Shown one piece after another: positions 1 through 64,000 of a stretch of DNA of 64,000 nucleotides (position 1 is its first letter; each line of letters opens with the position of its first letter). The position numbers were made by a program, and so were the translations under genes. The DNA is from Aureimonas sp. Leaf324 (GTDB taxonomy: Bacteria; Pseudomonadota; Alphaproteobacteria; Rhizobiales; Rhizobiaceae): contig NZ_LMOH01000025.1 in NCBI RefSeq assembly GCF_001423245.1, positions 1,329-65,328 on the forward strand, given 5' to 3'. Below the pieces are notes generated by a model, which saw only the letters and a list, made by a program, of their open reading frames with translations, did no database searches and was not told the DNA's origin.

Positions 1-207
1 CGTCCGTTCGAGACGGTGGGTGCGGTCGGGCGCATGGCGGCGGCGATCGGCCACGACGAGGGCCTGATCTTCCGCGCGATCGGCGACCAGCTGGCGCTGT
101 GCCCGCCGATGATCGTCACCGCGGACGACATCGACGAGATCATGGCCCGCATGGGACGCACGCTCGCCCGGCTGACGGATGCGGCGCATGCCGAGGGGCT
201 CCTGTGA
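1..207 (+). CDS. Class III (omega) aminotransferase, C-terminal fragment
   Basis: The reading frame is open from the first base, so the gene starts to the left of the window and only the last 68 residues are present. The tail, with an R-P-F-E-T-V-G start, a G-L-I-F-R segment, a C-P-P-M-I-V segment and then an I-D-E-I-M-A-R-M helix, matches the end of pyridoxal-phosphate class III aminotransferases (omega-amino acid/pyruvate type), where a late C-P-P-L-I-I-T stretch is typical. The substrate cannot be judged from this piece. Its TGA overlaps the GTG of the next gene by 4 nt, so the two are probably translationally coupled. Confidence 0.75.
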   Translation, partial: RPFETVGAVGRMAAAIGHDEGLIFRAIGDQLALCPPMIVTADDIDEIMARMGRTLARLTDAAHAEGLL

Positions 208-869
208 GCCGGGCCAAGGCCGAGCCGGTAGTCCATATCGACGATGGGCGGTTCCGCGTCACGGAATGGCAGTTCCAGCCGGGCGCCGAGACCGGCTGGC
301 ACATCCACGGGCACGACTACGTCATCGTGCCCCTCACCGACGGGCGCCTCGATCTGGGCCTGCCCGACGGCCATGAGGCGAGCGCCGAGCTTCGGCAGGG
401 CGTCCCCTACTCCCGGCGCACCGGGGTCGCCCACAACGTCGTCAACGGTGGCGACGGGCCTCTTTCCTTCCTGGAGGTCGAGGCGGTGGACAGCGACCTG
501 TCGGCGCGCCGCCTCGCCGTGCTCGACCGGTTCATGGCCGCCTGGAACGCCCACGACGTCGAGGCGCTGATGGATTGCATGGCGGACGCCTGCGCCTTCC
601 ACGGGTCGGCGGGACCGGGACCGGAGGGCGCGCGGCACGAGGGTCGCGACGCGGTGCGCGCCGCCTATGCCGCCCTGTTCGCGTCCTTCCCCGATGCCGC
701 CTGGACGAAGGGCGCGCACGCCGTCTCGGGCGAGACGGGCCTCTCGTCCTGGCGCTTCGTTGGAACGTCGTCGGCGGGCGCGCGCGTCGAGGTCGACGGC
801 TGCGACATCTTCCACTTCGACGGCGAGCTGATCTCGCTGAAGGATTCCTATCGCAAGAACCGGACCTGA
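204..869 (+). CDS. Cupin / SnoaL-like (NTF2 fold) fusion protein
   Basis: About 221 residues in two parts. Residues 1-100 form a small cupin with a W-H-I-H-G-H-D-Y metal-ligand-like stretch and a later A-H-N-V-V-N-G-G turn. Residues about 108-221 look like a SnoaL/NTF2 barrel: a helix R-L-A-V-L-D-R-F-M-A-A-W-N-A-H-D, then A-C-A-F-H-G and a D-A-A-W strand. I chose the GTG at 204 because it overlaps the upstream stop (GTGA); an upstream in-frame start would run deep into the aminotransferase. Such folds bind small ligands or act as small hydrolases or isomerases, and no reaction can be assigned. It may act with the aminotransferase it is coupled to. Confidence 0.7.
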   Translation: MSRAKAEPVVHIDDGRFRVTEWQFQPGAETGWHIHGHDYVIVPLTDGRLDLGLPDGHEASAELRQGVPYSRRTGVAHNVVNGGDGPLSFLEVEAVDSDLSARRLAVLDRFMAAWNAHDVEALMDCMADACAFHGSAGPGPEGARHEGRDAVRAAYAALFASFPDAAWTKGAHAVSGETGLSSWRFVGTSSAGARVEVDGCDIFHFDGELISLKDSYRKNRT

Positions 870-894
870 CGGCCAGTCGGCATCGGGCAGACGA

Positions 895-931
895 AAAAGG
901 CCCCGGCCGCATCGCGCGGCCGGGGCCTTTT
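895..931. terminator. Bidirectional rho-independent terminator
   Basis: A perfect 16-bp inverted repeat (895-910 and 916-931) with a 5-nt loop. The arm begins AAAAGGCCCC and the other ends GGGGCCTTTT, so transcripts from either side form a GC-rich stem followed by U residues. It lies between the converging cupin/SnoaL gene and the Liv binding-protein gene, as a shared terminator should. Confidence 0.9.
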
Positions 932-970
932 CGGTCGTCGGGACGCCGTCCAGGGACGGCGCCCTGCGCC

Positions 971-2164
971 TTACTTCATGATCGCGTCCATCGGCACGGG
1001 CTCGGACAGGGTCCACTTGCCGACGACGCCCGGCTTGCCCTTCTCGACGTCGACCACGAGATAGGTGGCGTTGTTCTGGTGGTGCAGTTCGGAGGTGAAG
1101 GTGCGCGGTCCGAAGAGGGTCGGCTCGTCCTTCATCTTCTCGAGCTCGGCCACCACGGCCTCGGCGTCGGTCGAGCCGGCGCGCTCGACGGCCTTCGCCC
1201 AGACGTCCACCATCACATAGCCGGGATAGGCGTACTGGCTGGACGGGTCGGCGCCCGTCTTCTCCTTGAAGGCGGCGTTGAACTTCTTGACGTCCGGGTT
1301 CGGGTCGTCGCCGTAGATCGAGCCCTGGACCGGAATGAAGAAGTTCGACAGGTCGGGTACCGCGGGCAGCCAGTAGCTGCCGTCCATGCCCGAGCCGGTC
1401 AGGATCATCGAGTTGATGCCGGCCGCCCGGATCTGCTTCACCGCCGAGACGCCGCCCGGCATCATGGTGCAGAGCATGATCGCGTCGGGCTCCTTGGGCA
1501 GCGACTTGATGCGCGTGATCTGCGCGGCGATCGAGGCGTCCTCGTTCTTGAACGTGTCCTCGCCGACGAGCTTGGCCCCTTGCGCTTCGAGCTTGGGCAT
1601 CATCCAGTCGAAGCCGTCGCAGATGCCCTTGTTGTAGACGGTCCAGGTGTCGAGGAGCTTGTAGAAGTCCTTGGCGCCCTTCTCCTTGAAGGCCCATTCC
1701 GACATCGCCGCGCCCTGCACGGGGGCGAGCACCGAGGCCGAGAAGGAGAGCGGGCCGACGCCCTGGATGCCGGCCTTGACGGACTCGGCGCACAGGAAGA
1801 ACGACACCTTGCCGGCGTCCTCGGCGGCGAGCGCGGCGGGCGAGCCGAAGTCGTAGTCGCACGACACGACCACGAGGTCGGCGCCCTCGTCGATGACGGT
1901 CAGGCCCGCCTTGGCGCCCTCGGCGCGGTCGGACTTGGTGTCGGCCTTGACCACCTCGATCTGCTTGCCGAGGAGACCGCCGGCCTTGTTGATCTCGTCG
2001 ATGCGGATGAGCGCGGCGTCGGTCGCCGGCTTGTCGTAGGCCTCCATGAAGCCGGACTCGGCGGTGGCGAAGCCGATCTTGATCGTGTCGTCGGCCGCAA
2101 AGGCTGGCGCGGTGAGAGCCACCGAGGCCAGGGCGGCTGCGACAAGGTGCTGGGTCTTTGTCAT
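971..2164 (-). CDS. Branched-chain amino acid-type ABC importer, periplasmic binding protein
   Basis: About 397 residues. A signal peptide covers roughly residues 1-24 (ends A-P-A-F-A-A), followed by the D-T-I-K-I-G-F opening of the type I periplasmic-binding (LivJ/HAAT) fold. The ATG at 2164 is preferred over one 33 bp upstream because AAAGGAG sits just before it. It is the last gene of a minus-strand operon with the matching permeases and ATPases immediately upstream. The ligand is unlikely to be simple leucine: the operon also encodes PxpABC-like and biotin carboxylase proteins, so a lactam, amide or urea-like compound is a reasonable guess. This is inference from context. Confidence 0.85.
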   Translation of the reverse strand: MTKTQHLVAAALASVALTAPAFAADDTIKIGFATAESGFMEAYDKPATDAALIRIDEINKAGGLLGKQIEVVKADTKSDRAEGAKAGLTVIDEGADLVVVSCDYDFGSPAALAAEDAGKVSFFLCAESVKAGIQGVGPLSFSASVLAPVQGAAMSEWAFKEKGAKDFYKLLDTWTVYNKGICDGFDWMMPKLEAQGAKLVGEDTFKNEDASIAAQITRIKSLPKEPDAIMLCTMMPGGVSAVKQIRAAGINSMILTGSGMDGSYWLPAVPDLSNFFIPVQGSIYGDDPNPDVKKFNAAFKEKTGADPSSQYAYPGYVMVDVWAKAVERAGSTDAEAVVAELEKMKDEPTLFGPRTFTSELHHQNNATYLVVDVEKGKPGVVGKWTLSEPVPMDAIMK

Positions 2165-2207
2165 GCACGTCTCCTTTGCTGGATCGTCCGGCGTCATGCC
2201 GGCGGGA

Positions 2208-3296
2208 TCAGGTGTTGCGGGACTTTCGACGAAGCGTGATCTCGGCCCGGCCGAAGAGGCCGGCCGGCCGGAGCGCGAGGATCACGATCATGATGACGCC
2301 GAGGGCGATCTCCTGGAGGCCCTTCGGCAGGGCGATCTCGGTGCCGCCGACGGCCACGCCCGCCTCGAACCAGCGCAGGATCTGGATCAGGGCGGAAAGG
2401 ATGACGGTGCCGAGAACGGCCCCGGTCAGGCTGTTCATGCCGCCGACGACGAGCATCGACAGCGTGATGAAGGTGAGGCCGAGATAGAAGGTGTCGGGCG
2501 TGACGACGCCGACGGAATGGGCCATCAGCGCGCCGCCCATGCCCATCACCGCGCCTGAGATGGTGAAGGCGACGAGGCGCTCGCGCGGGATGTCGACGCC
2601 GGACGCGCTGGCCGCCGTCGGCTCGTCGCGCGCGGCGCGGAGCGCCAGCCCCGAGCGCGAGATCGCATGCGCCCAGGCGACGAAGACCGCGACCACGGCG
2701 CCGATCAGGTAGGGCCAGAGGGTGCGCACGATCGGGATGCCGACCACCGACGAGGTGCCGCCCGTCACCGAATCCCAGTTGGCGTAGACCGTGTTGATCA
2801 TGGCGAGCACCGCGAAGGTCGCGATGGAGGCGGCGATGCCCGACAGGCGCATCAGCACCCGGCCGAAGACGAGCGCGGCGACGCCTGCGAAGAGGGCTGC
2901 CAGCGCCGCCGACTGCCAGTAGGGCAGGCGCGCGGCGAGAATGAGGTCGGGCAGGCCCGGCAGCGCGCTCGCCTTCATCACCGGATTGATGGTGAGCCAG
3001 GCCGCCATGTAGCCGCCGAGGCACGCGAAGCCGACATGGCCGAAGGACAGGACGCCGGAATTGCCGATGAAAATGTAGAGGCCGACCACGAAGATGACGC
3101 GCACGAAGACGTCGATCACCGTCTGGTTGAAGGGCCGCGAGCCGGTCCAGACCGTGACGGCGGCGATCGCGATCAGGATCAGCGACAGGAGGACCGGCGT
3201 CAGGATCGTGCGGCCGGCGAGCGCGAAGCGCGCGGGCTTGCGCGCCTCGCCGATTGAGGCGGCCGTTAGGGGAAGCGATGCGGAGGGCGTGGTCAT
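2208..3296 (-). CDS. Liv-type ABC importer permease, LivM family
   Basis: 362 residues, strongly hydrophobic with roughly ten membrane segments. The family hallmarks of LivM are visible: a Y-I-F-I-G-N-S-G-V-L-S-F-G-H loop near residues 75-90 and an A-R-D-E-P-T-A-A cytoplasmic EAA-like loop near residue 220. It forms the inner-membrane channel together with the LivH-like protein encoded 4 bp upstream. A basic tail (R-R-K-S-R) ends the protein. Confidence 0.88.
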   Translation of the reverse strand: MTTPSASLPLTAASIGEARKPARFALAGRTILTPVLLSLILIAIAAVTVWTGSRPFNQTVIDVFVRVIFVVGLYIFIGNSGVLSFGHVGFACLGGYMAAWLTINPVMKASALPGLPDLILAARLPYWQSAALAALFAGVAALVFGRVLMRLSGIAASIATFAVLAMINTVYANWDSVTGGTSSVVGIPIVRTLWPYLIGAVVAVFVAWAHAISRSGLALRAARDEPTAASASGVDIPRERLVAFTISGAVMGMGGALMAHSVGVVTPDTFYLGLTFITLSMLVVGGMNSLTGAVLGTVILSALIQILRWFEAGVAVGGTEIALPKGLQEIALGVIMIVILALRPAGLFGRAEITLRRKSRNT

Positions 3297-3300
3297 GGGA

Positions 3301-4206
3301 TCAGACCCTTTCCTTGGTGCCGCGCGCGGCGATCAGCCCTTGCGGGCGGAACAGGAGCACGAGGATCACGGCGGCGTAGACGAAGGCGTCGCGGAAGGCG
3401 CGGGCGTCGAGCGGCAGGGCGACCTGCATGACGACCGAGGCGGCGCCGAGGAGGAAGCCCGCGAGCACGGCGCCGGCCAAACTCCCGAGCCCGCCGATGA
3501 CGGTGGCGATGAAGGCCATCAGCATCAGCGAGGCGCCCATCTGGATGTCGACGGTGCCGGTCTGCGAGCCGAAGATCAGGCCGATCGCGGCGGCGAGCGC
3601 GCCCGACAGGGCGAAGGCCCCCATGATGACCCGGTTGGCCCTTACGCCCAGCATCCGGGCCATGGAGAAGTTCTCGGCCGCCGCGCGCATTTCCAGCCCG
3701 AAGCGCGTGCGCCGCAGGAACAGCGTCAGCGCGATCAGAATGACGACGGTGGCCACGATGGTGATGAGCTGGAGAAGCGGCAGGCGCGCGCCGAGGATCT
3801 CGACCGGCTGGGAGAGGCCCGGCAGGAGCGAGATCGACTTCGGCCGGCTCGTGAAGAGCATCAGGAGGAAGTAGCGGATCACGAAGCCGAGCGCGAAGGA
3901 GGCGATCATCATCGTGGCGGGGCTGGCGTGCCGGAAGCGCCGGAAGACGACGATCTCGCACAGGACCGAAAGCCCGGCGCCGACGAGAAGCACGAAGGGC
4001 ACGAGGAGATACCAGGGCAGCTGGCCGGCGAAGACGATCGCCATCGCATCCGTCGAGGGCCAGAGCAGCGCGAAGATCGAGAAGGCGATGACGTCGCCAT
4101 GGGCGAAGTTGACGAGGCGCATGACGCCGAAGATCAGCGCGATGCCGAGCGCGCCGAGGGCGTAGAGGGAGCCGAGCGAGAGCGCGTCGAAGACGACCTG
4201 CAGCAT
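3301..4206 (-). CDS. Liv-type ABC importer permease, LivH family
   Basis: 301 residues with about eight membrane segments. The N terminus (A-L-S-L-G-S-L-Y-A-L-G-A-L-G-I-A-L-I-F-G) and the V-N-F-A-H-G-D motif are typical of LivH. A R-A-A-A-E-N-F-S-M-A-R coupling loop is seen around residue 180. The gene begins 2 bp after the end of the LivF-like gene and is followed closely by livM, in the usual order for this transporter class. Confidence 0.88.
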   Translation of the reverse strand: MLQVVFDALSLGSLYALGALGIALIFGVMRLVNFAHGDVIAFSIFALLWPSTDAMAIVFAGQLPWYLLVPFVLLVGAGLSVLCEIVVFRRFRHASPATMMIASFALGFVIRYFLLMLFTSRPKSISLLPGLSQPVEILGARLPLLQLITIVATVVILIALTLFLRRTRFGLEMRAAAENFSMARMLGVRANRVIMGAFALSGALAAAIGLIFGSQTGTVDIQMGASLMLMAFIATVIGGLGSLAGAVLAGFLLGAASVVMQVALPLDARAFRDAFVYAAVILVLLFRPQGLIAARGTKERV

Positions 4207-4208
4207 GA

Positions 4209-4943
4209 TCAGTGCTCCTCGTAGCCGAAATAGGCGGCCTTGATGGCCTCGCTGTCGCCCAGCTCGCGCGCGTCGCCGTCGAGAAGGACCCGCCCGCCGC
4301 GCATCAGGATCATCCGCCCGCCGACCATCACCGCGCGGGTGGAGCTCTGCTCGACGACGAGAAGCGTCAGGGACCGCTCGCGCTGGAGCCCGATCAGCCG
4401 CTCGTAGACCTGGTCGGTGATGTTGGGCGCGAGCCCGAGCGAGGGCTCGTCGATCGCGATCAGCTTCGGCCCCGTCATCAGGGCGCGGCCGATGACCAGC
4501 ATCTGCTGCTGGCCGCCGGACAGGAGGCCGGCCTGTTGGTGGCGGCGCTCCTTCAGGATCGGGAACGTCGCATAGACCGCCTCGAGCTCGGCCGCCGCCC
4601 GCGCCTTGGCGCCGGGGTCCTTGGCGCGCATGCCGGTGCCGACCATGAGGTTCTCCTCGATGGTGAGCGAGCCGAACACCTCGCGCCCTTCCGGCACCAT
4701 GGAGACGCCGAGGCGCGCGATCGCTTCCGGCTTCTCGGCGGTGATGTCGGTGCCGGCGAGCCGGATCGTGCCCTCGGCGGGCCGGGTGACGCCGGCGATC
4801 GCCCGCATCAGCGAGGACTTGCCGGCGCCGTTCGGGCCGGTGACGAAGAGGATCTCGCCTTGGTTCAGCGAGAAGGACACCTCGCGCACGGCGGTGAGGC
4901 GGCCGTAGCGGATGGTGATGCCGGAGAGTTCGAGAAGGCTCAC
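4209..4943 (-). CDS. Liv-type ABC importer ATPase, LivF family
   Basis: About 244 residues. Walker A G-P-N-G-A-G-K-S-S lies at residues 36-44, an L-S-G-G-Q-Q-Q-M signature in the middle, and a D-E-P-S-L-G-L-A-P Walker B region typical of LivF rather than LivG. I set the start at a GTG (4943) because it overlaps the stop of the upstream LivG-like gene by 4 nt and gives the family N terminus; the in-frame ATG upstream lies inside livG. It is one of two ATPases that power the importer of this operon. Confidence 0.9.
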   Translation of the reverse strand: MSLLELSGITIRYGRLTAVREVSFSLNQGEILFVTGPNGAGKSSLMRAIAGVTRPAEGTIRLAGTDITAEKPEAIARLGVSMVPEGREVFGSLTIEENLMVGTGMRAKDPGAKARAAAELEAVYATFPILKERRHQQAGLLSGGQQQMLVIGRALMTGPKLIAIDEPSLGLAPNITDQVYERLIGLQRERSLTLLVVEQSSTRAVMVGGRMILMRGGRVLLDGDARELGDSEAIKAAYFGYEEH

Positions 4944-5698
4944 AGGGTCACCTCCAGCGCTTCGACGGGAACGGGGGCATCGGCTGCCGTGCCCATGTAG
5001 GCGTGGCGCACCTTCTCGCTCGCGCGGATGGCGGCAGGCGCCCCCTCCTCGATCACGGCGCCCGAATCCAGCACCACGATGTGCTCGCACAGGCCGAGAA
5101 CCAGCCCGACATTGTGCTCGATGAGAAGGACGCCGCAGCCGAGATCGGCGGCGATGCGCCGGATCAGCGCCGAGAGATCGGCCGCCTCCGGCCCGCTCAT
5201 GCCGGCCGCCGGCTCGTCGAGGAGAACGAAGGCCGGGCGGCCCATCAGCGCGCGCCCGATCGCCACCCGCCGCTCGTCGGTATAGGGCAGCGTGCCGGCG
5301 ATGCGGGACCCGAGCGCCGCGATGCCCATCCACTCGAGCATCGCCTCGGCCTCGGCGACCGCCTGCCGACGCGACAGGCCGAGCCCGACGCCGGTCACCT
5401 CGAGATTGTCGATCACCGGAAGATCACGAAACAGGCGACCGCCCTGGAAGGTGCGTGCGATGCCGCGACGGCGGACCTGGAAGGGCTTGAGGCCGGACAG
5501 GCTCGCGCCGTCGAGCTGCACGGCGCCGCCCGTCGGTGCCTGGAAGCCGGTCAGGACGTTGACGAGCGTCGTCTTGCCGGCGCCGTTCGGCCCGATCAGG
5601 CCGGTGATTCGCCCCGGCACGATCTCGAGATCCACCGCCGACAGGGCCTTCAGCCCGGCAAAGGCGACGGAGACGGTTTGCGCCCTCAAGCTTTGCAT
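4940..5698 (-). CDS. Liv-type ABC importer ATPase, LivG family
   Basis: About 252 residues. Walker A G-P-N-G-A-G-K-T-T is at residues 36-44. The signature region reads L-P-Y-T-D-E-R-R-V-A-I-G-R-A-L, the relaxed form common in LivG, followed by L-L-D-E-P-A-A-G-M-S and a C-terminal L-I-E-H-N-V switch. The ATG at 5698 gives the expected length. It starts 189 bp after the PxpC-like gene, so a secondary promoter or RNA processing in that gap is possible. Confidence 0.88.
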   Translation of the reverse strand: MQSLRAQTVSVAFAGLKALSAVDLEIVPGRITGLIGPNGAGKTTLVNVLTGFQAPTGGAVQLDGASLSGLKPFQVRRRGIARTFQGGRLFRDLPVIDNLEVTGVGLGLSRRQAVAEAEAMLEWMGIAALGSRIAGTLPYTDERRVAIGRALMGRPAFVLLDEPAAGMSGPEAADLSALIRRIAADLGCGVLLIEHNVGLVLGLCEHIVVLDSGAVIEEGAPAAIRASEKVRHAYMGTAADAPVPVEALEVTL

Positions 5699-5849
5699 GC
5701 GCCATTCCCTTTCTCTCGCGATGGAAGGGCGCGACGTCCGGCCGGATGGCCGGACCGTCGGCAATTCGCCAAGGCCCTCTTCGAACCGGCCGAGCAGACC
5801 GGTCACTGCGGACGCCCGGCCGCGGCCGGACATCCTTCGTGGAGCTCCC

Positions 5850-5871
5850 CGCGCCGGCCCCCACCGGCGCG
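5850..5871. other. GC-rich hairpin in pxpC-livG gap
   Basis: Perfect 8-bp arms (5850-5857, 5864-5871) around a 6-nt loop, with no T run. It lies in the 189-bp gap downstream of the PxpC-like gene. It may be an attenuator or mRNA-stability element separating the enzyme half of the operon from the transporter half. Confidence 0.35.
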
Positions 5872-5887
5872 CCTGGTCTGCCGGCCT

Positions 5888-6859
5888 TCAGCCGGCGACG
5901 TGATCCCGGGCGCGCTGGAGCGCCGTCCTGGCGTCGGCCCGCGCCGCCAGCGCCTCGTCCATCGTCACCGGCTGGAAGCGGGCGGGCGTGTGCGGCTGGA
6001 GCTGGGCGATCAGGTCCATGTCGGCCGAGATCACGACGCCGAGCATCATGTAGCCGCCGCCCGAGACCGCATCGCGGTGGAGCACGATCGGCTCGGTGCC
6101 GCTCGGCACCTGGACGGAGCCATAAGGGTAGCAGGCGTCAACGATGTTGGACGGATCGGAGCCGGCGCCGAACGGCTGCTCGCGCTCCACGAACTCCAGC
6201 GGCGCCCCGCCGCGGAAGCGGTAGCCGATGCGGTCGGCCTCTGGCGCGACCTTCCAGGTGTCCTCGAAAAAGCGCTGGCCGGCGGCTTCCGTGATGCGGT
6301 GCCAGTAGATGCCGGGCAGCATGCGAAGCTCCGCCGGGTTGGCGGGTGCGCGCCGAAGATGGGCCGGCAGGCTGCGTCCGGTGGTGTTCGCGCCCTGGCC
6401 AACCGGCAGGACGTCGCCGGCCTTGATCGCCCGGCCCTCGAATCCGCCGAGCGCGCCCAGCACGTAGGTCGTGCGCGAGCCGAGCACGACCGGCACGTCG
6501 ATGCCGCCGGAAATCGCGATATAGGCGCGCGCGCCCCCTTTCAGGAACCCGAAGGAGAGGCGGTCGCCCGCCTTCACGGGGAAGCTTTCCCAGGTCGGGC
6601 GCTCCTCGCCGTTGACCTTGGGCGGCAGCTCGCCGCCGGTGACGGCCACCGAGGCGTCCTTCGTGAACTCGAGCTCTGGCCCCATGAAGGTGGCCTCGAG
6701 CAGCGCCGCGTTGGCGTCGTTGCCGACGAGAAGATTGGCGATCACCGTCGCGAAGCGATCCATGCCGCCGCCCTCGGGGATGCCGAGGTGGTAGTAGCCG
6801 GGGCGGCCGAGGTCCTGGACGGTGGTGGCGAGACCCGGCGCAATGACGTTAACGCCCAT
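5888..6859 (-). CDS. pxpC: PxpC/KipA-like carboxyltransferase-domain protein (AHS2)
   Basis: 323 residues of the biotin-dependent carboxyltransferase-like AHS2 family. It has the family start V-I-A-P-G-L-A-T-T-V-Q-D-L-G-R-P-G-Y, then G-I-P-E-G-G-G-M-D near residue 28 and a late Y-M-M-L-G-V-V-I-S segment. In bacteria PxpA, PxpB and PxpC together form ATP-dependent 5-oxoprolinase; the same two domains are the carboxyltransferase half of urea amidolyase. Here it overlaps the PxpB-like gene by 11 nt and shares an operon with a biotin carboxylase and carrier. The substrate may therefore be 5-oxoproline or another lactam, amide or urea. The symbol is by family only. Confidence 0.8.
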   Translation of the reverse strand: MGVNVIAPGLATTVQDLGRPGYYHLGIPEGGGMDRFATVIANLLVGNDANAALLEATFMGPELEFTKDASVAVTGGELPPKVNGEERPTWESFPVKAGDRLSFGFLKGGARAYIAISGGIDVPVVLGSRTTYVLGALGGFEGRAIKAGDVLPVGQGANTTGRSLPAHLRRAPANPAELRMLPGIYWHRITEAAGQRFFEDTWKVAPEADRIGYRFRGGAPLEFVEREQPFGAGSDPSNIVDACYPYGSVQVPSGTEPIVLHRDAVSGGGYMMLGVVISADMDLIAQLQPHTPARFQPVTMDEALAARADARTALQRARDHVAG

Positions 6860-7724
6860 CGAGAAGCTCCATCAGCTTGGCGTTGGTGCCCGCGATGTCG
6901 CGGTTGAACTCGGCGAGGTTGAAGGTGCAGGGACGGATCGTCGGCGCGAAGGTGTTGGCCTCGATCGCCTCCAGCGTCGCGTCGTATTCGGCCCGGTCGA
7001 TCGCCTTGAACTTCACGATGTCGCCCGGCTTGAAGAGGCACATCTCGTCGCGGAGGTAGTTCACCTGCCGCGTCGGATCGTAGATCGGCGCCGGCGTCAC
7101 GCCGTACATCTGGTAGCCGCCCGCTCCGCGCACCGAATAGATCGCGGCAAAGCATCCGCCGTGGCCGATGGTGAGCTTGGGCGTATCGGTGCGGGGCCTG
7201 AGGTACTTCGGCGCCTCGATCTGTCGCTGGCGCTCCACCATCTGGTAGAGCCAGGGCAGGCCCGCGACGAACCCGACCATGGAGACGAACCAGGGCTGGC
7301 CGGAATAGGCCGCGATGAACTCCTCGACGGTGGCGTAGCCGTTGATGCGCGCGGAGTATTCGAGGTCGGTCGAGGACGGGTCCTGGTGCCGCTCGCGAAA
7401 GCGCTGGCCGGTCTCGTGCGTCCAGGGGTCCTGGAAATAGACCGGCAGCTCGATGATGCGCGTTTCCAGCGTCTCGTCGGATTGGGCTGCCGCCGCCTCG
7501 AAGGACTGGAGTTCCTTCAGGAGATCCTGCGGGCTGATCCTGTCGGGGTCGAAGCGGATCTGGAAGCTGGCATTGGCCGGGCAGATCTCGGTGACGCCGG
7601 GAATCCTGGCATCGCGCACGGCCTTGGTCATCGACAGGCCGGTGAAGAAGGAGGCGAGCGACATCTCCTCGGAGACTTCTCCGAAGATGTGTTCGTCGCC
7701 GCCGAAGCTGAAGCGTATCGACAT
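6849..7724 (-). CDS. pxpB: PxpB/KipI-like carboxyltransferase-domain protein (AHS1)
   Basis: 291 residues of the AHS1 (KipI) family. Recognisable blocks are E-L-P-V-Y-F-Q-D-P-W near residue 110, then G-F-V-A-G-L-P-W-L-Y, then G-G-Y-Q-M-Y-G-V-T-P and a Y-D-P-T-R loop. GGGAGG precedes the ATG at 7724. With PxpC it should form the carboxyltransferase/kinase-like pair that acts on the substrate opened by the PxpA-like hydrolase. An N-terminal segment of about 100 residues is longer than in short KipI proteins and resembles the urea-amidolyase arrangement. Confidence 0.8.
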   Translation of the reverse strand: MSIRFSFGGDEHIFGEVSEEMSLASFFTGLSMTKAVRDARIPGVTEICPANASFQIRFDPDRISPQDLLKELQSFEAAAAQSDETLETRIIELPVYFQDPWTHETGQRFRERHQDPSSTDLEYSARINGYATVEEFIAAYSGQPWFVSMVGFVAGLPWLYQMVERQRQIEAPKYLRPRTDTPKLTIGHGGCFAAIYSVRGAGGYQMYGVTPAPIYDPTRQVNYLRDEMCLFKPGDIVKFKAIDRAEYDATLEAIEANTFAPTIRPCTFNLAEFNRDIAGTNAKLMELLDGR

Positions 7725-7735
7725 CGATCCTCCCG

Positions 7736-9100
7736 TCAGTGGCTCAGCGCCGCCGCGTTGTCGGTGAGCCAGCCTTCCAGCCAGCGGGTGTGCACGTCTC
7801 CCGCGCGCACGGCCGGGTCGGCCGCGAGCGCCAGGAAGAGCGGCTTGGTGGTCTTCAGGCCGCCGATCTCTGTTTCGCGAAGCGCCCGGACCAGCCGGTC
7901 GATCGCCGCCTCGCGCGTTTCGCCGTGGACGATGAGCTTGGCGAGTAGCGAGTCGTAGAAGGGCGGCACCTGATAGCCGGGGTAGAGCATCGAATCGAAC
8001 CGCACGCCGGGTCCGCCGGGAATGCGAAGGGTCTCGACGGTGCCGGGGAACGGCGCGAAGTCGCGCGCCGGATCCTCGGCGTTGAGGCGCACCTCGATCG
8101 CGTGGCCCTTCACCGCGACGTCCGCCTGCTTGAGCCGCAGCGGCTCGCCGCCCGCGATCCGCAGCATCTCGGCCACGAGGTCGATGCCGGTGATCGCCTC
8201 CGTCACCGGATGTTCCACCTGGATGCGGGTGTTCATCTCGATGAAGTAGAAGCGGTCGGCGGCGTCGTCGTAGAGATACTCGACCGTTCCGGCGCCGGAA
8301 TAGTTGACGGCCTTCGCGAGCGCGACGGCCGAGGCGCAGAGCTCCTCGCGAAGCGCGGGCGACAGGGCGCGCGAGGGCGCCTCCTCCCAGACCTTCTGCC
8401 GGCGGCGCTGCAGCGAGCATTCGCGCTCGAAGCAGTGGATCGCGTCGCGGCCGTCGGCCAGCACCTGCACCTCGATATGCCGGGCACGGCCGATCACCTT
8501 CTCCATGTAGAGGCCGCCGTCGCCGAAGGCGGCGAGCGCCTCGGCCTCGGCCTGCGGAAAGGCATGGTCGAACTCGGCTTGCGAATGGGCGATGCGGATG
8601 CCGCGCCCGCCACCGCCCGCCGCCGCCTTGATCATCACCGGGAAGCCGGTCTCGGCGAGAACGGCGCGCGCCGCCTCGATGCCATCGACCCGGCCCTTCG
8701 AGCCCGGCACCACGGGAACGCCGGCTTTCGCGGCGGCTTCGCGCGCGGACACCTTGTCGCCCATCAGGCGGATCGCATCCCCGGACGGCCCGACGAAGAC
8801 GAGGCCGGCGGCCGTCACCGCGTCGGAGAACTCGGCGTTCTCGGCGAGGAAGCCGTAGCCCGGATGGACGCTGTCGCAGCCGGTGTCTGCCGCCGCCTTC
8901 AGGAGCGCCGGGATGCTGAGATAGGACTTCTTGGGCGCCGGCGGCCCGATCGCGACGGCCTCGTCGGCGAGCTGGACGTGGAGGGCTTGCGTGTCGGCCG
9001 CCGAATGGACGGCGACCGTCGCGATGCCGAGATCCTTCGCGGCCCGGATGATGCGCACCGCGATCTCCCCGCGGTTGGCGACGAGGAGCTTCTTGATCAT
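7736..9100 (-). CDS. Biotin carboxylase (AccC-like)
   Basis: 454 residues, the normal length of a stand-alone biotin carboxylase. It has the start K-K-L-L-V-A-N-R-G-E-I-A-V-R-I, H-P-G-Y-G-F-L-A-E-N, the ATP-grasp glycine loop A-A-A-G-G-G-G-R-G-I, E-R-E-C-S-L-Q-R-R and E-M-N-T-R-I-Q-V-E-H-P-V-T-E. All are canonical for ATP-dependent carboxylation of biotin. The start overlaps the carrier gene (ATGA). Because it sits between a carrier and PxpB/PxpC genes, with no acetyl-CoA carboxyltransferase genes here, it probably serves a dedicated carboxylase rather than lipid synthesis. Confidence 0.88.
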   Translation of the reverse strand: MIKKLLVANRGEIAVRIIRAAKDLGIATVAVHSAADTQALHVQLADEAVAIGPPAPKKSYLSIPALLKAAADTGCDSVHPGYGFLAENAEFSDAVTAAGLVFVGPSGDAIRLMGDKVSAREAAAKAGVPVVPGSKGRVDGIEAARAVLAETGFPVMIKAAAGGGGRGIRIAHSQAEFDHAFPQAEAEALAAFGDGGLYMEKVIGRARHIEVQVLADGRDAIHCFERECSLQRRRQKVWEEAPSRALSPALREELCASAVALAKAVNYSGAGTVEYLYDDAADRFYFIEMNTRIQVEHPVTEAITGIDLVAEMLRIAGGEPLRLKQADVAVKGHAIEVRLNAEDPARDFAPFPGTVETLRIPGGPGVRFDSMLYPGYQVPPFYDSLLAKLIVHGETREAAIDRLVRALRETEIGGLKTTKPLFLALAADPAVRAGDVHTRWLEGWLTDNAAALSH

Positions 9101-9333
9101 CAGTCGAGGTCCGCGAGTGGCGCGCCGGCCATCACCGGCTCCTCGTTGTCGGCGACGAAGCGCACGTTCGCGCCGGCGACCTCCGAGCGCACCTCGTGGA
9201 ACGACTTCATCACCTCGACGAGGCCGATGACGTCGCCGACCGCCACCGCATCGCCGTCGGCCTTGTAGGGCGGCTTGTCGGGCGAGGCGCTGCGATAGAA
9301 CGTGCCGGGAAGCGGCGAGAGGATCTGCGGCAT
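9100..9333 (-). CDS. Small biotinyl-carrier (biotin/lipoyl domain) protein
   Basis: 77 residues forming a single biotin/lipoyl attachment domain. It has L-S-P-L-P-G-T-F-Y-R at residues 5-14 and G-D-V-I-G-L-V-E-V-M-K-S at residues 33-44; Lys43 is the predicted biotinylated residue. The usual A-M-K-M/L is replaced by V-M-K-S. It lacks the Pro/Ala-rich N-terminal region of AccB, so it is a minimal carrier. It overlaps the biotin carboxylase gene by 4 nt, so the two are almost surely partners. Confidence 0.82.
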   Translation of the reverse strand: MPQILSPLPGTFYRSASPDKPPYKADGDAVAVGDVIGLVEVMKSFHEVRSEVAGANVRFVADNEEPVMAGAPLADLD

Positions 9334-9378
9334 GTCAGGAACTCCGAGGAACGGGGCTTCGGGCGAAGGCTTGCAAGT

Positions 9379-10101
9379 TCAGTGCCAGGGCGCGATCGCG
9401 GCGCGGACGGCGCGCGCGATATCGACGGCGTTGGGTGTGTCGGAATGGACGCAGATCGTCTCGGCCTTAGCCGGGAAGCGGCTGCCGTCGCTGGCGGTGC
9501 CTTCCTCGTCGCGCAGCGCGCGCAGGCAGTACTCGGCCATCAGCGCGGGGTCCTTGGCGTCGTGCTCGCGCGTCACGATCAGCTTGCCGCCGGGCGCATA
9601 GTCGAGGTCGGCGTAGAACTCGTGCACGAAGGGAATGCCGCGCGCCTGATAGACGGTCTCGTGCAGGGTGCCGGTCATGCCGAAAAGCGGCACCCCGAAC
9701 ACGGCCGCCGCGTCGCAGATGCCGTGCGCGACCTCCTCCTGCCGGGCGGCCATCCCGTACAGGCTGCCGTGCGGCTTGATGTGGTTGAGCACCATGCCCT
9801 CGGCGTCGAGAAAGCCCTTCAGCGCGCCGGTCTGGTAGATCACGAGATTGGCGACCTCTTCCCGCGAGAGCTTCATCTCCCGGCGGCCGAAGCCCGCGAG
9901 ATCGGGCAGCGAGGGATGGGCGCCGACCTTCACGCCGTTTTCCTTGGCGCGGCGTACGGTCTTGCGCATATGGTCGGGGTCGGAGGCATGGAAGCCGCAG
10001 GCGACGTTGGCGACGTCGATCAGCGGCATCAGCCCGGCGTCGTCGCCGAGGACGTAGAGGCCGAAGCCCTCGCCCATGTCGCAGTTGAGTGTGACCCCCA
10101 T
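9379..10101 (-). CDS. pxpA: PxpA / LamB-YcsF family hydrolase
   Basis: About 240 residues of the LamB/YcsF family. It has L-N-C-D-M-G-E-G-F-G at residues 5-14, A-N-V-A-C-G-F-H-A-S-D-P near residue 31, G-A-H-P-S-L-P-D-L-A-G-F-G-R-R near residue 60 and a late E-T-I-C-V-H-S-D-T-P. PxpA is the hydrolytic subunit of bacterial 5-oxoprolinase. GGGGGAG lies just upstream of the ATG at 10101; longer in-frame starts run into the AT-rich promoter region. It is the first gene of the minus operon and is divergent from a LysR regulator gene. Confidence 0.85.
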   Translation of the reverse strand: MGVTLNCDMGEGFGLYVLGDDAGLMPLIDVANVACGFHASDPDHMRKTVRRAKENGVKVGAHPSLPDLAGFGRREMKLSREEVANLVIYQTGALKGFLDAEGMVLNHIKPHGSLYGMAARQEEVAHGICDAAAVFGVPLFGMTGTLHETVYQARGIPFVHEFYADLDYAPGGKLIVTREHDAKDPALMAEYCLRALRDEEGTASDGSRFPAKAETICVHSDTPNAVDIARAVRAAIAPWH

Positions 10102-10123
10102 CGTCTCCCCCGCCGTCGAAACT

Positions 10124-10158
10124 GCCAAAATTTTGGCGTTGCAATTTTTTTGCGCAAC
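10124..10158. promoter_or_regulatory. Probable LysR operator: adjacent dyads
   Basis: Between the divergent pxpA and lysR genes sits an AT-rich stretch unlike its surroundings. It contains a perfect 14-bp palindrome (GCCAAAATTTTGGC, 10124-10137) directly followed by an interrupted dyad GTTGC-N11-GCAAC (10138-10142 and 10154-10158). Paired dyads of this sort are what a LysR regulator would use as recognition and activation sites. The assignment to the neighbouring regulator is inferred. Confidence 0.5.
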
Positions 10159-10234
10159 TTCGACACGTTGTGAAATAGTCATTTTTTGAAAATGATATCG
10201 AAAAAACCGATACGCTCGCCGGGTAAGGGTTTCG

Positions 10235-11140
10235 ATGACCATCACGCTGCGACAGCTCGACTATTTCATCGCCACCGCCGACAGCGGGCAGGTCAGCCAT
10301 GCGGCGGTGGAGCTCAACATCTCGCAGTCGGCTGTCACCGCGGCGGTGAAGTCGCTCGAGATCGAGCTCGGCGTGAAGCTCTTCGAGCGCACCCATTCCG
10401 GCGTGCGGCTGACGATGGAGGGCACGCGCTTCCTGGAGCGGGCCCGCGCCATTACCGGCGCCGTCGCCGCCGCGCTGCAGAGCCCGCTCCGCGACCGCGA
10501 GGGCCAGGCCGGCACGCTGCGCCTCGGCATGACCTACACGGTGGTGGGGTACTTCATGTCCCGCTACTACGCGCGCTTCCGCAAGCTCTATCCGCAGATC
10601 GAGGTGGAGGTGGCCGAACTGCCGCGCGATGCACTGGAGGCGGGGGTCGTCGACGGCGATGTCGACATGGCGGTGATGCTGGTCTCGAACCTTGCGCGCA
10701 CCGGCGAGATCGAATGCGAGACGCTGGTGCGCTCGCGCCGCCGCCTGTGGCTGCCGGCCGATCACCATCTCCTCTCACGGGCCGCGATCACCCTCTGCGA
10801 CGTCGCCGCCGAGGACTACGTGATGCTGACCGTGGACGAGGCGAAGACCACCGCGGTCCGCTACTGGGACGCCGCCGGCCTCCGGCCGCGACCCGTCCTC
10901 ACCACGGCCTCGGTCGAGGCGGTGCGCTCGCTGGTGGCGTCGGGCATGGGCGTCACCATCCTGTCCGACATGGTCTACCGGCCGTGGTCGCTCGAAGGCC
11001 AGCGCATCGAGGTGCGCTCGCTGGTGGAGCCGATCCCCAGCATGGACGTCGGCCTCGCCTGGGCCCGTGCGCGCGACATCCCGCCCCAGGCCGCCGTGTT
11101 CCGCGCCTTCATGTCGGTGACGATGGGTGGCGGCGGATGA
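10235..11140 (+). CDS. LysR-family transcriptional regulator of the pxp operon
   Basis: 301 residues. The N-terminal winged helix-turn-helix is clear: T-L-R-Q-L-D-Y-F-I, then V-S-H-A-A-V-E-L-N-I-S-Q-S-A-V-T-A-A-V-K-S-L-E at about residues 22-45. It is followed by the L-F-E-R-T-H-S-G-V-R wing and a substrate-binding-like domain. TAAGGG lies 4 nt before the ATG. It is divergent from the PxpA/biotin carboxylase/Liv operon and the 133-bp gap holds dyad operators, so it very likely controls that operon. Confidence 0.88.
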   Translation: MTITLRQLDYFIATADSGQVSHAAVELNISQSAVTAAVKSLEIELGVKLFERTHSGVRLTMEGTRFLERARAITGAVAAALQSPLRDREGQAGTLRLGMTYTVVGYFMSRYYARFRKLYPQIEVEVAELPRDALEAGVVDGDVDMAVMLVSNLARTGEIECETLVRSRRRLWLPADHHLLSRAAITLCDVAAEDYVMLTVDEAKTTAVRYWDAAGLRPRPVLTTASVEAVRSLVASGMGVTILSDMVYRPWSLEGQRIEVRSLVEPIPSMDVGLAWARARDIPPQAAVFRAFMSVTMGGGG

Positions 11141-11159
11141 CGGCGCCGATCCCGGAAGA

Positions 11160-11918
11160 TCAGCCCGCCGCCGCCAGCGAGGCGTCCTTCTCCTCGAGGT
11201 GAAGGAACGCCCCGTCGAACTGGCCGAGACGCGACAGCGAATTCCAGTTCAGAACGTCGACATGACCCTTCTCCATGCGGATCAGCTCGCGCGCGCGCAG
11301 CGCCTGGACCGCCTTGTTGATGCTGACGAGCGTAAGCCCGAGCACGTCGCCGATGAGCTGCTGCGACAGGGCGAGATCGAAGCGGTCGTCGTCGACGAGG
11401 CCGACCACCTTCAGCCGCAGATACATCTCGCACAGGAAATGGCCGAGGCGCGCCTCGGCCTCCAGCTGCCCGTTGCGGAAGATTGCGGCCCGGTGGAGCG
11501 CCGCGTCGATCAGGCTCTCGCGCCAGAGCGAGGAGGCGAGCAGCGGCGAGGCATCGCAGACGCGGCGTAGCTCGGCATGCGGCACGAAGGCGATGCGCGA
11601 GGGCACCACCGTTTCGAGGTCGTGGTCCATGTGCGGCACCTGCAGGCTCTGCAGGTCGGGCATGTCGCCGGGCACGTGGATCGACAGGATCTGCCGCTGG
11701 CCGTCCACCGTGTAGCGGGAACGCGCGAGAAGCCCCTGCAGGATCAGGCACGAGTGCTTGGGCTTATCACCCTCGCGCACGAAGCTGCGGCGCGCCGGGA
11801 CGTCCTCAACGCGCCAGGGAAGGCTCGCCAAAAGGTCGCGCTCCGCCGCACCGAACGGCTTGTGCGCCGCGAGGCGCAATTGCAGGAGGCGCAGGGCATC
11901 GTCGTTTGCTGGGATCAT
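11160..11918 (-). CDS. Crp/Fnr-family transcriptional regulator
   Basis: About 252 residues. Residues 20-140 form the cyclic-nucleotide-binding-like beta barrel (F-V-R-E-G-D-K-P, then a Y-T-V-D-G-Q-R-Q-I-L-S-I-H-V-P-G-D motif). A dimer helix follows, and then a C-terminal winged helix with L-S-Q-Q-L-I-G-D-V-L-G-L-T-L-V-S-I-N-K at about residues 185-203. No N-terminal Fnr cysteine cluster is seen. The ATG at 11918 has a GGAG-type site in front. It is divergent from the glycosyltransferase cluster across 315 bp and may control it. Confidence 0.88.
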   Translation of the reverse strand: MIPANDDALRLLQLRLAAHKPFGAAERDLLASLPWRVEDVPARRSFVREGDKPKHSCLILQGLLARSRYTVDGQRQILSIHVPGDMPDLQSLQVPHMDHDLETVVPSRIAFVPHAELRRVCDASPLLASSLWRESLIDAALHRAAIFRNGQLEAEARLGHFLCEMYLRLKVVGLVDDDRFDLALSQQLIGDVLGLTLVSINKAVQALRARELIRMEKGHVDVLNWNSLSRLGQFDGAFLHLEEKDASLAAAG

Positions 11919-12233
11919 CTCCGGCTCCTCACGAAATGATCGGGCTTGCCCGTGTATGTAGCCGACTGCGGAGACTTGCGACAGCGCTGTTCCGGATCCT
12001 CGGCCCGGCGTCGTCGTCGGCGCGACCGCACGCGGCTCTCCGCTCAGGCTCGCCTCGTGGCCCCGCCGGGCCGGATCGGGACCGTCGATCCTTAGCCGCG
12101 CAGATCTTAGCAGCGACAGGAAACATTGGCACGCCTCGGCAACCGGGCCCACTGTCGGAGCGGGTCGCCAACGCCACCTGCGAGGGACGGGATCCGCGCC
12201 CCGCATCGCGGCCAACGGAAGGAGCGTTGCCGG
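11919..12233. other. Divergent intergenic region, crp-like gene / GT2 cluster
   Basis: 315 bp without a convincing gene. It should carry the promoters for the Crp/Fnr regulator and for the four-gene cluster to its right. I find no perfect Crp or Fnr half-site pair (TGTGA or TTGAT dyads). The only clear element is AAGGAG (near 12219), the ribosome-binding site of the glycosyltransferase gene. Confidence 0.5.
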
Positions 12234-13322
12234 ATGACGGGTTCCCTCACAGCTCTTTCCTGGCAACCGGTGGTCGCGGTTCCCGTCCGCAACGAGGCGC
12301 GGCGCATCGCGGCGCTGCTGCGCGCCCTGAACGGCCAGTCGTGGGGCCAGGGCGCCGAACAGGTGCCGGTGGTGCTCGTCCTCAACAACTGCACCGACGG
12401 GACCCGGACGATCTGCGAGGCGGCCCTGCGCGACCTTCCCCGCCTGCGAGCCGAGGTGATCGACGTCGATCTGCCGGCCGCGAGCGCCCATGTCGGCACG
12501 GCACGGCGCATGGCGATGGACCGCGCGGCAGCGCTCTGCACGCGCGGCCCTGGCGCGGTCCTGACCACGGATGCAGACGCCGTGCCCGACCGCGACTGGA
12601 TCGCGGCGACCGTCCGGGCGCTCGATCGCGGCGCGGACCTCGTCGGCGGCAAGCTCACCGGCAACCGCGAGGAGGAGGAGCGCCTCGGCCCCGCCTTCAA
12701 CGCCAGGGCGGGCGCGGCCGCCGCCTATGCCGCGCATTGCGACCGCCTCGCCGCCCTCATCGACCCGCTCGACCACGACCCTTGGCCCCGCCACGCCGAC
12801 CATACGGGCGGGAGCCTCGCCATCCGCACCGATCTCTACCGCGCCCTCGGCGGCCTGCCGCCCCTGCCCCGGCGCGAGGACCTCGCCCTCGTCAGCCTCG
12901 CCCGCGCGGCGGGCGCAAGGCTCGTGCACCCGCTCGACGTGCGGGTCGAGGTGTCGGCGCGCCTCATCGGCCGGGCCGAAGGGGGCATGGCCGACTGCCT
13001 GAAGGCCTGGATGCGGGCCGAGAGCGAGGGGCGCCCCCATCTCGTGGAGGCGCCGGCCCGTGTCGAGGCGCGGCTGAAGCGGCGCCGGGCGGTGCGCGAT
13101 CTTGTCCGCCTTGCGGCTCCCGCGCGCGAGCGGGCCGCGCGGTCGCTCGGGCTCGATCCGAGGACGCTTCGGGACGCACCGGAAGGGCATGCGGCAGGCT
13201 GGCTCGTGGAGCGCTTCGCACCGGACGAGCCGGACGCCGAGGCCACCGTCCCGATCGGCGAGGCGCTGGCGGCGATCGGCGGCATGATCGCAACCTACGA
13301 AGGGACCATGCGTGCGGCCTGA
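12234..13322 (+). CDS. Family 2 glycosyltransferase
   Basis: 362 residues, apparently cytoplasmic with no evident membrane segments. The GT-A fold is shown by V-V-A-V-P-V-R-N-E-A-R-R at about residues 13-24, V-V-L-V-L-N-N-C-T-D-G-T, the D-A-D metal motif at residues 113-115, and the G-G-S-L-A-I-R-T plus R-R-E-D-L-A-L acceptor and catalytic regions later. Unlike NodC or polysaccharide synthases it lacks C-terminal membrane helices, so it may add a single sugar. AAGGAG precedes the ATG. It overlaps the next gene by 11 nt, making one transcription unit with the flavoprotein, deacetylase and methyltransferase genes. Confidence 0.82.
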   Translation: MTGSLTALSWQPVVAVPVRNEARRIAALLRALNGQSWGQGAEQVPVVLVLNNCTDGTRTICEAALRDLPRLRAEVIDVDLPAASAHVGTARRMAMDRAAALCTRGPGAVLTTDADAVPDRDWIAATVRALDRGADLVGGKLTGNREEEERLGPAFNARAGAAAAYAAHCDRLAALIDPLDHDPWPRHADHTGGSLAIRTDLYRALGGLPPLPRREDLALVSLARAAGARLVHPLDVRVEVSARLIGRAEGGMADCLKAWMRAESEGRPHLVEAPARVEARLKRRRAVRDLVRLAAPARERAARSLGLDPRTLRDAPEGHAAGWLVERFAPDEPDAEATVPIGEALAAIGGMIATYEGTMRAA

Positions 13323-14409
13323 TCGCTTCGAGGCCGGCGAGTCCGGCGACGACCTCCACCGCGCCATCGCGGCGGACGCGGCCCTGCGCGACCGCGACGG
13401 CGCCTTTCCCGAGCGGGCCTTCGAGGCCTTGCGGCGGGCCGGCCTCGTCGCCGACCCGCCGCTGCGCGACGCCGAGATCGGCACGCTCCTTCGACGCCTC
13501 GCCGCCGTCGGCCGCGCCGATCTGGCCGTCGGGCGGATCTTCGAGGGCCATGTCAACGCCCTCGCGCTGATGCGCCGGCACGGCACACCCGCCCAGCGCG
13601 CGCGCTTCGACGCGCTGGCGCGCGAAGGCGGCGTCTTCGGCGTCTGGAACACCGACAAGCCGGACGATCCGCTGCGGCTCGACGGCGGGCGTCTGCGGGG
13701 TGCCAAGACCTATGCCTCCGGCGTCGACGGCCTGTCGCACGCGATCGTCACGGTCAGCGAGCCGGCGGGACGGGTGATGATCGTCGTGCCGCTCGCCGGC
13801 CTTCCCGTCGACCGGTCCTGGTGGCAACCGATGGGCATGCGCGCGTCGGGAAGCCACGTGGTCGATTTCACCGGGCTCGAGGTCACGCCCGACAGGATCC
13901 TCGGGGCTCCCGACGCCTATCTCGAGGCGCCGTGGTTCTTCGCCGGCGCGATCCGCTTCGTCGCGGTGCAGGTCGGCGGCATGCACGCCGTCTTCGACGC
14001 CGCGGTCGCCCATCTCCGGGCAAGCGGCCGGATCGGCGACCCCTACCAGGCGCAACGCGTAGCCCGGATGGGCGCGGCGGTGGAAGGCGGCTACGGCTGG
14101 CTCGACCGGGCGGCTGCCGAATGGGCCGCGGTGGCCGCCCGCCGGGCCCCGCCCGAGCCCCTCGTCGCCACCGCGAATGCCGCGCGCGGCGCGGTCGAGG
14201 CGGCGGCGCTCGGCGTGCTCGAAGAGGCCGAGCGCGGGGTCGGCGCCGCCGGCCTCATCGCCCCGCATCCGCTGGAGCGTCTCATGCGCGACCTTCGCAC
14301 GTATCTGCGCCAGCCCAATCCCGATGGCGCGCTGGCCGGTCTCGGCGCGGCGATCGCCGACGGCCGCTGGGAGCCCGGCCAGCGTTTCACTGACGGGCCA
14401 TGCCGATGA
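13312..14409 (+). CDS. Acyl-CoA-dehydrogenase-like flavoprotein, possibly an oxygenase
   Basis: 365 residues of the acyl-CoA dehydrogenase superfamily, starting at a GTG inside the previous gene. The middle beta domain (G-A-K-T-Y-A-S-G-V-D-G near residue 123, then W-W-Q-P-M-G-M-R-A-S-G-S) and the C-terminal helical domain are present. Near the C terminus R-D-L-R-T-Y-L-R-Q-P-N-P-D-G replaces the E-G-T motif that carries the catalytic glutamate in many dehydrogenases. That ending resembles flavin monooxygenases of the DszC/HsaA type. The substrate is unknown. An oxidation or hydroxylation of the glycosyltransferase product is possible but unproven. Confidence 0.75.
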   Translation: MRPDRFEAGESGDDLHRAIAADAALRDRDGAFPERAFEALRRAGLVADPPLRDAEIGTLLRRLAAVGRADLAVGRIFEGHVNALALMRRHGTPAQRARFDALAREGGVFGVWNTDKPDDPLRLDGGRLRGAKTYASGVDGLSHAIVTVSEPAGRVMIVVPLAGLPVDRSWWQPMGMRASGSHVVDFTGLEVTPDRILGAPDAYLEAPWFFAGAIRFVAVQVGGMHAVFDAAVAHLRASGRIGDPYQAQRVARMGAAVEGGYGWLDRAAAEWAAVAARRAPPEPLVATANAARGAVEAAALGVLEEAERGVGAAGLIAPHPLERLMRDLRTYLRQPNPDGALAGLGAAIADGRWEPGQRFTDGPCR

Positions 14410-15116
14410 CCGAGGCCCTCGACCCCGCGACGCTCGACGCCCAGCGGGTCATCGTGGTGGCGCCCCATCCCGACGACGAAGCGCTCGGCTGCGGCGGCCT
14501 CCTCTGGCACCTCGCGCGCCGCGGGCGTCTCGTCCATGTCCTGTTCGTCACCGACGGCGGCGCCTCGCACCTCCATTCGCCGACCTGGCCGCGCGCGCGG
14601 CTGGCGGCGACGCGCGAGGCGGAAGCCGAACGCTCCCTGCACGAACTCGGCCTTGGAGCGGCGCCGCGCACGTTCCTGCGACTGCCCGACGCGGATCTGC
14701 CCCCGCACGGCTCGCCCGGCGACGCGGCGCCGCTTCAGACCGTCACCGCCCTCGTGCGGACGGTCGAGCCCGATCTCGTGCTTTTGCCGTGGCGGCGCGA
14801 CCCGCACCGCGACCACCGCGACGCCTGGAGCCTCGTCACCCGCGCGCTGAGCGAGGCCGGGATGGCGCCCGCAACGCTGGAATACGCGATCTGGCTCGAC
14901 GAGATCGGGGCCCCGGATGACCACCCCCGCCCCGGCGAGATGGAGCGGGTCGGCTATGCGATCGGGGATGCGCTGCCGGCCAAGCGACGGGCCGTGGCCG
15001 CGCACCAGAGCCAGTGCGGCGCGCTGATCCACGACGACCCAACCGCCTTCTGCCTGACGGAGGCGACGATCGAGCGCCTCACCGGTCCCGTGGAATTCTA
15101 CTGGCGCCCGCTGTGA
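14406..15116 (+). CDS. PIG-L (LmbE-like) family zinc deacetylase
   Basis: About 236 residues. The zinc-binding motif A-P-H-P-D-D-E sits at residues 19-25 and a second ligand region D-P-H-R-D-H-R-D near residue 138. Members remove N-acetyl groups from GlcNAc-type glycoconjugates (MshB, BshB, PIG-L). Two ATGs 6 nt apart are possible starts; the second (14406) overlaps the previous stop as ATGA, the coupling used through much of this genome. The gene ends in a GTGA overlap with the methyltransferase. Confidence 0.85.
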   Translation: MTEALDPATLDAQRVIVVAPHPDDEALGCGGLLWHLARRGRLVHVLFVTDGGASHLHSPTWPRARLAATREAEAERSLHELGLGAAPRTFLRLPDADLPPHGSPGDAAPLQTVTALVRTVEPDLVLLPWRRDPHRDHRDAWSLVTRALSEAGMAPATLEYAIWLDEIGAPDDHPRPGEMERVGYAIGDALPAKRRAVAAHQSQCGALIHDDPTAFCLTEATIERLTGPVEFYWRPL

Positions 15117-15715
15117 CCAAGGCCATCGACCTCGACGGCTTCGAGGCGAAATTTCGAGCTTTGGGCGATCCGTGGGACTATCGGACCTCGCGCTTCGAGG
15201 CGGTCAAGCGCGCCGTGCTGATCCGCGCCTGCGGGGCGGCCAAGCTCGGGCGCGGCCTCGAAGTCGCCTGCGCGATCGGCGAGACCTCGCGGGCGCTCGC
15301 CACGCGCTGCCTGACCCTTGTGGCGACCGACGGCGCGCCGACGGCGCTCGCCACCGCGCGCGAGCTGACACCCGGACACGCGCGCATCGACTATCGCCAC
15401 GCCGTCCTGCCGGCCGGGGTGCCGGCGGGGCCGTTCGACCTCGTCGTCGTCTCGGAGATCGCCTATTACCTCTCGCCCGGCGATCTCGACCGCCTGGCCG
15501 CGCGCCTCGCGGATGCGCTGGCGCCGGGCGGGCGGATCGTCGTCCTCCACCATGTCGTCGCCTTCGACGACACGGCGCAGCCGCCGGCGCTCGCGCAAGG
15601 GCGGCTGTGCCGCCGGCTGGCGGGGCGCCTCGCCAACGTCGGGGCGCGACGGCACGGGCGCTACGCGGTCGCCGTGTTCCGGCGGCCGGCGGGGCCTTCG
15701 AGGCGCAAGAGCTGA
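15113..15715 (+). CDS. NodS-like SAM-dependent methyltransferase
   Basis: About 200 residues. The N-terminal F-R-A-L-G-D-P-W-D-Y-R-T-S-R-F-E block with K-R at residues 35-36 is characteristic of the NodS family, whose founding member N-methylates the deacetylated terminal glucosamine of Nod factors. The SAM-binding motif I is L-E-V-A-C-A-I-G-E-T-S, and V-V-S-E-I-A-Y-Y-L and L-A-P-G-G-R-I-V-V follow. The GTG start overlaps the PIG-L stop. Coming directly after a deacetylase gene suggests N-methylation of a freed amine on a glycoconjugate. Confidence 0.82.
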   Translation: MTKAIDLDGFEAKFRALGDPWDYRTSRFEAVKRAVLIRACGAAKLGRGLEVACAIGETSRALATRCLTLVATDGAPTALATARELTPGHARIDYRHAVLPAGVPAGPFDLVVVSEIAYYLSPGDLDRLAARLADALAPGGRIVVLHHVVAFDDTAQPPALAQGRLCRRLAGRLANVGARRHGRYAVAVFRRPAGPSRRKS

Positions 15716-15724
15716 CGACGCAAA

Positions 15725-15756
15725 CCCGCCGCCGTCCCGTCCGGGACGGCAGCGGG
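15725..15756. terminator. Hairpin between converging methyltransferase and sugar permease genes
   Basis: An 8-bp perfect stem (15731-15738 with 15743-15750, loop GTCC) extended outward by 5 more pairs after a single mismatch. It lies in the 67-bp gap between converging genes. There is no clear T run, so it is a probable rather than certain terminator. Confidence 0.5.
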
Positions 15757-15782
15757 CCGATCGCGTGACGATCGAGCCGTCG

Positions 15783-16764
15783 TCAGGCGCTGGCGCGCTT
15801 GCGGCCGAAGGCGACGGCGAGGACGATGAGGGCGCCCGCCACCATGTTCTGCTCGCTGACGTCAAGGCCCATGATGATGAGCCCGTTGTTGATCGTGCCG
15901 ATGAGGAGGGCGCCGACGAAGGTGCCGATGATCGTCGCCTTGCCGCCGAAGAGCGAAGTGCCCCCGAGGATGACGGCCGCGATCGCCGCGAGCTCGGCGC
16001 CGGTGCCGAAGTTGTAGCGCGCCGTCTGCATCATGCCGGAATAGAGCATGCCGGCGACCGCACCCGCCGCGCCCGAGATCAGGAAGCAGTAGAGCTTGAT
16101 GCGCTTGACCGGGACACCGGAATACTGCGCTGCCACCCGGTTGCCGCCGGTCGCCAGCACCTGCCGGCCGAAGGACGTGTAGCGCAGGACGACGTGGCCG
16201 ACGGCGGCGATCACGAGCGACCAGAGAAACAGCGAGGGAATGCCCGCCACGTTGCCTGAGCCGAAGATGCCGGTGAAGGTGGTGTCGGAGATCGCCACGG
16301 GCTTGGTGTAGGTCAGGCGCATGTCGAGGCCGCGCACGAACTGCATCATGCCGAGCGTGACGAGGAACGAGGGAATGTTGACGACGGTGACGAAGAAGCC
16401 GTTGATCGCGCCGACCGCGAGCCCCGCGAGGATCGCCGCCGCGACGCCGCCGACGATGCCGAAGCCCGCCTGCATCACGAGCGCGGCGACGAGGGCCGAG
16501 AGCGCCGCCGTCGAGCCGATCGACAGGTCGAGCTCGCCTGCCGCGATGACGAAGGTCATCGCGATCGCCATGACCGCGATCATCGAGGTCGTGCGCGTGA
16601 TGTTGAAGAGGTTGGCGGTGGTCAGGAAGCCCTTGTCGCCGATCGTGACGGCGAAGAAGAGCAGGACGGCCGCGAAGAAGAAGTAGACGACGAAGTCGCT
16701 CCACTGGATCGTCGAGCGCCGGACCGCCGGTTTGGTGGCGGCTGCGGCCGGGGCCGCCGATGCG

Positions 16765-16781
<17 letters not shown>
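15783..16781 (-). CDS. Sugar ABC importer permease (RbsC family)
   Basis: 332 residues with about nine or ten membrane segments after a hydrophilic Ala/Lys-rich N terminus of about 35 residues. Family hallmarks are F-V-I-A-A-G-E-L-D-L-S-I-G-S near residue 85 and the A-T-G-G-N-R-V-A-A-Q-Y-S-G coupling loop near residue 215. It pairs with the double ATPase encoded upstream (17-bp overlap) and a binding protein. The substrate, probably a sugar or sugar derivative, is not evident. Confidence 0.85.
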
Positions 16782-18258
<1,477 letters not shown>

Positions 18259-18305
18259 GCCCTCTGGCTCCTCGATGCGCAGCGAACGGCGGCTGGGGGC
18301 AAGTC

Positions 18306-18334
18306 GGCGGAAGCGGCAGAACGCCGCTTCCGCC
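18306..18334. other. Hairpin after sugar-binding-protein gene
   Basis: Perfect 12-bp arms (18306-18317, 18323-18334) with loop AGAAC, lying 6 bp past the end of the binding-protein gene and before the ATPase gene on the minus strand. Hairpins here commonly protect the upstream message or attenuate read-through, raising binding protein over ATPase. There is no U run. Confidence 0.55.
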
Positions 18335-18340
18335 AGCTCG

Positions 18341-19525
18341 TCAGTTCGACAGGGCGGCCGACATCTCGGCCGGCAGGTCGTGGCGGTAGATCGTCTTGTA
18401 GGACGCCGGCAGGTTCTCGCGGTTGACGGCGAGCGGCGGCACGACGACGTAGGGCGGGGTCGTCTCGCCGATCAGCGCGAGGGCGCCGACCTTGGCCTCC
18501 GCCGCGCCCTGGTCATAGGGGCGCTGCGAGGAGATGCCGGCGATGAAGCCCTTGCCCGCCATGTTGGCGGCGACGATCTGGTCGAAGTTCTCGCAGACGA
18601 TCTTGAAGTTCTCCGGCGACAGGCCGGCGATCTGGGCGGCGGTCGCCGCGCCCATCGCCGGGATGCTCCAGGAACCGTAGAGGCCGTTGAGGTTGGGGTA
18701 GCGGGCGAGCAGCGCCTGCGCCACCTCCTGGCCCTTGTTCGGGTCGTCGTGGCCGGCGGCGGCGACGAGCTTCACGTCGGGATACTTCGCCATCAGGCGG
18801 GCGACGAAGCCCTCGTAGCGCAGGTTCGTGACGTAGAAGTCGTTGGCGAAGTACATGGCTGCCACGTCGCCCTTGCCGCCGATGGCGCGGGCGAGTTCGT
18901 CGGCGATGTACATGCCGAGCGCGAGATTGTCGGACGAGACGATCGAGACGTAGTCCTTGCCCGGATCCATGCCGTCGACCGCCTGGTCGATGAAGACGAC
19001 CTTGGTGCCGGCCTCGGCGATGCGCTTGTAGGCGGCGGCCGTGGTCTGGCCGTTCAGCGGGATCGAGACGAGGAGGTCGGGCTTCAGGACCGCGATGGAA
19101 TCGAGGTCGGAGATCTGCTTGGCGTCGTCCCAGTTGGCGTTGGTCTCGGCCACGACCTCGATGCCGAGCGAGGCGAAGGTCTCCTTGAGGCCGTTCAGCT
19201 GCTCCGACGCCCAATCGTCGCCGAGCCAGCCGAGCGAGATCGCGACCTTGAACTTGCCGGCCTTCACCTTCTCGATCTGCTCGTGGGTCAGCTGGATCGA
19301 GGAGCCGAGAACGCCCTTCTCGCCGCGCTGGCCGTCGCTGACGACGGTCGAGGAGAGGTCGTCGATCTTGGCGAGCTCGAGCGTCTTCTCGCTCGGCGCC
19401 TGATACCAGAGCGGCTGGTCGAGATCGGCCGCGATGTTGTCGGCGGCGAAGGCGCCGGTGGCGAGTGCCGAGCCGGACAGGAGCATGACGGCGGCGCCAA
19501 AGGCCGCGCGCTGGAAAAGTCGCAT
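18341..19525 (-). CDS. Sugar ABC importer, periplasmic binding protein
   Basis: 394 residues with a signal peptide of about 28 residues ending G-A-F-A-A-D. The mature part is a type I periplasmic-binding (ribose-binding-like) fold: K-V-A-I-S-L-G-W-L-G-D-D-W, then D-L-L-V-S-I-P-L-N-G-Q-T, V-F-I-D-Q-A-V-D-G-M and V-C-E-N-F-D. It is longer than most RbsB proteins because of an N-terminal insert of about 60 residues (Q-P-L-W-Y-Q-A-P). GGGAGG precedes the ATG. It lies between the hydrolase gene and the transporter ATPase gene. Confidence 0.82.
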   Translation of the reverse strand: MRLFQRAAFGAAVMLLSGSALATGAFAADNIAADLDQPLWYQAPSEKTLELAKIDDLSSTVVSDGQRGEKGVLGSSIQLTHEQIEKVKAGKFKVAISLGWLGDDWASEQLNGLKETFASLGIEVVAETNANWDDAKQISDLDSIAVLKPDLLVSIPLNGQTTAAAYKRIAEAGTKVVFIDQAVDGMDPGKDYVSIVSSDNLALGMYIADELARAIGGKGDVAAMYFANDFYVTNLRYEGFVARLMAKYPDVKLVAAAGHDDPNKGQEVAQALLARYPNLNGLYGSWSIPAMGAATAAQIAGLSPENFKIVCENFDQIVAANMAGKGFIAGISSQRPYDQGAAEAKVGALALIGETTPPYVVVPPLAVNRENLPASYKTIYRHDLPAEMSAALSN

Positions 19526-19594
19526 GGATTTCCTCCCAGAAGATCAGTTTCGGTGTCGGGGGCGCGCCGGTTCCTCCCGGGCGCGCCGATCGCG

Positions 19595-20509
19595 TCAGGC
19601 GCGGTTCAGCATGAACTCGCGCAGCATGGTGGCGAGGCGCTCCTCGGCCTCCCAGGCGAGGCTGTGACCGCACTCCTCGAAGACCTCGGAGCGCTCGACG
19701 CCTTCCGCGACCTTCAGCATCTGGTCGCGCACCAGGGGCCCGAAGAACTCGGGCGCGCCGACCGTCATGATCGGGAGCGTCAGCTTCTTTTGCTTCAGCT
19801 CCTTGTTGATGCGCCCGTTCTTGAGGCCGGCGCGGTAGGTCTCGAGGCAGCCGCGCAGGCCGCCGGGCGCCGACAGGCGGGCGATCCATTCCGAGATCGC
19901 CTCGTCGGAGATCGCGGTCGGGTTCCAGGTCTCGGCCTTGATCCAGAACTCCCAGAACTCGCGCTCGCGGCCCTGGATCAGCATCTCGGGCAGGTGGGGG
20001 ATCCAGAAGAAGGGGATGTGCCAGACCCAGACGCCCTGCTGGCGATACTGGGCGGAGATGTTGTCCGGCGTGAAGTTCGACCACTCCTCGAGCCCCTCGC
20101 CCGAGAGGAGCATCTCGCAGAAGGACAGCGTCTTCACCCGGTCGCGCTGCGTGGCGGCGAGCACATAGGCGAACTCGGCGCCGCGGTCCTCGCCGTGGAG
20201 GTGGAACTCGTGGTGGCCGAGCTGGGTCATCAGCTCCGCCATGTCGTTGGCGTTGGTGAGGCTGTCGTAGCCCTCCTCGACGGGCGGCTTGTCGGTGTAG
20301 CCGAAGCCGCGCAGGTCGGGCGCCACCACCGTGAAGTGCTCCGTCAGGAGCGGCATGAGCTTCGCCCAGTAATAGTGGGTCTTCGGCGTGCCGTGCATCA
20401 GAAGCAGCGCGGGACCGCTGCCCGCCGTCACGTAGTGCATGCGGATCCCGTTCACCCGCGCGCGGCCGTGTTTCACCGGCCGGCCAGCGTGGTCGACGAT
20501 CTCAACCAT
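19595..20509 (-). CDS. Alpha/beta hydrolase with Asp nucleophile (haloacetate dehalogenase / epoxide hydrolase type)
   Basis: 304 residues. The oxyanion loop H-G-T-P-K-T-H-Y-Y-W begins at residue 39. The nucleophile elbow G-E-D-R-G places an aspartate at 108, and His282 in E-C-G-H-S-L is the likely catalytic base. An Asp nucleophile is characteristic of haloacid dehalogenases and epoxide hydrolases rather than esterases. GGGAGG lies just before the ATG at 20509. It is the first gene of the importer operon, so it may act on the imported compound or on a toxic companion; the substrate is unknown. Confidence 0.78.
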   Translation of the reverse strand: MVEIVDHAGRPVKHGRARVNGIRMHYVTAGSGPALLLMHGTPKTHYYWAKLMPLLTEHFTVVAPDLRGFGYTDKPPVEEGYDSLTNANDMAELMTQLGHHEFHLHGEDRGAEFAYVLAATQRDRVKTLSFCEMLLSGEGLEEWSNFTPDNISAQYRQQGVWVWHIPFFWIPHLPEMLIQGREREFWEFWIKAETWNPTAISDEAISEWIARLSAPGGLRGCLETYRAGLKNGRINKELKQKKLTLPIMTVGAPEFFGPLVRDQMLKVAEGVERSEVFEECGHSLAWEAEERLATMLREFMLNRA

Positions 20510-20584
20510 CCATCCTCCCATCCGCCCGATCCGTCCGGCGGATCCGTCCTCCGCCGCGCCGTCGTGCGCCATCTCCATCGGCGC

Positions 20585-20613
20585 ACGATCTCAATCCGTG
20601 AACATTTTGTCAA
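20585..20613 (-). promoter_or_regulatory. Candidate sigma70-type promoter of hydrolase/sugar importer operon
   Basis: On the minus strand there is a perfect TTGACA (20613-20608), then a 17-bp spacer and a weak GATCGT at the -10 position (20590-20585). The start codon is about 75 bp downstream. The -35 box is embedded in CATATTGACAAAATG, similar to the TATGTTGACATG context upstream of uxaC. Confidence 0.4.
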
Positions 20614-20858
20614 TATGAAAAACATGTGTTCAGCCATCGTGGGACGATATGGGCTGGGAACGAGGGCGGAAACACAAACGGCAACGCGACGCGCCGAGGC
20701 CCGACGCGTCGCGGTTCCGGACCCTCGCCCTCATCGATCGCGCCGCACCGGAAGGCGTGAGCGCCCTCCCCGACGCGCGCAAATGTGCGAGGTTCGACGC
20801 CTCGGATCATCGACGCTTCGCATCATCGGGAGGCACGACAGGCTCGAGCGCTGCGAGG

Positions 20859-20883
20859 CGTTCGGAGCGCAACGCTCCGAACG
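20859..20883. terminator. Hairpin directly after Gfo/Idh/MocA gene
   Basis: Perfect 11-bp arms (20859-20869 and 20873-20883) with a 3-nt loop CAA, starting 1 bp beyond the TGA of the minus-strand oxidoreductase gene. The stem is strong but has no clear U run, so it is a terminator or 3-prime stabiliser. Confidence 0.6.
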
Positions 20884-20884
20884 T

Positions 20885-21907
20885 TCAGATGCAGACCGGT
20901 ACCGCCTGTCCGGAGCCCTCCGACGAGGCGAGGATCGCCTCGATCAGCGCGTGGACCTTCAAGGCCTCGCGTCCCGAAACGCGGGGGACCCGGCGGTGCG
21001 CGACGGCCTCCAGGAAGTCGGCGAGCACGCGCTGGTGGTTGAGGCTGGAGAAGGCCATCGGGTCGGCGCCCGCGCCGTTGCTGCTGGCGCCGTCGTCGAT
21101 CCGGCGGCGCGGGCCGTCGACGAGCCAGAGATCGGCGCCATCCGCATCGAAGCGCAGCGATCCTTTCGTGCCGAAGACGTCGATCGCGTCGGGAAAGCCG
21201 GGAAAGGCCGCCGTGGTGGCGCTGATCGCCCCGAGCGCCCCGCCCGCAAAGCGCAGGACGGCATGGGCGACGTCCTCGGTCTCCATCCGGTGGGCAAGGC
21301 TGGTCCTGGCCAGACCCGCGACCTCGAGCGGCAGGCCGACCAGCGCGATCATCGCGTCGAGCGTGTGTATGCCCTGCGTCAGGAGCACGCCGCCGCCGTC
21401 GCGCGCGCGCGTTCCCCGGCCAGCCTCGTCGTAGTAGCTCTGTGGGCGAAAGTTCGAAAGCCGCGCACCGACGCTGACGATCTCGCCGAGAGCGCCGTCC
21501 GCGATCAGCCGCCCTGCTGCCTCGATCGAGGGGCGGAAGCGGTTCTGCAGCACGATGGCGAGCGTCACGCCCGCCTCTTCGCAGGCCTCGACCAGCGCCC
21601 GCGCCCGCCGCCCATCGATCTCGAGCGGCTTTTCCAGAAGCACGGACTTGCCGGCCGTGGCGGCCCGGCGGACGAGATCGAGATGGGTCGAGGGCGGCGT
21701 CAGGATCAGGACGGCGTCGATCGACGGATCGTCTAGGATCGCATCGAGGCTTGGCGCCGCCGCAAAGCCGTGCGCGGCGGCAAAGGCCGCGCGGCGCTCC
21801 ACTGACGGGCTGAACACACCGCCCACCTCGACCCGGTCGCCGAGCGCCCTCAACGCCGCGACATGCGGGGCCGCCGCCATGCCGAGGCCGATCAATCCAA
21901 GTCTCAT
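20885..21907 (-). CDS. Gfo/Idh/MocA family NAD(P)-dependent oxidoreductase
   Basis: 340 residues. The Rossmann glycine motif G-L-I-G-L-G-M-A-A-A is at residues 4-13, and the family motif E-K-P-L-E-I-D at residues 92-98 supplies the conserved lysine. A C-terminal alpha/beta domain contains G-G-V-L-L-T-Q-G-I-H-T-L-D, with the His that is usually catalytic. Members oxidise or reduce sugars, sugar acids, inositols or biliverdin-like rings. GGGAGG precedes the ATG at 21907. It lies alone, divergent from uxaC, in a sugar-acid region, so a sugar-derived substrate is likely. Confidence 0.85.
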   Translation of the reverse strand: MRLGLIGLGMAAAPHVAALRALGDRVEVGGVFSPSVERRAAFAAAHGFAAAPSLDAILDDPSIDAVLILTPPSTHLDLVRRAATAGKSVLLEKPLEIDGRRARALVEACEEAGVTLAIVLQNRFRPSIEAAGRLIADGALGEIVSVGARLSNFRPQSYYDEAGRGTRARDGGGVLLTQGIHTLDAMIALVGLPLEVAGLARTSLAHRMETEDVAHAVLRFAGGALGAISATTAAFPGFPDAIDVFGTKGSLRFDADGADLWLVDGPRRRIDDGASSNGAGADPMAFSSLNHQRVLADFLEAVAHRRVPRVSGREALKVHALIEAILASSEGSGQAVPVCI

Positions 21908-22111
21908 CCGTCCCTCCCTGCGCGGGCCCCATTCCCCTGCGACCGCTCCCGCCGTCGGTCGCTCGCCGGCGACGCGTCCGACATCGTCCCGACCGGTCGC
22001 CCTTGCGGGCAAGGGTTGGACAATCCGTCCAGCTTACAGCCGCAGGGCGTCGTGCTTTGGGTTCGCCGCGACCGTCCGGCCAGGCCGGGCGTCTGATTTG
22101 GAGATCCTCCC

Positions 22112-22207
22112 ATGACCAAAGTCTCGAACCTGCCGTTCCTCGCTCTCATCGCCGCGATCCTCGCCTTCGGCGTCGCCGTTCCCGCCACGGTTCTCCTGAC
22201 GCTCTGA
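22112..22207 (+). CDS. Small hydrophobic membrane peptide (31 residues)
   Basis: An ATG preceded by GGAG at 22100-22103 (8-nt spacing) opens a 31-residue frame. It has a short polar head (M-T-K-V-S-N) and then one uninterrupted hydrophobic stretch (L-P-F-L-A-L-I-A-A-I-L-A-F-G-V-A-V-P) ending T-V-L-L-T-L. This fits a single-pass membrane peptide. No family is recognised. It stands alone in a 455-bp gap. The good ribosome-binding site and the hydrophobicity are the only support. Confidence 0.5.
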   Translation: MTKVSNLPFLALIAAILAFGVAVPATVLLTL

Positions 22208-22303
22208 CCGTGGGGCCGCGGGCGGCTCGGTCCGAGCGCCCGACGCCGATGCGGCGGGACACCCCCGTCACAAAAGTCATCGTACAAGTTTTCAAGTCGT
22301 ATG

Positions 22304-22332
22304 TTGACATGATTTCCTGACCGGCGCTACGT
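22304..22332 (+). promoter_or_regulatory. Candidate promoter of uxaC operon
   Basis: A perfect TTGACA (22304-22309), a 17-bp spacer and CTACGT (22327-22332), 31 bp before the uxaC ATG. The -35 box lies in an AT-rich patch CGTACAAGTTTTCAAGTCGT just upstream (22281-22300), a plausible site for the GntR regulator encoded at 26889. The link to that regulator is inferred. Confidence 0.45.
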
Positions 22333-22362
22333 TGGCCCTGCCTTGGGAGGGGCGGGACCAAC

Positions 22363-23769
22363 ATGGCGCTGATCGACCCGAACTACCTGTTTTCGGCCGA
22401 CCCTGCCCTGCGCACCGTCGCACGCGATCTCTACGACGGCGTCCGGGACCTGCCGATCGTCAGCCCCCATGGGCATACCGATCCCCGCTGGTACGCCGAG
22501 AACGCGGCCTTTCCCGATCCCGCCCAGCTTCTGATCGTTCCCGATCACTACATCTTCCGGATGCTGTTCAGCCAGGGACACCGGCTGGAGGACTTCGGCG
22601 TCGCCACGCTCGACGATGCGCCTGTCGAGACGGATGGCCGGACGATCTGGCGCCGCTTCGCCAAGTCGTATGATCTCTTTCGCGGGACGCCGACCCGGTC
22701 CTGGCTCGACTACACGTTCCAGACCCTCTTCGGCCTCGACGTTCCGCTGGATGAGCGGACAGCCGACCACTACTACGACACGATCGCCGAGGCACTTGCC
22801 ACCGACGCCTTCCGCCCCCGCGCCCTGTTCGAGCGCTTCAACATCGAGGTGATCGCCACCACCGACGGCGCGCTCGACGATCTGTCGGCGCATCGCGCGA
22901 TCCGCGACAGCGGCTGGCAGGGCCGCGTCGTGCCGACCTATCGCCCCGACGCCGTGGTCGATCCCGACTTCGAGGGCTTTGCCGCCAACCTCGACCGGCT
23001 CGGCGAGATCACCGGCGCCGACACCGGCACCTGGGACGGCTATCTCGACGCGCATTGCCAGCGAAGAGGCGCGTTCCAGGCGCTCGGCGCGACGGCGACC
23101 GACCACGGGCACCCGACCGCCGAGACCGCGAACCTATCGGCGGCCGAGGCCGCGCGCCTCTTCGACCGGGTGCGCCGGGGCACGGCCGATGCCGGCGAGC
23201 GCGCCCTCTTCCGGGCGCAGATGCTGACCGAGATGGCGCGCATGAGCGCCGAGGACGGGTTGGTCATGCAGATCCATCCCGGCTCCTTCCGCAACCATTC
23301 GGCCGCCATGTTCGCCCGCTTCGGCCGCGACAAGGGCTTCGACATTCCGACGCGCACCGACTACGTGCGCGCGCTCCAGCCGCTTCTCGACGCCGTCGGA
23401 ACCGATCCGCGCGCGAGCGTCATCCTCTTCACGCTGGACGAGACGAGCTACGCACGCGAGCTCGCCCCGCTCGCCGGCGTCTACCCCGCGCTGAAGCTCG
23501 GCCCCGCCTGGTGGTTCCACGATAGCCCGGAGGGCATGCGCCGCTTCCGCGAGGCGACGACCGAGACGGCCGGCTTCTACAACACGGTCGGCTTCAACGA
23601 CGACACCCGCGCCTTCCCCTCGATCCCGGCGCGCCACGACGTCGCGCGGCGCGTCGACTGCACCTTCCTCGCCCGCCTCGTGACCGAGCACCGCCTGCGC
23701 GAGGCGGAAGCGCACGAGTTGGCCCACGACCTCGCCTACGGCCTCGCCAAGAAGGCCTACCGCCTTTGA
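22363..23769 (+). CDS. uxaC: Glucuronate (uronate) isomerase
   Basis: 468 residues, full length for the UxaC family. It converts D-glucuronate to D-fructuronate and D-galacturonate to D-tagaturonate in the cytoplasm. The metal-binding S-P-H-G-H-T-D-P is at residues 34-41, with [22 protein letters not shown] and [13 protein letters not shown] further along. GGGAGGGG lies upstream of the ATG. It begins a plus-strand run that continues with a TRAP transporter, a regulator and kduI/kduD/kdgF, which fits uronate catabolism. Confidence 0.93.
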
Positions 23770-23771
23770 TA

Positions 23772-23811
23772 CCGCCGCGTCTTGGAACGGACCCGTTCGA
23801 AGACGCGGCGG
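23772..23811. other. Hairpin after uxaC
   Basis: Perfect 12-bp arms (23772-23783, 23800-23811) around a 16-nt loop that itself contains a short GAAC/GTTC pairing. It begins 2 bp past the uxaC stop and precedes dctP. It has no T run, so partial termination or transcript protection is more likely than full termination. Confidence 0.5.
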
Positions 23812-23908
23812 CCAGGCCCGAACGGACGCCCGCCCTCTTGGGCGAAACCGGACAGGCATGACGGACCAGAACAGGGCGAAAAGCCCGGACCCTTCGGAGG
23901 AACACGAA

Positions 23909-24883
23909 ATGCGCATGATGAAACTTCTGGCGGGCGTCGCGCTCGCGTCCGTTCTCGGCATGGGCGCGGCCGGCGCCCAGACGCTCCTTCGCTCGTCCGA
24001 CACCCATCCGGACGGCTATCCGACGGTCGAGGGCGTCAAGTATTTCGGCGAGTTGGTGAAGGAGCGCACGGCGGGGCGCTACGAGGTCGAGGTCTACCAC
24101 TCGGCTCAGCTCGGCGAGGAGAAGGACACGATCGAGCAGGTGCGCTCGGGCGTGATCCAGCTGAACCGCGTGTCCATGGCGCCCTTCAACGGCACGGTGA
24201 AGGAGACGATCGTCCCGGCGCTCCCTTACGTCTTCCGCGACGAGGAGCACATGCACAGGGTCATGGACGGCCCAGTCGGCGACCAGATCATGGCCGCGTT
24301 CGAGCCGGCCGGCCTCGTGGCGCTCGCCTTCTACGATGCGGGCTCGCGCTCCTTCTACAATTCCAAGAAGCCGATCCGCACGGTCGCCGACCTCGCCGGC
24401 CTCAAGTTCCGCGTCATCCAGTCCGACATCTTCGTCGACATGACGTCGGCGCTCGGCGCCAACGCCACCCCAATGCCCTACGGCGAGGTCTATTCCTCGA
24501 TCGAGACCGGCGTCATCGACGGGGCCGAGAACAACTTCCCGAGCTACGACACGGCCCGCCATGTCGAGGTCGCGAAATACTATTCGCTCGACCAGCACAC
24601 GATCCTTCCCGAGGTCTTCGTGATGAACAAGGCGGCCTTCGACGCCCTGACGCCGGAGGATCAGGCGATCTTCCGCCAGGCCGCCAAGGACAGCGTCGGG
24701 CGTCAGCGCGAGTTGTGGACCGCCATGACCGAGAGCTCGCGCAAGAAGGTCGAGGAGGCCGGCGCCGAGATCAACGAGGTCGAGAAGCAGGGCTTCATCG
24801 ACGCGATGAAGCCGGTCTACGACAAGCACGTGAAGGACGACGTCCTGCGCAAGCTCGTCGAGGACGTGCGCGCGACGCAGTAA
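23909..24883 (+). CDS. dctP: TRAP transporter substrate-binding protein (DctP family)
   Basis: 324 residues with a signal peptide of about 23 residues (ends A-A-G-A-Q). The mature part shows [11 protein letters not shown], a [12 protein letters not shown] block, the conserved R in L-K-F-R-V-I-Q that binds the ligand carboxylate, and [14 protein letters not shown]. These are DctP (uronate-type) hallmarks. The ATG at 23909 is chosen over one 51 bp upstream because GGAGG sits 8 nt before it and it starts the signal peptide. Context points to a uronate or oligo-uronate ligand. Confidence 0.88.
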
Positions 24884-24942
24884 AGGCGGCTCGGTCGGGG
24901 CCGGCGCCGCCGTCCCCGATCCCCCATCCCGACCGCCCGACG

Positions 24943-24964
24943 GCCGCGCGTCACCGCGCGCGGC
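24943..24964. other. Hairpin between dctP and dctQ
   Basis: Perfect 8-bp arms (24943-24950, 24957-24964) with a 6-nt loop in the 117-bp dctP-dctQ gap. It is probably a stabiliser that raises binding protein over membrane subunits, as with the hairpins after the ABC binding-protein genes here. Confidence 0.4.
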
Positions 24965-25000
24965 ATCGGCGCCCTGCACCCCCGCGCAACGGATGATCCG

Positions 25001-25591
25001 ATGTCCGCACAGCCGACCTATGGCGTCCCGATCCTCAGCCGCTTCAACCTAGCCGCCCTCTACGTCGCGGGCATCGGGCTCGTCCTGATGACGCTGATGG
25101 TCGGCTGGCAGGTGTTCTGCCGCTACGTCCTCAACGATTCCCCGAGTTGGACGGAGCCCGGCGCGGTGATGCTGATGAGCTGGTTCATCTTCCTCGGCGC
25201 CGCCGTCGGCGTGCGCGAGAACAACCATCTCGGCTTCGACGTCCTTCTCTACGTCGTGCCGCCCGGCGGCAAGAAGTGGCTGCGGATGATCTCCGACATT
25301 GCGATCCTCGTCTTCGGGATCGGCATGGTCTGGTACGGCTCCAGCCTCGTCGCGCTCACCGCCGCGACCACGCTGCCCGCGCTCGGCATCTCGGGTGCCT
25401 GGGACTACTACCCGATCGTCGGCGGCGGCGCGCTGGTCTCGCTGTTCGCGCTGGAGCGGATCGTCCTGCGCCTGTCGGGCGCGCCGATCGACGCGGCGCT
25501 CGACGAGATCGCCCCGTCCGAGATCGCGGTCGAACTCGAGAACATCGCCGACGTGCGCCGCGACGCGGCCGACCTCCAGCGCAAAGGCTGA
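25001..25591 (+). CDS. dctQ: TRAP transporter small permease (DctQ family)
   Basis: 196 residues with four predicted membrane segments. It has the typical W-Q-V-F-C-R-Y-V-L-N-D-S-P-S-W-T-E block near residues 35-51 and a V-G-V-R-E-N-N-H-L-G-F-D loop near residue 72. A hydrophilic tail of about 40 residues follows the last helix. DctQ stabilises the large DctM channel. The dctM start lies 5 bp downstream. Confidence 0.87.
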   Translation: MSAQPTYGVPILSRFNLAALYVAGIGLVLMTLMVGWQVFCRYVLNDSPSWTEPGAVMLMSWFIFLGAAVGVRENNHLGFDVLLYVVPPGGKKWLRMISDIAILVFGIGMVWYGSSLVALTAATTLPALGISGAWDYYPIVGGGALVSLFALERIVLRLSGAPIDAALDEIAPSEIAVELENIADVRRDAADLQRKG

Positions 25592-25596
25592 CCGTC

Positions 25597-26877
25597 ATGG
25601 AACTCCTGATCCTCTTCGGCAGCTTCACGGCCCTGATGCTGATCGGCACGCCGATCGCCTTCTGTCTCGGCATCTCGAGCCTTGCCACGGTCGCCTACAT
25701 GGGCCTGCCGCCGCTCGTCGTGTTCCAGCGTCTGAATTCGGGCATGAGCGTCTTCTCGATGCTCGCCATCCCCTTCTTCATCTATGCCGGCGACCTGATG
25801 GTGCGCGGCGGCATCGCCGGGCGCATTGTCGCCTTCGCGGCGAGCGTCATCGGCCACGTGCGCGGCGGCCTCGGCCAGGTCAACATCCTGACCTCGACCC
25901 TCTTCGGCGGCATCTCCGGCTCGGCGGTCGCGGAAGCGGCGGCCGTCGGCGGCATCATGATCCCGCAGATGAAGGCGCGCGGCTACGGCGCGGACTATGC
26001 CGTCAACGTCACCTCGATGGCGGCGCTGATCGCGCTCCTCCTGCCGCCCTCGCACAACATGATCATCTACTCGATCTCGGCAGGCGGGCGCATCTCGATC
26101 GCCGACCTCTTCACCGCCGGCATCATCCCGGGCCTGCTTCTGGCCGCCTCGCTGATGGTGACGGCCTATATCGTGGCGCGAAAGCGCGGCTATCCGACCG
26201 AGCCCTTCCAGGGCTTCCTCGTCATCGGCCATCTCCTGGCCGCCGCCGTTCCCGGCCTTCTTCTCATCGCGATCATCTTCGGCGGCGTGCGCTCGGGCAT
26301 CTTTACGGCGACCGAGAGCTCCTGCATCGCGGTCCTCTACGCGCTCCTCGTCACCACCTTCGTCTACCGGCAGCTGACCTGGGCCGACTTCGTCCATGCC
26401 ACGATGGGCGCGGTGCGCACCACCGCGATGGTGCTCCTCATCATCGGCACGGCCGCGGCATTCTCCTGGCTGATGGCGTTCCTGCGGGTGCCGGCGACGC
26501 TGGTCGACTGGATGCAGGGCCTCTCCGACAACCCGATCATGATCCTCCTTCTCCTCAACGTCCTGATGCTGCTGCTCGGCACCTTCATGGACATGGGGCC
26601 GACGATCATCATCACGACGCCGATCTTCCTGCCGATCGCCACCGCCTACGGCATCGACCCCGTGCATTTCGGGGTGATCATGATCCTGAACTACGGCATC
26701 GGGCTGAACACGCCGCCCGTCGGCGGGGTGCAGTTCGTGGCCTGCGCCGTCGGCAAAATCACGGTATGGGAGGCGATGCGCTCCGTATGGCCGTTCTACG
26801 GGGCGGGCGTCGTGGTCCTGCTTCTCGTGACCTACATTCCCGCCCTGTCGCTGTGGCTGCCAGCCGTGTTCCGATAA
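25597..26877 (+). CDS. dctM: TRAP transporter large permease (DctM family)
   Basis: 426 residues, roughly twelve membrane segments, the sodium- or proton-coupled channel of the TRAP system. Recognisable blocks are G-T-P-I-A-F-C-L-G near residue 20, then A-I-P-F-F-I-Y-A-G-D-L-M, G-G-I-S-G-S-A-V-A-E-A, L-L-P-P-S-H-N-M-I-I-Y and G-L-N-T-P-P-V-G. The ATG at 25597 gives the standard N terminus M-E-L-L-I-L-F. Confidence 0.9.
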   Translation: MELLILFGSFTALMLIGTPIAFCLGISSLATVAYMGLPPLVVFQRLNSGMSVFSMLAIPFFIYAGDLMVRGGIAGRIVAFAASVIGHVRGGLGQVNILTSTLFGGISGSAVAEAAAVGGIMIPQMKARGYGADYAVNVTSMAALIALLLPPSHNMIIYSISAGGRISIADLFTAGIIPGLLLAASLMVTAYIVARKRGYPTEPFQGFLVIGHLLAAAVPGLLLIAIIFGGVRSGIFTATESSCIAVLYALLVTTFVYRQLTWADFVHATMGAVRTTAMVLLIIGTAAAFSWLMAFLRVPATLVDWMQGLSDNPIMILLLLNVLMLLLGTFMDMGPTIIITTPIFLPIATAYGIDPVHFGVIMILNYGIGLNTPPVGGVQFVACAVGKITVWEAMRSVWPFYGAGVVVLLLVTYIPALSLWLPAVFR

Positions 26878-26888
26878 GGGTCTGACCG

Positions 26889-27683
26889 ATGTCCGAAGCA
26901 TCCGTGGATTGGCGCGTCGAGCGCAAGGCGAAGCTCTCGGAGAATGTCGTCAGCGCGCTGCGCGCCCAGATCATCGCCGGCGACTTCGCCGTCGGCGAAA
27001 AGCTGCCGACCGAGACGCGCATGTCCGAGATCTTCGGCGTCAGCCGCACCGTGGTGCGCGAGGCCGTCGCCATCCTGTCGGCCGACGGGCTGGTCGAGCC
27101 GCGCCACGGCGCGGGCGTCTTCGTGCGGATGAACCCGCAGCGGCGCATCGCCTCGATCGCCGCCGACGTCGGCGACCGCATCAGCCAGGCGATCAACGTG
27201 CTCGAGGTGCGTATGGGCATCGAGATCGAGAGCGCGGGGCTCGCGGCCGAGCGCTGCAACGCCTCGCAGGCCGCCCGCATCCAGGAGGCCTTCTTCGAGT
27301 TCGACCGCCTCATCCCGCTCGGCGAGCAGACCGGCAAGGCGGACTTCGCCTTCCACCGCGAGATCGCGGCGGCCACCAACAACCCGTTCTATGTCGACAT
27401 CCTCGACGCGCTCGGCGACCGCACGATCCCCTGCGACCGCACCTCGCCCTGGTATTCGGTCGAGGTCCTCTCGCCGCAATACCTGATGGGCCTGCAGCGC
27501 GAGCATCTCGCGGTGCTTCAGGCGATCACCGCGGGCGACCCGGCGGCCGCGCGCGACGCGATGCGCCGGCACCTCACCTCCGCCCAGCAGCGCTACCGCC
27601 GCCGCCTCGCCCACCAGCAGGACTCCTACGCCGCCGCTGCCGGCGGCCAGCGCCCTCCCGATACGGAACCGGAACCATCATGA
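26889..27683 (+). CDS. GntR-family regulator, FadR subfamily (FCD domain)
   Basis: 264 residues. The winged helix-turn-helix at about residues 20-85 reads L-P-T-E-T-R-M-S-E-I-F-G-V-S-R-T-V-V-R-E-A-V, followed by the H-G-A-G-V-F-V wing. The C-terminal FCD ligand-binding domain has metal-ligand-type histidines in F-H-R-E-I-A-A-A-T-N-N and E-H-L-A-V-L. It lies 11 bp after dctM and overlaps kduI by 4 nt, so it is probably the local repressor of uronate catabolism, released by a pathway sugar acid. Confidence 0.88.
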   Translation: MSEASVDWRVERKAKLSENVVSALRAQIIAGDFAVGEKLPTETRMSEIFGVSRTVVREAVAILSADGLVEPRHGAGVFVRMNPQRRIASIAADVGDRISQAINVLEVRMGIEIESAGLAAERCNASQAARIQEAFFEFDRLIPLGEQTGKADFAFHREIAAATNNPFYVDILDALGDRTIPCDRTSPWYSVEVLSPQYLMGLQREHLAVLQAITAGDPAAARDAMRRHLTSAQQRYRRRLAHQQDSYAAAAGGQRPPDTEPEPS

Positions 27684-28516
27684 CGATCGATCACGAGACA
27701 CGCTTTGCCGTCCATCCCGATGCGGCGGCAGCCATGGGCACCGAGGACCTCCGCCGGCACTTCCTGATCCAGGACCACTTCCAGCCCGGCCGCATCCGCC
27801 TCACCTACACCCACTACGACCGCATGATCGTCGGCGGTGCCGTCCCGGGCGCCGATCCGCTCCCTCTCGAAACCATCCGCCCCAACGGCACCGCGCGCTT
27901 CCTGGAGCGACGCGAGCTCGTGGTCGTCCATGTCGGCGGCGGCGCGGCCGAGATCCGGGTCGGCGAGGAGAGCCACGCGCTCCAGCCGCGTGACATGCTC
28001 TATGTCGGCATGGGACAGGATGTGACGTTCCGCTCGGCCGATGCCGGCGATCCCGCGCGGCTCTACCTCCTGTCGGCGCCCGCCCACCGCGCCCTGCCGA
28101 CGCGGCACCTGCCGCACGCGGCGGCCAAGCGCATGGACCTCGGCGCCCGCGCGACCGCCAACGAACGCTCGATCTTCCAGTACACGACGACGATCGAGAC
28201 CTGCCAGATCGTCGTCGGCATGACCCAGCTGGCCGAAGGCTCGGTCTGGAACACGATGCCCGCGCACATCCACGACCGGCGGATGGAGGCCTATCTTTAC
28301 TTCGACCTGCCCCCCGAGGCGCGCGTCTTCCACATGATGGGCGCGCCGGACGAGACGCGCCACATCGTCATGGCCAACGAGGAGGCGGTGGTCTCGCCGC
28401 CCTGGTCGATCCATTCGGGCTGCGGCACCAGCGCCTACGCCTTCGTCTGGGCGATGGCGGGCGACAACGTCGACTACACCGACATGGACCCCGCGCCCCT
28501 GAAGGACATGCGCTGA
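27680..28516 (+). CDS. kduI: 5-dehydro-4-deoxy-D-glucuronate isomerase
   Basis: 278 residues, a cupin-type zinc isomerase that converts 5-keto-4-deoxyuronate to 2,5-diketo-3-deoxygluconate. It has the family start R-F-A-V-H-P-D-A-A, the G-G-A-V-P-G loop near residue 52, and the metal-binding M-P-A-H-I-H-D-R-R-M-E-A-Y-L-Y-F with a later W-S-I-H-S-G-C-G-T. The ATGA overlap with the GntR gene fixes the start, and the stop overlaps the kduD start by 1 nt. Confidence 0.93.
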   Translation: MTIDHETRFAVHPDAAAAMGTEDLRRHFLIQDHFQPGRIRLTYTHYDRMIVGGAVPGADPLPLETIRPNGTARFLERRELVVVHVGGGAAEIRVGEESHALQPRDMLYVGMGQDVTFRSADAGDPARLYLLSAPAHRALPTRHLPHAAAKRMDLGARATANERSIFQYTTTIETCQIVVGMTQLAEGSVWNTMPAHIHDRRMEAYLYFDLPPEARVFHMMGAPDETRHIVMANEEAVVSPPWSIHSGCGTSAYAFVWAMAGDNVDYTDMDPAPLKDMR

Positions 28517-29274
28517 TGACCCCCGATCCCTTCAGCCTTCGGGGCCGGCGCATCGCGGTGACCGGCGCCAACACCGGGATCGGCCGGGGCATCGCGCTCG
28601 CCGTCGCCCGCGCCGGGGGCACGGTCGTCGGCATCGGCCGCTCGGCGATGGACGAGACCGCCGCCGAGATCGCGGCGGCCGGCGGCGCGTTCACGCCCTG
28701 CCTCGTCGACCTGTCGGACATCGCGTCGGGCGTCGAGGCCCTGGAAGGCATCATCGGCGACGCGCCGCTCGACGGCCTCGTCAACAATGCCGGCATCATC
28801 CGACGGGCGGACGCGACGGAGTTCTGCGAGGCCGACTGGGACGCCGTGATGGACGTGAACCTGAAGTCGGTGTTCTTCCTGTCGCAGGCCTTCGCGCGAA
28901 GCTGCCTCGCCGCCGGCCGGCCGGGGCGGATCGTCAACATCGCCTCGCTCCTGTCGTTCCAGGGCGGCATCCGCGTGTCATCCTACACCGCCGCCAAGCA
29001 CGGCGTCGCGGGCGTAACCAAGATCCTCGCCAACGAATGGGCGGCGCGCGGGATTAACGTCAACGCCATCGCGCCCGGCTACATCGAGACCAACAACACG
29101 GCGGCGCTGCGCGCCGACCCCGACCGGTCCCGCGCGATCCTCGAGCGCATCCCGGCCGGACGGTGGGGCGAGCCCGACGACATCGGGGCGGCCACCGTGT
29201 TCCTGCTCGCCGAGGCCGCGCGCTACATCCACGGCACCATTCTGCCGGTCGACGGCGGCTGGATGGCGAGGTGA
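28516..29274 (+). CDS. kduD: 2-dehydro-3-deoxy-D-gluconate 5-dehydrogenase
   Basis: 252-residue short-chain dehydrogenase. The cofactor motif T-G-A-N-T-G-I-G-R-G is near residues 17-26, N-N-A-G near 91-94 and the catalytic Y-T-A-A-K near residue 157. It reduces 2,5-diketo-3-deoxygluconate to 2-keto-3-deoxygluconate. The assignment to KduD rather than a generic SDR rests on similarity to the family start (F-S-L-R-G-R-R-I-A-V-T-G) and on being directly after kduI. Confidence 0.88.
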   Translation: MTPDPFSLRGRRIAVTGANTGIGRGIALAVARAGGTVVGIGRSAMDETAAEIAAAGGAFTPCLVDLSDIASGVEALEGIIGDAPLDGLVNNAGIIRRADATEFCEADWDAVMDVNLKSVFFLSQAFARSCLAAGRPGRIVNIASLLSFQGGIRVSSYTAAKHGVAGVTKILANEWAARGINVNAIAPGYIETNNTAALRADPDRSRAILERIPAGRWGEPDDIGAATVFLLAEAARYIHGTILPVDGGWMAR

Positions 29275-29279
29275 CCGGC

Positions 29280-29618
29280 ATGAAGGCAACCCCCGACATC
29301 TTCGCGCGCGCCGGCGACGGCACTTGGGAGCCGACGCCCGACGGCAACGAGCGGCGCATCGTCTGCTGGACGCCTGAACTGATGATGGTCGAGTTCCGCT
29401 TCGAGGCCGGCGGCGTCGGCTGGCTGCACGAGCATCCGCACGTTCAGTCGAGCTATGTCGCCGAAGGCGCCTTCGAGGTGACCGTGGACGGGCGCACCGA
29501 GACGCTGCGCGCCGGCGACTGCTTCATCGTCCCGTCCGGCCTGCGGCATGGGGTGAAGGCGCTCGAAAAGGGCCGTCTCGTCGACACGTTCACGCCGCAC
29601 CGCGCCGACTTCCTCTAG
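29280..29618 (+). CDS. kdgF: Unsaturated-uronate-converting cupin KdgF
   Basis: 112-residue single-domain cupin. It has R-R-I-V-C-W-T-P-E-L-M-M-V-E-F-R-F, metal ligands in L-H-E-H-P-H-V-Q-S-S-Y-V and the family ending V-D-T-F-T-P-H-R-A-D-F-L. These match KdgF, which converts 4,5-unsaturated monouronates released by pectate or alginate lyases to the linear ketouronate used by KduI. It lies 5 bp after kduD and completes the KdgF-KduI-KduD series. Confidence 0.88.
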   Translation: MKATPDIFARAGDGTWEPTPDGNERRIVCWTPELMMVEFRFEAGGVGWLHEHPHVQSSYVAEGAFEVTVDGRTETLRAGDCFIVPSGLRHGVKALEKGRLVDTFTPHRADFL

Positions 29619-29637
29619 CACGCCAGAGCCTGCCGAC

Positions 29638-29677
29638 GTTGCCCCGCCCCGCCGCATCGGGCATGGAGCGGGGCAAC
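29638..29677. terminator. Hairpin between kdgF and DUF2233 gene
   Basis: Perfect 10-bp arms GTTGCCCCGC / GCGGGGCAAC (29638-29647, 29668-29677) around a 20-nt loop, 19 bp past the kdgF stop. It probably ends or attenuates the uronate operon. No T run is present, and it lies close to the ribosome-binding site of the next gene. Confidence 0.45.
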
Positions 29678-29694
29678 GCTCGCGGAGGCTCGAC

Positions 29695-30468
29695 ATGCGA
29701 CGACTGGTTGGGGCGATCGGCCTGTGGACCTGGCTCTTCATTGGCCTGCCCGCGCAGGCTGAGGAGGCGGCAAGCCCCTGCACGCCCGACCGCTTCGAGG
29801 ACACGGGCTATCTCGTCTGCACGGTGGACCCGGCCGCATCCGACCTCCGGCTCTTCTGGCGGGGCGCCGACGGCGCGCCGTTCCGGCGGTTCGCAAGCCT
29901 TGCCGAAACGCTGGGCACTGAGGGCCGCACGCTGGTCTTTGCGGTCAATGCCGGCATGTACGACACGGACTTCTCGCCGATCGGCCTCTACGTCGAGGAC
30001 GGACGCGAGCTCCGACCGCTCGACCGCACGGTCATGACCGGCTCGCCCGGCAGCATCCCGAACTTCTACAAGCAGCCGAACGGCGTCTTCTTCTTCGGCG
30101 AGGCGGGCGCCGGCATCCTGACCAGCGACGCCTTCGAGACCCGGCGCCCGCAGGTGCGCTTCGCCACGCAGTCCGGCCCGATGCTGGTGATCGGCGGCGC
30201 GCTGCACCCGGCCCTCATCCCCGGCTCCAGCGATCGCACGCGGCGCAGCGGCGTCGGCGTGTGCGAAAACGGCGCGGTGCGCGTCGCGATCAGCGAGGGC
30301 CGCGTCAACTTTTACGACTTCGCGCGGCTGTTCCGCGACCATCTCGGCTGCCCCGACGCCCTGTTCCTCGACGGCGGCAACGGGACGGGCCTCTACGACC
30401 CCGCGCTCGGGCGCGACGACACGTCGTGGCACGGCGGCTACGGTCCGATGCTCGCTCTGGTGCGCTGA
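29695..30468 (+). CDS. Exported DUF2233 / phosphodiester-glycosidase (NAGPA-like) protein
   Basis: 257 residues with a signal peptide of about 22 residues (ends P-A-Q-A-E). The mature domain has V-F-A-V-N-A-G-M-Y near residue 81, P-N-G-V-F-F-F near residue 126, a Q-S-G-P-M-L-V-I segment and D-A-L-F-L-D-G-G-N-G-T-G-L-Y near the end. This N-A-G-M-Y plus F-L-D-G-G pattern marks the DUF2233/NAGPA fold, some members of which cleave phosphodiester-linked sugars. GGAGG precedes the ATG. The periplasmic role is unknown, and its position after the uronate genes may be coincidental. Confidence 0.78.
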   Translation: MRRLVGAIGLWTWLFIGLPAQAEEAASPCTPDRFEDTGYLVCTVDPAASDLRLFWRGADGAPFRRFASLAETLGTEGRTLVFAVNAGMYDTDFSPIGLYVEDGRELRPLDRTVMTGSPGSIPNFYKQPNGVFFFGEAGAGILTSDAFETRRPQVRFATQSGPMLVIGGALHPALIPGSSDRTRRSGVGVCENGAVRVAISEGRVNFYDFARLFRDHLGCPDALFLDGGNGTGLYDPALGRDDTSWHGGYGPMLALVR

Positions 30469-30569
30469 CGCCGCACCCGTCATGCGGCCTTGCGGCGCGG
30501 ACGGGTTGAAGCGGGCGGCATGGCGGTCATCTAGCGGTGACACCGCCGCCCGAGGACGCCGCCGCCCCG

Positions 30570-32108
30570 ATGACCACGATCCGCTTCGTTCTCGGCGACC
30601 AGCTGTCGCGCAACCTGTCGAGCCTCTCGGACCTCGCCAAGGGCGACGTCGTGCTGATGGCGGAGGTCGACGACGAGGCGACCTATGTGCGCCACCACCA
30701 GCGCAAGATCGCCTTCCTGTTCGCCGCCATGCGCCACTTCGCGGCCGAACTGGAAGCGGACGGCGTCCGCGTCGACTACCTCAGCCTCGACGGCCAGCGG
30801 AAGGCCGCAAGCTTCGACGAGGCGCTGGGCGACGCCATCGCCCGCCACAAGGCGAGCCGCGTCGTCGTCACCGAGCCCGGCGAATGGCGCGTCCTCGAGA
30901 TGATGAAGGGATGGGAGGCCGCGTTCGGCGTCCCCGTCGAGATCCGCCCCGACGACCGCTTCCTGTGCTCGCACGACGAGTTCGAGGCCTTCGCCGGGGA
31001 CCGGTCGTCGCTCCTGATGGAGGCGTTCTATCGCGGCATGCGTGAGCGCACCGGCTACCTGATGGGGCCCAACGGCAAGCCGGAGGGCGGCCGCTGGAAT
31101 TACGACGCCGAGAACCGCAAGCCGCTGCCCAAACGCATCATCGTTCCGGAGCGGCCGCATTTCGAGCCGGACGAGACGACTGAAGGAGTGCTGGCGCTGG
31201 TGGCGCGCCGCTTCGGCAACCATTTCGGCTCGCTCGCCGACTTCGACTATCCGGTGTCGCGAAGCGATGCGAAGCGCTACCTCGCGTGGTTCGCGGCGAA
31301 GGCGCTGCCGGACTTCGGCGCCTACGAGGACGCGATGCGCCAGGGCGAGCCTCTTCTCTTTCACTCCCACCTGTCGGCGCTGATCAACTGCGGCCTTCTC
31401 GATCCGCGGGAATGCTGCGAGGCGGCGGAGGCCGCCTACCGCGCCGGCACGGTGCCGCTGAATGCCGCGGAGGGCTTCATCCGCCAGATCATCGGCTGGC
31501 GCGAGTTCGTGCGCGGCGTCTACTGGCGCGAGATGCCAGGCTACGGCGCGCGCAATGCGCTCGAGGCGATGCGCCCGCTGCCGGACTTCTTCTGGACCGC
31601 CGACACGGACATGAACTGCCTGAAGCAGTCGATCGGCGAGACCGCAGCCAACGCCTATGCCCACCACATCCAGCGCCTGATGGTGATCGGCAACTTCTGC
31701 CTGCTGGCCGGGCTCGACCCGGTGGAGGTGCAGGAATGGTATCTCGTCGTCTATCACGACGCCTACGAATGGGTGGAGATGCCGAACGTCGTCGGCATGA
31801 TTCTCTATGCCGACGACGGGGTGTTCGCGACGAAGCCCTATGCGGCATCGGGCAACTACATCAACAAGATGTCGAACTACTGCGGCCATTGCCGCTACGA
31901 CGTGAAGCAGCGCACCGGCGAGGACGCCTGCCCGTTCAACTACCTCTACTGGGACTTCATCGCCCGCCATCGCGAGCGCTTCGAGGACAATCCGCGCATG
32001 AGCCGGACGGTCTACACGCTCGGGCATATGGACGAGGCGAAGGTCGAGGCGATGCGCGGCGACGCCGGCCGCTTCCTCGACGCGCTCCAGCCCTATCGCG
32101 GGGACTGA
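30570..32108 (+). CDS. phrB: Iron-sulfur bacterial photolyase/cryptochrome, PhrB ((6-4) type)
   Basis: 512 residues of the deoxyribodipyrimidine photolyase-related FeS-BCP family. It opens M-T-T-I-R-F-V-L-G-D-Q-L-S. With this start, cysteines fall at 350 (D-M-N-C-L-K), 438 and 441 (C-G-H-C) and 454 (D-A-C-P-F), the four positions known for the [4Fe-4S] ligands of Agrobacterium PhrB. That match supports the ATG at 30570 over a GTG 33 bp upstream, which has no ribosome-binding site. The protein should bind FAD, a lumazine-type antenna and a cluster, and repair (6-4) photoproducts in light. Confidence 0.9.
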   Translation: MTTIRFVLGDQLSRNLSSLSDLAKGDVVLMAEVDDEATYVRHHQRKIAFLFAAMRHFAAELEADGVRVDYLSLDGQRKAASFDEALGDAIARHKASRVVVTEPGEWRVLEMMKGWEAAFGVPVEIRPDDRFLCSHDEFEAFAGDRSSLLMEAFYRGMRERTGYLMGPNGKPEGGRWNYDAENRKPLPKRIIVPERPHFEPDETTEGVLALVARRFGNHFGSLADFDYPVSRSDAKRYLAWFAAKALPDFGAYEDAMRQGEPLLFHSHLSALINCGLLDPRECCEAAEAAYRAGTVPLNAAEGFIRQIIGWREFVRGVYWREMPGYGARNALEAMRPLPDFFWTADTDMNCLKQSIGETAANAYAHHIQRLMVIGNFCLLAGLDPVEVQEWYLVVYHDAYEWVEMPNVVGMILYADDGVFATKPYAASGNYINKMSNYCGHCRYDVKQRTGEDACPFNYLYWDFIARHRERFEDNPRMSRTVYTLGHMDEAKVEAMRGDAGRFLDALQPYRGD

Positions 32109-32121
32109 GCGGCAGCGCTCC

Positions 32122-33024
32122 TCAGGTGCCGGGCGGCCAGGCCGTCTCGATGCTGGCGAGAAACGCGGCGAGCACGTCGCTGCCGCGCCGCGCACGCGGC
32201 GTGTAAAGTTCGAACAGGCAGACATAGCCGACATCGCCCGGCCGGATGCGGCGCATACGGCCGGCGGCAAGATCGGCCTCGGCGGCATGATGCGGCAGGA
32301 AGCCGATGAAGCGGCCGGTGCGGATCAGGATGAGTTCGGGCTCGATCTGCTGCACCGTCGCCTCGATGCGCCAGCGAATGCGGCGCATGCCATCCTCCTC
32401 GCGCCAGTAGCCGCGATGGACATAAGGCGCGGCGGCCAGCACCTCGTCGGAGAGCTCGGCATCGGGACGCTCGAAGAACGGGTGGTCGGCACCGCAGTAG
32501 AGGCCATGACTTTCCTCGTAGAGCGGTCGGTAGTCGAGCCCCTCGACGCGCGAGCGATGGCTGCCGATGCCGCAATGGTAGAGCCCTTCGGCGACCTTCG
32601 GCTGGATGTCCTGCGGCCGCTCCTGCACCAGCACCAGCCGCACGTCGGGCGCCGTGCGGCCGAAGGCGGCGATCACCTCGGTGATGCGGTTGGCGGGATC
32701 GCTCGCGACCGAATCGAGGATGGCGACGCGAAGCTCGCCCCGGAGCTCACCCTTGAGGGCCGCGACGTCGGCGGCGAAATCGCCGAGCGCCTGCGCGAGG
32801 CGACGCGAGGCCTCGTGCACGGCCTGGCCGCGCTCCGTCAGCCGGAAGCCGCCGCGCCCGCGCTGGCAGAGCGAGAAGCCGATGCGCTCCTCGAGCGCTG
32901 TCATGTGGTTGCTGATCGTCGACTGGCCGATGTTGAGCTCGGCCTCGGCGCCGGCATAGCCGCCGCCGCGCACCACGGCGTCGAACACCTGGAGAAGGCG
33001 AAGGTCACTTCCCGAGACACGCAT
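32122..33024 (-). CDS. LysR-family transcriptional regulator
   Basis: About 300 residues. The winged helix has L-R-L-L-Q-V-F-D-A-V-V, then A-G-A-E-A-E-L-N-I-G-Q-S-T-I-S-N-H-M-T-A-L-E and the wing G-G-F-R-L-T-E-R-G. It is followed by a LysR effector domain. ATGs at 33051 and 33024 are both possible; I prefer 33024 because AGGGAAAGG lies before it and a perfect dyad (33050-33067) would cover the other start. It is divergent from the aminotransferase/ureohydrolase operon and probably controls it. Its end nearly meets the converging photolyase gene. Confidence 0.85.
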   Translation of the reverse strand: MRVSGSDLRLLQVFDAVVRGGGYAGAEAELNIGQSTISNHMTALEERIGFSLCQRGRGGFRLTERGQAVHEASRRLAQALGDFAADVAALKGELRGELRVAILDSVASDPANRITEVIAAFGRTAPDVRLVLVQERPQDIQPKVAEGLYHCGIGSHRSRVEGLDYRPLYEESHGLYCGADHPFFERPDAELSDEVLAAAPYVHRGYWREEDGMRRIRWRIEATVQQIEPELILIRTGRFIGFLPHHAAEADLAAGRMRRIRPGDVGYVCLFELYTPRARRGSDVLAAFLASIETAWPPGT

Positions 33025-33049
33025 CGAAGCCGCCTTTCCCTGGACGATC

Positions 33050-33067
33050 ATCAAGGTGAACCTTGAT
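33050..33067. promoter_or_regulatory. Perfect 18-bp dyad, probable LysR operator
   Basis: ATCAAGGT-GA-ACCTTGAT, an 8-bp inverted repeat with a 2-bp centre, lying between the divergent LysR gene and the aminotransferase operon. Its position just upstream of the preferred LysR start fits autoregulation combined with control of the divergent operon. Confidence 0.55.
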
Positions 33068-33183
33068 AGAAGCCTATGGCGCGGCCGTCGATCCCGATCC
33101 TATGGTCAACAACACGCCACCGCCTCAATGTGATCATTCCGCATGCATACGGTCTCCCGCCTCCATTCGACGAAATGCCCGGC

Positions 33184-34368
33184 ATGACGGCCGCGTCGAC
33201 GCGCCTCGCCCGTGTCGCGGTGCCGCCGATCGCGCAGGCGGGGCGCTGGGCCGCGCTCTACGACGGCGCCCACGGGCCGCTCGTCGACTGCAGCCAGGCG
33301 GTTCCGAACCGGCCGCCGCCGCCCGAACTCGCCGCGCGCCTCGCCGAGGCCGCGGGGGCGCCCGCGCAGGCCCGCTACGGCGACATTCTCGGCGATCCCG
33401 CCCTTCGCCGGGCCTATGCGGCGCATGTCTCGGAACGCTACGGAACCCCGATCGACCCCTCGCAAGTCGCCATCACCAGCGGCTGCAACCAGGCCTTCTT
33501 CGCCACCATGGTCGCGCTGGCGGGCGCGGGCGACGCGGTGATCCTGCCGACGCCCTGGTACTTCAACCACCAGATGACGCTGGAGATGCTCGGCATCGAG
33601 CCGCGTCCGCTGCCGCTCGACGCCGCCGCGGGCTTCCTGCCTGATCCGGACGCGCTCGAGGCGATGATCGACGCGCGCACGCGCGCCGTCGTCCTCGTCT
33701 CGCCCAACAATCCGACCGGCGCCGTCTATCCGGATGCGCTGCTCGCCCGCATCCTCGAGATCGCGGCCCGCTCCGGCGTGACGCTCGTTCTCGACGAGAC
33801 CTATCGCGACTTCCTGGACGACGAGGCGCGCCCGCACACGCTGTTCGCGGCGCTGGAGGCCGAGGATCATCTCGTCGCGCTCTATTCCTTCTCCAAGAGC
33901 TACGCGATCCCCGGCCACCGCGTCGGCGCACTGATCGCGGGCGCTGCCCTGATGGCCGACATCGAGAAGGTGATCGACTGCATCCAGATCTGCGCCCCGC
34001 GCCCGGCGCAGGCAGCGCTCCCCTGGGCGATCGAGGCGCTCGGCGACTATCGCCGCGCCAGCGCCGCGACTATTGCCGAGAGGGCCGCCGCCTTCCGCGA
34101 GGCGTTCGCAGGTCTTGCCGGCTGGCGCATCCGGCAGATCGGCGCCTACTTCGCCTTCGTCGAACACCCGTTCGCGGGCAGGCCCTCGGCCGTCGTCGCC
34201 GAGCGCCTCGCGCGCGAGTTCGGCATCGTCACCCTGCCCGGCTCGTTCTTCGGGCCCGGCCAAGACCGGTTCCTGCGCATCGCCTTCGCCAATGTCGAGG
34301 CGCCGTCGATCGCCGAGATCGCCCGCCGCCTCGCCCTCGTTCCCGACGCACTGGACGCCCCCGCATGA
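33184..34368 (+). CDS. Class I/II aminotransferase
   Basis: About 394 residues, pyridoxal-phosphate fold type I. It has Y-G-D-I-L-G-D-P near residue 65, the substrate-arm region P-T-P-W-Y-F-N-H near 122, S-P-N-N-P-T-G-A at 173-180, and the cofactor lysine K238 in Y-S-F-S-K-S-Y. ATGs at 33175 and 33184 are both close to the first conserved block and neither has a good ribosome-binding site. It is first in an operon with a ureohydrolase and a polyamine-type importer, so transamination of arginine or another guanidino amino acid is plausible. The substrate is not proven. Confidence 0.85.
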   Translation: MTAASTRLARVAVPPIAQAGRWAALYDGAHGPLVDCSQAVPNRPPPPELAARLAEAAGAPAQARYGDILGDPALRRAYAAHVSERYGTPIDPSQVAITSGCNQAFFATMVALAGAGDAVILPTPWYFNHQMTLEMLGIEPRPLPLDAAAGFLPDPDALEAMIDARTRAVVLVSPNNPTGAVYPDALLARILEIAARSGVTLVLDETYRDFLDDEARPHTLFAALEAEDHLVALYSFSKSYAIPGHRVGALIAGAALMADIEKVIDCIQICAPRPAQAALPWAIEALGDYRRASAATIAERAAAFREAFAGLAGWRIRQIGAYFAFVEHPFAGRPSAVVAERLAREFGIVTLPGSFFGPGQDRFLRIAFANVEAPSIAEIARRLALVPDALDAPA

Positions 34369-35417
34369 CCCTCGATCTCGAAGCCCTGCGCGCCCGCTTC
34401 GGCGGCGACAACGAACGCCGCATCTACGACGAGGGCTTCGCCCGCGTCGCCTCGAAGCTCTTCGATCCGAAGGGCACGCGCGTCGCCCCGTTCGCCGGCG
34501 TGCCGACGCTGCTCGACGCGCCGCACCGGCCGACCGACTGGTCGGCGCCGGACTTTTCCGGCCTCGACGTCGCGCTTCTCGGCGTGCCGATGGATCTCGG
34601 CGTCACCAACCGCAACGGCTGCCGCTTCGGGCCGCGGGCGCTGCGCACCATCGAGCGCGTCGGGCCCTACAACCACGTCCTGAAGACGATGCCGACGCTG
34701 GACCTTGCCGTCGCCGACATCGGCGACGTGCCCTTCCGCTCGCGCTTCGACCTCGCCACCTCGCACGAGGACATCGAGGCGACGCTGGCCAAGATCGCGG
34801 GCGCCGGCGTCATCCCGCTCTCGGTCGGCGGCGACCATTCGATCTCGCTGCCGATCCTTCGCGCGCTCGGGCGGGAGCGGCCCGTCGCGATGATCCACAT
34901 CGACGCCCACTGCGACACGAGCGGCCCCTTCGACGGCTGCAAGTTCCACCACGGCGGGCCGTTCCGCCAGGCGGTGCTCGACGGCGTGCTCGATCCCACG
35001 CGCACCATTCAGATCGGCATCCGCGGCTCGTCCGACTACCTCTGGGAGTTCTCGACCGAGTCCGGCATGACCGTGATCCACGCCGAGGAGATCACGGAGC
35101 TCGGCATTCCCCGAATCGTCGAGATGGCGAAGCGGACGGTCGGCGACGCGCCGGTGTATCTCTCCTTCGACATCGACAGCCTCGACCCGGCCTTCGCGCC
35201 CGGCACCGGCACGCCCGAGATCGGCGGCCTGTCGACGCGCGAAGCGCAGAGCCTCCTGCGCGGGCTCGCCGGCATCCGCCTCGTCGGCGGCGACCTCGTC
35301 GAGGTCGCGCCGCAATACGACGCCACCACCAACACCGCCCATGCCGGCGCCCAGATGCTGTTCGAGATCCTGAGCCTCGTGCCCTTCTCGCCCGGCCGCG
35401 CCGGCGTCCCATCCTGA
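34365..35417 (+). CDS. Ureohydrolase (agmatinase / guanidinobutyrase family)
   Basis: 350 residues, longer than E. coli agmatinase owing to an N-terminal extension of about 60 residues. All manganese-site motifs are present: G-G-D-H-S at 155-159, D-A-H-C-D at 180-184 and S-F-D-I-D-S-L-D-P at 267-275. The enzyme should hydrolyse a guanidino compound to urea and an amine. The 4-nt ATGA overlap with the aminotransferase couples the two. Guanidinobutyrase or a guanidino-acid hydrolase fits the context better than arginase, but this is inference. Confidence 0.88.
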   Translation: MTLDLEALRARFGGDNERRIYDEGFARVASKLFDPKGTRVAPFAGVPTLLDAPHRPTDWSAPDFSGLDVALLGVPMDLGVTNRNGCRFGPRALRTIERVGPYNHVLKTMPTLDLAVADIGDVPFRSRFDLATSHEDIEATLAKIAGAGVIPLSVGGDHSISLPILRALGRERPVAMIHIDAHCDTSGPFDGCKFHHGGPFRQAVLDGVLDPTRTIQIGIRGSSDYLWEFSTESGMTVIHAEEITELGIPRIVEMAKRTVGDAPVYLSFDIDSLDPAFAPGTGTPEIGGLSTREAQSLLRGLAGIRLVGGDLVEVAPQYDATTNTAHAGAQMLFEILSLVPFSPGRAGVPS

Positions 35418-35443
35418 CGATCCACCGAACGGAGACACGCGAC

Positions 35444-36529
35444 ATGACGACTTCCATCGCCCATCCGACCCGCCGCACGGTGCTTCTGGGCGCGGCCGCC
35501 GGCGCCGCGACGCTGGCCATGCCCGGCATCCTGCGCGCGCAGGACCGCTCGCTGAAGGTCGGCGTCTACGGCGGCTACTTCAAGGATTCCTTCGACGAGA
35601 ACGTCTTCCCCGCCTTCACGAAGGCGACGGGCATCGCGGTGGAGGGCATCGCCGAGCCGACGGGCGAGGCTTGGCTCGTGCAGCTGGAGCAGGCGGCGCG
35701 CGCCAACATCGCGCCGGCCGACGTGTCGATGATCAGCCAGGTCGCCATGCGCAAGGGCCTGTCGACCGAGCTCTGGGCGCCGCTCGACCTCGCGCGCATC
35801 AAGAACGCCAAGGACATCCTGCCGCCGTTCCTCGTGAAGTACCCGGACGAGCGGGTGGCCGGCGTCGGCGCCGTCGCGTGGTACATCAACCTCGTCACCA
35901 ATACCGAGGCCTACCCGACCGCACCCGACAGTTGGGCCGCCTTCTGGGATCCGGCGAACGAGGGCAAGCTCGGCCTTCTCGCCCTCGTCTCGAACTCGTT
36001 CCTCCTCGAGGTGACGGCCAAGACCTTCTTCGGCGGCACTGAGGTGCTCGACACCGAGGAGGGCATCCTCAAGGTGATGGACAAGCTGGCCGAGGTGAAG
36101 CCGAACGTGCAGCTCTGGTATCGCGACGAGGCGCAGTTCGAGGCGGCACTGAAGTCGGGCGAGATCCCGATGGGCCAGTACTACCACGACGTGACGGGCC
36201 TTGCGGCCTCCAAGGGCGCGCCGGTCCGCTCCACCTTCCCGAAGGAAGGCGGCATCTCGGATTCGGGCTGCTGGGCCGTCAGCAAGGCCTCGACGAAGCT
36301 CGACATCGCGCACGAGTTCATCGACTACATGACCCAGCCCGCGACGCAGGCGCTGCTCGCCCGCAAGGTCGGCACCGCGCCGGTGATCCAGCGCTCGCTC
36401 CTCGACCTGACGGACGCCGAGTTCGCGGCCGTCTCCTCCACCTCCGAGCCGATCGTGCCGCGCTACGACCTCTACGTGTCGAAGGCCGACTGGCTGAACC
36501 AGAAGTGGACCGAGCTGATCGTCGGCTGA
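35444..36529 (+). CDS. Polyamine-type ABC importer, periplasmic binding protein (Tat signal)
   Basis: 361 residues. The N terminus T-R-R-T-V-L-L-G-A-A with twin arginines at 10-11, a hydrophobic stretch and an A-Q-D cleavage region indicates Tat export. The mature part resembles PotD/PotF-type family 1 binding proteins: S-L-K-V-G-V-Y-G-G-Y-F, F-T-K-A-T-G-I-A-V, and P-D-S-W-A-A-F-W-D-P in the middle. GGAG lies before the ATG at 35444. The ligand is probably a cationic amine or guanidino compound, judging from the ureohydrolase upstream. Confidence 0.85.
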   Translation: MTTSIAHPTRRTVLLGAAAGAATLAMPGILRAQDRSLKVGVYGGYFKDSFDENVFPAFTKATGIAVEGIAEPTGEAWLVQLEQAARANIAPADVSMISQVAMRKGLSTELWAPLDLARIKNAKDILPPFLVKYPDERVAGVGAVAWYINLVTNTEAYPTAPDSWAAFWDPANEGKLGLLALVSNSFLLEVTAKTFFGGTEVLDTEEGILKVMDKLAEVKPNVQLWYRDEAQFEAALKSGEIPMGQYYHDVTGLAASKGAPVRSTFPKEGGISDSGCWAVSKASTKLDIAHEFIDYMTQPATQALLARKVGTAPVIQRSLLDLTDAEFAAVSSTSEPIVPRYDLYVSKADWLNQKWTELIVG

Positions 36530-36575
36530 GCGCGCCCGGCGCCCGCCTCACCCCGTCTCAGGAGTTTTCCAGCCC

Positions 36576-37613
36576 ATGACCGCACTCGTGCTCTCCGGCG
36601 TGACGAAGCGCTACGGCGCGGCGACCGCCGTGGACGCCGTCGACCTCACGATCCCGGAGGGCACGTTCGTGTGTCTTCTGGGGCCGTCGGGCTGCGGCAA
36701 GACCACGCTGATGCGCATGATCGCCGGGCTGGAGACGCCGACCGCCGGCGACATCCGCTTCGGATCAGAGACGATCACCCATGTCCCGGTCCACAAGCGG
36801 GGCTTCGGCATGGTGTTCCAGTCGCTGGCGCTGTTCCCGCACCTGACGGTGGGCGACAACATCGCCTATCCCTTGCGCCTTCGGGGGACAAGCCGCGGCG
36901 CGGCGGAAGCGCGCGTGCGCGAACTTCTCGACCTCGTGCGCCTGCCCGGCGTCGAGGGCCGGGCGATCACGCAGCTTTCGGGCGGCCAGCGCCAGCGCGT
37001 GGCGATCGCCCGCGCGCTCGCCGTCGCGCCGCGCCTCTTCCTCCTCGACGAGCCGCTGTCGGCGCTCGACGCCAAGCTGCGCGAGGCCATGCAGGTGGAA
37101 CTGCGCCTCCTGCAGGAGCGGCTCGGCATCACCACGATCGTCGTCACCCACGACCAGCGCGAGGCGATGACCATGGCCGATCAGGTCGTCGTCATGCAGA
37201 ACGGCCGGGTGCTGCAGATGGACCGGCCGATCGAGGTCTATCGTCGACCGGCAACGCCGTTCGTCGCGGACTTTCTCGGCCAGACCAACCTCCTGGAAGC
37301 GCGCCGCGAGGCCGGCGGCGCGCGCCTTGCGTCGGGCGCCCTCCTGCCGGGTCTCGCCCTGCCGGGCGAGGCCGCGCTCGTGTCGGTGCGACCCGAGGAC
37401 GTCGTCCTACTGCCCGAGGGCGACGGGCCGATCGCAGCCCGGGTCGAGTTCGTGCGCGACATGGGCTCGGCGGTCGAGATCTACCTGCGCTCGGGCGACC
37501 AGCGCATCATCGCGCACCGCGAGGCCGGCGCCGACGTGCCGCCCGCCGGCACGCCCGTATCGCTGACGCTGAAGCCCGGCACTGCGACCGTCTTTCCCGC
37601 CGGGGCCGCATGA
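36576..37613 (+). CDS. Polyamine-type ABC importer ATPase (PotA/PotG family)
   Basis: 345 residues. Walker A G-P-S-G-C-G-K-T-T is at 36-44, the signature L-S-G-G-Q-R-Q-R-V near 130, and L-F-L-L-D-E-P-L-S-A-L-D follows. Residues about 240-345 form the regulatory TOBE-type domain of this family. It overlaps the first permease gene by 4 nt (ATGA). Confidence 0.9.
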   Translation: MTALVLSGVTKRYGAATAVDAVDLTIPEGTFVCLLGPSGCGKTTLMRMIAGLETPTAGDIRFGSETITHVPVHKRGFGMVFQSLALFPHLTVGDNIAYPLRLRGTSRGAAEARVRELLDLVRLPGVEGRAITQLSGGQRQRVAIARALAVAPRLFLLDEPLSALDAKLREAMQVELRLLQERLGITTIVVTHDQREAMTMADQVVVMQNGRVLQMDRPIEVYRRPATPFVADFLGQTNLLEARREAGGARLASGALLPGLALPGEAALVSVRPEDVVLLPEGDGPIAARVEFVRDMGSAVEIYLRSGDQRIIAHREAGADVPPAGTPVSLTLKPGTATVFPAGAA

Positions 37614-38470
37614 GCGCGGCCACGTCCCGCCCCGCCGGCGGTCAGGGCGCCCTCGTCTTTCCCGGCCTGATGCTCGGCGCCTTCTTCGTCGTGCCGTTCG
37701 GCCTGATGATCGCCGTCTCGTTCTTCCAGCGCGTCCAGGGCGGATTCTACGAGCCGGTTCTGACCTCGGCCAACTACGCGCGCTTCCTGTCGCTGTTCTT
37801 CGGCGAGATCCTCCTCTTTTCGCTCGGCCTGTCGGCGCTGGTGGCGCTGATCTGCCTCGTGGTCGGCGCGCCCTTCACCTATCTCCTGTCGCGCCTGCCC
37901 CGGCGCTCGCAGGTGCCCTGGCTGGTGGCGCTGCTCGCCGTCCTGTCCCTCTCCGAGGTGATCATCGGCTTTTCCTGGTCGACGCTCCTGTCGCGCACGG
38001 CCGGCCTCTCCAACCTCCTCGTCGCGATCGGCCTGATGAAGACGCCCGCTGCCTTCACGCCGAGCTTTGCGGCCGTCCTTCTCGGCATGTCCTACCAGGC
38101 GCTGCCCTACTGCGTGCTGGTGCTCTACCCATCCTTCTCGCGCCTCGACCCCTCTCTCGGGGAAGCCGCCGAAACGCTCGGCGCCTCGCCGGTGCGCGCC
38201 TTCCTCACCGTGATCCTGCCGGCGCTGCGCGGGGCGCTGGCCGCGACCTTCGTCGTCGTCTTCGTGTTCGCGCTCGGCTCCTACCTCCTGCCGCAGCTTC
38301 TCGGCCGGCCGCAGCACTGGACGCTGTCCGTCCTCATCACCGATCAGGCGATCTACCAGTCCAACATGCCGTTCGCCGCGGCGATGGCGGTGTTCCTGGT
38401 GCTGGCCAGCATCCTCCTCGTGTCGCTGACGGCGCTGTTCGGCGCGCGCCGAGTCGGGAGCGCGACATGA
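37610..38470 (+). CDS. Polyamine-type ABC importer permease 1 (PotB/PotH-like)
   Basis: 286 residues, six predicted membrane helices. The cytoplasmic coupling loop E-A-A-E-T-L-G-A-S-P-V-R-A-F near residue 185 is the EAA motif. The ATGA overlap with the ATPase sets the start, and another 4-nt overlap leads into the second permease. Confidence 0.88.
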   Translation: MSAATSRPAGGQGALVFPGLMLGAFFVVPFGLMIAVSFFQRVQGGFYEPVLTSANYARFLSLFFGEILLFSLGLSALVALICLVVGAPFTYLLSRLPRRSQVPWLVALLAVLSLSEVIIGFSWSTLLSRTAGLSNLLVAIGLMKTPAAFTPSFAAVLLGMSYQALPYCVLVLYPSFSRLDPSLGEAAETLGASPVRAFLTVILPALRGALAATFVVVFVFALGSYLLPQLLGRPQHWTLSVLITDQAIYQSNMPFAAAMAVFLVLASILLVSLTALFGARRVGSAT

Positions 38471-39249
38471 GCCGCCTGTTCCTGGCGCTGGTCGCCCTCT
38501 TCCTCGCCGCACCCGTCGCGATCATCGCGGGCGTGTCGGTCAACGCGCAGCAAAGCCTCGTCTTTCCGCCGAAAGGCCTGTCGCTGCGCTGGTATCAGGC
38601 GATCTTCACCGACCCGGACTGGCGCGGCGCGCTGTTCACGTCCGTTTCCATCGCGGTGCTGGCGGCGGCGCTCGCCGTCCTCATCGCCCTGCCGATCGCC
38701 TACGCCCTGTGGCGGCGAGCGACGCTGCCCGGCCGCATCGTGCAGCTTCTGGGCGTCTCGCCCTTCGTGCTGCCACCGGTGATCACCGCGCTCGGCGCAC
38801 TCGCTTTCTGGTCCACCGTCGGCTTCTACGGCTCGTCCTTCACCGTCGTCGTCAGCCACGCGATCTTCTTCACCAGCCTGCCGCTCGTGACGCTGACGCT
38901 CGGCTTCTCCTCGATCGACCGCGAGATCGTCGAGGCCGCGCGGACCATGGGCGCCAGCGAGGCGGCGGTGCGGCGGACGATCGTCCTGCCGATGATCCGG
39001 CCCTATCTCGTGTCGGGCTTCGCCTTCGCCTTCGTGCTTTCGCTCAACGAATACATCATCGCCTACATGACGGTCGGCTTCACGATGGAAACCGTGCCGA
39101 TCAAGATCTTCAACGCCCTTCGCTACGGCTACACGCCGGTCATGGCGTCGATCTCGGTGCTGTTCGTGGCGCTCGCCGCGCTCGTCTTCGGCCTCGTCGC
39201 GCGGTTCGGCGACCTGCCGAAGCTTCTCGGCGCCTGGGAGCGCCGCTGA
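38467..39249 (+). CDS. Polyamine-type ABC importer permease 2 (PotC/PotI-like)
   Basis: 260 residues, six predicted membrane helices. The EAA loop E-A-A-R-T-M-G-A-S-E-A-A-V-R-R-T is near residue 157, and S-L-N-E-Y-I-I-A-Y-M-T lies in the following helix region as in PotC. Its TGA overlaps the ATG of the nitrilase gene by 1 nt. Confidence 0.88.
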   Translation: MSRLFLALVALFLAAPVAIIAGVSVNAQQSLVFPPKGLSLRWYQAIFTDPDWRGALFTSVSIAVLAAALAVLIALPIAYALWRRATLPGRIVQLLGVSPFVLPPVITALGALAFWSTVGFYGSSFTVVVSHAIFFTSLPLVTLTLGFSSIDREIVEAARTMGASEAAVRRTIVLPMIRPYLVSGFAFAFVLSLNEYIIAYMTVGFTMETVPIKIFNALRYGYTPVMASISVLFVALAALVFGLVARFGDLPKLLGAWERR

Positions 39250-40034
39250 TGCGCCTTGCCCTCTTCCAGCTCGATGCGGCGGCGGCCCGCGGCGGCGCCG
39301 ACGGCCTCCTCGGGATCGACCGGTGCCTCGCCAAGGCGCGCGAGGCCGGCGCAGATCTCGCCCACTTGCCCGAACTCGCCCTGCCCGGCTACGGCGCGGG
39401 CGAGCAGGCGCTGCGTGCGGAGGCCGAGCGGGCGACGGAGACGATCGCGCATCTTCAGGCACGGGTTGAGGAGAGCCGCGTCGCGCTGGCGCTCGGGCTC
39501 CCCGTCGCGGACGGGCCCACGGTGCGCAACGCCGCGGTGTTCCTGCGGCCCGGCGAGACGCCGGTCGTCTATGCCAAGCGCTTCCTCTACGGGGACTACG
39601 AGCGCAGCGCCTTTTCGCCCGGCACGGCCATATCCCCGGTCGTCGCCTTCGCGGGCTTTCGGGTCGGGCTCCTCGTCTGCTTCGACGTCGAGTTTCCCGA
39701 GACCGTGCGGGCACTGGCCCAAGCCGGCGCGGACCTCGTCCTGGTGCCGACGGCGCTGCCGGCGGGCGACGGCGCGCGCTTCATCGCCCGCAGCCTCGTG
39801 CCGACGCGGGCCTTCGAGAACAGCGTGTTCGTGTCCTATGCCGACTGGTGCGGCCAAGACGGAGCGTTCGCCTATCAGGGCCTGTCGATGATCGCCGGGC
39901 CGGACGGCGCGGCGCTGGCGCAGGGCAGCGAGGCGCAAGCCGCGATGCTCGTCGCCGACCTCGACCCCGCCGCCTTCGCGGGGCCGCGAGCCGCCAACAA
40001 CTATCTCGGCGAACTCGCCGACGCCACGCCGTAG
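39249..40034 (+). CDS. Carbon-nitrogen hydrolase (nitrilase superfamily amidase)
   Basis: 261 residues with the complete catalytic set: Glu42 in L-P-E-L-A-L-P-G-Y, Lys110 in Y-A-K-R-F-L-Y-G-D-Y-E and Cys144 in L-V-C-F-D-V-E-F-P-E. The family includes N-carbamoylputrescine amidase, omega-amidase and 5-aminopentanamidase; the length suits an aliphatic amidase rather than a true nitrilase. As the last gene of the amine/guanidino operon it may hydrolyse a pathway amide. Its last 34 bp overlap the converging amidohydrolase gene. Confidence 0.88.
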   Translation: MRLALFQLDAAAARGGADGLLGIDRCLAKAREAGADLAHLPELALPGYGAGEQALRAEAERATETIAHLQARVEESRVALALGLPVADGPTVRNAAVFLRPGETPVVYAKRFLYGDYERSAFSPGTAISPVVAFAGFRVGLLVCFDVEFPETVRALAQAGADLVLVPTALPAGDGARFIARSLVPTRAFENSVFVSYADWCGQDGAFAYQGLSMIAGPDGAALAQGSEAQAAMLVADLDPAAFAGPRAANNYLGELADATP

Positions 40035-40870
40035 AAGCGCGCGGCGTTGCCGCCAAAAATCTTGCCCATGTCCTCCGGCCCGAAGTGGTGGCCGAGCAGG
40101 GCGCGCGCCGCGTGGGCGACCTCGCCGTATTCGGCGGCGAGCGTCGCAACCGGCCAGTCCGAGCCGAACAGGAGCCGGTCCGCGCCGAAGCACGCGGCGA
40201 CGTGGTCGACGTAAGGGGCGAGATCGTCCAGCGCCCAGTCGGCCTTCGCCTCCGTCACCATGCCGGACACCTTGCACGAGACGTTCGGGAAGGCGGCGAT
40301 ACGGGCGATGTCGGCGCGCCAGGGATCGAGATCGCCGGCCGCGATCGGTGGCTTCGACAAATGGTCGACGACGGCCCGGAGGCCCGGCACCGCCGCCAGC
40401 GCCTCGGCCACATGGGGCAGATGCTTCGGAAAGGTCAGGATATCGAAGGCAAGGCCGCTGTCGGCGACGCGGCGGAGATTGTCGAGGACGCGCGGGCGCA
40501 GGATGAAGGCGTCGTCGTCGAGCCCCTGCAGCATCGGCCGCAGCCCGACGAATTTCGGCTGCGCGCGGTAGTGCGCAAGACGCTCGGCAAAGCCGTCCGC
40601 ATCCATGTCGAGCCAGCCGACGACGCCGGCCACGAAGGGCGTCGCGGCGGCCACCTCGAGGAGAAAGTCGGTTTCGGCCTCCGTCTCGGCCGCCTGGACG
40701 AGGATCGTCCGGTCGATGCCGGCGCGGCGCAGGAGCGGCGCGAGATCCTCCGGCATGAAGTCGCGCAGGAGCGGCTTCACGTGCTCGCCCATCCAGCCGT
40801 AGTCGCCGCGCTCGACGCGCCAGAAATGCTGGTGACTGTCGATCGTCGCCGGCTGGTGGTTAGATGTCAT
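40001..40870 (-). CDS. Amidohydrolase-2 family lactonase-like protein (fuconolactonase/rhamnonolactonase type)
   Basis: 289 residues. It opens I-D-S-H-Q-H-F-W near residues 10-17, then has G-W-L-D-M-D, F-V-G-L-R, V-V-D-H-L-S-K-P-P near 167 and L-F-G-S-D-W-P-V near 240, which is the fuconolactonase/LigI-type pattern. The family hydrolyses sugar-acid lactones. It overlaps fucU by 4 nt. A lactonase next to a fucose-type mutarotase suggests an oxidative route for a deoxy or related sugar. Confidence 0.85.
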   Translation of the reverse strand: MTSNHQPATIDSHQHFWRVERGDYGWMGEHVKPLLRDFMPEDLAPLLRRAGIDRTILVQAAETEAETDFLLEVAAATPFVAGVVGWLDMDADGFAERLAHYRAQPKFVGLRPMLQGLDDDAFILRPRVLDNLRRVADSGLAFDILTFPKHLPHVAEALAAVPGLRAVVDHLSKPPIAAGDLDPWRADIARIAAFPNVSCKVSGMVTEAKADWALDDLAPYVDHVAACFGADRLLFGSDWPVATLAAEYGEVAHAARALLGHHFGPEDMGKIFGGNAARFYGVASASSPR

Positions 40871-41289
40871 GGACGCAGCACTCCCTTGCGAAGCAGGACA
40901 TTACCATACAGCCGCCGCTCGCCGCTGGCGATCACGGCATAGGCGCGGCGCGTGCGCTCGACGAACTCGGAAGGATCGATCTCGGCGATCGTGATCCTGC
41001 GCCCCTCCGCCCTGTCGGCGCTCGCCTGGAAGGCGTCGTACATCGGCCGCGTCTCGTCCGGCGCCTTCATCACCGCCATCGGGTCCTCGACGAAATCATC
41101 GAGCGGAAAGACCGAGAGGATCGCGTCGACCAGCGCGGTCGCGGTGGTGCCCGGCAGGTCGACCAGACGCTGCGCGACGTTGGCCGCCCCGAAATTGGCG
41201 TCGGCAATGACGATCTCGTTGCCGTGGCCCATGTCGTCGAGGATCGCGAGGAGTTGGCCGTTGAGAAGCGGGTCGATGGTCTTCAGCAT
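40867..41289 (-). CDS. fucU: RbsD/FucU-family sugar mutarotase
   Basis: 140 residues. The N terminus M-L-K-T-I-D-P-L-L-N-G and the catalytic-site region D-D-M-G-H-G-N-E-I-V-I-A-D-A-N-F at 18-33 are diagnostic. The later Y-D-A-F-Q and E-R-R-L-Y-G-N-V blocks favour FucU over RbsD. It equilibrates sugar anomers after import. It lies between the lactonase and the ABC importer genes, so fucose or a related sugar is a candidate substrate. Confidence 0.87.
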   Translation of the reverse strand: MLKTIDPLLNGQLLAILDDMGHGNEIVIADANFGAANVAQRLVDLPGTTATALVDAILSVFPLDDFVEDPMAVMKAPDETRPMYDAFQASADRAEGRRITIAEIDPSEFVERTRRAYAVIASGERRLYGNVLLRKGVLRP

Positions 41290-41365
41290 GGATGTCTTCC
41301 GAAATGCGGTGGGTGAGGATCCGGCGCCCGTGCGGCCGCCGATCGAAGGTTGACGGCGCCCCGCG

Positions 41366-42361
41366 TCAGAGATGCGCGCGGGTCCGGCGGCGGGTCCAGA
41401 CGACGAGAGCGACGCCGGCGATCAGGAGCGCGGCGCGCACGATCTGGCGCTGCGAGTCGGTCCAGCCGAGAAGCGCCGCGCCGGACAGGAGGACGGCGAG
41501 CAGCACGACGCCGACCAGGGTGCCGATCACGTTCGGCTTGCCCATCTTCAGCGCCATGCCGCCGAGCAGCACCGCCGTCAGCCCGTCGATGAAGTAGGAC
41601 GTGCCGATGTAAGGCTGGCCGGACGAGAGGTCGGCGGCGAGAAGAGCGCCCGCCACGGCCGACAGCGTCCCCGACAGGACGTAGAGCATCATCAGGATGC
41701 GGCTGGCGCGCACGCCCGCTTCCACCACGGCCCGGCGGTTCTGCTCCATCGCATAGATGTAGTGGCCGAAGGTCGTGCGGTCCTGCAGCACCCAGGCCAC
41801 GGCATAGAGCGCGGCGACGACGATCGCGATCACCGGCACGATGCCGAGATCGGCGTCGACGATCGGCCCGACGAAGCCGGTCGTTGCCATCGGGATCGAG
41901 GTGCCCTTGCCGATCGCCGCCGCGACGGAGCCGGCGAGGCCCCCGGTCGCGATGGTGATGACGAGCGCGGGCAGGCCCATGCCGGCGACGAGAAGCCCGT
42001 TGAGAAGGCCGACCGCGACGCCCGCACTGAGCGCCGCCAGAACCGCCACCGGCCAGCCGAAACCGGCCGAGACGAGCCCGGCGATGATCATGGTGGAGAG
42101 CGCGGCGACCGACATGAAGCTGACGTCGATCTCGCCGGCGGCGATGATCCAGGTCAGGCCGAGGAACATCACGGCCGAGATCGAGGCCGAGCGCAGGATG
42201 TCGGTGACGTTGCCGGCGCTCGCAAAGCTCGGCCGGAGCCAGGAGAAGACGACGACGAGGATCGCCAGGAGAAAGAACAGGCCGAAGCGCACCACGAAGC
42301 GTCTGACGTCGAAGCCGGCGGCCGGCACGGGGCGGGAGGCGGTGGGCATGACGGCGCTCAT
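41366..42361 (-). CDS. Sugar ABC importer permease (RbsC family), second of a pair
   Basis: 331 residues with about nine or ten membrane segments. It has W-I-I-A-A-G-E-I-D-V-S-F-M-S near residue 70 and the A-M-E-Q-N-R-R-A-V-V-E-A-G coupling loop near residue 205. The ATGA overlap (42358-42361) with the other permease sets the start. The E-I-D-V-S-F form differs from the usual D-L-S-V-G. Confidence 0.85.
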   Translation of the reverse strand: MSAVMPTASRPVPAAGFDVRRFVVRFGLFFLLAILVVVFSWLRPSFASAGNVTDILRSASISAVMFLGLTWIIAAGEIDVSFMSVAALSTMIIAGLVSAGFGWPVAVLAALSAGVAVGLLNGLLVAGMGLPALVITIATGGLAGSVAAAIGKGTSIPMATTGFVGPIVDADLGIVPVIAIVVAALYAVAWVLQDRTTFGHYIYAMEQNRRAVVEAGVRASRILMMLYVLSGTLSAVAGALLAADLSSGQPYIGTSYFIDGLTAVLLGGMALKMGKPNVIGTLVGVVLLAVLLSGAALLGWTDSQRQIVRAALLIAGVALVVWTRRRTRAHL

Positions 42362-43350
42362 GAACGGGCCTCGCGGAAGGCGGGTTTGCCGGCGTCGCGG
42401 AAGCGGCGGAAGCCTTCCGCGATCTTCGGGTCGAAGAGCGCGATGGCGCTGATGAGGACGATCGAGACGATGGCGTCGGAGTAGTAGTAGGGGACCGCGA
42501 GCAGCGTGAAGCCGTTCAGCATCGCCGACATGAGAAGCGTGCCCGCGACGGTGGCGGGAACCGATGCCGCTCCGAAGAGGGCGGCGCCGAGATAGACCGC
42601 GGCATAGGCCGGCATCAGGAGCTGTGCACCGGCCGTCACGTTGGCCGCGCCTGACGAGGCCACAAGGAGCGTGATCGCCAGACACGAGAGCATGCCCGAC
42701 AGCGCGAAGGCCGCCAGTACGTAGAGCCTGACGCGGATGCCGGAGAAGATCGCGGAGGTGCGGTTCTCGCCCGTCGCGTAGAAGGCCCGCCCGAAGCGCG
42801 AGCCGTGCAGCACGAGGGCCGACAGGAGGGCCGCGAGGGCGAGGATCGCGACCGGCGCGTCGAGGCCGAGATACTTCGCGTCGTTGAGATCGAGGATCCC
42901 CGACGAGAAGAAGTTCTTCGAGAGCGAGGTGCCGTTGGAATAGAAGTAGGAGAGGCCGACGGCCGCCCCGCCGGTCGCGATCGTCGCCACGATGTCGGGC
43001 AGGCGGAGGTAGGCGACGGCAAAGCCGTTGACGAGGCCGCACAGGAGGCCGACGGCGAGCGCACCGGCGACGCCCATGCCCAGACCGTAGCGGCCCGCGA
43101 TCAGCCAGCCGAGCGTCATGGCGCCGAGCGAGGCGACGCCGGGAAACGACAGGTCGAACTGGCGCACGACGATCACGAAGGTGAGGCCGAGCGCGGCGAG
43201 CCCCTGCACCGCCATGTGCCGGAAGAGGCCGTGGAGGTTGCCAGCCGAGAGATAGGCCGGGCTGAGGCTCGCGAAGACCGCGGCGACGACGGCCAGAAGG
43301 ATCGCAAAGGCGAGGATGCGCGGGACGAGCGGGTTGGTGCGTCGTTTCAT
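42358..43350 (-). CDS. Sugar ABC importer permease (RbsC family), first of a pair
   Basis: 330 residues with about nine or ten membrane segments. It has V-I-V-V-R-Q-F-D-L-S-F-P-G near residue 60 and A-T-G-E-N-R-T-S-A-I-F-S-G near residue 185. It is only distantly similar to the next permease, so the channel is probably a heterodimer rather than the homodimer of RbsC. ATGA overlaps occur at both ends. Confidence 0.85.
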   Translation of the reverse strand: MKRRTNPLVPRILAFAILLAVVAAVFASLSPAYLSAGNLHGLFRHMAVQGLAALGLTFVIVVRQFDLSFPGVASLGAMTLGWLIAGRYGLGMGVAGALAVGLLCGLVNGFAVAYLRLPDIVATIATGGAAVGLSYFYSNGTSLSKNFFSSGILDLNDAKYLGLDAPVAILALAALLSALVLHGSRFGRAFYATGENRTSAIFSGIRVRLYVLAAFALSGMLSCLAITLLVASSGAANVTAGAQLLMPAYAAVYLGAALFGAASVPATVAGTLLMSAMLNGFTLLAVPYYYSDAIVSIVLISAIALFDPKIAEGFRRFRDAGKPAFREARS

Positions 43351-44858
43351 GCTGCGCGCGCTCCCATGATGCCGGCGGCGAGAAGTTGGTCGCGGGTGGG
43401 CTCGGTGCCGCCCGGATGCACGGGGCGGCCCTTGTAGAGGGCGAGAACCCGGTCGGCGAGGCCGTGGACCTCGTCGCAGTCCGACGAGACGACGATCACG
43501 GCGGCGCGCTGCGAGAGCTCGCGCATCAGGGCATAGAGCTTGGCGCGCGCGCCGATGTCGACGCCGACCGTCGGCTCGGCGAAGATGTAGATGTCGGCGT
43601 CGCGGAAGAGACCCTTGGCGATGACGATCTTCTGCTGGTTGCCGCCCGAGAAGGCGCTGACCGGACGATCCAGCTCGAAGGGCTGGAGGCCGACGTCGCG
43701 CGCCAGCCGCTCGCTCGCCTGCCGGTTGGCCCGCATGCGCAGGAGGCCGCCGAGCCATGAGGCGCGGCCGAGATGGGCGACGGTGGTGTTGAAGACGACG
43801 TCCTTGGTCATCGTCAGCCCTTCCGTCCGCCGGTCGCCCGGCACGAGGAAGATGCCGGCGGCCAGACCATCATGGGCCCCGCGGAAGCGGCGCGTCTCGC
43901 CCTTCACGACGAGCTCGCCCGCATCGTGGCGCATCGCGCCGTAGAGCACCTTGGACAGTTCGTCGACGCCGGAACCGACAAGGCCGAAGATGCCGAGGAT
44001 CTCGCCGCGCCGCGCGACGAGGTCGACGCCGGAGAAATGAGCGCCGCAGCCAAGGCCCTTCGCCTCGAGGAGGACGTCGCCGTCGGAGCGGCCGTCGCGG
44101 GTCGGGTAAAGGTCGCCCGCCGCCTCGTCGAGCATGAGTTCGGGGATCGAAACGCCCGTCCGGCGCGCCTCACCGAGCGTCATCGTCGCGACGTTGCGAC
44201 CGCCGCGAAACACGGTGAAACGGTCGGCGATCTCGTAGACCTCCTCCAGCCGGTGGGTGATGTAGATGATCGAGATGCCGCCCGCCTGGAGCGCGCGCAT
44301 CATCTGGAAGAGCGACGCCTTTTCGCGCTCGGTCAGCGTCGAGGTCGGCTCGTCGAGTATCAGGATCTTGATGTGGTCGTGGCGCAGCGCGTGGAGGATC
44401 GCGACGATCTCGCGGTCCACCGCCGGCATCTCGCCGACCCGCGCGTCGAGGTCGATCTCGATCGGGAAGCGGACGAGCAGCTTCTGCGCCTTTTCGCGCA
44501 TCGCGGCGCGGTTCATACGGCGGAAGAGCCCGGGCGAGGCACCCTCGCCGCCGAGGAAGATGTTCTCGACGCCGGTGCAGTCGGGCACGAGCTCGGGATG
44601 CTGCTGGACGGTGGCGACGCCCGCCTCGATCGCCGCGCGCGGGGTGCCGAGCTCGACCGCCTCGCCGTCGATCGTGATCGTCCCCTCGTCCTTCACGTAG
44701 ACGCCGGAGAGGATCTTGATCAGCGTCGACTTGCCCGCGCCGTTGATGCCGAGCAGCGCATGGATCTCGCCCCGGTCGAGGTCGAAATCGACGCCGCCGA
44801 GCGCCTGCACCGGCCCGAACCGCTTGGCGATGCCGCTCATGGTCAGGATCTTCGACAT
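43347..44858 (-). CDS. Sugar ABC importer ATPase, two fused domains, with degenerate sites
   Basis: 503 residues of the RbsA/MglA type. The first domain has Walker A G-I-N-G-A-G-K-S-T and D-E-P-T-S-T-L-T, but where a signature L-S-x-G-x-x-Q is expected it reads M-P-A-V-D-R-E-I-V. The second domain has a good signature F-S-G-G-N-Q-Q-K, but its Walker B is Y-I-F-A-E-P-T-V-G-V-D, with Ala in place of Asp. One composite ATP site may therefore be weak, which fits a heterodimeric importer. It is followed by the two permease genes. Confidence 0.87.
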   Translation of the reverse strand: MSKILTMSGIAKRFGPVQALGGVDFDLDRGEIHALLGINGAGKSTLIKILSGVYVKDEGTITIDGEAVELGTPRAAIEAGVATVQQHPELVPDCTGVENIFLGGEGASPGLFRRMNRAAMREKAQKLLVRFPIEIDLDARVGEMPAVDREIVAILHALRHDHIKILILDEPTSTLTEREKASLFQMMRALQAGGISIIYITHRLEEVYEIADRFTVFRGGRNVATMTLGEARRTGVSIPELMLDEAAGDLYPTRDGRSDGDVLLEAKGLGCGAHFSGVDLVARRGEILGIFGLVGSGVDELSKVLYGAMRHDAGELVVKGETRRFRGAHDGLAAGIFLVPGDRRTEGLTMTKDVVFNTTVAHLGRASWLGGLLRMRANRQASERLARDVGLQPFELDRPVSAFSGGNQQKIVIAKGLFRDADIYIFAEPTVGVDIGARAKLYALMRELSQRAAVIVVSSDCDEVHGLADRVLALYKGRPVHPGGTEPTRDQLLAAGIMGARAA

Positions 44859-44879
44859 GGGCTCCCCTCCTCTTGCGCA

Positions 44880-44908
44880 GGGAGAACGGGCTTGACGCCC
44901 GTCCTCCC
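44880..44908. other. Hairpin after sugar-binding-protein gene
   Basis: 12-bp arms (44880-44891, 44897-44908) with one mismatch and loop TTGAC, 18 bp past the end of the binding-protein gene and before the ATPase gene. The position is the same as in the importer at 15783-19525, suggesting a common way to over-express the binding protein. Confidence 0.5.
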
Positions 44909-44926
44909 TTCATCTGTCGGCGTCGA

Positions 44927-45952
44927 TCAGAGGACGCGGTTCCAGCCGAGCTTGGCGGCCTCGCCGGGCTGGTCGTAGGTGTCGGGGATGTCGATGTCGG
45001 CGAGGCTTTCCTGCGTCACCGCGTAGGACGGGGTGATGACGAAGCGCGGCGCCTTGCGCCCGGCGATCACCTCATGCGCGAAGAACGCGTTCATGTAGGC
45101 CATCTCGTAGAAGCTCTGCGCCATGGTGAGGGCGAAGGGCGAGCCGGCCTGGATGTACTCGAAGGACTGCGCGCCGCCGTCGATGCCGGTGATGAAGACG
45201 TCGCGGCCCGACGCCTTGATGGCGAGCGTGCCCTCGGACGCCGCACCGTCCCAAGCGCACCAGATGGCGTCGAGCTCGGGGTTGGCGGTGAGGATGTTGT
45301 CGACCACCTGGCGCGGGGTCGTCGTGCCGCCGAGCGCGAAGGCGATCTCGGACACGACCTGGATGTCGGGATAGCGCGTGAAGATCGATTTCGCGCCGAG
45401 CGTGCGCTGGTCCCAGGACTCGTTGGAGGGCAGGCAGACCATGGCGACCTTGCCCTTCCCCTTCAGGCGGTCGGCGATGTACTGCGCGCCGTAGGAGCCG
45501 AGCCCGAAATTGTTGGACATGGCGGTGGAGGTCACCGTCGTGTTGGGCACGTAGCTGTCGCCGCAGAAGATCGGGATGCCGGAGGCGACCGCGGCCTGCA
45601 CGGCCGGGGCGATCGCGGCGGCGTCGGCGGGCGTGATGAAGATCGCGGCGGGCTTCGACGCCACGAAGGCGGCGATCTGGTCGGCCTGCTTCTTCACGTC
45701 GTAGTTGGCGTCGGCGACGGTCAGCGTGCCGCCGAGGCGCTTCACGGCGTCCTCGTAGCCGGCCACGATGTGGCGGCCCGATTCCCAGACCGTCCAGCCG
45801 AGCGAGGCGCAGAACTGCGCGTCCTGCGCGAAGGCGAAGTTCGGACGGGCGAGCGCTGCGGCCACCGTCAGCGCGGCGGCCCCGCTCAGGAACCCTCGGC
45901 GCGTCAGGCGCAGGCGGGCCGCTTCCGGGCTGTTGTCGTCGAAGTCGGTCAT
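44927..45952 (-). CDS. Sugar ABC importer, periplasmic binding protein (Tat signal)
   Basis: 341 residues. L-T-R-R-G-F-L-S-G-A-A-A-L with twin arginines at 18-19 and an A-F-A-Q-D cleavage region gives a Tat signal. The mature ribose-binding-like fold shows G-G-T-L-T-V-A-D-A-N-Y-D, A-A-I-F-I-T-P-A-D-A, I-P-I-F-C-G-D-S-Y-V and I-T-G-I-D-G-G near the end. GGGAGG precedes the ATG at 45952. The export of two binding proteins here by Tat suggests folding before export. Confidence 0.87.
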   Translation of the reverse strand: MTDFDDNSPEAARLRLTRRGFLSGAAALTVAAALARPNFAFAQDAQFCASLGWTVWESGRHIVAGYEDAVKRLGGTLTVADANYDVKKQADQIAAFVASKPAAIFITPADAAAIAPAVQAAVASGIPIFCGDSYVPNTTVTSTAMSNNFGLGSYGAQYIADRLKGKGKVAMVCLPSNESWDQRTLGAKSIFTRYPDIQVVSEIAFALGGTTTPRQVVDNILTANPELDAIWCAWDGAASEGTLAIKASGRDVFITGIDGGAQSFEYIQAGSPFALTMAQSFYEMAYMNAFFAHEVIAGRKAPRFVITPSYAVTQESLADIDIPDTYDQPGEAAKLGWNRVL

Positions 45953-46020
45953 GTCGGTCCTCCCAGTGATGAATGGACGAGGCGGCCCCCGCCGCCCCGC
46001 TTGGAATGGCGCCGCCGCCC

Positions 46021-47133
46021 TCAGGCGGACTGGCGAAGCAGTTCGAGGTAGTCCTCGCGGGTCGGGAGCCGCGGGTTGGTGCCGTGGCAATGGTCCTTCA
46101 GCGCCTCGGCCGAGACGCGTTCCATCATCTCGTCGGTGACGCCCATGGCGCGAAGGCCGGACGGCATGCCGATGTCGCGCACGAGGCTTGCGATCACCGC
46201 GTCCGGCTCGCCGCCGAGGATGTCGGCCAGGACCCGCCACTTCCCCCCGATCGTCTCGCGATTGAAGCGCAGGACCGCGGGCATCAGGACGGCGTTCAGC
46301 GTCCCGTGGTGAAGGTTCAACTCGCGCACCGCGCCGAGCGGATGGGTCAGCGCGTGGACCGCGCCGAGGCCCTTCTGAAAGGCCATCGCGCCCTCCAGCG
46401 CGCACATCATCATCTCCCAGCGCGCGCGGGCGTCGGAGCCGTCGCGCACCGCCGGCCGGATCGCCTCCATGCCGCGCTTCAGCCCGTCGAGCGCGATGGC
46501 GTCGGCCGGCGGGTTGACGGACGGCGCCATGAACGTCTCGAGGCAGTGCGAGATCGCGTCCATGCCGGTGGCGGCGGTCAGGAACGGCGGCAGGCCGTAG
46601 GTCAGTTCGGGGTCGCAGAGCGCGACCGAGGGCAGCATGTGCGGGCTAACGATGCCGAGCTTGCGCCCCTCGGCGGTGATGATGACGGCCGCGCGCCCGA
46701 CCTCGGAGCCGGTGCCCGACGTCGTCGGCACCGCGACCAGCGGGCAGATGCGGCCGTGGATCCGGGCCGCGCCCCCTTCGACCGCGGTGTACTGCGCGAG
46801 CGGCCCCTCGTGGCCGCTGAGAAGCCGCACGGCCTTGGCGAGATCGATCGACGAGCCGCCGCCAAGGCCGACGATCCCGTCGCAGCCTTCCGCGCGATAG
46901 AGCGCGAAGGCGGCCTCCACCGCATCCTCGGTCGGATTGGCCGGCGTGTCGGCGAACACCACCGGACGATCGGCGAAGAGGCCGAGCACCCGCTCCACGA
47001 GGCCGCTCGCGAGAAGACCCCGGTCGGTCACGACCAGCGGGCGCGACACGGTCAACCCCTTCAGGATGGAGGGCAGCTTGGCGATGGCGCCTTCGTCGAA
47101 CTCGATGCGGGTGAGATAGGTGATCAGGGCCAT
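46021..47133 (-). CDS. Iron-containing alcohol dehydrogenase
   Basis: About 370 residues of the group III Fe-ADH family. The NAD motif G-L-G-G-G-S-S-I-D-L-A-K is near residue 85, P-T-T-S-G-T-G-S-E near 130, then metal ligands in D-A-I-S-H-C-L-E-T, H-A-L-T-H-P-L-G-A and N-L-H-H-G-T-L-N. FucO lactaldehyde reductase and maleylacetate reductases are relatives. The ATG at 47133 fits the family N terminus; one 27 bp upstream lacks a ribosome-binding site. It leads the minus-strand importer operon, divergent from a GntR gene. Confidence 0.87.
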   Translation of the reverse strand: MALITYLTRIEFDEGAIAKLPSILKGLTVSRPLVVTDRGLLASGLVERVLGLFADRPVVFADTPANPTEDAVEAAFALYRAEGCDGIVGLGGGSSIDLAKAVRLLSGHEGPLAQYTAVEGGAARIHGRICPLVAVPTTSGTGSEVGRAAVIITAEGRKLGIVSPHMLPSVALCDPELTYGLPPFLTAATGMDAISHCLETFMAPSVNPPADAIALDGLKRGMEAIRPAVRDGSDARARWEMMMCALEGAMAFQKGLGAVHALTHPLGAVRELNLHHGTLNAVLMPAVLRFNRETIGGKWRVLADILGGEPDAVIASLVRDIGMPSGLRAMGVTDEMMERVSAEALKDHCHGTNPRLPTREDYLELLRQSA

Positions 47134-47472
47134 GGCCGGCACTCTCGGACTTATCGACATTCAGGATGCGCGGCATCGTCGGCGGCCAGGAGCATCCTGG
47201 CCACTCTGATCGGGCGCGATGGGACTTTGCGACGCGCGCCGGGACGCTCGCCGGCAAGGGAGCCGGCGTCCGCCCGACTGGGGCACGCGATCGCATGGGC
47301 GGTCGGATTTCGGGTGGGGTCGGACCGGCCGGCCGGTCCGTGTCGGCGGCCTCCTCCGCCGCTGCTCGATCTCGTATCGGATTGCGCCTTGCACCGTCAA
47401 CCGATATATGAGTTATTGAAGCCAGACCGGTTCCAGGTTGTCAACACCTCACCAGATCCGTCGGATTGATCC
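47134..47472. other. Divergent region between Fe-ADH and GntR genes
   Basis: 339 bp with no gene apparent. It becomes AT-richer from about 47380 to 47455, where the plus-strand promoter candidate and a likely operator zone for the GntR regulator lie. I see no perfect long dyad. Confidence 0.5.
47382..47410 (+). promoter_or_regulatory. Candidate promoter of GntR gene
   Basis: TTGCGC (47382-47387), 17-bp spacer, TATATG (47405-47410), about 62 bp before the GntR start codon. The -10 box is one of the few AT-rich hexamers in the region. Confidence 0.4.
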
Positions 47473-48186
47473 ATGATTGCAGGAACTAGCGCCGCGAGAG
47501 ACCGGCGCTCGCCGGCGGAAAAGCCGACGCTGAAAGCCGAACAGATATATGAGGTGCTGCGCCACGCCATCGTGCGCCTGTCGATGGAGCCGGGCTCGGT
47601 GATCTCGGAAAAGGAGCTGTGCCTCGCCTACGGCGTGTCGCGCACGCCGGTGCGGGAAGCGCTCAAGCGGCTCGCCGACGAGGATCTCGTCGACGTGTTC
47701 CCGCACTCGGGGACCTACGTCTCCAAGATCTCCTTCGAGGTCGCGGAGGAAGGCTTCGTGATCCGCCGCGCGCTGGAGATCGAGAGCATCCGCCGGGCCG
47801 TCGCCTATGCCACCGACGAGGACATCCGCCGGCTCGAGCGCCTGATCGGCGAGATGCGCGACATTCTCGAGCGCGGCGCGCTGCACGAGTATATCGAGGT
47901 GGACGACGCCTTCCACGCGTCGATCGCCGGCATCAGCCGCTATCCGCGCATCTGGAAGTTCATCAACCTCGTGAAGGCGCATCTCGACCGGATGCGCCAG
48001 CTGTCGGCGCCCGTGCCGGGTCATCTCGCCGAGGTGACCGAGCAGCACGCCGCGATCGTGCGCGCGCTCGGCCGGCGCAACGCCGACCAGGCGGAACTTG
48101 CGATGAAGATCCACTTGGAGTCCTCCTTCGCGGTGATGAGCGCGATGTACGAGGACGGCCGCTACTTCCGGCGGAAGGAGGTCTGA
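47473..48186 (+). CDS. GntR-family regulator (FCD domain)
   Basis: 237 residues. The winged helix reads I-S-E-K-E-L-C-L-A-Y-G-V-S-R-T-P-V-R-E-A-L-K-R-L near residues 44-67 with the wing H-S-G-T-Y-V. The FCD domain follows, with D-D-A-F-H-A-S-I-A and E-Q-H-A-A-I-V-R-A-L as probable metal ligands. It is divergent from the Fe-ADH/importer operon and upstream of the GMC oxidoreductase genes, so it may control both. Confidence 0.88.
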   Translation: MIAGTSAARDRRSPAEKPTLKAEQIYEVLRHAIVRLSMEPGSVISEKELCLAYGVSRTPVREALKRLADEDLVDVFPHSGTYVSKISFEVAEEGFVIRRALEIESIRRAVAYATDEDIRRLERLIGEMRDILERGALHEYIEVDDAFHASIAGISRYPRIWKFINLVKAHLDRMRQLSAPVPGHLAEVTEQHAAIVRALGRRNADQAELAMKIHLESSFAVMSAMYEDGRYFRRKEV

Positions 48187-48451
48187 TGCCGGGCTTTCCG
48201 AGAGGCCTCTCCCCGCCGATCCGCATGAGCGACGACGATGTTGCCGTGACGGCGGATGAGGGGACGGCGGCGGCGGATGCCCGCATTTTGCCGCGATTCC
48301 GGCGGCTGCTTCCAGCGAGCCGGCGAGCGCCAGAGCCTTCGACGATGACAGCGAATTCACGCCCCGACAGGTCGGCGCGGTGATGTGAGGACGGGACATC
48401 GCGCCAGCGCGCCGGGAGGCGAGCGGCCGGACGTCCGGGAGGAATGAAGAG

Positions 48452-50026
48452 ATGAGCGAACTCAAGAACAGCTACGACATCGTCATCATCGGCGCGGGCG
48501 TCGGCGGCGGCGCGCTGGCGAACGCCCTGGCCGCACCCGGCCGCGAGATCCTGATGATCGAGCGCGGCCCCCGCCTGCCGCGCGAGAAGGACAACTGGAG
48601 CGTCGACGCCGTCTTCCACAAGAAGAAGTACGCCACCAAGGAAGAGTGGCGCGACCGCGACGGAAAGCTCTTCAATCCCTCGACCTACTACTATGTCGGC
48701 GGCAACTCGAAGTTCTTCGGGGCGGCCACGGTCCGCTTCCGCAAGGAGGATTTCGAGGACCTGCAGCACGAGGCGGGCGTCGCCCCGGCCTGGCCGGTGA
48801 ACTACGACGCGTTCGAGCCCTACTATGCCCGCGCCGAGCGGCTGATGGGCACGCATGGCGAGGCGGGCGTCGATCCGATCGAGCCGCCGCGCTCGGGGCC
48901 GATGCCCTACCCCGCGATCGGCCACGAGCCGGAGATCGCCTGGTTCGAGAGGAAGCTTCGCCAGAAGGGCCTGCGGCCCTTCCCGCTGCCGATCGCGATC
49001 GACTACCACGACGGGGGCGCCTGCGCGCGCTGCCGCACCTGCGACGGCTTCGCCTGCAAGATCGGCGCCAAGGGCGACGCCGAGGTGCGGCTCGTCAACC
49101 CGGCGCTCGCCAAGGGCGGGGTGACGCTGATCACCGAGGCCTTCGTCCACCGGCTCGTGACCGACCCGTCGGGCGCGCGGGTGACCGCGGTCGAGCTCGA
49201 CTACCAGGGCGAGCGCCGCACGGTCGCGGCTGGGATCTTCGTCTCGTCGGCCGGCGCCATCAACTCGTCCGCGCTTCTTCTGCGCTCGGCCAACGACAAG
49301 CACCCGAGCGGCCTCGGCAACAACACGTCCGACCAGCTCGGCCGCAACTACATGGCCCACAACAACACCGCGATGATGGCGATCTCGCCGTTCAAGAAGA
49401 ACCGCGTGACCTTCCAGAAGTCGATGGCGATCAACGACTTCTATCTCGCCAATTCCGAGAAGCCCTACCCGCTCGGCAACATCCAGGGCCTCGGCAAGCT
49501 GCAGGCCGGCATGCTGACGGCGAACGCCAAGTGGGCACCGGAATGGGCCATGGGCCTGTTCGCCGAGCGCTCGGTGGACTGGTGGCTGATGTCGGAGGAC
49601 CTGCCCGACCCGGAGAACCGTGTCAGCGTCGATCCCGACGGGAAGATCCGCCTGTCCTACACGTCGAACAACCTGAAATCTCACGGCGAGCTGGTGAAGG
49701 TCTGGTCGAAGGTGATGCGCTCGCTCGGCTACCCCCTCATCGTCACGCAGAAGATGGACATCAAGGTCTCGATGCATCAGTGCGGCACCGCGCGCTTCGG
49801 CAACGACCCGAAGACCTCGGTCCTCGACACGAACTGCAAGGTCTGGGACGTCGACAATCTCTACGTCGTCGACGCCTCCTTCCTGCCGTCCTCGACGGGC
49901 TTCAACCCGTCGCTGACCATCGTGGCGCAGGCGCTGCGCACCGCCGAGCACATCGAGCGGGAACTCGGCGAGCCGATGGCCGTGCCCGTCCCGCCGGTGC
50001 GGGTGGCCGAGACCGTGCCCGCCTGA
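48452..50026 (+). CDS. GMC-family FAD-dependent oxidoreductase with Cys cluster
   Basis: 524 residues. The FAD motif D-I-V-I-I-G-A-G-V-G-G-G starts near residue 9. The C-terminal GMC domain has S-M-H-Q-C-G-T near residue 441 with the probable catalytic His and S-S-T-G-F-N-P-S-L-T at the end. Unusual for simple GMC enzymes is C-A-R-C-R-T-C-D-G-F-A-C, with cysteines at 191, 194, 197 and 202, which could bind an iron-sulfur cluster. GGGAGG precedes the ATG. No signal peptide is seen, so it appears cytoplasmic. It probably oxidises a sugar or polyol. Confidence 0.87.
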   Translation: MSELKNSYDIVIIGAGVGGGALANALAAPGREILMIERGPRLPREKDNWSVDAVFHKKKYATKEEWRDRDGKLFNPSTYYYVGGNSKFFGAATVRFRKEDFEDLQHEAGVAPAWPVNYDAFEPYYARAERLMGTHGEAGVDPIEPPRSGPMPYPAIGHEPEIAWFERKLRQKGLRPFPLPIAIDYHDGGACARCRTCDGFACKIGAKGDAEVRLVNPALAKGGVTLITEAFVHRLVTDPSGARVTAVELDYQGERRTVAAGIFVSSAGAINSSALLLRSANDKHPSGLGNNTSDQLGRNYMAHNNTAMMAISPFKKNRVTFQKSMAINDFYLANSEKPYPLGNIQGLGKLQAGMLTANAKWAPEWAMGLFAERSVDWWLMSEDLPDPENRVSVDPDGKIRLSYTSNNLKSHGELVKVWSKVMRSLGYPLIVTQKMDIKVSMHQCGTARFGNDPKTSVLDTNCKVWDVDNLYVVDASFLPSSTGFNPSLTIVAQALRTAEHIERELGEPMAVPVPPVRVAETVPA

Positions 50027-50071
50027 CGCCACATCGAACGACAGAAGACATCTCAAGGGAGGGGGACCACC

Positions 50072-50866
50072 ATGGCGCCCAAGCGTGACTACGCGCGCAT
50101 GTTCGACCTGACCGGCCGCAAGGCCATCGTGACCGGGGGCTCGCGCGGCATCGGCCGGGCGCTCGCGGAGGCGCTCGCCGCGCACGGCGCGGACGTGTGC
50201 GTCGTCGTGCGCTCGACGCTGCCCCAGGCCGAGGCGCTCGTGGCCGAGCTCAATGCCGGCGGCGGCGACAGCTTCGCCATCCAGGCCGACGTCGCCGACC
50301 CTGCCGACGTCGAGCGGCTGGCAGCGGGCGTCGAGGCGCGCTGGGGACGCGCCGACATCCTCGTCAACAACGCCGGCACCATCTATCCCGGCGACGCCGA
50401 GACCTATGCGCTCTCCGACTGGCGCGCCACGATGGCGACCAATCTCGACGGCGTGTTCCTCGTCAGCCAGGCGATCGGCCGCCTGATGATCCGCCAGAAG
50501 TCCGGCTCGATCATCAATATCGGCTCCATGTCCGGCCGCATCGTCAACTGGCCGTTCAAGCACTCCGCCTACAACGTGTCGAAGGCAGCGGTGCACATGC
50601 TGACCAAGTGCCTCGCCACCGAGTGGGCCGAGCACAACATCCGCGTCAACGCGCTCGCGCCCGGCTACATCCTCACCGAACTGACGGAAGAGGTGCTGCG
50701 CGAGAACCCGGACGTCGTGAACAACCACTGGGCGAAGAGCGCGGTGCAGAACCGCATCGGCACGGTGGACGAGCTGGCCGGCTCGGTCGTCTATCTCGCG
50801 AGCGACGCCGCCTCCTTTACCACCGGCGAAATCCATACGGTCGACGGCGGCCTGACGCTGCGCTGA
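50072..50866 (+). CDS. Short-chain dehydrogenase/reductase
   Basis: 264 residues. The cofactor motif V-T-G-G-S-R-G-I-G-R-A is near residues 18-28, N-N-A-G-T-I near 101, catalytic Ser in N-I-G-S-M-S-G and Y-N-V-S-K near 168. The gluconate-5-dehydrogenase/sugar-alcohol dehydrogenase branch is the nearest type. It lies between the GMC oxidoreductase and the GldA-like gene with short gaps, so the three probably work on one carbohydrate. Confidence 0.87.
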   Translation: MAPKRDYARMFDLTGRKAIVTGGSRGIGRALAEALAAHGADVCVVVRSTLPQAEALVAELNAGGGDSFAIQADVADPADVERLAAGVEARWGRADILVNNAGTIYPGDAETYALSDWRATMATNLDGVFLVSQAIGRLMIRQKSGSIINIGSMSGRIVNWPFKHSAYNVSKAAVHMLTKCLATEWAEHNIRVNALAPGYILTELTEEVLRENPDVVNNHWAKSAVQNRIGTVDELAGSVVYLASDAASFTTGEIHTVDGGLTLR

Positions 50867-50889
50867 CACTCCCCAAGGACAGTCCCAAC

Positions 50890-52023
50890 ATGACACAACG
50901 CGGATACGGCGGACCGCTTCGCTACGTCCAGGGCTCGGGCGTCGCCTCCGATCTCGGCCGCTACGTCGCCCCGCTCGGCGACCGGGCGCTGGTGGTGATC
51001 GACGGCTTCTTCTGGGAGACGCTGCGCCCCGACCTCCAGTCGGCGCTGTCGGCCGCCGGGGTCGCGGCCGAGTTCGTGCGCTTCGGCGGCGAATCGTCGG
51101 ATGCCGAGATCGAACGCTGCGTGGCGGCTGGCCGCGAGGCCGGCGCGAAGTCCGTCGTCGGCATCGGCGGCGGCAAGGCGCTCGACACGGCCAAGATCAC
51201 CGCCTTCCACATCAGCGCGCGGATCGTGACCGTGCCGACCATCGCATCGACCGATTCGCCCACGAGCTCGCTCGGCGTGATCTATTCGCCGGACGGCGTC
51301 TACGACCGCGTGGTGCGCTGCGGGCGCAACCCGGACGTGGTGCTGGTCGACAGCGAACTGATCGTGAAGGCGCCGGCGCGCTTCCTGGCCGCCGGCATGG
51401 GCGACGCCCTCTCGACCTTCTACGAAGCCCGCTCCAACGTCGAGTCGCGATCCAACAACTACATCGGCGACGGCTACGCCACGACGATCGGCGGCTACCA
51501 GATCGCGAGAGCCTGCCACGACACCCTGATGCGCGACGGGCGCGCGGCCTACATCGCGGCACGAGACGGGCGCCTGACGACCGCGGTCGAGAACATCATC
51601 GAGGCCAACACGCTCCTCTCGGGCCTCGGCTTCGAAAACTGCGGCGTCTCCGGCGCGCACGGTATCCACGACGCGCTGACGGTCCTCGAGCCGGTGCACC
51701 ACTTCCTGCATGGCGAGAAGGTCGCATTCGGGGTCCTCTGCCTCCTCGTCCTCGAGAACCGGCCGCCGGCCGAGTTCGAGGAGGCCCTGTCCTTCTGCCG
51801 CGACGTCGGCCTGCCGACGACGCTCGCCGATCTCGGCCTGAAGGACGCCAGCGCCGCCGACATCGCCCGCGTCGGCGAGGCCGCGATGGTGCCGACCAAC
51901 GTCATCCATTCGGTCCCGGTGAAGCTGACGGCGCGCGCGATCTCGGACGCGATCTGGACCGCGAGCCATCTGGCCGAACGCGGCAGGACCACCGGCGGCG
52001 GAGGCTCTGCGCCGGGTCACTGA
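50890..52023 (+). CDS. Glycerol dehydrogenase (GldA)-like polyol dehydrogenase
   Basis: 377 residues. The NAD motif G-I-G-G-G-K-A-L-D-T-A-K is near residue 94, I-A-S-T-D-S-P-T-S near 118, and zinc ligands fall in A-G-M-G-D-A-L, G-A-H-G-I-H-D and F-L-H-G-E-K-V-A-F-G. This is the GldA branch of the Fe/Zn-ADH superfamily. The substrate could be glycerol, dihydroxyacetone or another small polyol or its ketone. It is the last gene of the GMC/SDR unit. Confidence 0.87.
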   Translation: MTQRGYGGPLRYVQGSGVASDLGRYVAPLGDRALVVIDGFFWETLRPDLQSALSAAGVAAEFVRFGGESSDAEIERCVAAGREAGAKSVVGIGGGKALDTAKITAFHISARIVTVPTIASTDSPTSSLGVIYSPDGVYDRVVRCGRNPDVVLVDSELIVKAPARFLAAGMGDALSTFYEARSNVESRSNNYIGDGYATTIGGYQIARACHDTLMRDGRAAYIAARDGRLTTAVENIIEANTLLSGLGFENCGVSGAHGIHDALTVLEPVHHFLHGEKVAFGVLCLLVLENRPPAEFEEALSFCRDVGLPTTLADLGLKDASAADIARVGEAAMVPTNVIHSVPVKLTARAISDAIWTASHLAERGRTTGGGGSAPGH

Positions 52024-52159
52024 ACCATAGACCCGCGACGCCGACCGGCCGGGCCGGGGCGGCGCCGCGGGGCCGGCGGCGTTAGGGTTAATCCTTCGTT
52101 GCATTTGCCGGCCGGCCGGTGCCGCGCGATATCCGTCGCGACGCCACAGGAGGTCGACG

Positions 52160-52318
52160 ATGCTGCCCCTCATGCCCGGCCCCGATCCGACCGCCTTCGG
52201 GGCCCTCGCCGTCGCCCTGACCATCGGTGCCGGCGGCGCGGTGCTGGCTCTTGCCGGGCTTCTCGGCTGGACGGCCGTCGAACTCGTCTGCCTGATCGAG
52301 CACTACGGCGAAGCTTGA
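52160..52318 (+). CDS. Small membrane protein (52 residues)
   Basis: The ATG is preceded by a perfect AGGAGG at 52148-52153 with 6-nt spacing. The 52-residue product has a Pro-rich head (M-L-P-L-M-P-G-P-D-P-T), one membrane helix of about 30 residues (G-A-L-A-V-A-L-T-I-G-A-G-G-A-V-L, continuing to L-L-G-W-T-A-V) and a short acidic tail (I-E-H-Y-G-E-A). No family is recognised. It lies between the GldA-like gene and a LysR gene. Confidence 0.6.
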   Translation: MLPLMPGPDPTAFGALAVALTIGAGGAVLALAGLLGWTAVELVCLIEHYGEA

Positions 52319-52368
52319 GACGCGGGCGATCCATTGCGAGCCGACCGGTCGGTCCATAGACTGCGGCT

Positions 52369-53265
52369 ATGATCGACCGCTACCACCTGCGCTACTTCCT
52401 CGCCGTGGTCGACACCGGCAACTTCTCGCGGGCGGCCGGCGCCTGCCACGTGTCGCAGCCGACCCTCTCGGTCGGCATCGCCAAGCTCGAGCAGGGGCTC
52501 GGGCAGACGCTCTTCCACCGCAGCAACCGGCGCGTCGAACTGACCCCGGCCGGTGCCGCCCTTCTCGCCCACGCCCGCGCGATCGAGGCAGGCTTTGCAG
52601 CGGCCGAGCGCGCGGCCTCCGGCAGCGCGACCGTGCCGGTGCTGCGGCTCGGCATCCTTTCCACCGTGCCCCGCCGCTGGACGGAGGATTTCCTCGTGCG
52701 ACACGCCCAAGACCGGGCGTCCGAAAGGCTGGAGATCGTGGAGGGGGGCGAGCGCGACCTGCGCACGCGCCTCGCACGCGGGCGGATCGACATGGCGCTG
52801 ACGATCCTACGCGACAAGGCCGACCGGACGAGCGGTCGCCTCGTCGTATCGGAAGGCTATTCCCTCGCCCTCGCCGCGACGCACCCCCTGTCCGGCCGCC
52901 CCGCCCTCCGTGCCGAGGACCTCGTCCACGAGCCGATGCTGGTGCGCCGCCACTGCGAGCTCCTGCCCGAGACCAGCCGCTTCTTCACCGCGCGCGGCGT
53001 GCGCCCCTTCTTTGCCGCCCGCACCACCAGCGACGACAAGGCGCTCGCCTATGTCCGGGCCGGCCTCGGGCTGACGGTGATGCCGGACGGCTTCGTGGAG
53101 GCGGGCGTCGCCAGGGTGCCGATGGAGGACTTCGCCTTCCGGCGCGATCTCGGCCTCGTCGCCGCCCCCCACGCCGACGCTCGGTCGCTGACTTCGGGAC
53201 GCACCGCCGACCGGCTGGCGGACGCCTGCACGGAGGCCGCATCACCGGCGCCGCGCCGACCATAA
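52369..53265 (+). CDS. LysR-family transcriptional regulator
   Basis: 298 residues. The helix-turn-helix reads F-S-R-A-A-G-A-C-H-V-S-Q-P-T-L-S-V-G-I-A-K-L-E at about residues 19-41, with L-F-H-R-S-N-R-R-V-E after it. The effector domain is of the CysB/CbbR type. It is co-directional with, and 91 bp upstream of, the isovaleryl-CoA dehydrogenase gene, so it may regulate that operon, though LysR targets are more often divergent. Confidence 0.87.
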   Translation: MIDRYHLRYFLAVVDTGNFSRAAGACHVSQPTLSVGIAKLEQGLGQTLFHRSNRRVELTPAGAALLAHARAIEAGFAAAERAASGSATVPVLRLGILSTVPRRWTEDFLVRHAQDRASERLEIVEGGERDLRTRLARGRIDMALTILRDKADRTSGRLVVSEGYSLALAATHPLSGRPALRAEDLVHEPMLVRRHCELLPETSRFFTARGVRPFFAARTTSDDKALAYVRAGLGLTVMPDGFVEAGVARVPMEDFAFRRDLGLVAAPHADARSLTSGRTADRLADACTEAASPAPRRP

Positions 53266-53356
53266 ATTTCGTCTATGATGAAGCCCGGCATCTTTCAATT
53301 TTGCCGGACGGGCGAAGCCACGTAGTCTCGCCCTTCGACAAGCTTGGGAGGGCGCG

Positions 53357-54526
53357 TTGGCGGACCTGGATTACGGCCTCGGCGAGATGGCGGACACGAT
53401 CCGCGACACCACGCGGCGCTTTGCGACGGACAGGATCGAGCCGATCGCCGCGGAGGTGGATCGCGAGGACCGCTTCGCCCGCGAGCTGTGGCCGCAGATG
53501 GGCGCGCTCGGGCTTCACGGCATCACCGTGGAGGAGGCCGACGGCGGCCTCGGGCTCGGCTATCTCGAACATCTCGTCGCCTGCGAGGAGGTGAGCCGCG
53601 CCTCGGCCGCGATCGGCCTCTCCTACGGCGCCCATTCGAACCTGTGCATCAACCAGATTCGCCGCTGGGCCACCCCGGAGCAGAAGGCGAAGTATCTGCC
53701 GAAGCTCGTGTCGGGCGAGCATGTCGGGAGCCTTGCCATGTCGGAAGCGGGCGCCGGCTCCGACGTCGTCTCGATGAAACTCAAGGCCGACAAGGTGGAC
53801 GGCGGCTGGCGCCTCAACGGCACCAAGTTCTGGATCACCAACGCGAGCCACGCCGACACGCTCGTGGTCTATGCCAAGACGGACCCGGAGGCCGGCTCCA
53901 AGGGTATCTCGACCTTCCTGATCGAGAAGGACTTTGCCGGCTTCTCGATCGGCCAGAAAATCGACAAGGTCGGCATGCGCGGCTCGCCGACGGCCGAACT
54001 CGTGTTCGACGACTGCTTCGTGCCCCACGAACAGCTGATGGGGCCGCTCAACGGCGGCGTGAAGGTGCTGATGTCGGGCCTCGACTACGAGCGCGTGGTG
54101 CTGTCCGGCATCCAGATCGGCATCATGCAGGCCTGCCTCGACGTGGTAGTGCCCTATGTGCGCGAGCGCCGGCAGTTCGGCCGCCCGATCGGCGATTTCC
54201 AGCTGATGCAGGCCAAGGTCGCCGACATGTATGTCGCGCTCAACGCCTCGCGCTCCTACTGCTACGCCGTCGCGAAGGCGTGCGACGCCGGCCGCGTCAC
54301 GCGGTTCGACGCGGCGGGCTGCATCCTGTTCGCGTCCGAGAGCGCAGTGCGCGTCGCCGGCGAGGCGATCCAGGCGCTCGGCGGCGCCGGCTACACGCGC
54401 GACTGGCCGGTGGAGCGCTACTGGCGCGACGCCAAGCTCCTCGACATCGGCGCCGGAACCAACGAGATGCGGCGCATGCTGGTCGGCCGCGAGCTGATCA
54501 AACACGACGCGCCGCGCGTGCAGTAG
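53357..54526 (+). CDS. ivd: Isovaleryl-CoA dehydrogenase
   Basis: 389 residues. The catalytic glutamate is in [11 protein letters not shown], the position used by isovaleryl-CoA dehydrogenase, while the C-terminal site reads G-A-G-T-N-E-M-R-R, without the E-G-T of other acyl-CoA dehydrogenases. That pair of features is diagnostic. The start is a TTG at 53357 with GGGAGG just upstream; the next ATG would remove the first ten residues. It forms 3-methylcrotonyl-CoA in leucine catabolism and is followed 7 bp later by mccB. Confidence 0.88.
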
Positions 54527-54533
54527 GCCGGCG

Positions 54534-56129
54534 ATGCCGACGCTCCGCACGCTCGCCGACACCGCCTCGCCGGCCTTCGCCGCCCAGGACGCCCACAACC
54601 GCGCGCTCGCCGCGACGCTGCGCGAGACGACGGCCAGAACCGCGCTCGGCGGTTCGGCCGAGCACCGCGCCCGGCACGTCGCGCGCGGCAAGCTCCTGCC
54701 GCGCGACCGCGTCGCCCGGCTCCTCGACCCCGCCTCGCCCTTCCTCGAGATCGGGGCGCTCGCCGCCAACGGCCTCTACGGCGACGCCGCGCCCGGCGCC
54801 GGGATGATCGCCGGCATCGGCCGTGTGTCGGGGCGCGAATGCATGATCGTCGCCCACGACCCCACGGTGAAGGGCGGCGCCTATTTTCCGATGACGGTGA
54901 AGAAGCACCTGCGCGCGCAGGAGATCGCCTTCGAGAACCACCTCCCCTGCATCTATCTCGTGGATTCGGGCGGCGCCAACCTGCCCCATCAGGCCGAGGT
55001 CTTTCCCGACCGCGACCATTTCGGCCGCATCTTCTTCAACCAGGCGCAGATGTCGGCGGCGGGCATCCCGCAGATCGCCTGCGTCATGGGCTCGTGCACG
55101 GCGGGCGGCGCCTATGTGCCGGCGATGTGCGACGAGACGGTGATCGTCCGGAACCAGGGCACGATCTTCCTCGCCGGCCCGCCCCTGGTGAAGGCTGCGA
55201 CGGGCGAGGTGATCTCGGCCGAGGAGCTCGGCGGCGCCGAGACCCATGGCCGGCGCTCGGGCGTCGTCGACCACGTCGCCGAGGACGATACCCACGCGCT
55301 CCTCATCGTTCGCGACATCGTTGGCACGCTGAACCGGGCGAAGACGGTCGACATCGACCTTGCGCCCCCGCGCCCGCCGCTTCTCGACCCGGCCGAGCTC
55401 TACGGCATCGTGCCGACCGACCTTCGCACCACCTACGACGTGCGCGAGGTGATTGCGCGGCTCGTCGACGGGTCCGAGTTCCACGAGTTCAAGGCGCTCT
55501 ACGGCACGACGCTGGTCTGCGGCTTCGCGCGGATCTGGGGCATGCCGGTGGCGATCCTCGCCAACAACGGCGTCCTCTTTTCCGAGAGCGCTTTGAAGGG
55601 GGCGCATTTCATCGAGCTCGCCTGCCAGCGCCGCGTGCCCTTGTTGTTCCTGCAGAACATCTCGGGCTTCATGGTCGGCGGCAGGTACGAGGGCGAGGGC
55701 ATCGCCAAGAACGGCGCCAAGCTCGTGACCGCGGTCGCGACCGCGACCGTCCCGAAGGTGACGATCATCATCGGCGGCAGCTTCGGCGCCGGCAACTACG
55801 GCATGTGCGGACGGGCCTACAGCCCGCGCTTCCTGTTCTCCTGGCCGAACGCGCGCATCTCGGTCATGGGCGGCGAACAGGCGGCGAGCGTGCTCGCGAC
55901 CGTCCACCGCGACGCCGACACGTGGACGCCCGAGGAAGCCGAGGCCTTCAAGGCGCCGATCCGCCAGACATACGAGGACGAGGGCAACCCCTACTACGCC
56001 ACCGCCCGCCTCTGGGACGACGGCATCATCGATCCCGCCGAGACCCGCGACGTCCTCGGCCTCGCCTTCTCGGCGACGCTCAACGCCCCCATCCCGGAGC
56101 GCCCGCGCGCCGGCCTGTTCCGGATGTGA
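54534..56129 (+). CDS. mccB: Methylcrotonyl-CoA carboxylase, carboxyltransferase (beta) subunit
   Basis: 531 residues, the normal MCC beta length. It has [11 protein letters not shown] near residue 50, [11 protein letters not shown] near 140, a [11 protein letters not shown] and [15 protein letters not shown]. It transfers CO2 from biotin to 3-methylcrotonyl-CoA. Position between ivd and the biotin subunit supports MCC over propionyl- or geranyl-CoA carboxylase, although geranyl cannot be excluded by eye. Confidence 0.9.
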
Positions 56130-56131
56130 CG

Positions 56132-57985
56132 ATGATCAGCAGTCTCCTCATCGCGAATCGCGGCGAGATCGCCCGCCGCATCATCCGCACCGCCAGGCGT
56201 CTCGGGATCCGGACCATCGCGGTCCATTCCGACGTCGACGCCGGCATGCCCTTCGTGGCCGAAGCCGACGAGGCGGTTCCGATCGGCACGGCCGCCGCCA
56301 GCGACAGCTATCTCCGGCAGGACCGCATCCTCGAGGCCGCGCGGGCGACGGGCGCCGAGGCCATTCATCCCGGCTACGGCTTCCTGTCCGAGAACGCCGA
56401 GTTCGCGGAGGCCGTGGTCGCGGCCGGGCTCGTCTGGGTCGGCGCGCCCGCTAGCGCAATCCGCGCCATGGGCCTGAAGGACGCCGCCAAGGCGCGGATG
56501 ATCGAGGCCGGCGTGCCGGTGACGCCGGGCTATCTCGGTGCCGACCAAAGCCTCGAGCGCCTGACGCGCGAGGCGGAGACGATCGGCACGCCGCTCCTCA
56601 TCAAGGCGGTGGCGGGCGGTGGCGGCAAGGGCATGCGCCGGGTCGACGCTCTAGCGGATTTTCCCGGCCTCCTGGAAAGCTGCCGGCGCGAGGCGGCGGC
56701 CTCGTTCGGCGACGATCGCGTGCTTCTGGAGCGCTACATCACCGCCCCGCGCCATATCGAGGTGCAGGTCTTCGGCGACACCCACGGCAACGTCGTCCAC
56801 CTCTTCGAGCGCGACTGCTCGCTGCAGCGGCGCCACCAGAAGGTGATCGAGGAGGCCCCCGCCCCCGGCATGAACGAGGCGACCCGCCGCGCCGTCTGCG
56901 ATGCCGCGGTGCGCGCCGCCAAGGCCGTCGACTATGTCGGCGCCGGCACGATCGAGTTCATCGCCGACGGATCGGAAGGTCTTCGCGCCGACCGGATCTG
57001 GTTCATGGAGATGAATACGCGGCTGCAGGTCGAACACCCCGTGACGGAAGCGATCACCGGCCAGGACCTCGTGGAATGGCAGCTGCGCGTGGCGAGCGGC
57101 GAGCCGCTGCCGCTCGCTCAGGACGCACTGCGGATCGACGGCTGGGCGATGGAGGCGCGCCTCTACGCCGAGAACCCGGCGACGGGCTTCCTCCCCTCGA
57201 TCGGGCCGGTCGAGCGCCTGCGGTTCCCACCGAACATCCGGATCGACAGCGGCGTCGAGGAAGGCGGCACGATCACGCCCTTCTACGACCCGATGATCGC
57301 CAAGCTCGTCGTCCACGGCGCGACGCGCGAGATGGCGGCGGGGCGCCTGTCGGCGGCGGCTGGTGGTACGCAAGTCTGGCCGTTGAAGACCAATGCCGGC
57401 TTCCTCGCGCGCGCGGCCGCTCATCCCGACTTCGTATCGGGCCGGGTCGACACCGGCTTCATCGAGCGCCACGCCGCGGACCTCGTCCCGCCTGTCGAGC
57501 CGACGGCCGCGGTGGTGGAGGCGGCCGCCTCGGGCCTGTTGCCCGAGCCCGGCCGCGATCCCTGGAGCGCCCTTCAGGGCTTCCGCCTCAACGCCGCGCC
57601 CGACAGGGCCGTCGACGTGATCGTCGGCGGGACGCCGCACCGCGTCGTCCCCCGCCGCCACCCCGGCGTGACGACGGCGGACGGCGTCGTCTACTCGGCC
57701 GGCGATGCCTTCGCCTTCGGACCGCCGCGAGCCGAGGTCGGCGGGAAGGCAAGCGAGGGGGACGGCGCGATCCTGTCGCCGATGCCGGGCGCGGTGATCG
57801 CCGTGCATGTGCGCGAGGGGCAGGCGGTCGCCAAGGGCGAGCCGCTCCTCGTGCTGGAGGCGATGAAGATGGAGCAGGCGCTGCTGGCGCCGTTTGCCGG
57901 CACCGTCGCCCTGCTCAAGGTGGAACGGGGCGCGCAGGTGCCCGAAGGCATGCTGCTGGCCCGCATCGAACGGACGGAGGACTGA
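56132..57985 (+). CDS. mccA: Methylcrotonyl-CoA carboxylase, biotin (alpha) subunit
   Basis: 617 residues. The biotin carboxylase part (1-450) has L-L-I-A-N-R-G-E-I-A-R-R-I, H-P-G-Y-G-F-L-S-E-N, A-V-A-G-G-G-G-K-G-M and E-M-N-T-R-L-Q-V-E-H-P-V-T-E. The C-terminal carrier domain ends in L-E-A-M-K-M-E with biotinyl Lys579. It starts 2 bp after mccB and its stop overlaps the MaoC gene by 1 nt. Confidence 0.9.
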   Translation: MISSLLIANRGEIARRIIRTARRLGIRTIAVHSDVDAGMPFVAEADEAVPIGTAAASDSYLRQDRILEAARATGAEAIHPGYGFLSENAEFAEAVVAAGLVWVGAPASAIRAMGLKDAAKARMIEAGVPVTPGYLGADQSLERLTREAETIGTPLLIKAVAGGGGKGMRRVDALADFPGLLESCRREAAASFGDDRVLLERYITAPRHIEVQVFGDTHGNVVHLFERDCSLQRRHQKVIEEAPAPGMNEATRRAVCDAAVRAAKAVDYVGAGTIEFIADGSEGLRADRIWFMEMNTRLQVEHPVTEAITGQDLVEWQLRVASGEPLPLAQDALRIDGWAMEARLYAENPATGFLPSIGPVERLRFPPNIRIDSGVEEGGTITPFYDPMIAKLVVHGATREMAAGRLSAAAGGTQVWPLKTNAGFLARAAAHPDFVSGRVDTGFIERHAADLVPPVEPTAAVVEAAASGLLPEPGRDPWSALQGFRLNAAPDRAVDVIVGGTPHRVVPRRHPGVTTADGVVYSAGDAFAFGPPRAEVGGKASEGDGAILSPMPGAVIAVHVREGQAVAKGEPLLVLEAMKMEQALLAPFAGTVALLKVERGAQVPEGMLLARIERTED

Positions 57986-58440
57986 TGGCCGGGCGCCTTT
58001 TCGACGACTGGACCGTGGGCGACCGGATCGTCCACGAAATCCGCCGCACGGTGACGGAGACCGACAATCTCCTGTTCACGGTGATGACCCACAACCCGCA
58101 GCCGCTCCATCTCGATGCGGAGGCCGCGCGCGCCAGCGAGTTCGGGCAGATCCTCGTCAACGGGACCTACACGTTCGCGCTGATGGTCGGCCTGTCCGTC
58201 GGCGACACGACCCTCGGCACGCTCGTCGCCAATCTCGGCTACGACAAGCTGGCGATGCCCCGACCCGTCTTCATCGGCGACACGCTGCGGGCCGAGACCG
58301 AGGTCCATGCGCTGAAGGAGAGCCGCTCGCGCCCCGGAGCCGGCATCGTCACCTTCGCGCACCGCATGCTCAACCAACGCGACGAGATCGTCTGCGAATG
58401 CCTGCGCACCGCGCTGGTCAAGCGGAGGGCCGCGCCATGA
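57985..58440 (+). CDS. MaoC-family acyl-CoA hydratase
   Basis: 151 residues, single hot-dog domain. M-T-H-N-P-Q-P-L-H-L-D near residues 35-45 is the hydratase-2 motif with the catalytic Asn-His pair region, then G-Q-I-L-V-N-G-T-Y-T. In this operon it could hydrate 3-methylglutaconyl-CoA in place of the usual crotonase-type enzyme, or serve a mesaconyl/methylmalyl-type step with the CitE-like lyase that follows. Coupled by overlaps on both sides. Confidence 0.85.
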   Translation: MAGRLFDDWTVGDRIVHEIRRTVTETDNLLFTVMTHNPQPLHLDAEAARASEFGQILVNGTYTFALMVGLSVGDTTLGTLVANLGYDKLAMPRPVFIGDTLRAETEVHALKESRSRPGAGIVTFAHRMLNQRDEIVCECLRTALVKRRAAP

Positions 58441-59288
58441 GCCTGCGCTCGCTCCTCTTCGTGCCGGGCGACCGGCCGGACCGCTTCGCCAAGGCCGAGG
58501 CGAGCGGCGCCGATGCGCTGATCCTCGACCTCGAGGATGCCGTGGCTTCCAGCGCCAAGGATGGCGCGCGCCGGGCGGTGGCCGAACGCCTGCGGGCCCC
58601 GCGCGGGCGGTCGCGCCTCTTCGTGCGCGTCAATCCGCTGGGCACGCCGCTCTTCGACGCCGACATCGCGGCGCTGGCAAGCCTCGCCCCCGATGCCGTG
58701 GTGCTGCCGAAGGCCGAAGGGGCGCGAAGCGTCCTCGCCTGCGCCGAGCGCCTCTCCCGGCACCGCATCGCCGCGCCGATCCTGCCGATTGCCACGGAAA
58801 CGCCCGCTGCGATCTTCGGCCTCGGCAGCTATGGCGAGGTGCGGGACCATCTCGCCGGCCTCACCTGGGGTGCGGAGGATCTGCCGGCGGCGATCGGGGC
58901 CAGCACCGCCCGCGAGATCGACGGCCGCTTCACGCCCCCTTACGAGATCGCCCGCTCGCTGACGCTGTTTGCCGCCCACGCGGCCGGCAGCGCAGCGATC
59001 GAGACGGTCTATCCCGCCTTCAAGGACGAGGCCGGGCTCGACGCCTTTGCCCGGCGGGCCGCGCGCGACGGGTTCACCGGCATGATCGCGATCCACCCGG
59101 CCCAGGTCCCGGTGATCAACGCCGCCTTCACCCCGAGCGCGGATGCCGTCGCCGGCGCCCGGCGCATCGTCGAAGCCTTCGCCGCCGCCCCCGACGCCGG
59201 GGCGCTTCAGGTGGACGGGCGGATGGTCGACGCGCCGCACCTCGCCCAGGCCCGCAAGCTTCTCGCCCGCATGGAACGCCCCGCATGA
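58437..59288 (+). CDS. CitE-like CoA-ester lyase (citrate lyase beta / malyl-CoA lyase family)
   Basis: 283 residues. It has R-S-L-L-F-V-P-G-D-R-P-D-R near residues 4-16, I-L-D-L-E-D-A-V near 29, R-V-N-P-L-G-T near 63, P-I-A-T-E-T-P-A-A-I near 120 and W-G-A-E-D-L near 143, all canonical for the magnesium-dependent CitE/HpcH fold. It should cleave a 3-hydroxyacyl-CoA of malyl type. An HMG-CoA lyase gene is absent nearby, so it may act in its place or in a citramalyl/methylmalyl step. ATGA overlaps at both ends. Confidence 0.87.
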   Translation: MSLRSLLFVPGDRPDRFAKAEASGADALILDLEDAVASSAKDGARRAVAERLRAPRGRSRLFVRVNPLGTPLFDADIAALASLAPDAVVLPKAEGARSVLACAERLSRHRIAAPILPIATETPAAIFGLGSYGEVRDHLAGLTWGAEDLPAAIGASTAREIDGRFTPPYEIARSLTLFAAHAAGSAAIETVYPAFKDEAGLDAFARRAARDGFTGMIAIHPAQVPVINAAFTPSADAVAGARRIVEAFAAAPDAGALQVDGRMVDAPHLAQARKLLARMERPA

Positions 59289-60076
59289 CATCCGACGAGC
59301 CCGCCTGCTTCTTCCGGCGCGAGGGCGACCACGCCTTTCGCGCGACCCGCCTCACCGAGGGCGCCTGGAACCCGGCCGAGCAGCACATCGCGCCGGCGCT
59401 CGGGCTGATCGGCCACGCGATCGAGGCGGACATGCGCGCGCGGCGCGGCGACGATCCCTTGGTCCTGTCGCGCCTGTCCTACGACATCCTCGGCGTCATC
59501 CCGATCGGCCTCGTCAGCATCGAGACCGAGGTCATCCGGCCGGGCCGGACGATCGAGCTCGTGGAAGCCAGACTCCTCTACGACGGGCGTCCTTGCGTCC
59601 TCGCCCGCGCCTGGGCGCTGAAGGCCTACGACACCGACGCGATCGCCGGCACGGCGCTCGACCCGATCCCGGCGCGCGAGACCTTAAGTGAGCACACGTT
59701 CGACGGCGTCTGGGCGGGCGCCTGCGTGCGCACGCTGGACGGGCGGCGCGAGCAGTTGGGCGAGGGCCGCGCGCGCGGCTGGCTCAGCACCGACGTCGCG
59801 CTGATCGGCGGCGAGGCGGTCGGTCCGACGGCGCGCACGCTGGGGCTCGTCGACTTCGCCAACGGGATCACGCCGCGCTGCGGCCCGGAAACGGCGCTCT
59901 TCCCCAATGTCGACCTGACGGTCCATCTCCTGCGCGAGCCCGTCGGCGAATGGCTCGGCTTCGACACGGCGGTGAGCTTCGGCTCGGTCGGCATCGGCCT
60001 CACCCATTCGATCCTGCACGACGCGCACGGGCCGCTCGGCTCGGTGTCGCAGAGCCTGACGGTGCGCCCGCGCTGA
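59285..60076 (+). CDS. Thioesterase-like protein (double hot-dog, TesB-like)
   Basis: 263 residues. It has W-N-P-A-E-Q-H-I-A-P near residue 27, L-S-R-L-S-Y-D-I-L-G near 58, I-E-L-V-E-A-R-L-L-Y-D-G near 92 and a C-terminal W-L-G-F-D-T-A-V-S-F-G-S-V-G-I-G with a following S-Q-S-L-T-V. This pattern belongs to acyl-CoA thioesterase-like double hot-dog proteins often annotated as thioesterase family. It may release a free acid or recycle CoA for this operon. It is last in the unit and converges with the PaaK-like gene 8 bp away. Confidence 0.7.
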   Translation: MTSDEPACFFRREGDHAFRATRLTEGAWNPAEQHIAPALGLIGHAIEADMRARRGDDPLVLSRLSYDILGVIPIGLVSIETEVIRPGRTIELVEARLLYDGRPCVLARAWALKAYDTDAIAGTALDPIPARETLSEHTFDGVWAGACVRTLDGRREQLGEGRARGWLSTDVALIGGEAVGPTARTLGLVDFANGITPRCGPETALFPNVDLTVHLLREPVGEWLGFDTAVSFGSVGIGLTHSILHDAHGPLGSVSQSLTVRPR

Positions 60077-60084
60077 GGCTTCCT

Positions 60085-61317
60085 TCAGTCGTAGCGCCGT
60101 TCGTCGGCGATCACCTTGCCGTCGCGCGGCAGGGAGCCGGGTGCCACGACCCGCGCGGTGCCGCGTAGCTTGGTGACGCTCGCGAGCGTTTCGGCGAGGG
60201 CCGCGGCCACCGCCTCGTCCCGCCCTTCCGCGTGGAGCGTCATCACGTCGCGCTCGCCCTCGCGCGTGACCACGAGCCGGAGATGCCCGACCTCAGGATG
60301 GCGCTTGCCGACCGTCGCCACCTGCTCGGGCCGCACGAACATGCCGCGCACCTTGGTGATCTGGTCGGCGCGGCCCATCCAGCCGCGGATGCGCGGCGCG
60401 GTGCCGTCGCCGGCCACGGTGCCGGTGTGGATCGCCGAGAGATCGCCGGTCGCGAAGCGGAACAGCGGGTAGTCGGCGTTGAGGCGGGTGACGACGAGTT
60501 CGCCGATCTCGCCGTCCGGCACCGGGTCGCCCGTGCCGGGCGCGACGATCTCGACGATCGCCTCCTCGCTGACCGCCATGCCGTCCTCGGCCGCGCCCGT
60601 CTCGAACGCGATGATGCCGAGATCGGCGGTGCCGTAGGCTTGGGCGAGCCGAAGCCCGCGCCCTTCCAGCTCGCGCTTTAGGGACGCCGGCAGCGCCGCG
60701 CCGGAGACGAGCGCCAGCCGAAGCGAGGACACGTCGCGCCCGAGCTCAGTCGCCTTGTCGAGGAGGACCTTGAGGAAGTCCGGCGTGCCGACATAGGCCC
60801 GCGCCCCGTATCGTGCGAGGGCGTCGACCTGCGCCTCCGAGCCGGCGGTGCCGGCCGGGATCACGGCGCAGCCGAGCGCATGGGCGCCGCTCTCGAACAT
60901 CGCGCCGGCCGGGGTCAGATGGTAGGAGAAGCTGTTGTGAAGGACGTCGCCCGGCTCGAGGCCGAGGGCGTCGAGCGCGCGTGCCGCGCCCCACCAGTCC
61001 GCGCCAAAGCCTTCCGGGTCGAGGATCGGGCCCGGCGAGACGAAGAGACGCGCGAGCGCGCCGGGCGCCTTGAGCGCCAGCCCGCCGAAGGGCGGCCGCT
61101 CGTCCTGGAGACGCGGCAGGTCGGACTTGCGCAACACCGGCAGGCGGGCGAGCGCCTCGCGCGAGGTGACGGTCGCGGGGTCGAGCGCGCCGAGATGCGC
61201 CTGCCATCCGGGCGCGGTATCGAGCGCCCGGCCGAGAAGCGTGCGAAGGGTCGCGAACTGCGCAGCCGCTCGCGCCGCCGGCTCGCGCCGGGCGAGGGTC
61301 CTGTCATAGACCGTCAT
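60085..61317 (-). CDS. PaaK-like AMP-dependent CoA ligase
   Basis: 410 residues of the phenylacetate-CoA ligase family. It has L-P-V-L-R-K-S-D-L-P-R-L near residue 58, A-Y-G-T-A-D-L-G-I-I near 218, F-R-F-A-T-G-D-L-S near 285 and G-R-A-D-Q-I-T-K-V-R-G-M-F-V-R-P near 315. The glycine/threonine-rich ATP loop S-S-G-T-T-G is replaced by V-S-P-G-P-I-L-D-P, so activity may differ from standard PaaK. It is downstream of a Liv-type importer, whose ligand acid it might activate. Confidence 0.82.
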   Translation of the reverse strand: MTVYDRTLARREPAARAAAQFATLRTLLGRALDTAPGWQAHLGALDPATVTSREALARLPVLRKSDLPRLQDERPPFGGLALKAPGALARLFVSPGPILDPEGFGADWWGAARALDALGLEPGDVLHNSFSYHLTPAGAMFESGAHALGCAVIPAGTAGSEAQVDALARYGARAYVGTPDFLKVLLDKATELGRDVSSLRLALVSGAALPASLKRELEGRGLRLAQAYGTADLGIIAFETGAAEDGMAVSEEAIVEIVAPGTGDPVPDGEIGELVVTRLNADYPLFRFATGDLSAIHTGTVAGDGTAPRIRGWMGRADQITKVRGMFVRPEQVATVGKRHPEVGHLRLVVTREGERDVMTLHAEGRDEAVAAALAETLASVTKLRGTARVVAPGSLPRDGKVIADERRYD

Positions 61318-61340
61318 GGGAGTGTCCTTCCGATCCCGCG

Positions 61341-62132
<792 letters not shown>

Positions 62133-62136
62133 GGCG

Positions 62137-63381
62137 TCAGCGTCCCTCGCGGAAGCCCTTGGCGCCGGCGTCGATCTCCTTCTGGACGACCTCACCGTAA
62201 TGCGCACCCCAGTCGGTGACCGGCACCCAGGTCTCGCCGTTCCATTCCGACACGCGGCCGAAGCCGCCGCCCTGATGGTCCTTCGCCGTGATGGTGATCG
62301 GCGGCATCAGCCCTTCGGCGTTGAAGTTGGCGATCTTCTCGAAGCCCGCCTTGAGGCGCTCGCCGGTCAGTTCGCCGCTCGCGCCGTCGGCAAGGCCAAG
62401 GCGTGCGGCTTCCACCGCGACGGCCATGGTCGCGACGCCGAGATTGTAGGCCGACGAGCCGACGAGCTCGGCATTGCCGGCGCCCTGGCCGGGTTTCACG
62501 ACCTTCTCTTCGATGCGCTGGATGATCGGGTTGTCGCGGCCCGGTGCCACCGCCTCGAAGCGCTTGACGCCCTTCATGATGTCGGGCCCGACGGTGCGCG
62601 CGTCGGTCTCAGTCAGCCAGACGACGGACAGGATCTTGTCGGCCGCGATGCCGTTGCGAATGGCCTCGCGCACCGACACGGCCTGGCCGCCGCCCGCGCC
62701 CCAGATCAGCGCGTAGTCCGGCCGGTAGCGCCGCACCTCGGTCCAGGTCGAGCCCTGCTCGTTGCCGGGGCTGGCATAGGCGAAGGTCGAGACCTCGAAG
62801 CCCTTCTCGGCGGCAAGATCCTTCAGGACGTTGATCGGCTCGCGCCCGAACGGGCTGTCGATGTGGACGAGCGCGATCTTCTTGCCGGCAAGCCCGCCGC
62901 CCTTCGTCTCGATCCAGTTGGCGAGAACGGTCGCCTGGCTCCAGTAGGTCGCCATCATCGGGAAGATGTAGGGGAAGGTCTCGCCGTCCGAGGCGTCGCC
63001 GCGCCCGTGCACCGGCGTGATCATCACCACCTTGTCCTGCAGCGCCTGCGGCACGAGAGCGCGCGACACGGGCGTCGAGAGGAAGTCGAAGAGGATGGCG
63101 CCCTGGTCGCGCGCCCGGTTGTAGGCCTCGATACCGCGCTGCGGCTGGTTGCCCGTGTCCGACACCAGCGCCTCGAACTTGCGGCCGTCGAGGCCGCCCT
63201 CGGCGTTGACGAGGCTGAGATAGTCGCGCTGGCCCTGATTGTATTCGCCGGTCACGAAAGTATAGACCGCCGTGAAGTCCTGGGGCATCGCGAACTTGAT
63301 CGTCTCCTGCGCGAGCGCCGCGCCGGAGAGACCGGCCGCGAGGGCGAGCCCCCCCAGGATCGATGCGAGACTGCGTTTCAT
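62137..63381 (-). CDS. Liv-type ABC importer, periplasmic binding protein (second system)
   Basis: 414 residues with a signal peptide of about 25 residues (ends A-A-L-A-Q). The mature protein opens I-K-F-A-M-P-Q-D-F-T-A-V-Y and has G-L-D-G-R-K-F-E-A-L-V-S-D-T-G-N near 70 and the K-I-A-L-V-H-I-D-S-P-F-G-R-E-P block in the middle. It is an amide/branched-chain-type (LivJ-like) binding protein. GGAG precedes the ATG. Neighbouring PaaK-like ligase suggests an aromatic or branched carboxylic acid ligand, which is inference. Confidence 0.87.
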   Translation of the reverse strand: MKRSLASILGGLALAAGLSGAALAQETIKFAMPQDFTAVYTFVTGEYNQGQRDYLSLVNAEGGLDGRKFEALVSDTGNQPQRGIEAYNRARDQGAILFDFLSTPVSRALVPQALQDKVVMITPVHGRGDASDGETFPYIFPMMATYWSQATVLANWIETKGGGLAGKKIALVHIDSPFGREPINVLKDLAAEKGFEVSTFAYASPGNEQGSTWTEVRRYRPDYALIWGAGGGQAVSVREAIRNGIAADKILSVVWLTETDARTVGPDIMKGVKRFEAVAPGRDNPIIQRIEEKVVKPGQGAGNAELVGSSAYNLGVATMAVAVEAARLGLADGASGELTGERLKAGFEKIANFNAEGLMPPITITAKDHQGGGFGRVSEWNGETWVPVTDWGAHYGEVVQKEIDAGAKGFREGR

Positions 63382-63418
63382 GTGGGTCTCCTCCGGGTGT
63401 TTCTTGGGTTTTCGGCGG

Positions 63419-64000
63419 TCAGCGCTTCGCGTGGCGGAAGGGCCAGACGAGGAAGGTGTTGCGGATGTTGTCGTAGATCTTGGCCATCCCGAGCGGCTCC
63501 AAGAGCAGGAAGGCGACGATCAGCGCGCCGTAGGCCATCATCGGGATGTGCGAGAGAAGGTTGGTCGAGACCGACAGCCAGCCGGCCGACGACAAGGCGA
63601 TCACGAGATTGGTGAGGACGATCGGGGCGAGCAGCACGAAGCCCGCGCCAAGGAACGCGCCGATCACCGAGCCGAGGCCGCCGACCAGCACCATGGCGAC
63701 GAGCTGGATCGAGACGTTGAAGGTGAACTGCTCGGGCGTGACCGCGCGATAGTAGCAGAAGGCCAGCACCGCGCCCGACACGCCGCCCATGAACGACGAG
63801 GTGAAGAAGGCGACGAGCTTGGTGCGGAACGGATCGACGCCGATCACGGCCGCCGCGAAGTCCTTCTCGCGGATGGCAATGAGCGCACGCCCGAACGCCG
63901 TGCGCTTGACGTTGAGGAGGAAGAGCGCGGCCACCACGGCCCAGGCGAGCGCTGCCCAGTAGCGGGCCCAGGGGCCGTCGAGCGGCAGGAACAGGAGCGA
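63419..64000 (-). CDS. Liv-type ABC importer permease, LivM family, C-terminal part
   Basis: The frame remains open at the right edge, so the start lies beyond the window; 193 residues are visible. R-T-A-F-G-R-A-L-I-A-I-R-E-K-D-F-A-A-A-V-I-G is the coupling loop of LivM, and G-G-L-G-S-V-I-G-A-F-L-G-A the conserved late segment. It ends in a basic tail after a M-A-K-I-Y-D-N-I-R-N amphipathic stretch, seen in many LivM proteins of this subtype. The LivH and LivG partners are expected further right. Confidence 0.85.
   Translation of the reverse strand, partial: SLLFLPLDGPWARYWAALAWAVVAALFLLNVKRTAFGRALIAIREKDFAAAVIGVDPFRTKLVAFFTSSFMGGVSGAVLAFCYYRAVTPEQFTFNVSIQLVAMVLVGGLGSVIGAFLGAGFVLLAPIVLTNLVIALSSAGWLSVSTNLLSHIPMMAYGALIVAFLLLEPLGMAKIYDNIRNTFLVWPFRHAKR

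Follow-up and report, generated by a model that had tools for sequence, protein, structure and literature searches.

The locus raises the question of what is made by four overlapping plus-strand genes (12234-15715) which code for a glycosyltransferase, a flavoprotein, a predicted deacetylase and a methyltransferase. They lie in the window, by which is meant the whole analysed stretch of 64,000 nucleotides from Aureimonas sp. Leaf324. An earlier sequence-only reading had called these genes, their strands and their overlaps, and after re-derivation of the coordinates and matching against Pfam all of them were found where it had placed them (Table 1). Successive genes overlap by 11, 10 and 4 bases. 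The DxD motif of the glycosyltransferase (TTDADA) and the HPDDE motif of the PIG-L protein, both pointed out in that reading, are present and are invariant or nearly so in the alignments of their relatives. The conserved non-coding block upstream of the first gene has, by eye, a weaker likeness in L003 and L004. The neighbours in the window, also judged by eye, are an ABC sugar transporter, a LysR regulator, a biotin carboxylase and a LamB/YcsF-like protein, and none of these is a stress gene.

Table 1. Genes and upstream element of the operon region in the window.
Feature	Position	Strand	Description
Crp/Fnr regulator, divergent	11160..11918	-	HTH_Crp_2 (PF13545) 43.2 bits and PF00027
Conserved non-coding block 5' of the GT2 gene	12101..12129	+	CAGATCTTAG...GAAACATTGG; aligned in the window, L001 and L002
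GT2, soluble GT-A-fold glycosyltransferase	12234..13322	+	362 aa; PF00535 (Glycos_transf_2) 39.3 bits
Flavoprotein, acyl-CoA-dehydrogenase fold without the catalytic Glu	13312..14409	+	365 aa, GTG start; Acyl-CoA_dh_2 27.4 bits
PIG-L (LmbE-type) predicted N-deacetylase	14400..15116	+	238 aa; HPDDE and DxHxDH motifs; PF02585 91 bits
NodS-like class I SAM methyltransferase	15113..15715	+	200 aa, GTG start; PF05401 (NodS) 41.8 bits

The sequence-only reading had staked itself on the four genes being conserved together in other genomes, and they are. A profile of the flavoprotein gave matches of at least 262 bits in 37 of 397 genomes of the order, the next match being at 90 bits, and all four genes were present in 27 of the 37 order-survey loci found by the flavoprotein alone (the locus of the window excluded). 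Since the matches are this clean and the other three genes accompany them this often, the module is far above chance. All four genes were also found in 17 of the 20 phylum-survey loci located by the flavoprotein alone, in 12 of 17 plasmid loci and in 30 of 31 loci located by PIG-L, a 32nd (L011) being skipped because its flavoprotein match is below 100 bits. Counts are given per set; some records are probably duplicated across the sets (L052 is L023, L142 is L002, L143 is L003, L144 is L004 and L146 is L007), L033 is the window itself, and the totals of 109, 91 and 129 loci used below include repeated records. Moreover, the protein distances co-vary in all six pairs (r 0.58-0.84, 43 loci), to a degree reached in 0 of 1000 permutations, part of which could be accounted for by shared species history alone. 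The four-gene set is present also in Deinococcus, Nostoc and Acinetobacter, and the module is found on chromosomes and plasmids of at least four phyla, often being plasmid-borne. In the genus Aureimonas the flavoprotein was found in 21 of 21 genomes, in two arrangements. These comparisons support the four genes as one conserved unit, and the operon is best explained as a compact version of a biosynthetic module that is widespread and has moved horizontally. No paper on the four-gene set was found in the literature, and no record or paper found gives a named product for the module. The divergent Crp/Fnr gene is present as described, but its membership of the cluster did not hold: apart from the window, this divergent placement next to the four genes was seen in no loci but the nearest ones in Aureimonas (L001, L002 and L142, of which L142 is probably the same record as L002), and the gene is therefore rejected as a fixed partner of the module. 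When Crp/Fnr homologues were sought at a permissive E of 1e-10, they turned up in 18 of the 109 loci, with the window counted and L023 and L052 probably being one record.

The survey of what lies beside the set, proposed in the same reading, was run, and catalase, OtsA and sucrose-phosphate-synthase-like genes are commoner near the recurring set than by chance. A long catalase is located within 10 kb of the module in 9 of 63 genomes (about 0.27 expected), OtsA (trehalose-6-phosphate synthase) in 4 of 63 (0.27 expected) and a sucrose-phosphatase-domain protein in 3 of 63 (about 0.06 expected, same formula, by hand), counts that are non-independent because related genomes are included, three of the nine catalase cases being from one genus. 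OtsA adjoins the Acinetobacter copy. Further, sucrose-phosphate-synthase-like frames were found in 15 of 129 loci scanned, and four loci have frames for CBM48/alpha-amylase (GlgX-like) or 4-alpha-glucanotransferase (MalQ-like) proteins, a count made with no control. Genes for sucrose, trehalose and alpha-glucan protectants are in this way recurrent neighbours in several lineages, although those sugars, as known, need no such module, and a common product is presumed. A sucrose-phosphate-synthase-like gene with four more glycosyltransferases lies beside the module in one Aureimonas arrangement; in the genome of the window, which has no long catalase, this sucrose-type glycosyltransferase cluster is on a separate contig (C26). 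A sucrose core cannot be general, since the Aureimonas genome G753 carries the module with no sucrose-phosphatase-domain protein and 48 of the 63 genomes are likewise without one (it is present anywhere in 15). This stress and disaccharide-synthase setting and the second cluster on C26 had been missed by the sequence-only reading, as had the PIG-L-less genomes described below.

An EcfG-like promoter, following the motif GGAAC-N16-18-GTT as given in PMC6599016, stands upstream in 13 of 91 loci, where 0.85 would be expected, related genomes again being included. No such motif was found before the module genes of the window nor before nine C26-type clusters, and EcfG control of the window's own copy is therefore rejected. 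The EcfG-dependent glycosyltransferase genes 3505-3509 of that paper could be a candidate Sphingomonas counterpart of the extended cluster.

Our preferred reading, to which we give a probability of about one half, is that the module makes a stress-linked small glycoconjugate through GT2, PIG-L, methylation and oxidation in turn, and that it has been moved horizontally and has a protective role. The same neighbourhood can also be read as that of a surface or exported glycan, in which an amino-sugar side chain is added to an exopolysaccharide or oligosaccharide, deacetylated and methylated while the extra glycosyltransferases build the chain. Many loci do have three to four extra glycosyltransferases adjoining the module, two Deinococcus loci have glf together with another glycosyltransferase, an LTA-synthase-family protein lies about 4-5 kb off in Roseomonas, and ABC transporters are present in some plasmid loci. 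This is nevertheless rather unlikely, as the Pfam domains of the module are all those of soluble enzymes, the compact four-gene form in the window is without an adjoining glycan gene and, the LTA-synthase-family protein of Roseomonas aside, the annotation of the plasmid neighbourhoods read shows neither a polymerase nor a flippase nor an undecaprenyl-phosphate transferase (L040 being unannotated). It is unlikely, too, that the genes are a secondary-metabolite or lipid-headgroup tailoring cassette with a non-protectant substrate, whose stress neighbours merely reflect genomic or plasmid islands. The frequent plasmid location, the variable neighbours and the occurrence of the EcfG-like motif in a minority of loci would agree with such a cassette, but the retention of the flavoprotein in all 21 Aureimonas genomes is unusual for a dispensable metabolite, and it is specifically catalase and synthases of sugar protectants that lie nearby, across several bacterial families.

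In the stress-linked glycoconjugate reading, the oxidation would fall to the flavoprotein. Its description as acyl-CoA-dehydrogenase-like is right for the fold and for the Pfam match (cut-off 22.7 bits) but not for the dehydrogenase type, as the catalytic base is missing and the protein is nearer to DszC and the nitrososynthases. The catalytic Glu of acyl-CoA dehydrogenases, which we place within the EGT motif or immediately ahead of the arginine of helix G, was sought by aligning alignment A1 with seven other superfamily members, among which L116-L118 carry the EGT motif. None of the 22 rows of A1 has Glu in this column, which holds Arg (LRQP/LRQA) in 21 of them and Leu in Rubrobacter, and the helix-G position is also without Glu; with this residue lost, acyl-CoA dehydrogenation is rejected. 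In the sequence search with the window protein, TdsC, DszC, a probable monooxygenase and the nitrososynthase DnmZ came ahead of the first acyl-CoA dehydrogenase. The profile search placed DszC and methanesulfinate monooxygenase at the top, and in it several annotated acyl-CoA dehydrogenases outranked the nitrososynthases. The structural model (pLDDT 88.2) has mostly monooxygenases as its top Foldseek matches, with equal TM-scores for acyl-CoA dehydrogenases and monooxygenases. The protein thus resembles most closely the class D flavin monooxygenases (DszC, methanesulfinate monooxygenase) and the nitrososynthases (KijD3, DnmZ), and its oxygenase activity is putative. DszC and its relatives lead the profile matches and are also found among the top fold matches, and the dehydrogenase Glu is absent. 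It differs from them in its identity of about 19-26% over the fold and in its own signatures, the LRQP/LRQA motif which replaces EGT, and RxxEGH. None of the recurrent neighbour families was recognised as a flavin reductase; there are single cases only, an FMN reductase at L049 and an NADPH-dependent oxidoreductase at L036.

In case of PIG-L, the Pfam score against a cut-off of 28.2 bits and the HPDDE metal motif place the protein in its family, and P22, H23, D25-E27, H136, D138 and H139 are invariant in alignment A3. The best named family is BshB1 (70.8 bits against a cut-off of 182.5), with weaker matches to a glucosamine-6-phosphate deaminase-like family, BshB2, Mca and MshB (21.2 against 224.35). 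The Rubrobacter set has, in place of PIG-L, a polysaccharide deacetylase (PF01522, NodB type) immediately ahead of the flavoprotein, and the 14.7 kb read there contain no annotated PIG-L; in Gloeothece a single protein combines GT2, NodS-like and PF01522 domains. Because of this substitute and this fusion, deacetylation appears to be a real step. In five genomes, four from a single genus plus G680, the flavoprotein, the methyltransferase and GT2 are retained with no match to profile A3 anywhere at E 1e-10; all five hold PF01522 proteins, none of them tied to the module. Deacetylation is therefore either not obligatory or done by another enzyme.

Glycosyl transfer and then deacetylation of a small GlcNAc conjugate by a PIG-L enzyme is also the plan of bacillithiol (BshA/BshB) and mycothiol (MshA/MshB) synthesis, where BshA and MshA are of GT4 type. 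A pathway of this kind to a low-molecular-weight thiol or redox cofactor, with its later steps encoded elsewhere, would be in keeping with the BshB1-nearest PIG-L and the oxidative-stress neighbours. It is very doubtful, however, as the module has a GT2 enzyme and, in addition, a methyltransferase and a flavoprotein which fit neither pathway as we know them; synthesis of bacillithiol or mycothiol itself is rejected, the BshB1 and MshB scores being far under their cut-offs.

The GT2 score is above the Pfam cut-off of 23.3 bits and, with the DxD motif, assigns the protein to its family; D113, D115, E215 and D216 are invariant in alignment A7 (one row of the search profile A4, L051, is a different glycosyltransferase and was kept). 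No PDB match was obtained by sequence at E 0.01. Its AF2 model (pLDDT 88.5) retrieved generic GT-A enzymes in Foldseek at TM of about 0.4-0.5, including TarS and mannosylglycerate synthase, and this fold search names no donor sugar. The methyltransferase had been called NodS-type, and its PF05401 score and PDB match to NodS (3ofj, beside 4isc) bear out the likeness; Methyltransf_25 is also matched, at 42.3 bits, and the NodS equivalog of NCBIfam at 54.8 bits against a cut-off of 300. In the tree, the Gloeothece fusion domain and one Rhizobium row share a group (92/93) with three NodS rows, and the window falls in a different starred clade, of 15 rows (100/100), apart from authentic NodS. The tree is unrooted and, because its outgroups (two NRPS domains and a Gloeothece methyltransferase) are on long branches, no claim is made on the root or on NodS descent. 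Of the small N-deacetylated, N-methylated glycoconjugate proposed earlier, the conserved unit stands and the deacetylation appears to; we infer that the methyl acceptor is N rather than O and that the donor is an amino sugar.

The Nod-factor-like logic seen by the sequence-only reading is plausible as chemistry, since glycosyltransfer, N-deacetylation and NodS-type methylation are encoded together as for NodC, NodB and NodS, with a NodB-type enzyme in Rubrobacter. A lipo-chitooligosaccharide or Nod-factor-like signal as product is nonetheless highly improbable, and Nod-factor synthesis is rejected, because no NodA acyltransferase or NodC is annotated among the neighbours of the plasmid copies whereas the nod loci L113 and L114 show both, the methyltransferase is under the NodS cut-off and outside the NodS group, the deacetylase has the PIG-L fold, the GT2 is soluble, the flavoprotein is extra, and the module occurs also in Deinococcus, Acinetobacter and Nostoc.

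In the pathway proposed for the stress-linked glycoconjugate, whose step order is presumed, the soluble GT2 would transfer an N-acetylated amino sugar onto an acceptor saccharide, PIG-L would take off the acetyl group, the NodS-like enzyme would methylate the freed amine, and the flavoprotein would oxidise what results, its most likely chemistry being that of a flavin monooxygenase which attacks N or C. The acceptor in Aureimonas is probably an oligosaccharide begun by the sucrose-phosphate-synthase-like enzyme and the four further glycosyltransferases, and the most likely role of the product is protection against drying, osmotic or oxidative stress. It can even be speculated, as a long shot, that the product is a sucrose- or trehalose-type oligosaccharide with an N-methyl amino sugar, N-oxygenated by the nitrososynthase-like flavoprotein to a hydroxylamine or nitrone, which acts as a radical scavenger and represents an unknown protectant class in bacteria that withstand drought, UV and radiation, ranging from Aureimonas to Deinococcus and Nostoc.

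With its flavoprotein in all Aureimonas genomes surveyed and its spread over several phyla, the module would fill a large gap in bacterial stress metabolism. If the reading is true, a small molecule would have a share in desiccation and oxidative tolerance alongside trehalose, sucrose and catalase, and the logic of Nod-factor synthesis, amino-sugar deacetylation followed by methylation, would be in use well outside symbiosis.

The four genes of the module were found to overlap by 11 (GT2/flavoprotein), 10 (flavoprotein/PIG-L) and 4 bases (PIG-L/methyltransferase), and both the coordinates and the Pfam assignments agree with the sequence-only reading of four overlapping genes and a Crp/Fnr gene directed away from them. 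The same reading counted the Crp/Fnr gene as a cluster member, which is corrected here, since homologues were observed in 18 of 109 loci at a loose threshold. The window (G000:C25) belongs to an Aureimonas-type genome, the nearest retrieved relatives being Aureimonas records. The 12-16 kb stretch has the highest G+C of the window (74.5%). A non-coding block lying about 105 bases upstream of the GT2 start is conserved in Aureimonas relatives and has shown no sigma-70-like match. A second PIG-L domain of the genome is located away from the module, within a 625-residue frame.

Coordinates of the module and of related features in the window and in retrieved loci
Feature	Sequence	Coordinates	Strand or direction	Remark
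GT2	window	12234-13322	+	Pfam confirms
Flavoprotein	window	13312-14409	+	Pfam confirms
PIG-L	window	14400-15116	+	Pfam confirms
Methyltransferase	window	15113-15715	+	Pfam confirms
Crp/Fnr gene	window	11160-11918	away from module	Pfam confirms
Conserved non-coding block	window	12101-12129
Second PIG-L domain	L034 (G000:C10)	35300-35641
Sucrose-phosphate-synthase-like protein and four glycosyltransferases, window's genome	L147 (G000:C26:297000-315500)	8189-16260		cluster adjoining module in type B relatives
Fusion protein, Gloeothece plasmid	L109	5955-9431
Module genes, Acinetobacter soli plasmid	L110	5213-11294
Long flavoprotein genes, Deinococcus	L035; L043; L044	6684-9023; 4705-7068; 4702-7050
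Flavoprotein match with internal TGA	L069 (G349:C12)	496286-497305

The module is a real, widely conserved and apparently unnamed biosynthetic unit, and no paper on this gene set was found in a full-text literature search. Joint conservation in other genomes, on which the sequence-only reading had staked its proposal, was observed in four sets of loci, which overlap in that some loci of different sets are probably the same records. The PIG-L protein query found 32 loci in named genomes; of the 31 that were counted, 30 have the full series GT2, flavoprotein, PIG-L, methyltransferase in this order (L011, with a flavoprotein match under 100 bits, was left out, and L001 stops at a contig edge). 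The flavoprotein profile alone was run on whole genomes to remove query bias. In the order survey 37 of 397 genomes (38 places) matched at 262 bits or more, the next match being 90 bits, and the tally of 67 at E 1e-20 takes in ordinary family members; all four genes are present in 27 of 37 places, excluding the window's own. The phylum survey gave matches at 1e-28 in 34 of 398 genomes, 26 of them new, and 17 of the 20 loci retrieved from the new genomes are complete. Among plasmid loci the figure is 12 of 17, the exceptions being D. radiodurans (methyltransferase 3.5 kb off, no GT2 seen), Roseomonas (GT2 absent nearby), Methylobacterium (flavoprotein alone), Gloeothece (a distant relative) and Rubrobacter. 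On the Acinetobacter soli plasmid the flavoprotein, PIG-L, methyltransferase and glycosyltransferase lie close to a trehalose-6-phosphate synthase, with transposase genes nearby. Over 43 loci, inter-locus distances co-vary in all six protein pairs (r 0.58-0.84, a level that none of 1000 permutations reached), which can partly be explained by shared species history; the main evidence for a unit is the repeated adjacency.

The deacetylase is not constant among copies of the module. In Rubrobacter a PF01522 (NodB family) polysaccharide deacetylase immediately precedes the flavoprotein, with no PIG-L annotated within the 14.7 kb read, and in Gloeothece one 1158-residue protein combines GT2, NodS-like and PF01522 domains; these two cases suggest deacetylation as a step alongside glycosyltransfer and methylation. 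PIG-L was not beside the flavoprotein in ten survey genomes; it is encoded elsewhere in five, and no match to the PIG-L profile at E 1e-10 was found in the other five, four of one genus (L053-L056) and G680, which count against a fixed deacetylase role. PF01522 proteins are present in these five genomes and likewise in 11 of 14 control genomes.

The sequence-only reading took the flavoprotein for an acyl-CoA-dehydrogenase type. In the sequence search with the window's protein, TdsC, DszC, a probable monooxygenase and the nitrososynthase DnmZ rank before the first acyl-CoA dehydrogenase. The 22-member profile places DszC (8.9e-29) and methanesulfinate monooxygenase at the top, with several annotated acyl-CoA dehydrogenases above the nitrososynthases. 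In the fold search with the predicted structure (pLDDT 88), the putative dehydrogenase 5gj7, the flavin-containing monooxygenase 5z8t, a probable monooxygenase of mycobacteria and DszC come out best, and KijD3 and dehydrogenases have similar TM-scores. The family was further aligned with seven other superfamily members, three of which (L116-L118) carry the EGT motif; this motif and helix G we take to be the catalytic Glu positions of acyl-CoA dehydrogenases. The family reads LRQP or LRQA at the former, Glu being replaced by Arg in 21 of 22 rows and by Leu in one, and has no Glu at the latter in this alignment; R75 and H80 do not vary, and E78 hardly does. Because of this kinship, the fold matches and the loss of Glu, an acyl-CoA dehydrogenase is most unlikely, and monooxygenase or N-oxygenase would be the likeliest activity. 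Three Deinococcus loci have a longer flavoprotein gene, of about 780 codons, which encodes an additional N-terminal part; L035 and L044 contain a frame, approximately placed, with a match to the family 1 glycosyl hydrolase that L043 encodes separately, and Pfam names no such domain in the long L035 protein. One flavoprotein match, in L069, has an internal TGA.

The module methyltransferase (METHYLTRANSFERASE) is NodS-like (PF05401, 41.8 bits; PDB matches 4isc and 3ofj), its NodS equivalog score of 54.8 bits being far under the cut-off of 300. A Bradyrhizobium homologue query returned module members, similar methyltransferases, one fusion protein and rhizobial true NodS among the 60 of 181 records listed. 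A tree of 66 rows, its root not fixed, joins three NodS rows, the Gloeothece fusion domain and one Rhizobium row in a group (92/93) that is separate from the clade of the window's protein.

In the window's genus the flavoprotein is present in 21 of 21 genomes, at seven compact type A places and 15 of type B, G762 carrying both. Of the six type A places besides the window's, five were read, and each has the complete set. Type B, read at 15 of 15 places, consists of flavoprotein, PIG-L and methyltransferase; 14 places also have a convergent GT2, and at the remaining one, L131, the other three genes lie on another contig (L154). In 11 of 15 type B places the module is adjoined by more glycosyltransferases and by a sucrose-phosphate-synthase-like protein that also carries a phosphatase domain; this protein is named only "like" because its synthase domain reaches 438 and 426 bits, under the equivalog cut-off of 576. 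Exactly one such protein was found in 20 of 21 genomes (E 1e-20), G753 having the module and none at this threshold. In nine genomes, including the window's, it lies away from the flavoprotein, clustered with the same four other glycosyltransferases; for one of them, GT_c, the Novosphingobium relative gave no Pfam match. As this cluster holds the genes found beside type B modules, the window's genome probably carries the pathway split into two pieces.

Neighbour families across the 109 loci include YghA-type SDR (17), long catalase (14), DUF892 (12), LigD (7), Ku (4) and additional glycosyltransferases (17-18). CBM48/alpha-amylase or 4-alpha-glucanotransferase frames, GlgX-like and MalQ-like, are close to the module in four loci (L095, L099, L100, L106; counted without a control). 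Gene positions in 63 whole genomes served as control; within 10 kb of the flavoprotein, long catalase occurs in nine (about 0.27 expected), OtsA in four (0.27 expected) and a sucrose-phosphatase-domain protein, encoded in 15 of the 63, in three (G349, G517, G577; about 0.06 expected, same formula by hand), counts that are not fully independent because the genomes are related. An EcfG-like promoter precedes 13 of 91 loci against 0.85 expected from shuffles (background 0.70 per 10 kb over all loci); none was found upstream of the window's module. In Sphingomonas melonis, EcfG is reported to control catalases, Ku, GlgX and the glycosyltransferase gene run 3505-3509 (PMC6599016), a regulon that would agree with the setting of the module.

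The earlier idea of a small glycoconjugate holds good in outline, with the flavoprotein type, the regulator and the biological setting corrected. Every chemical step is read from the enzyme families, direct observation being at the level of genes. In the reading that fits best, the GT2 would put an N-acetylated amino sugar onto a saccharide, probably a sucrose-type oligosaccharide in the window's genus; PIG-L would remove the acetyl group, the NodS-like enzyme would N-methylate the amino sugar and the flavoprotein would oxidise the product, which would serve in drying, osmotic or oxidative stress.
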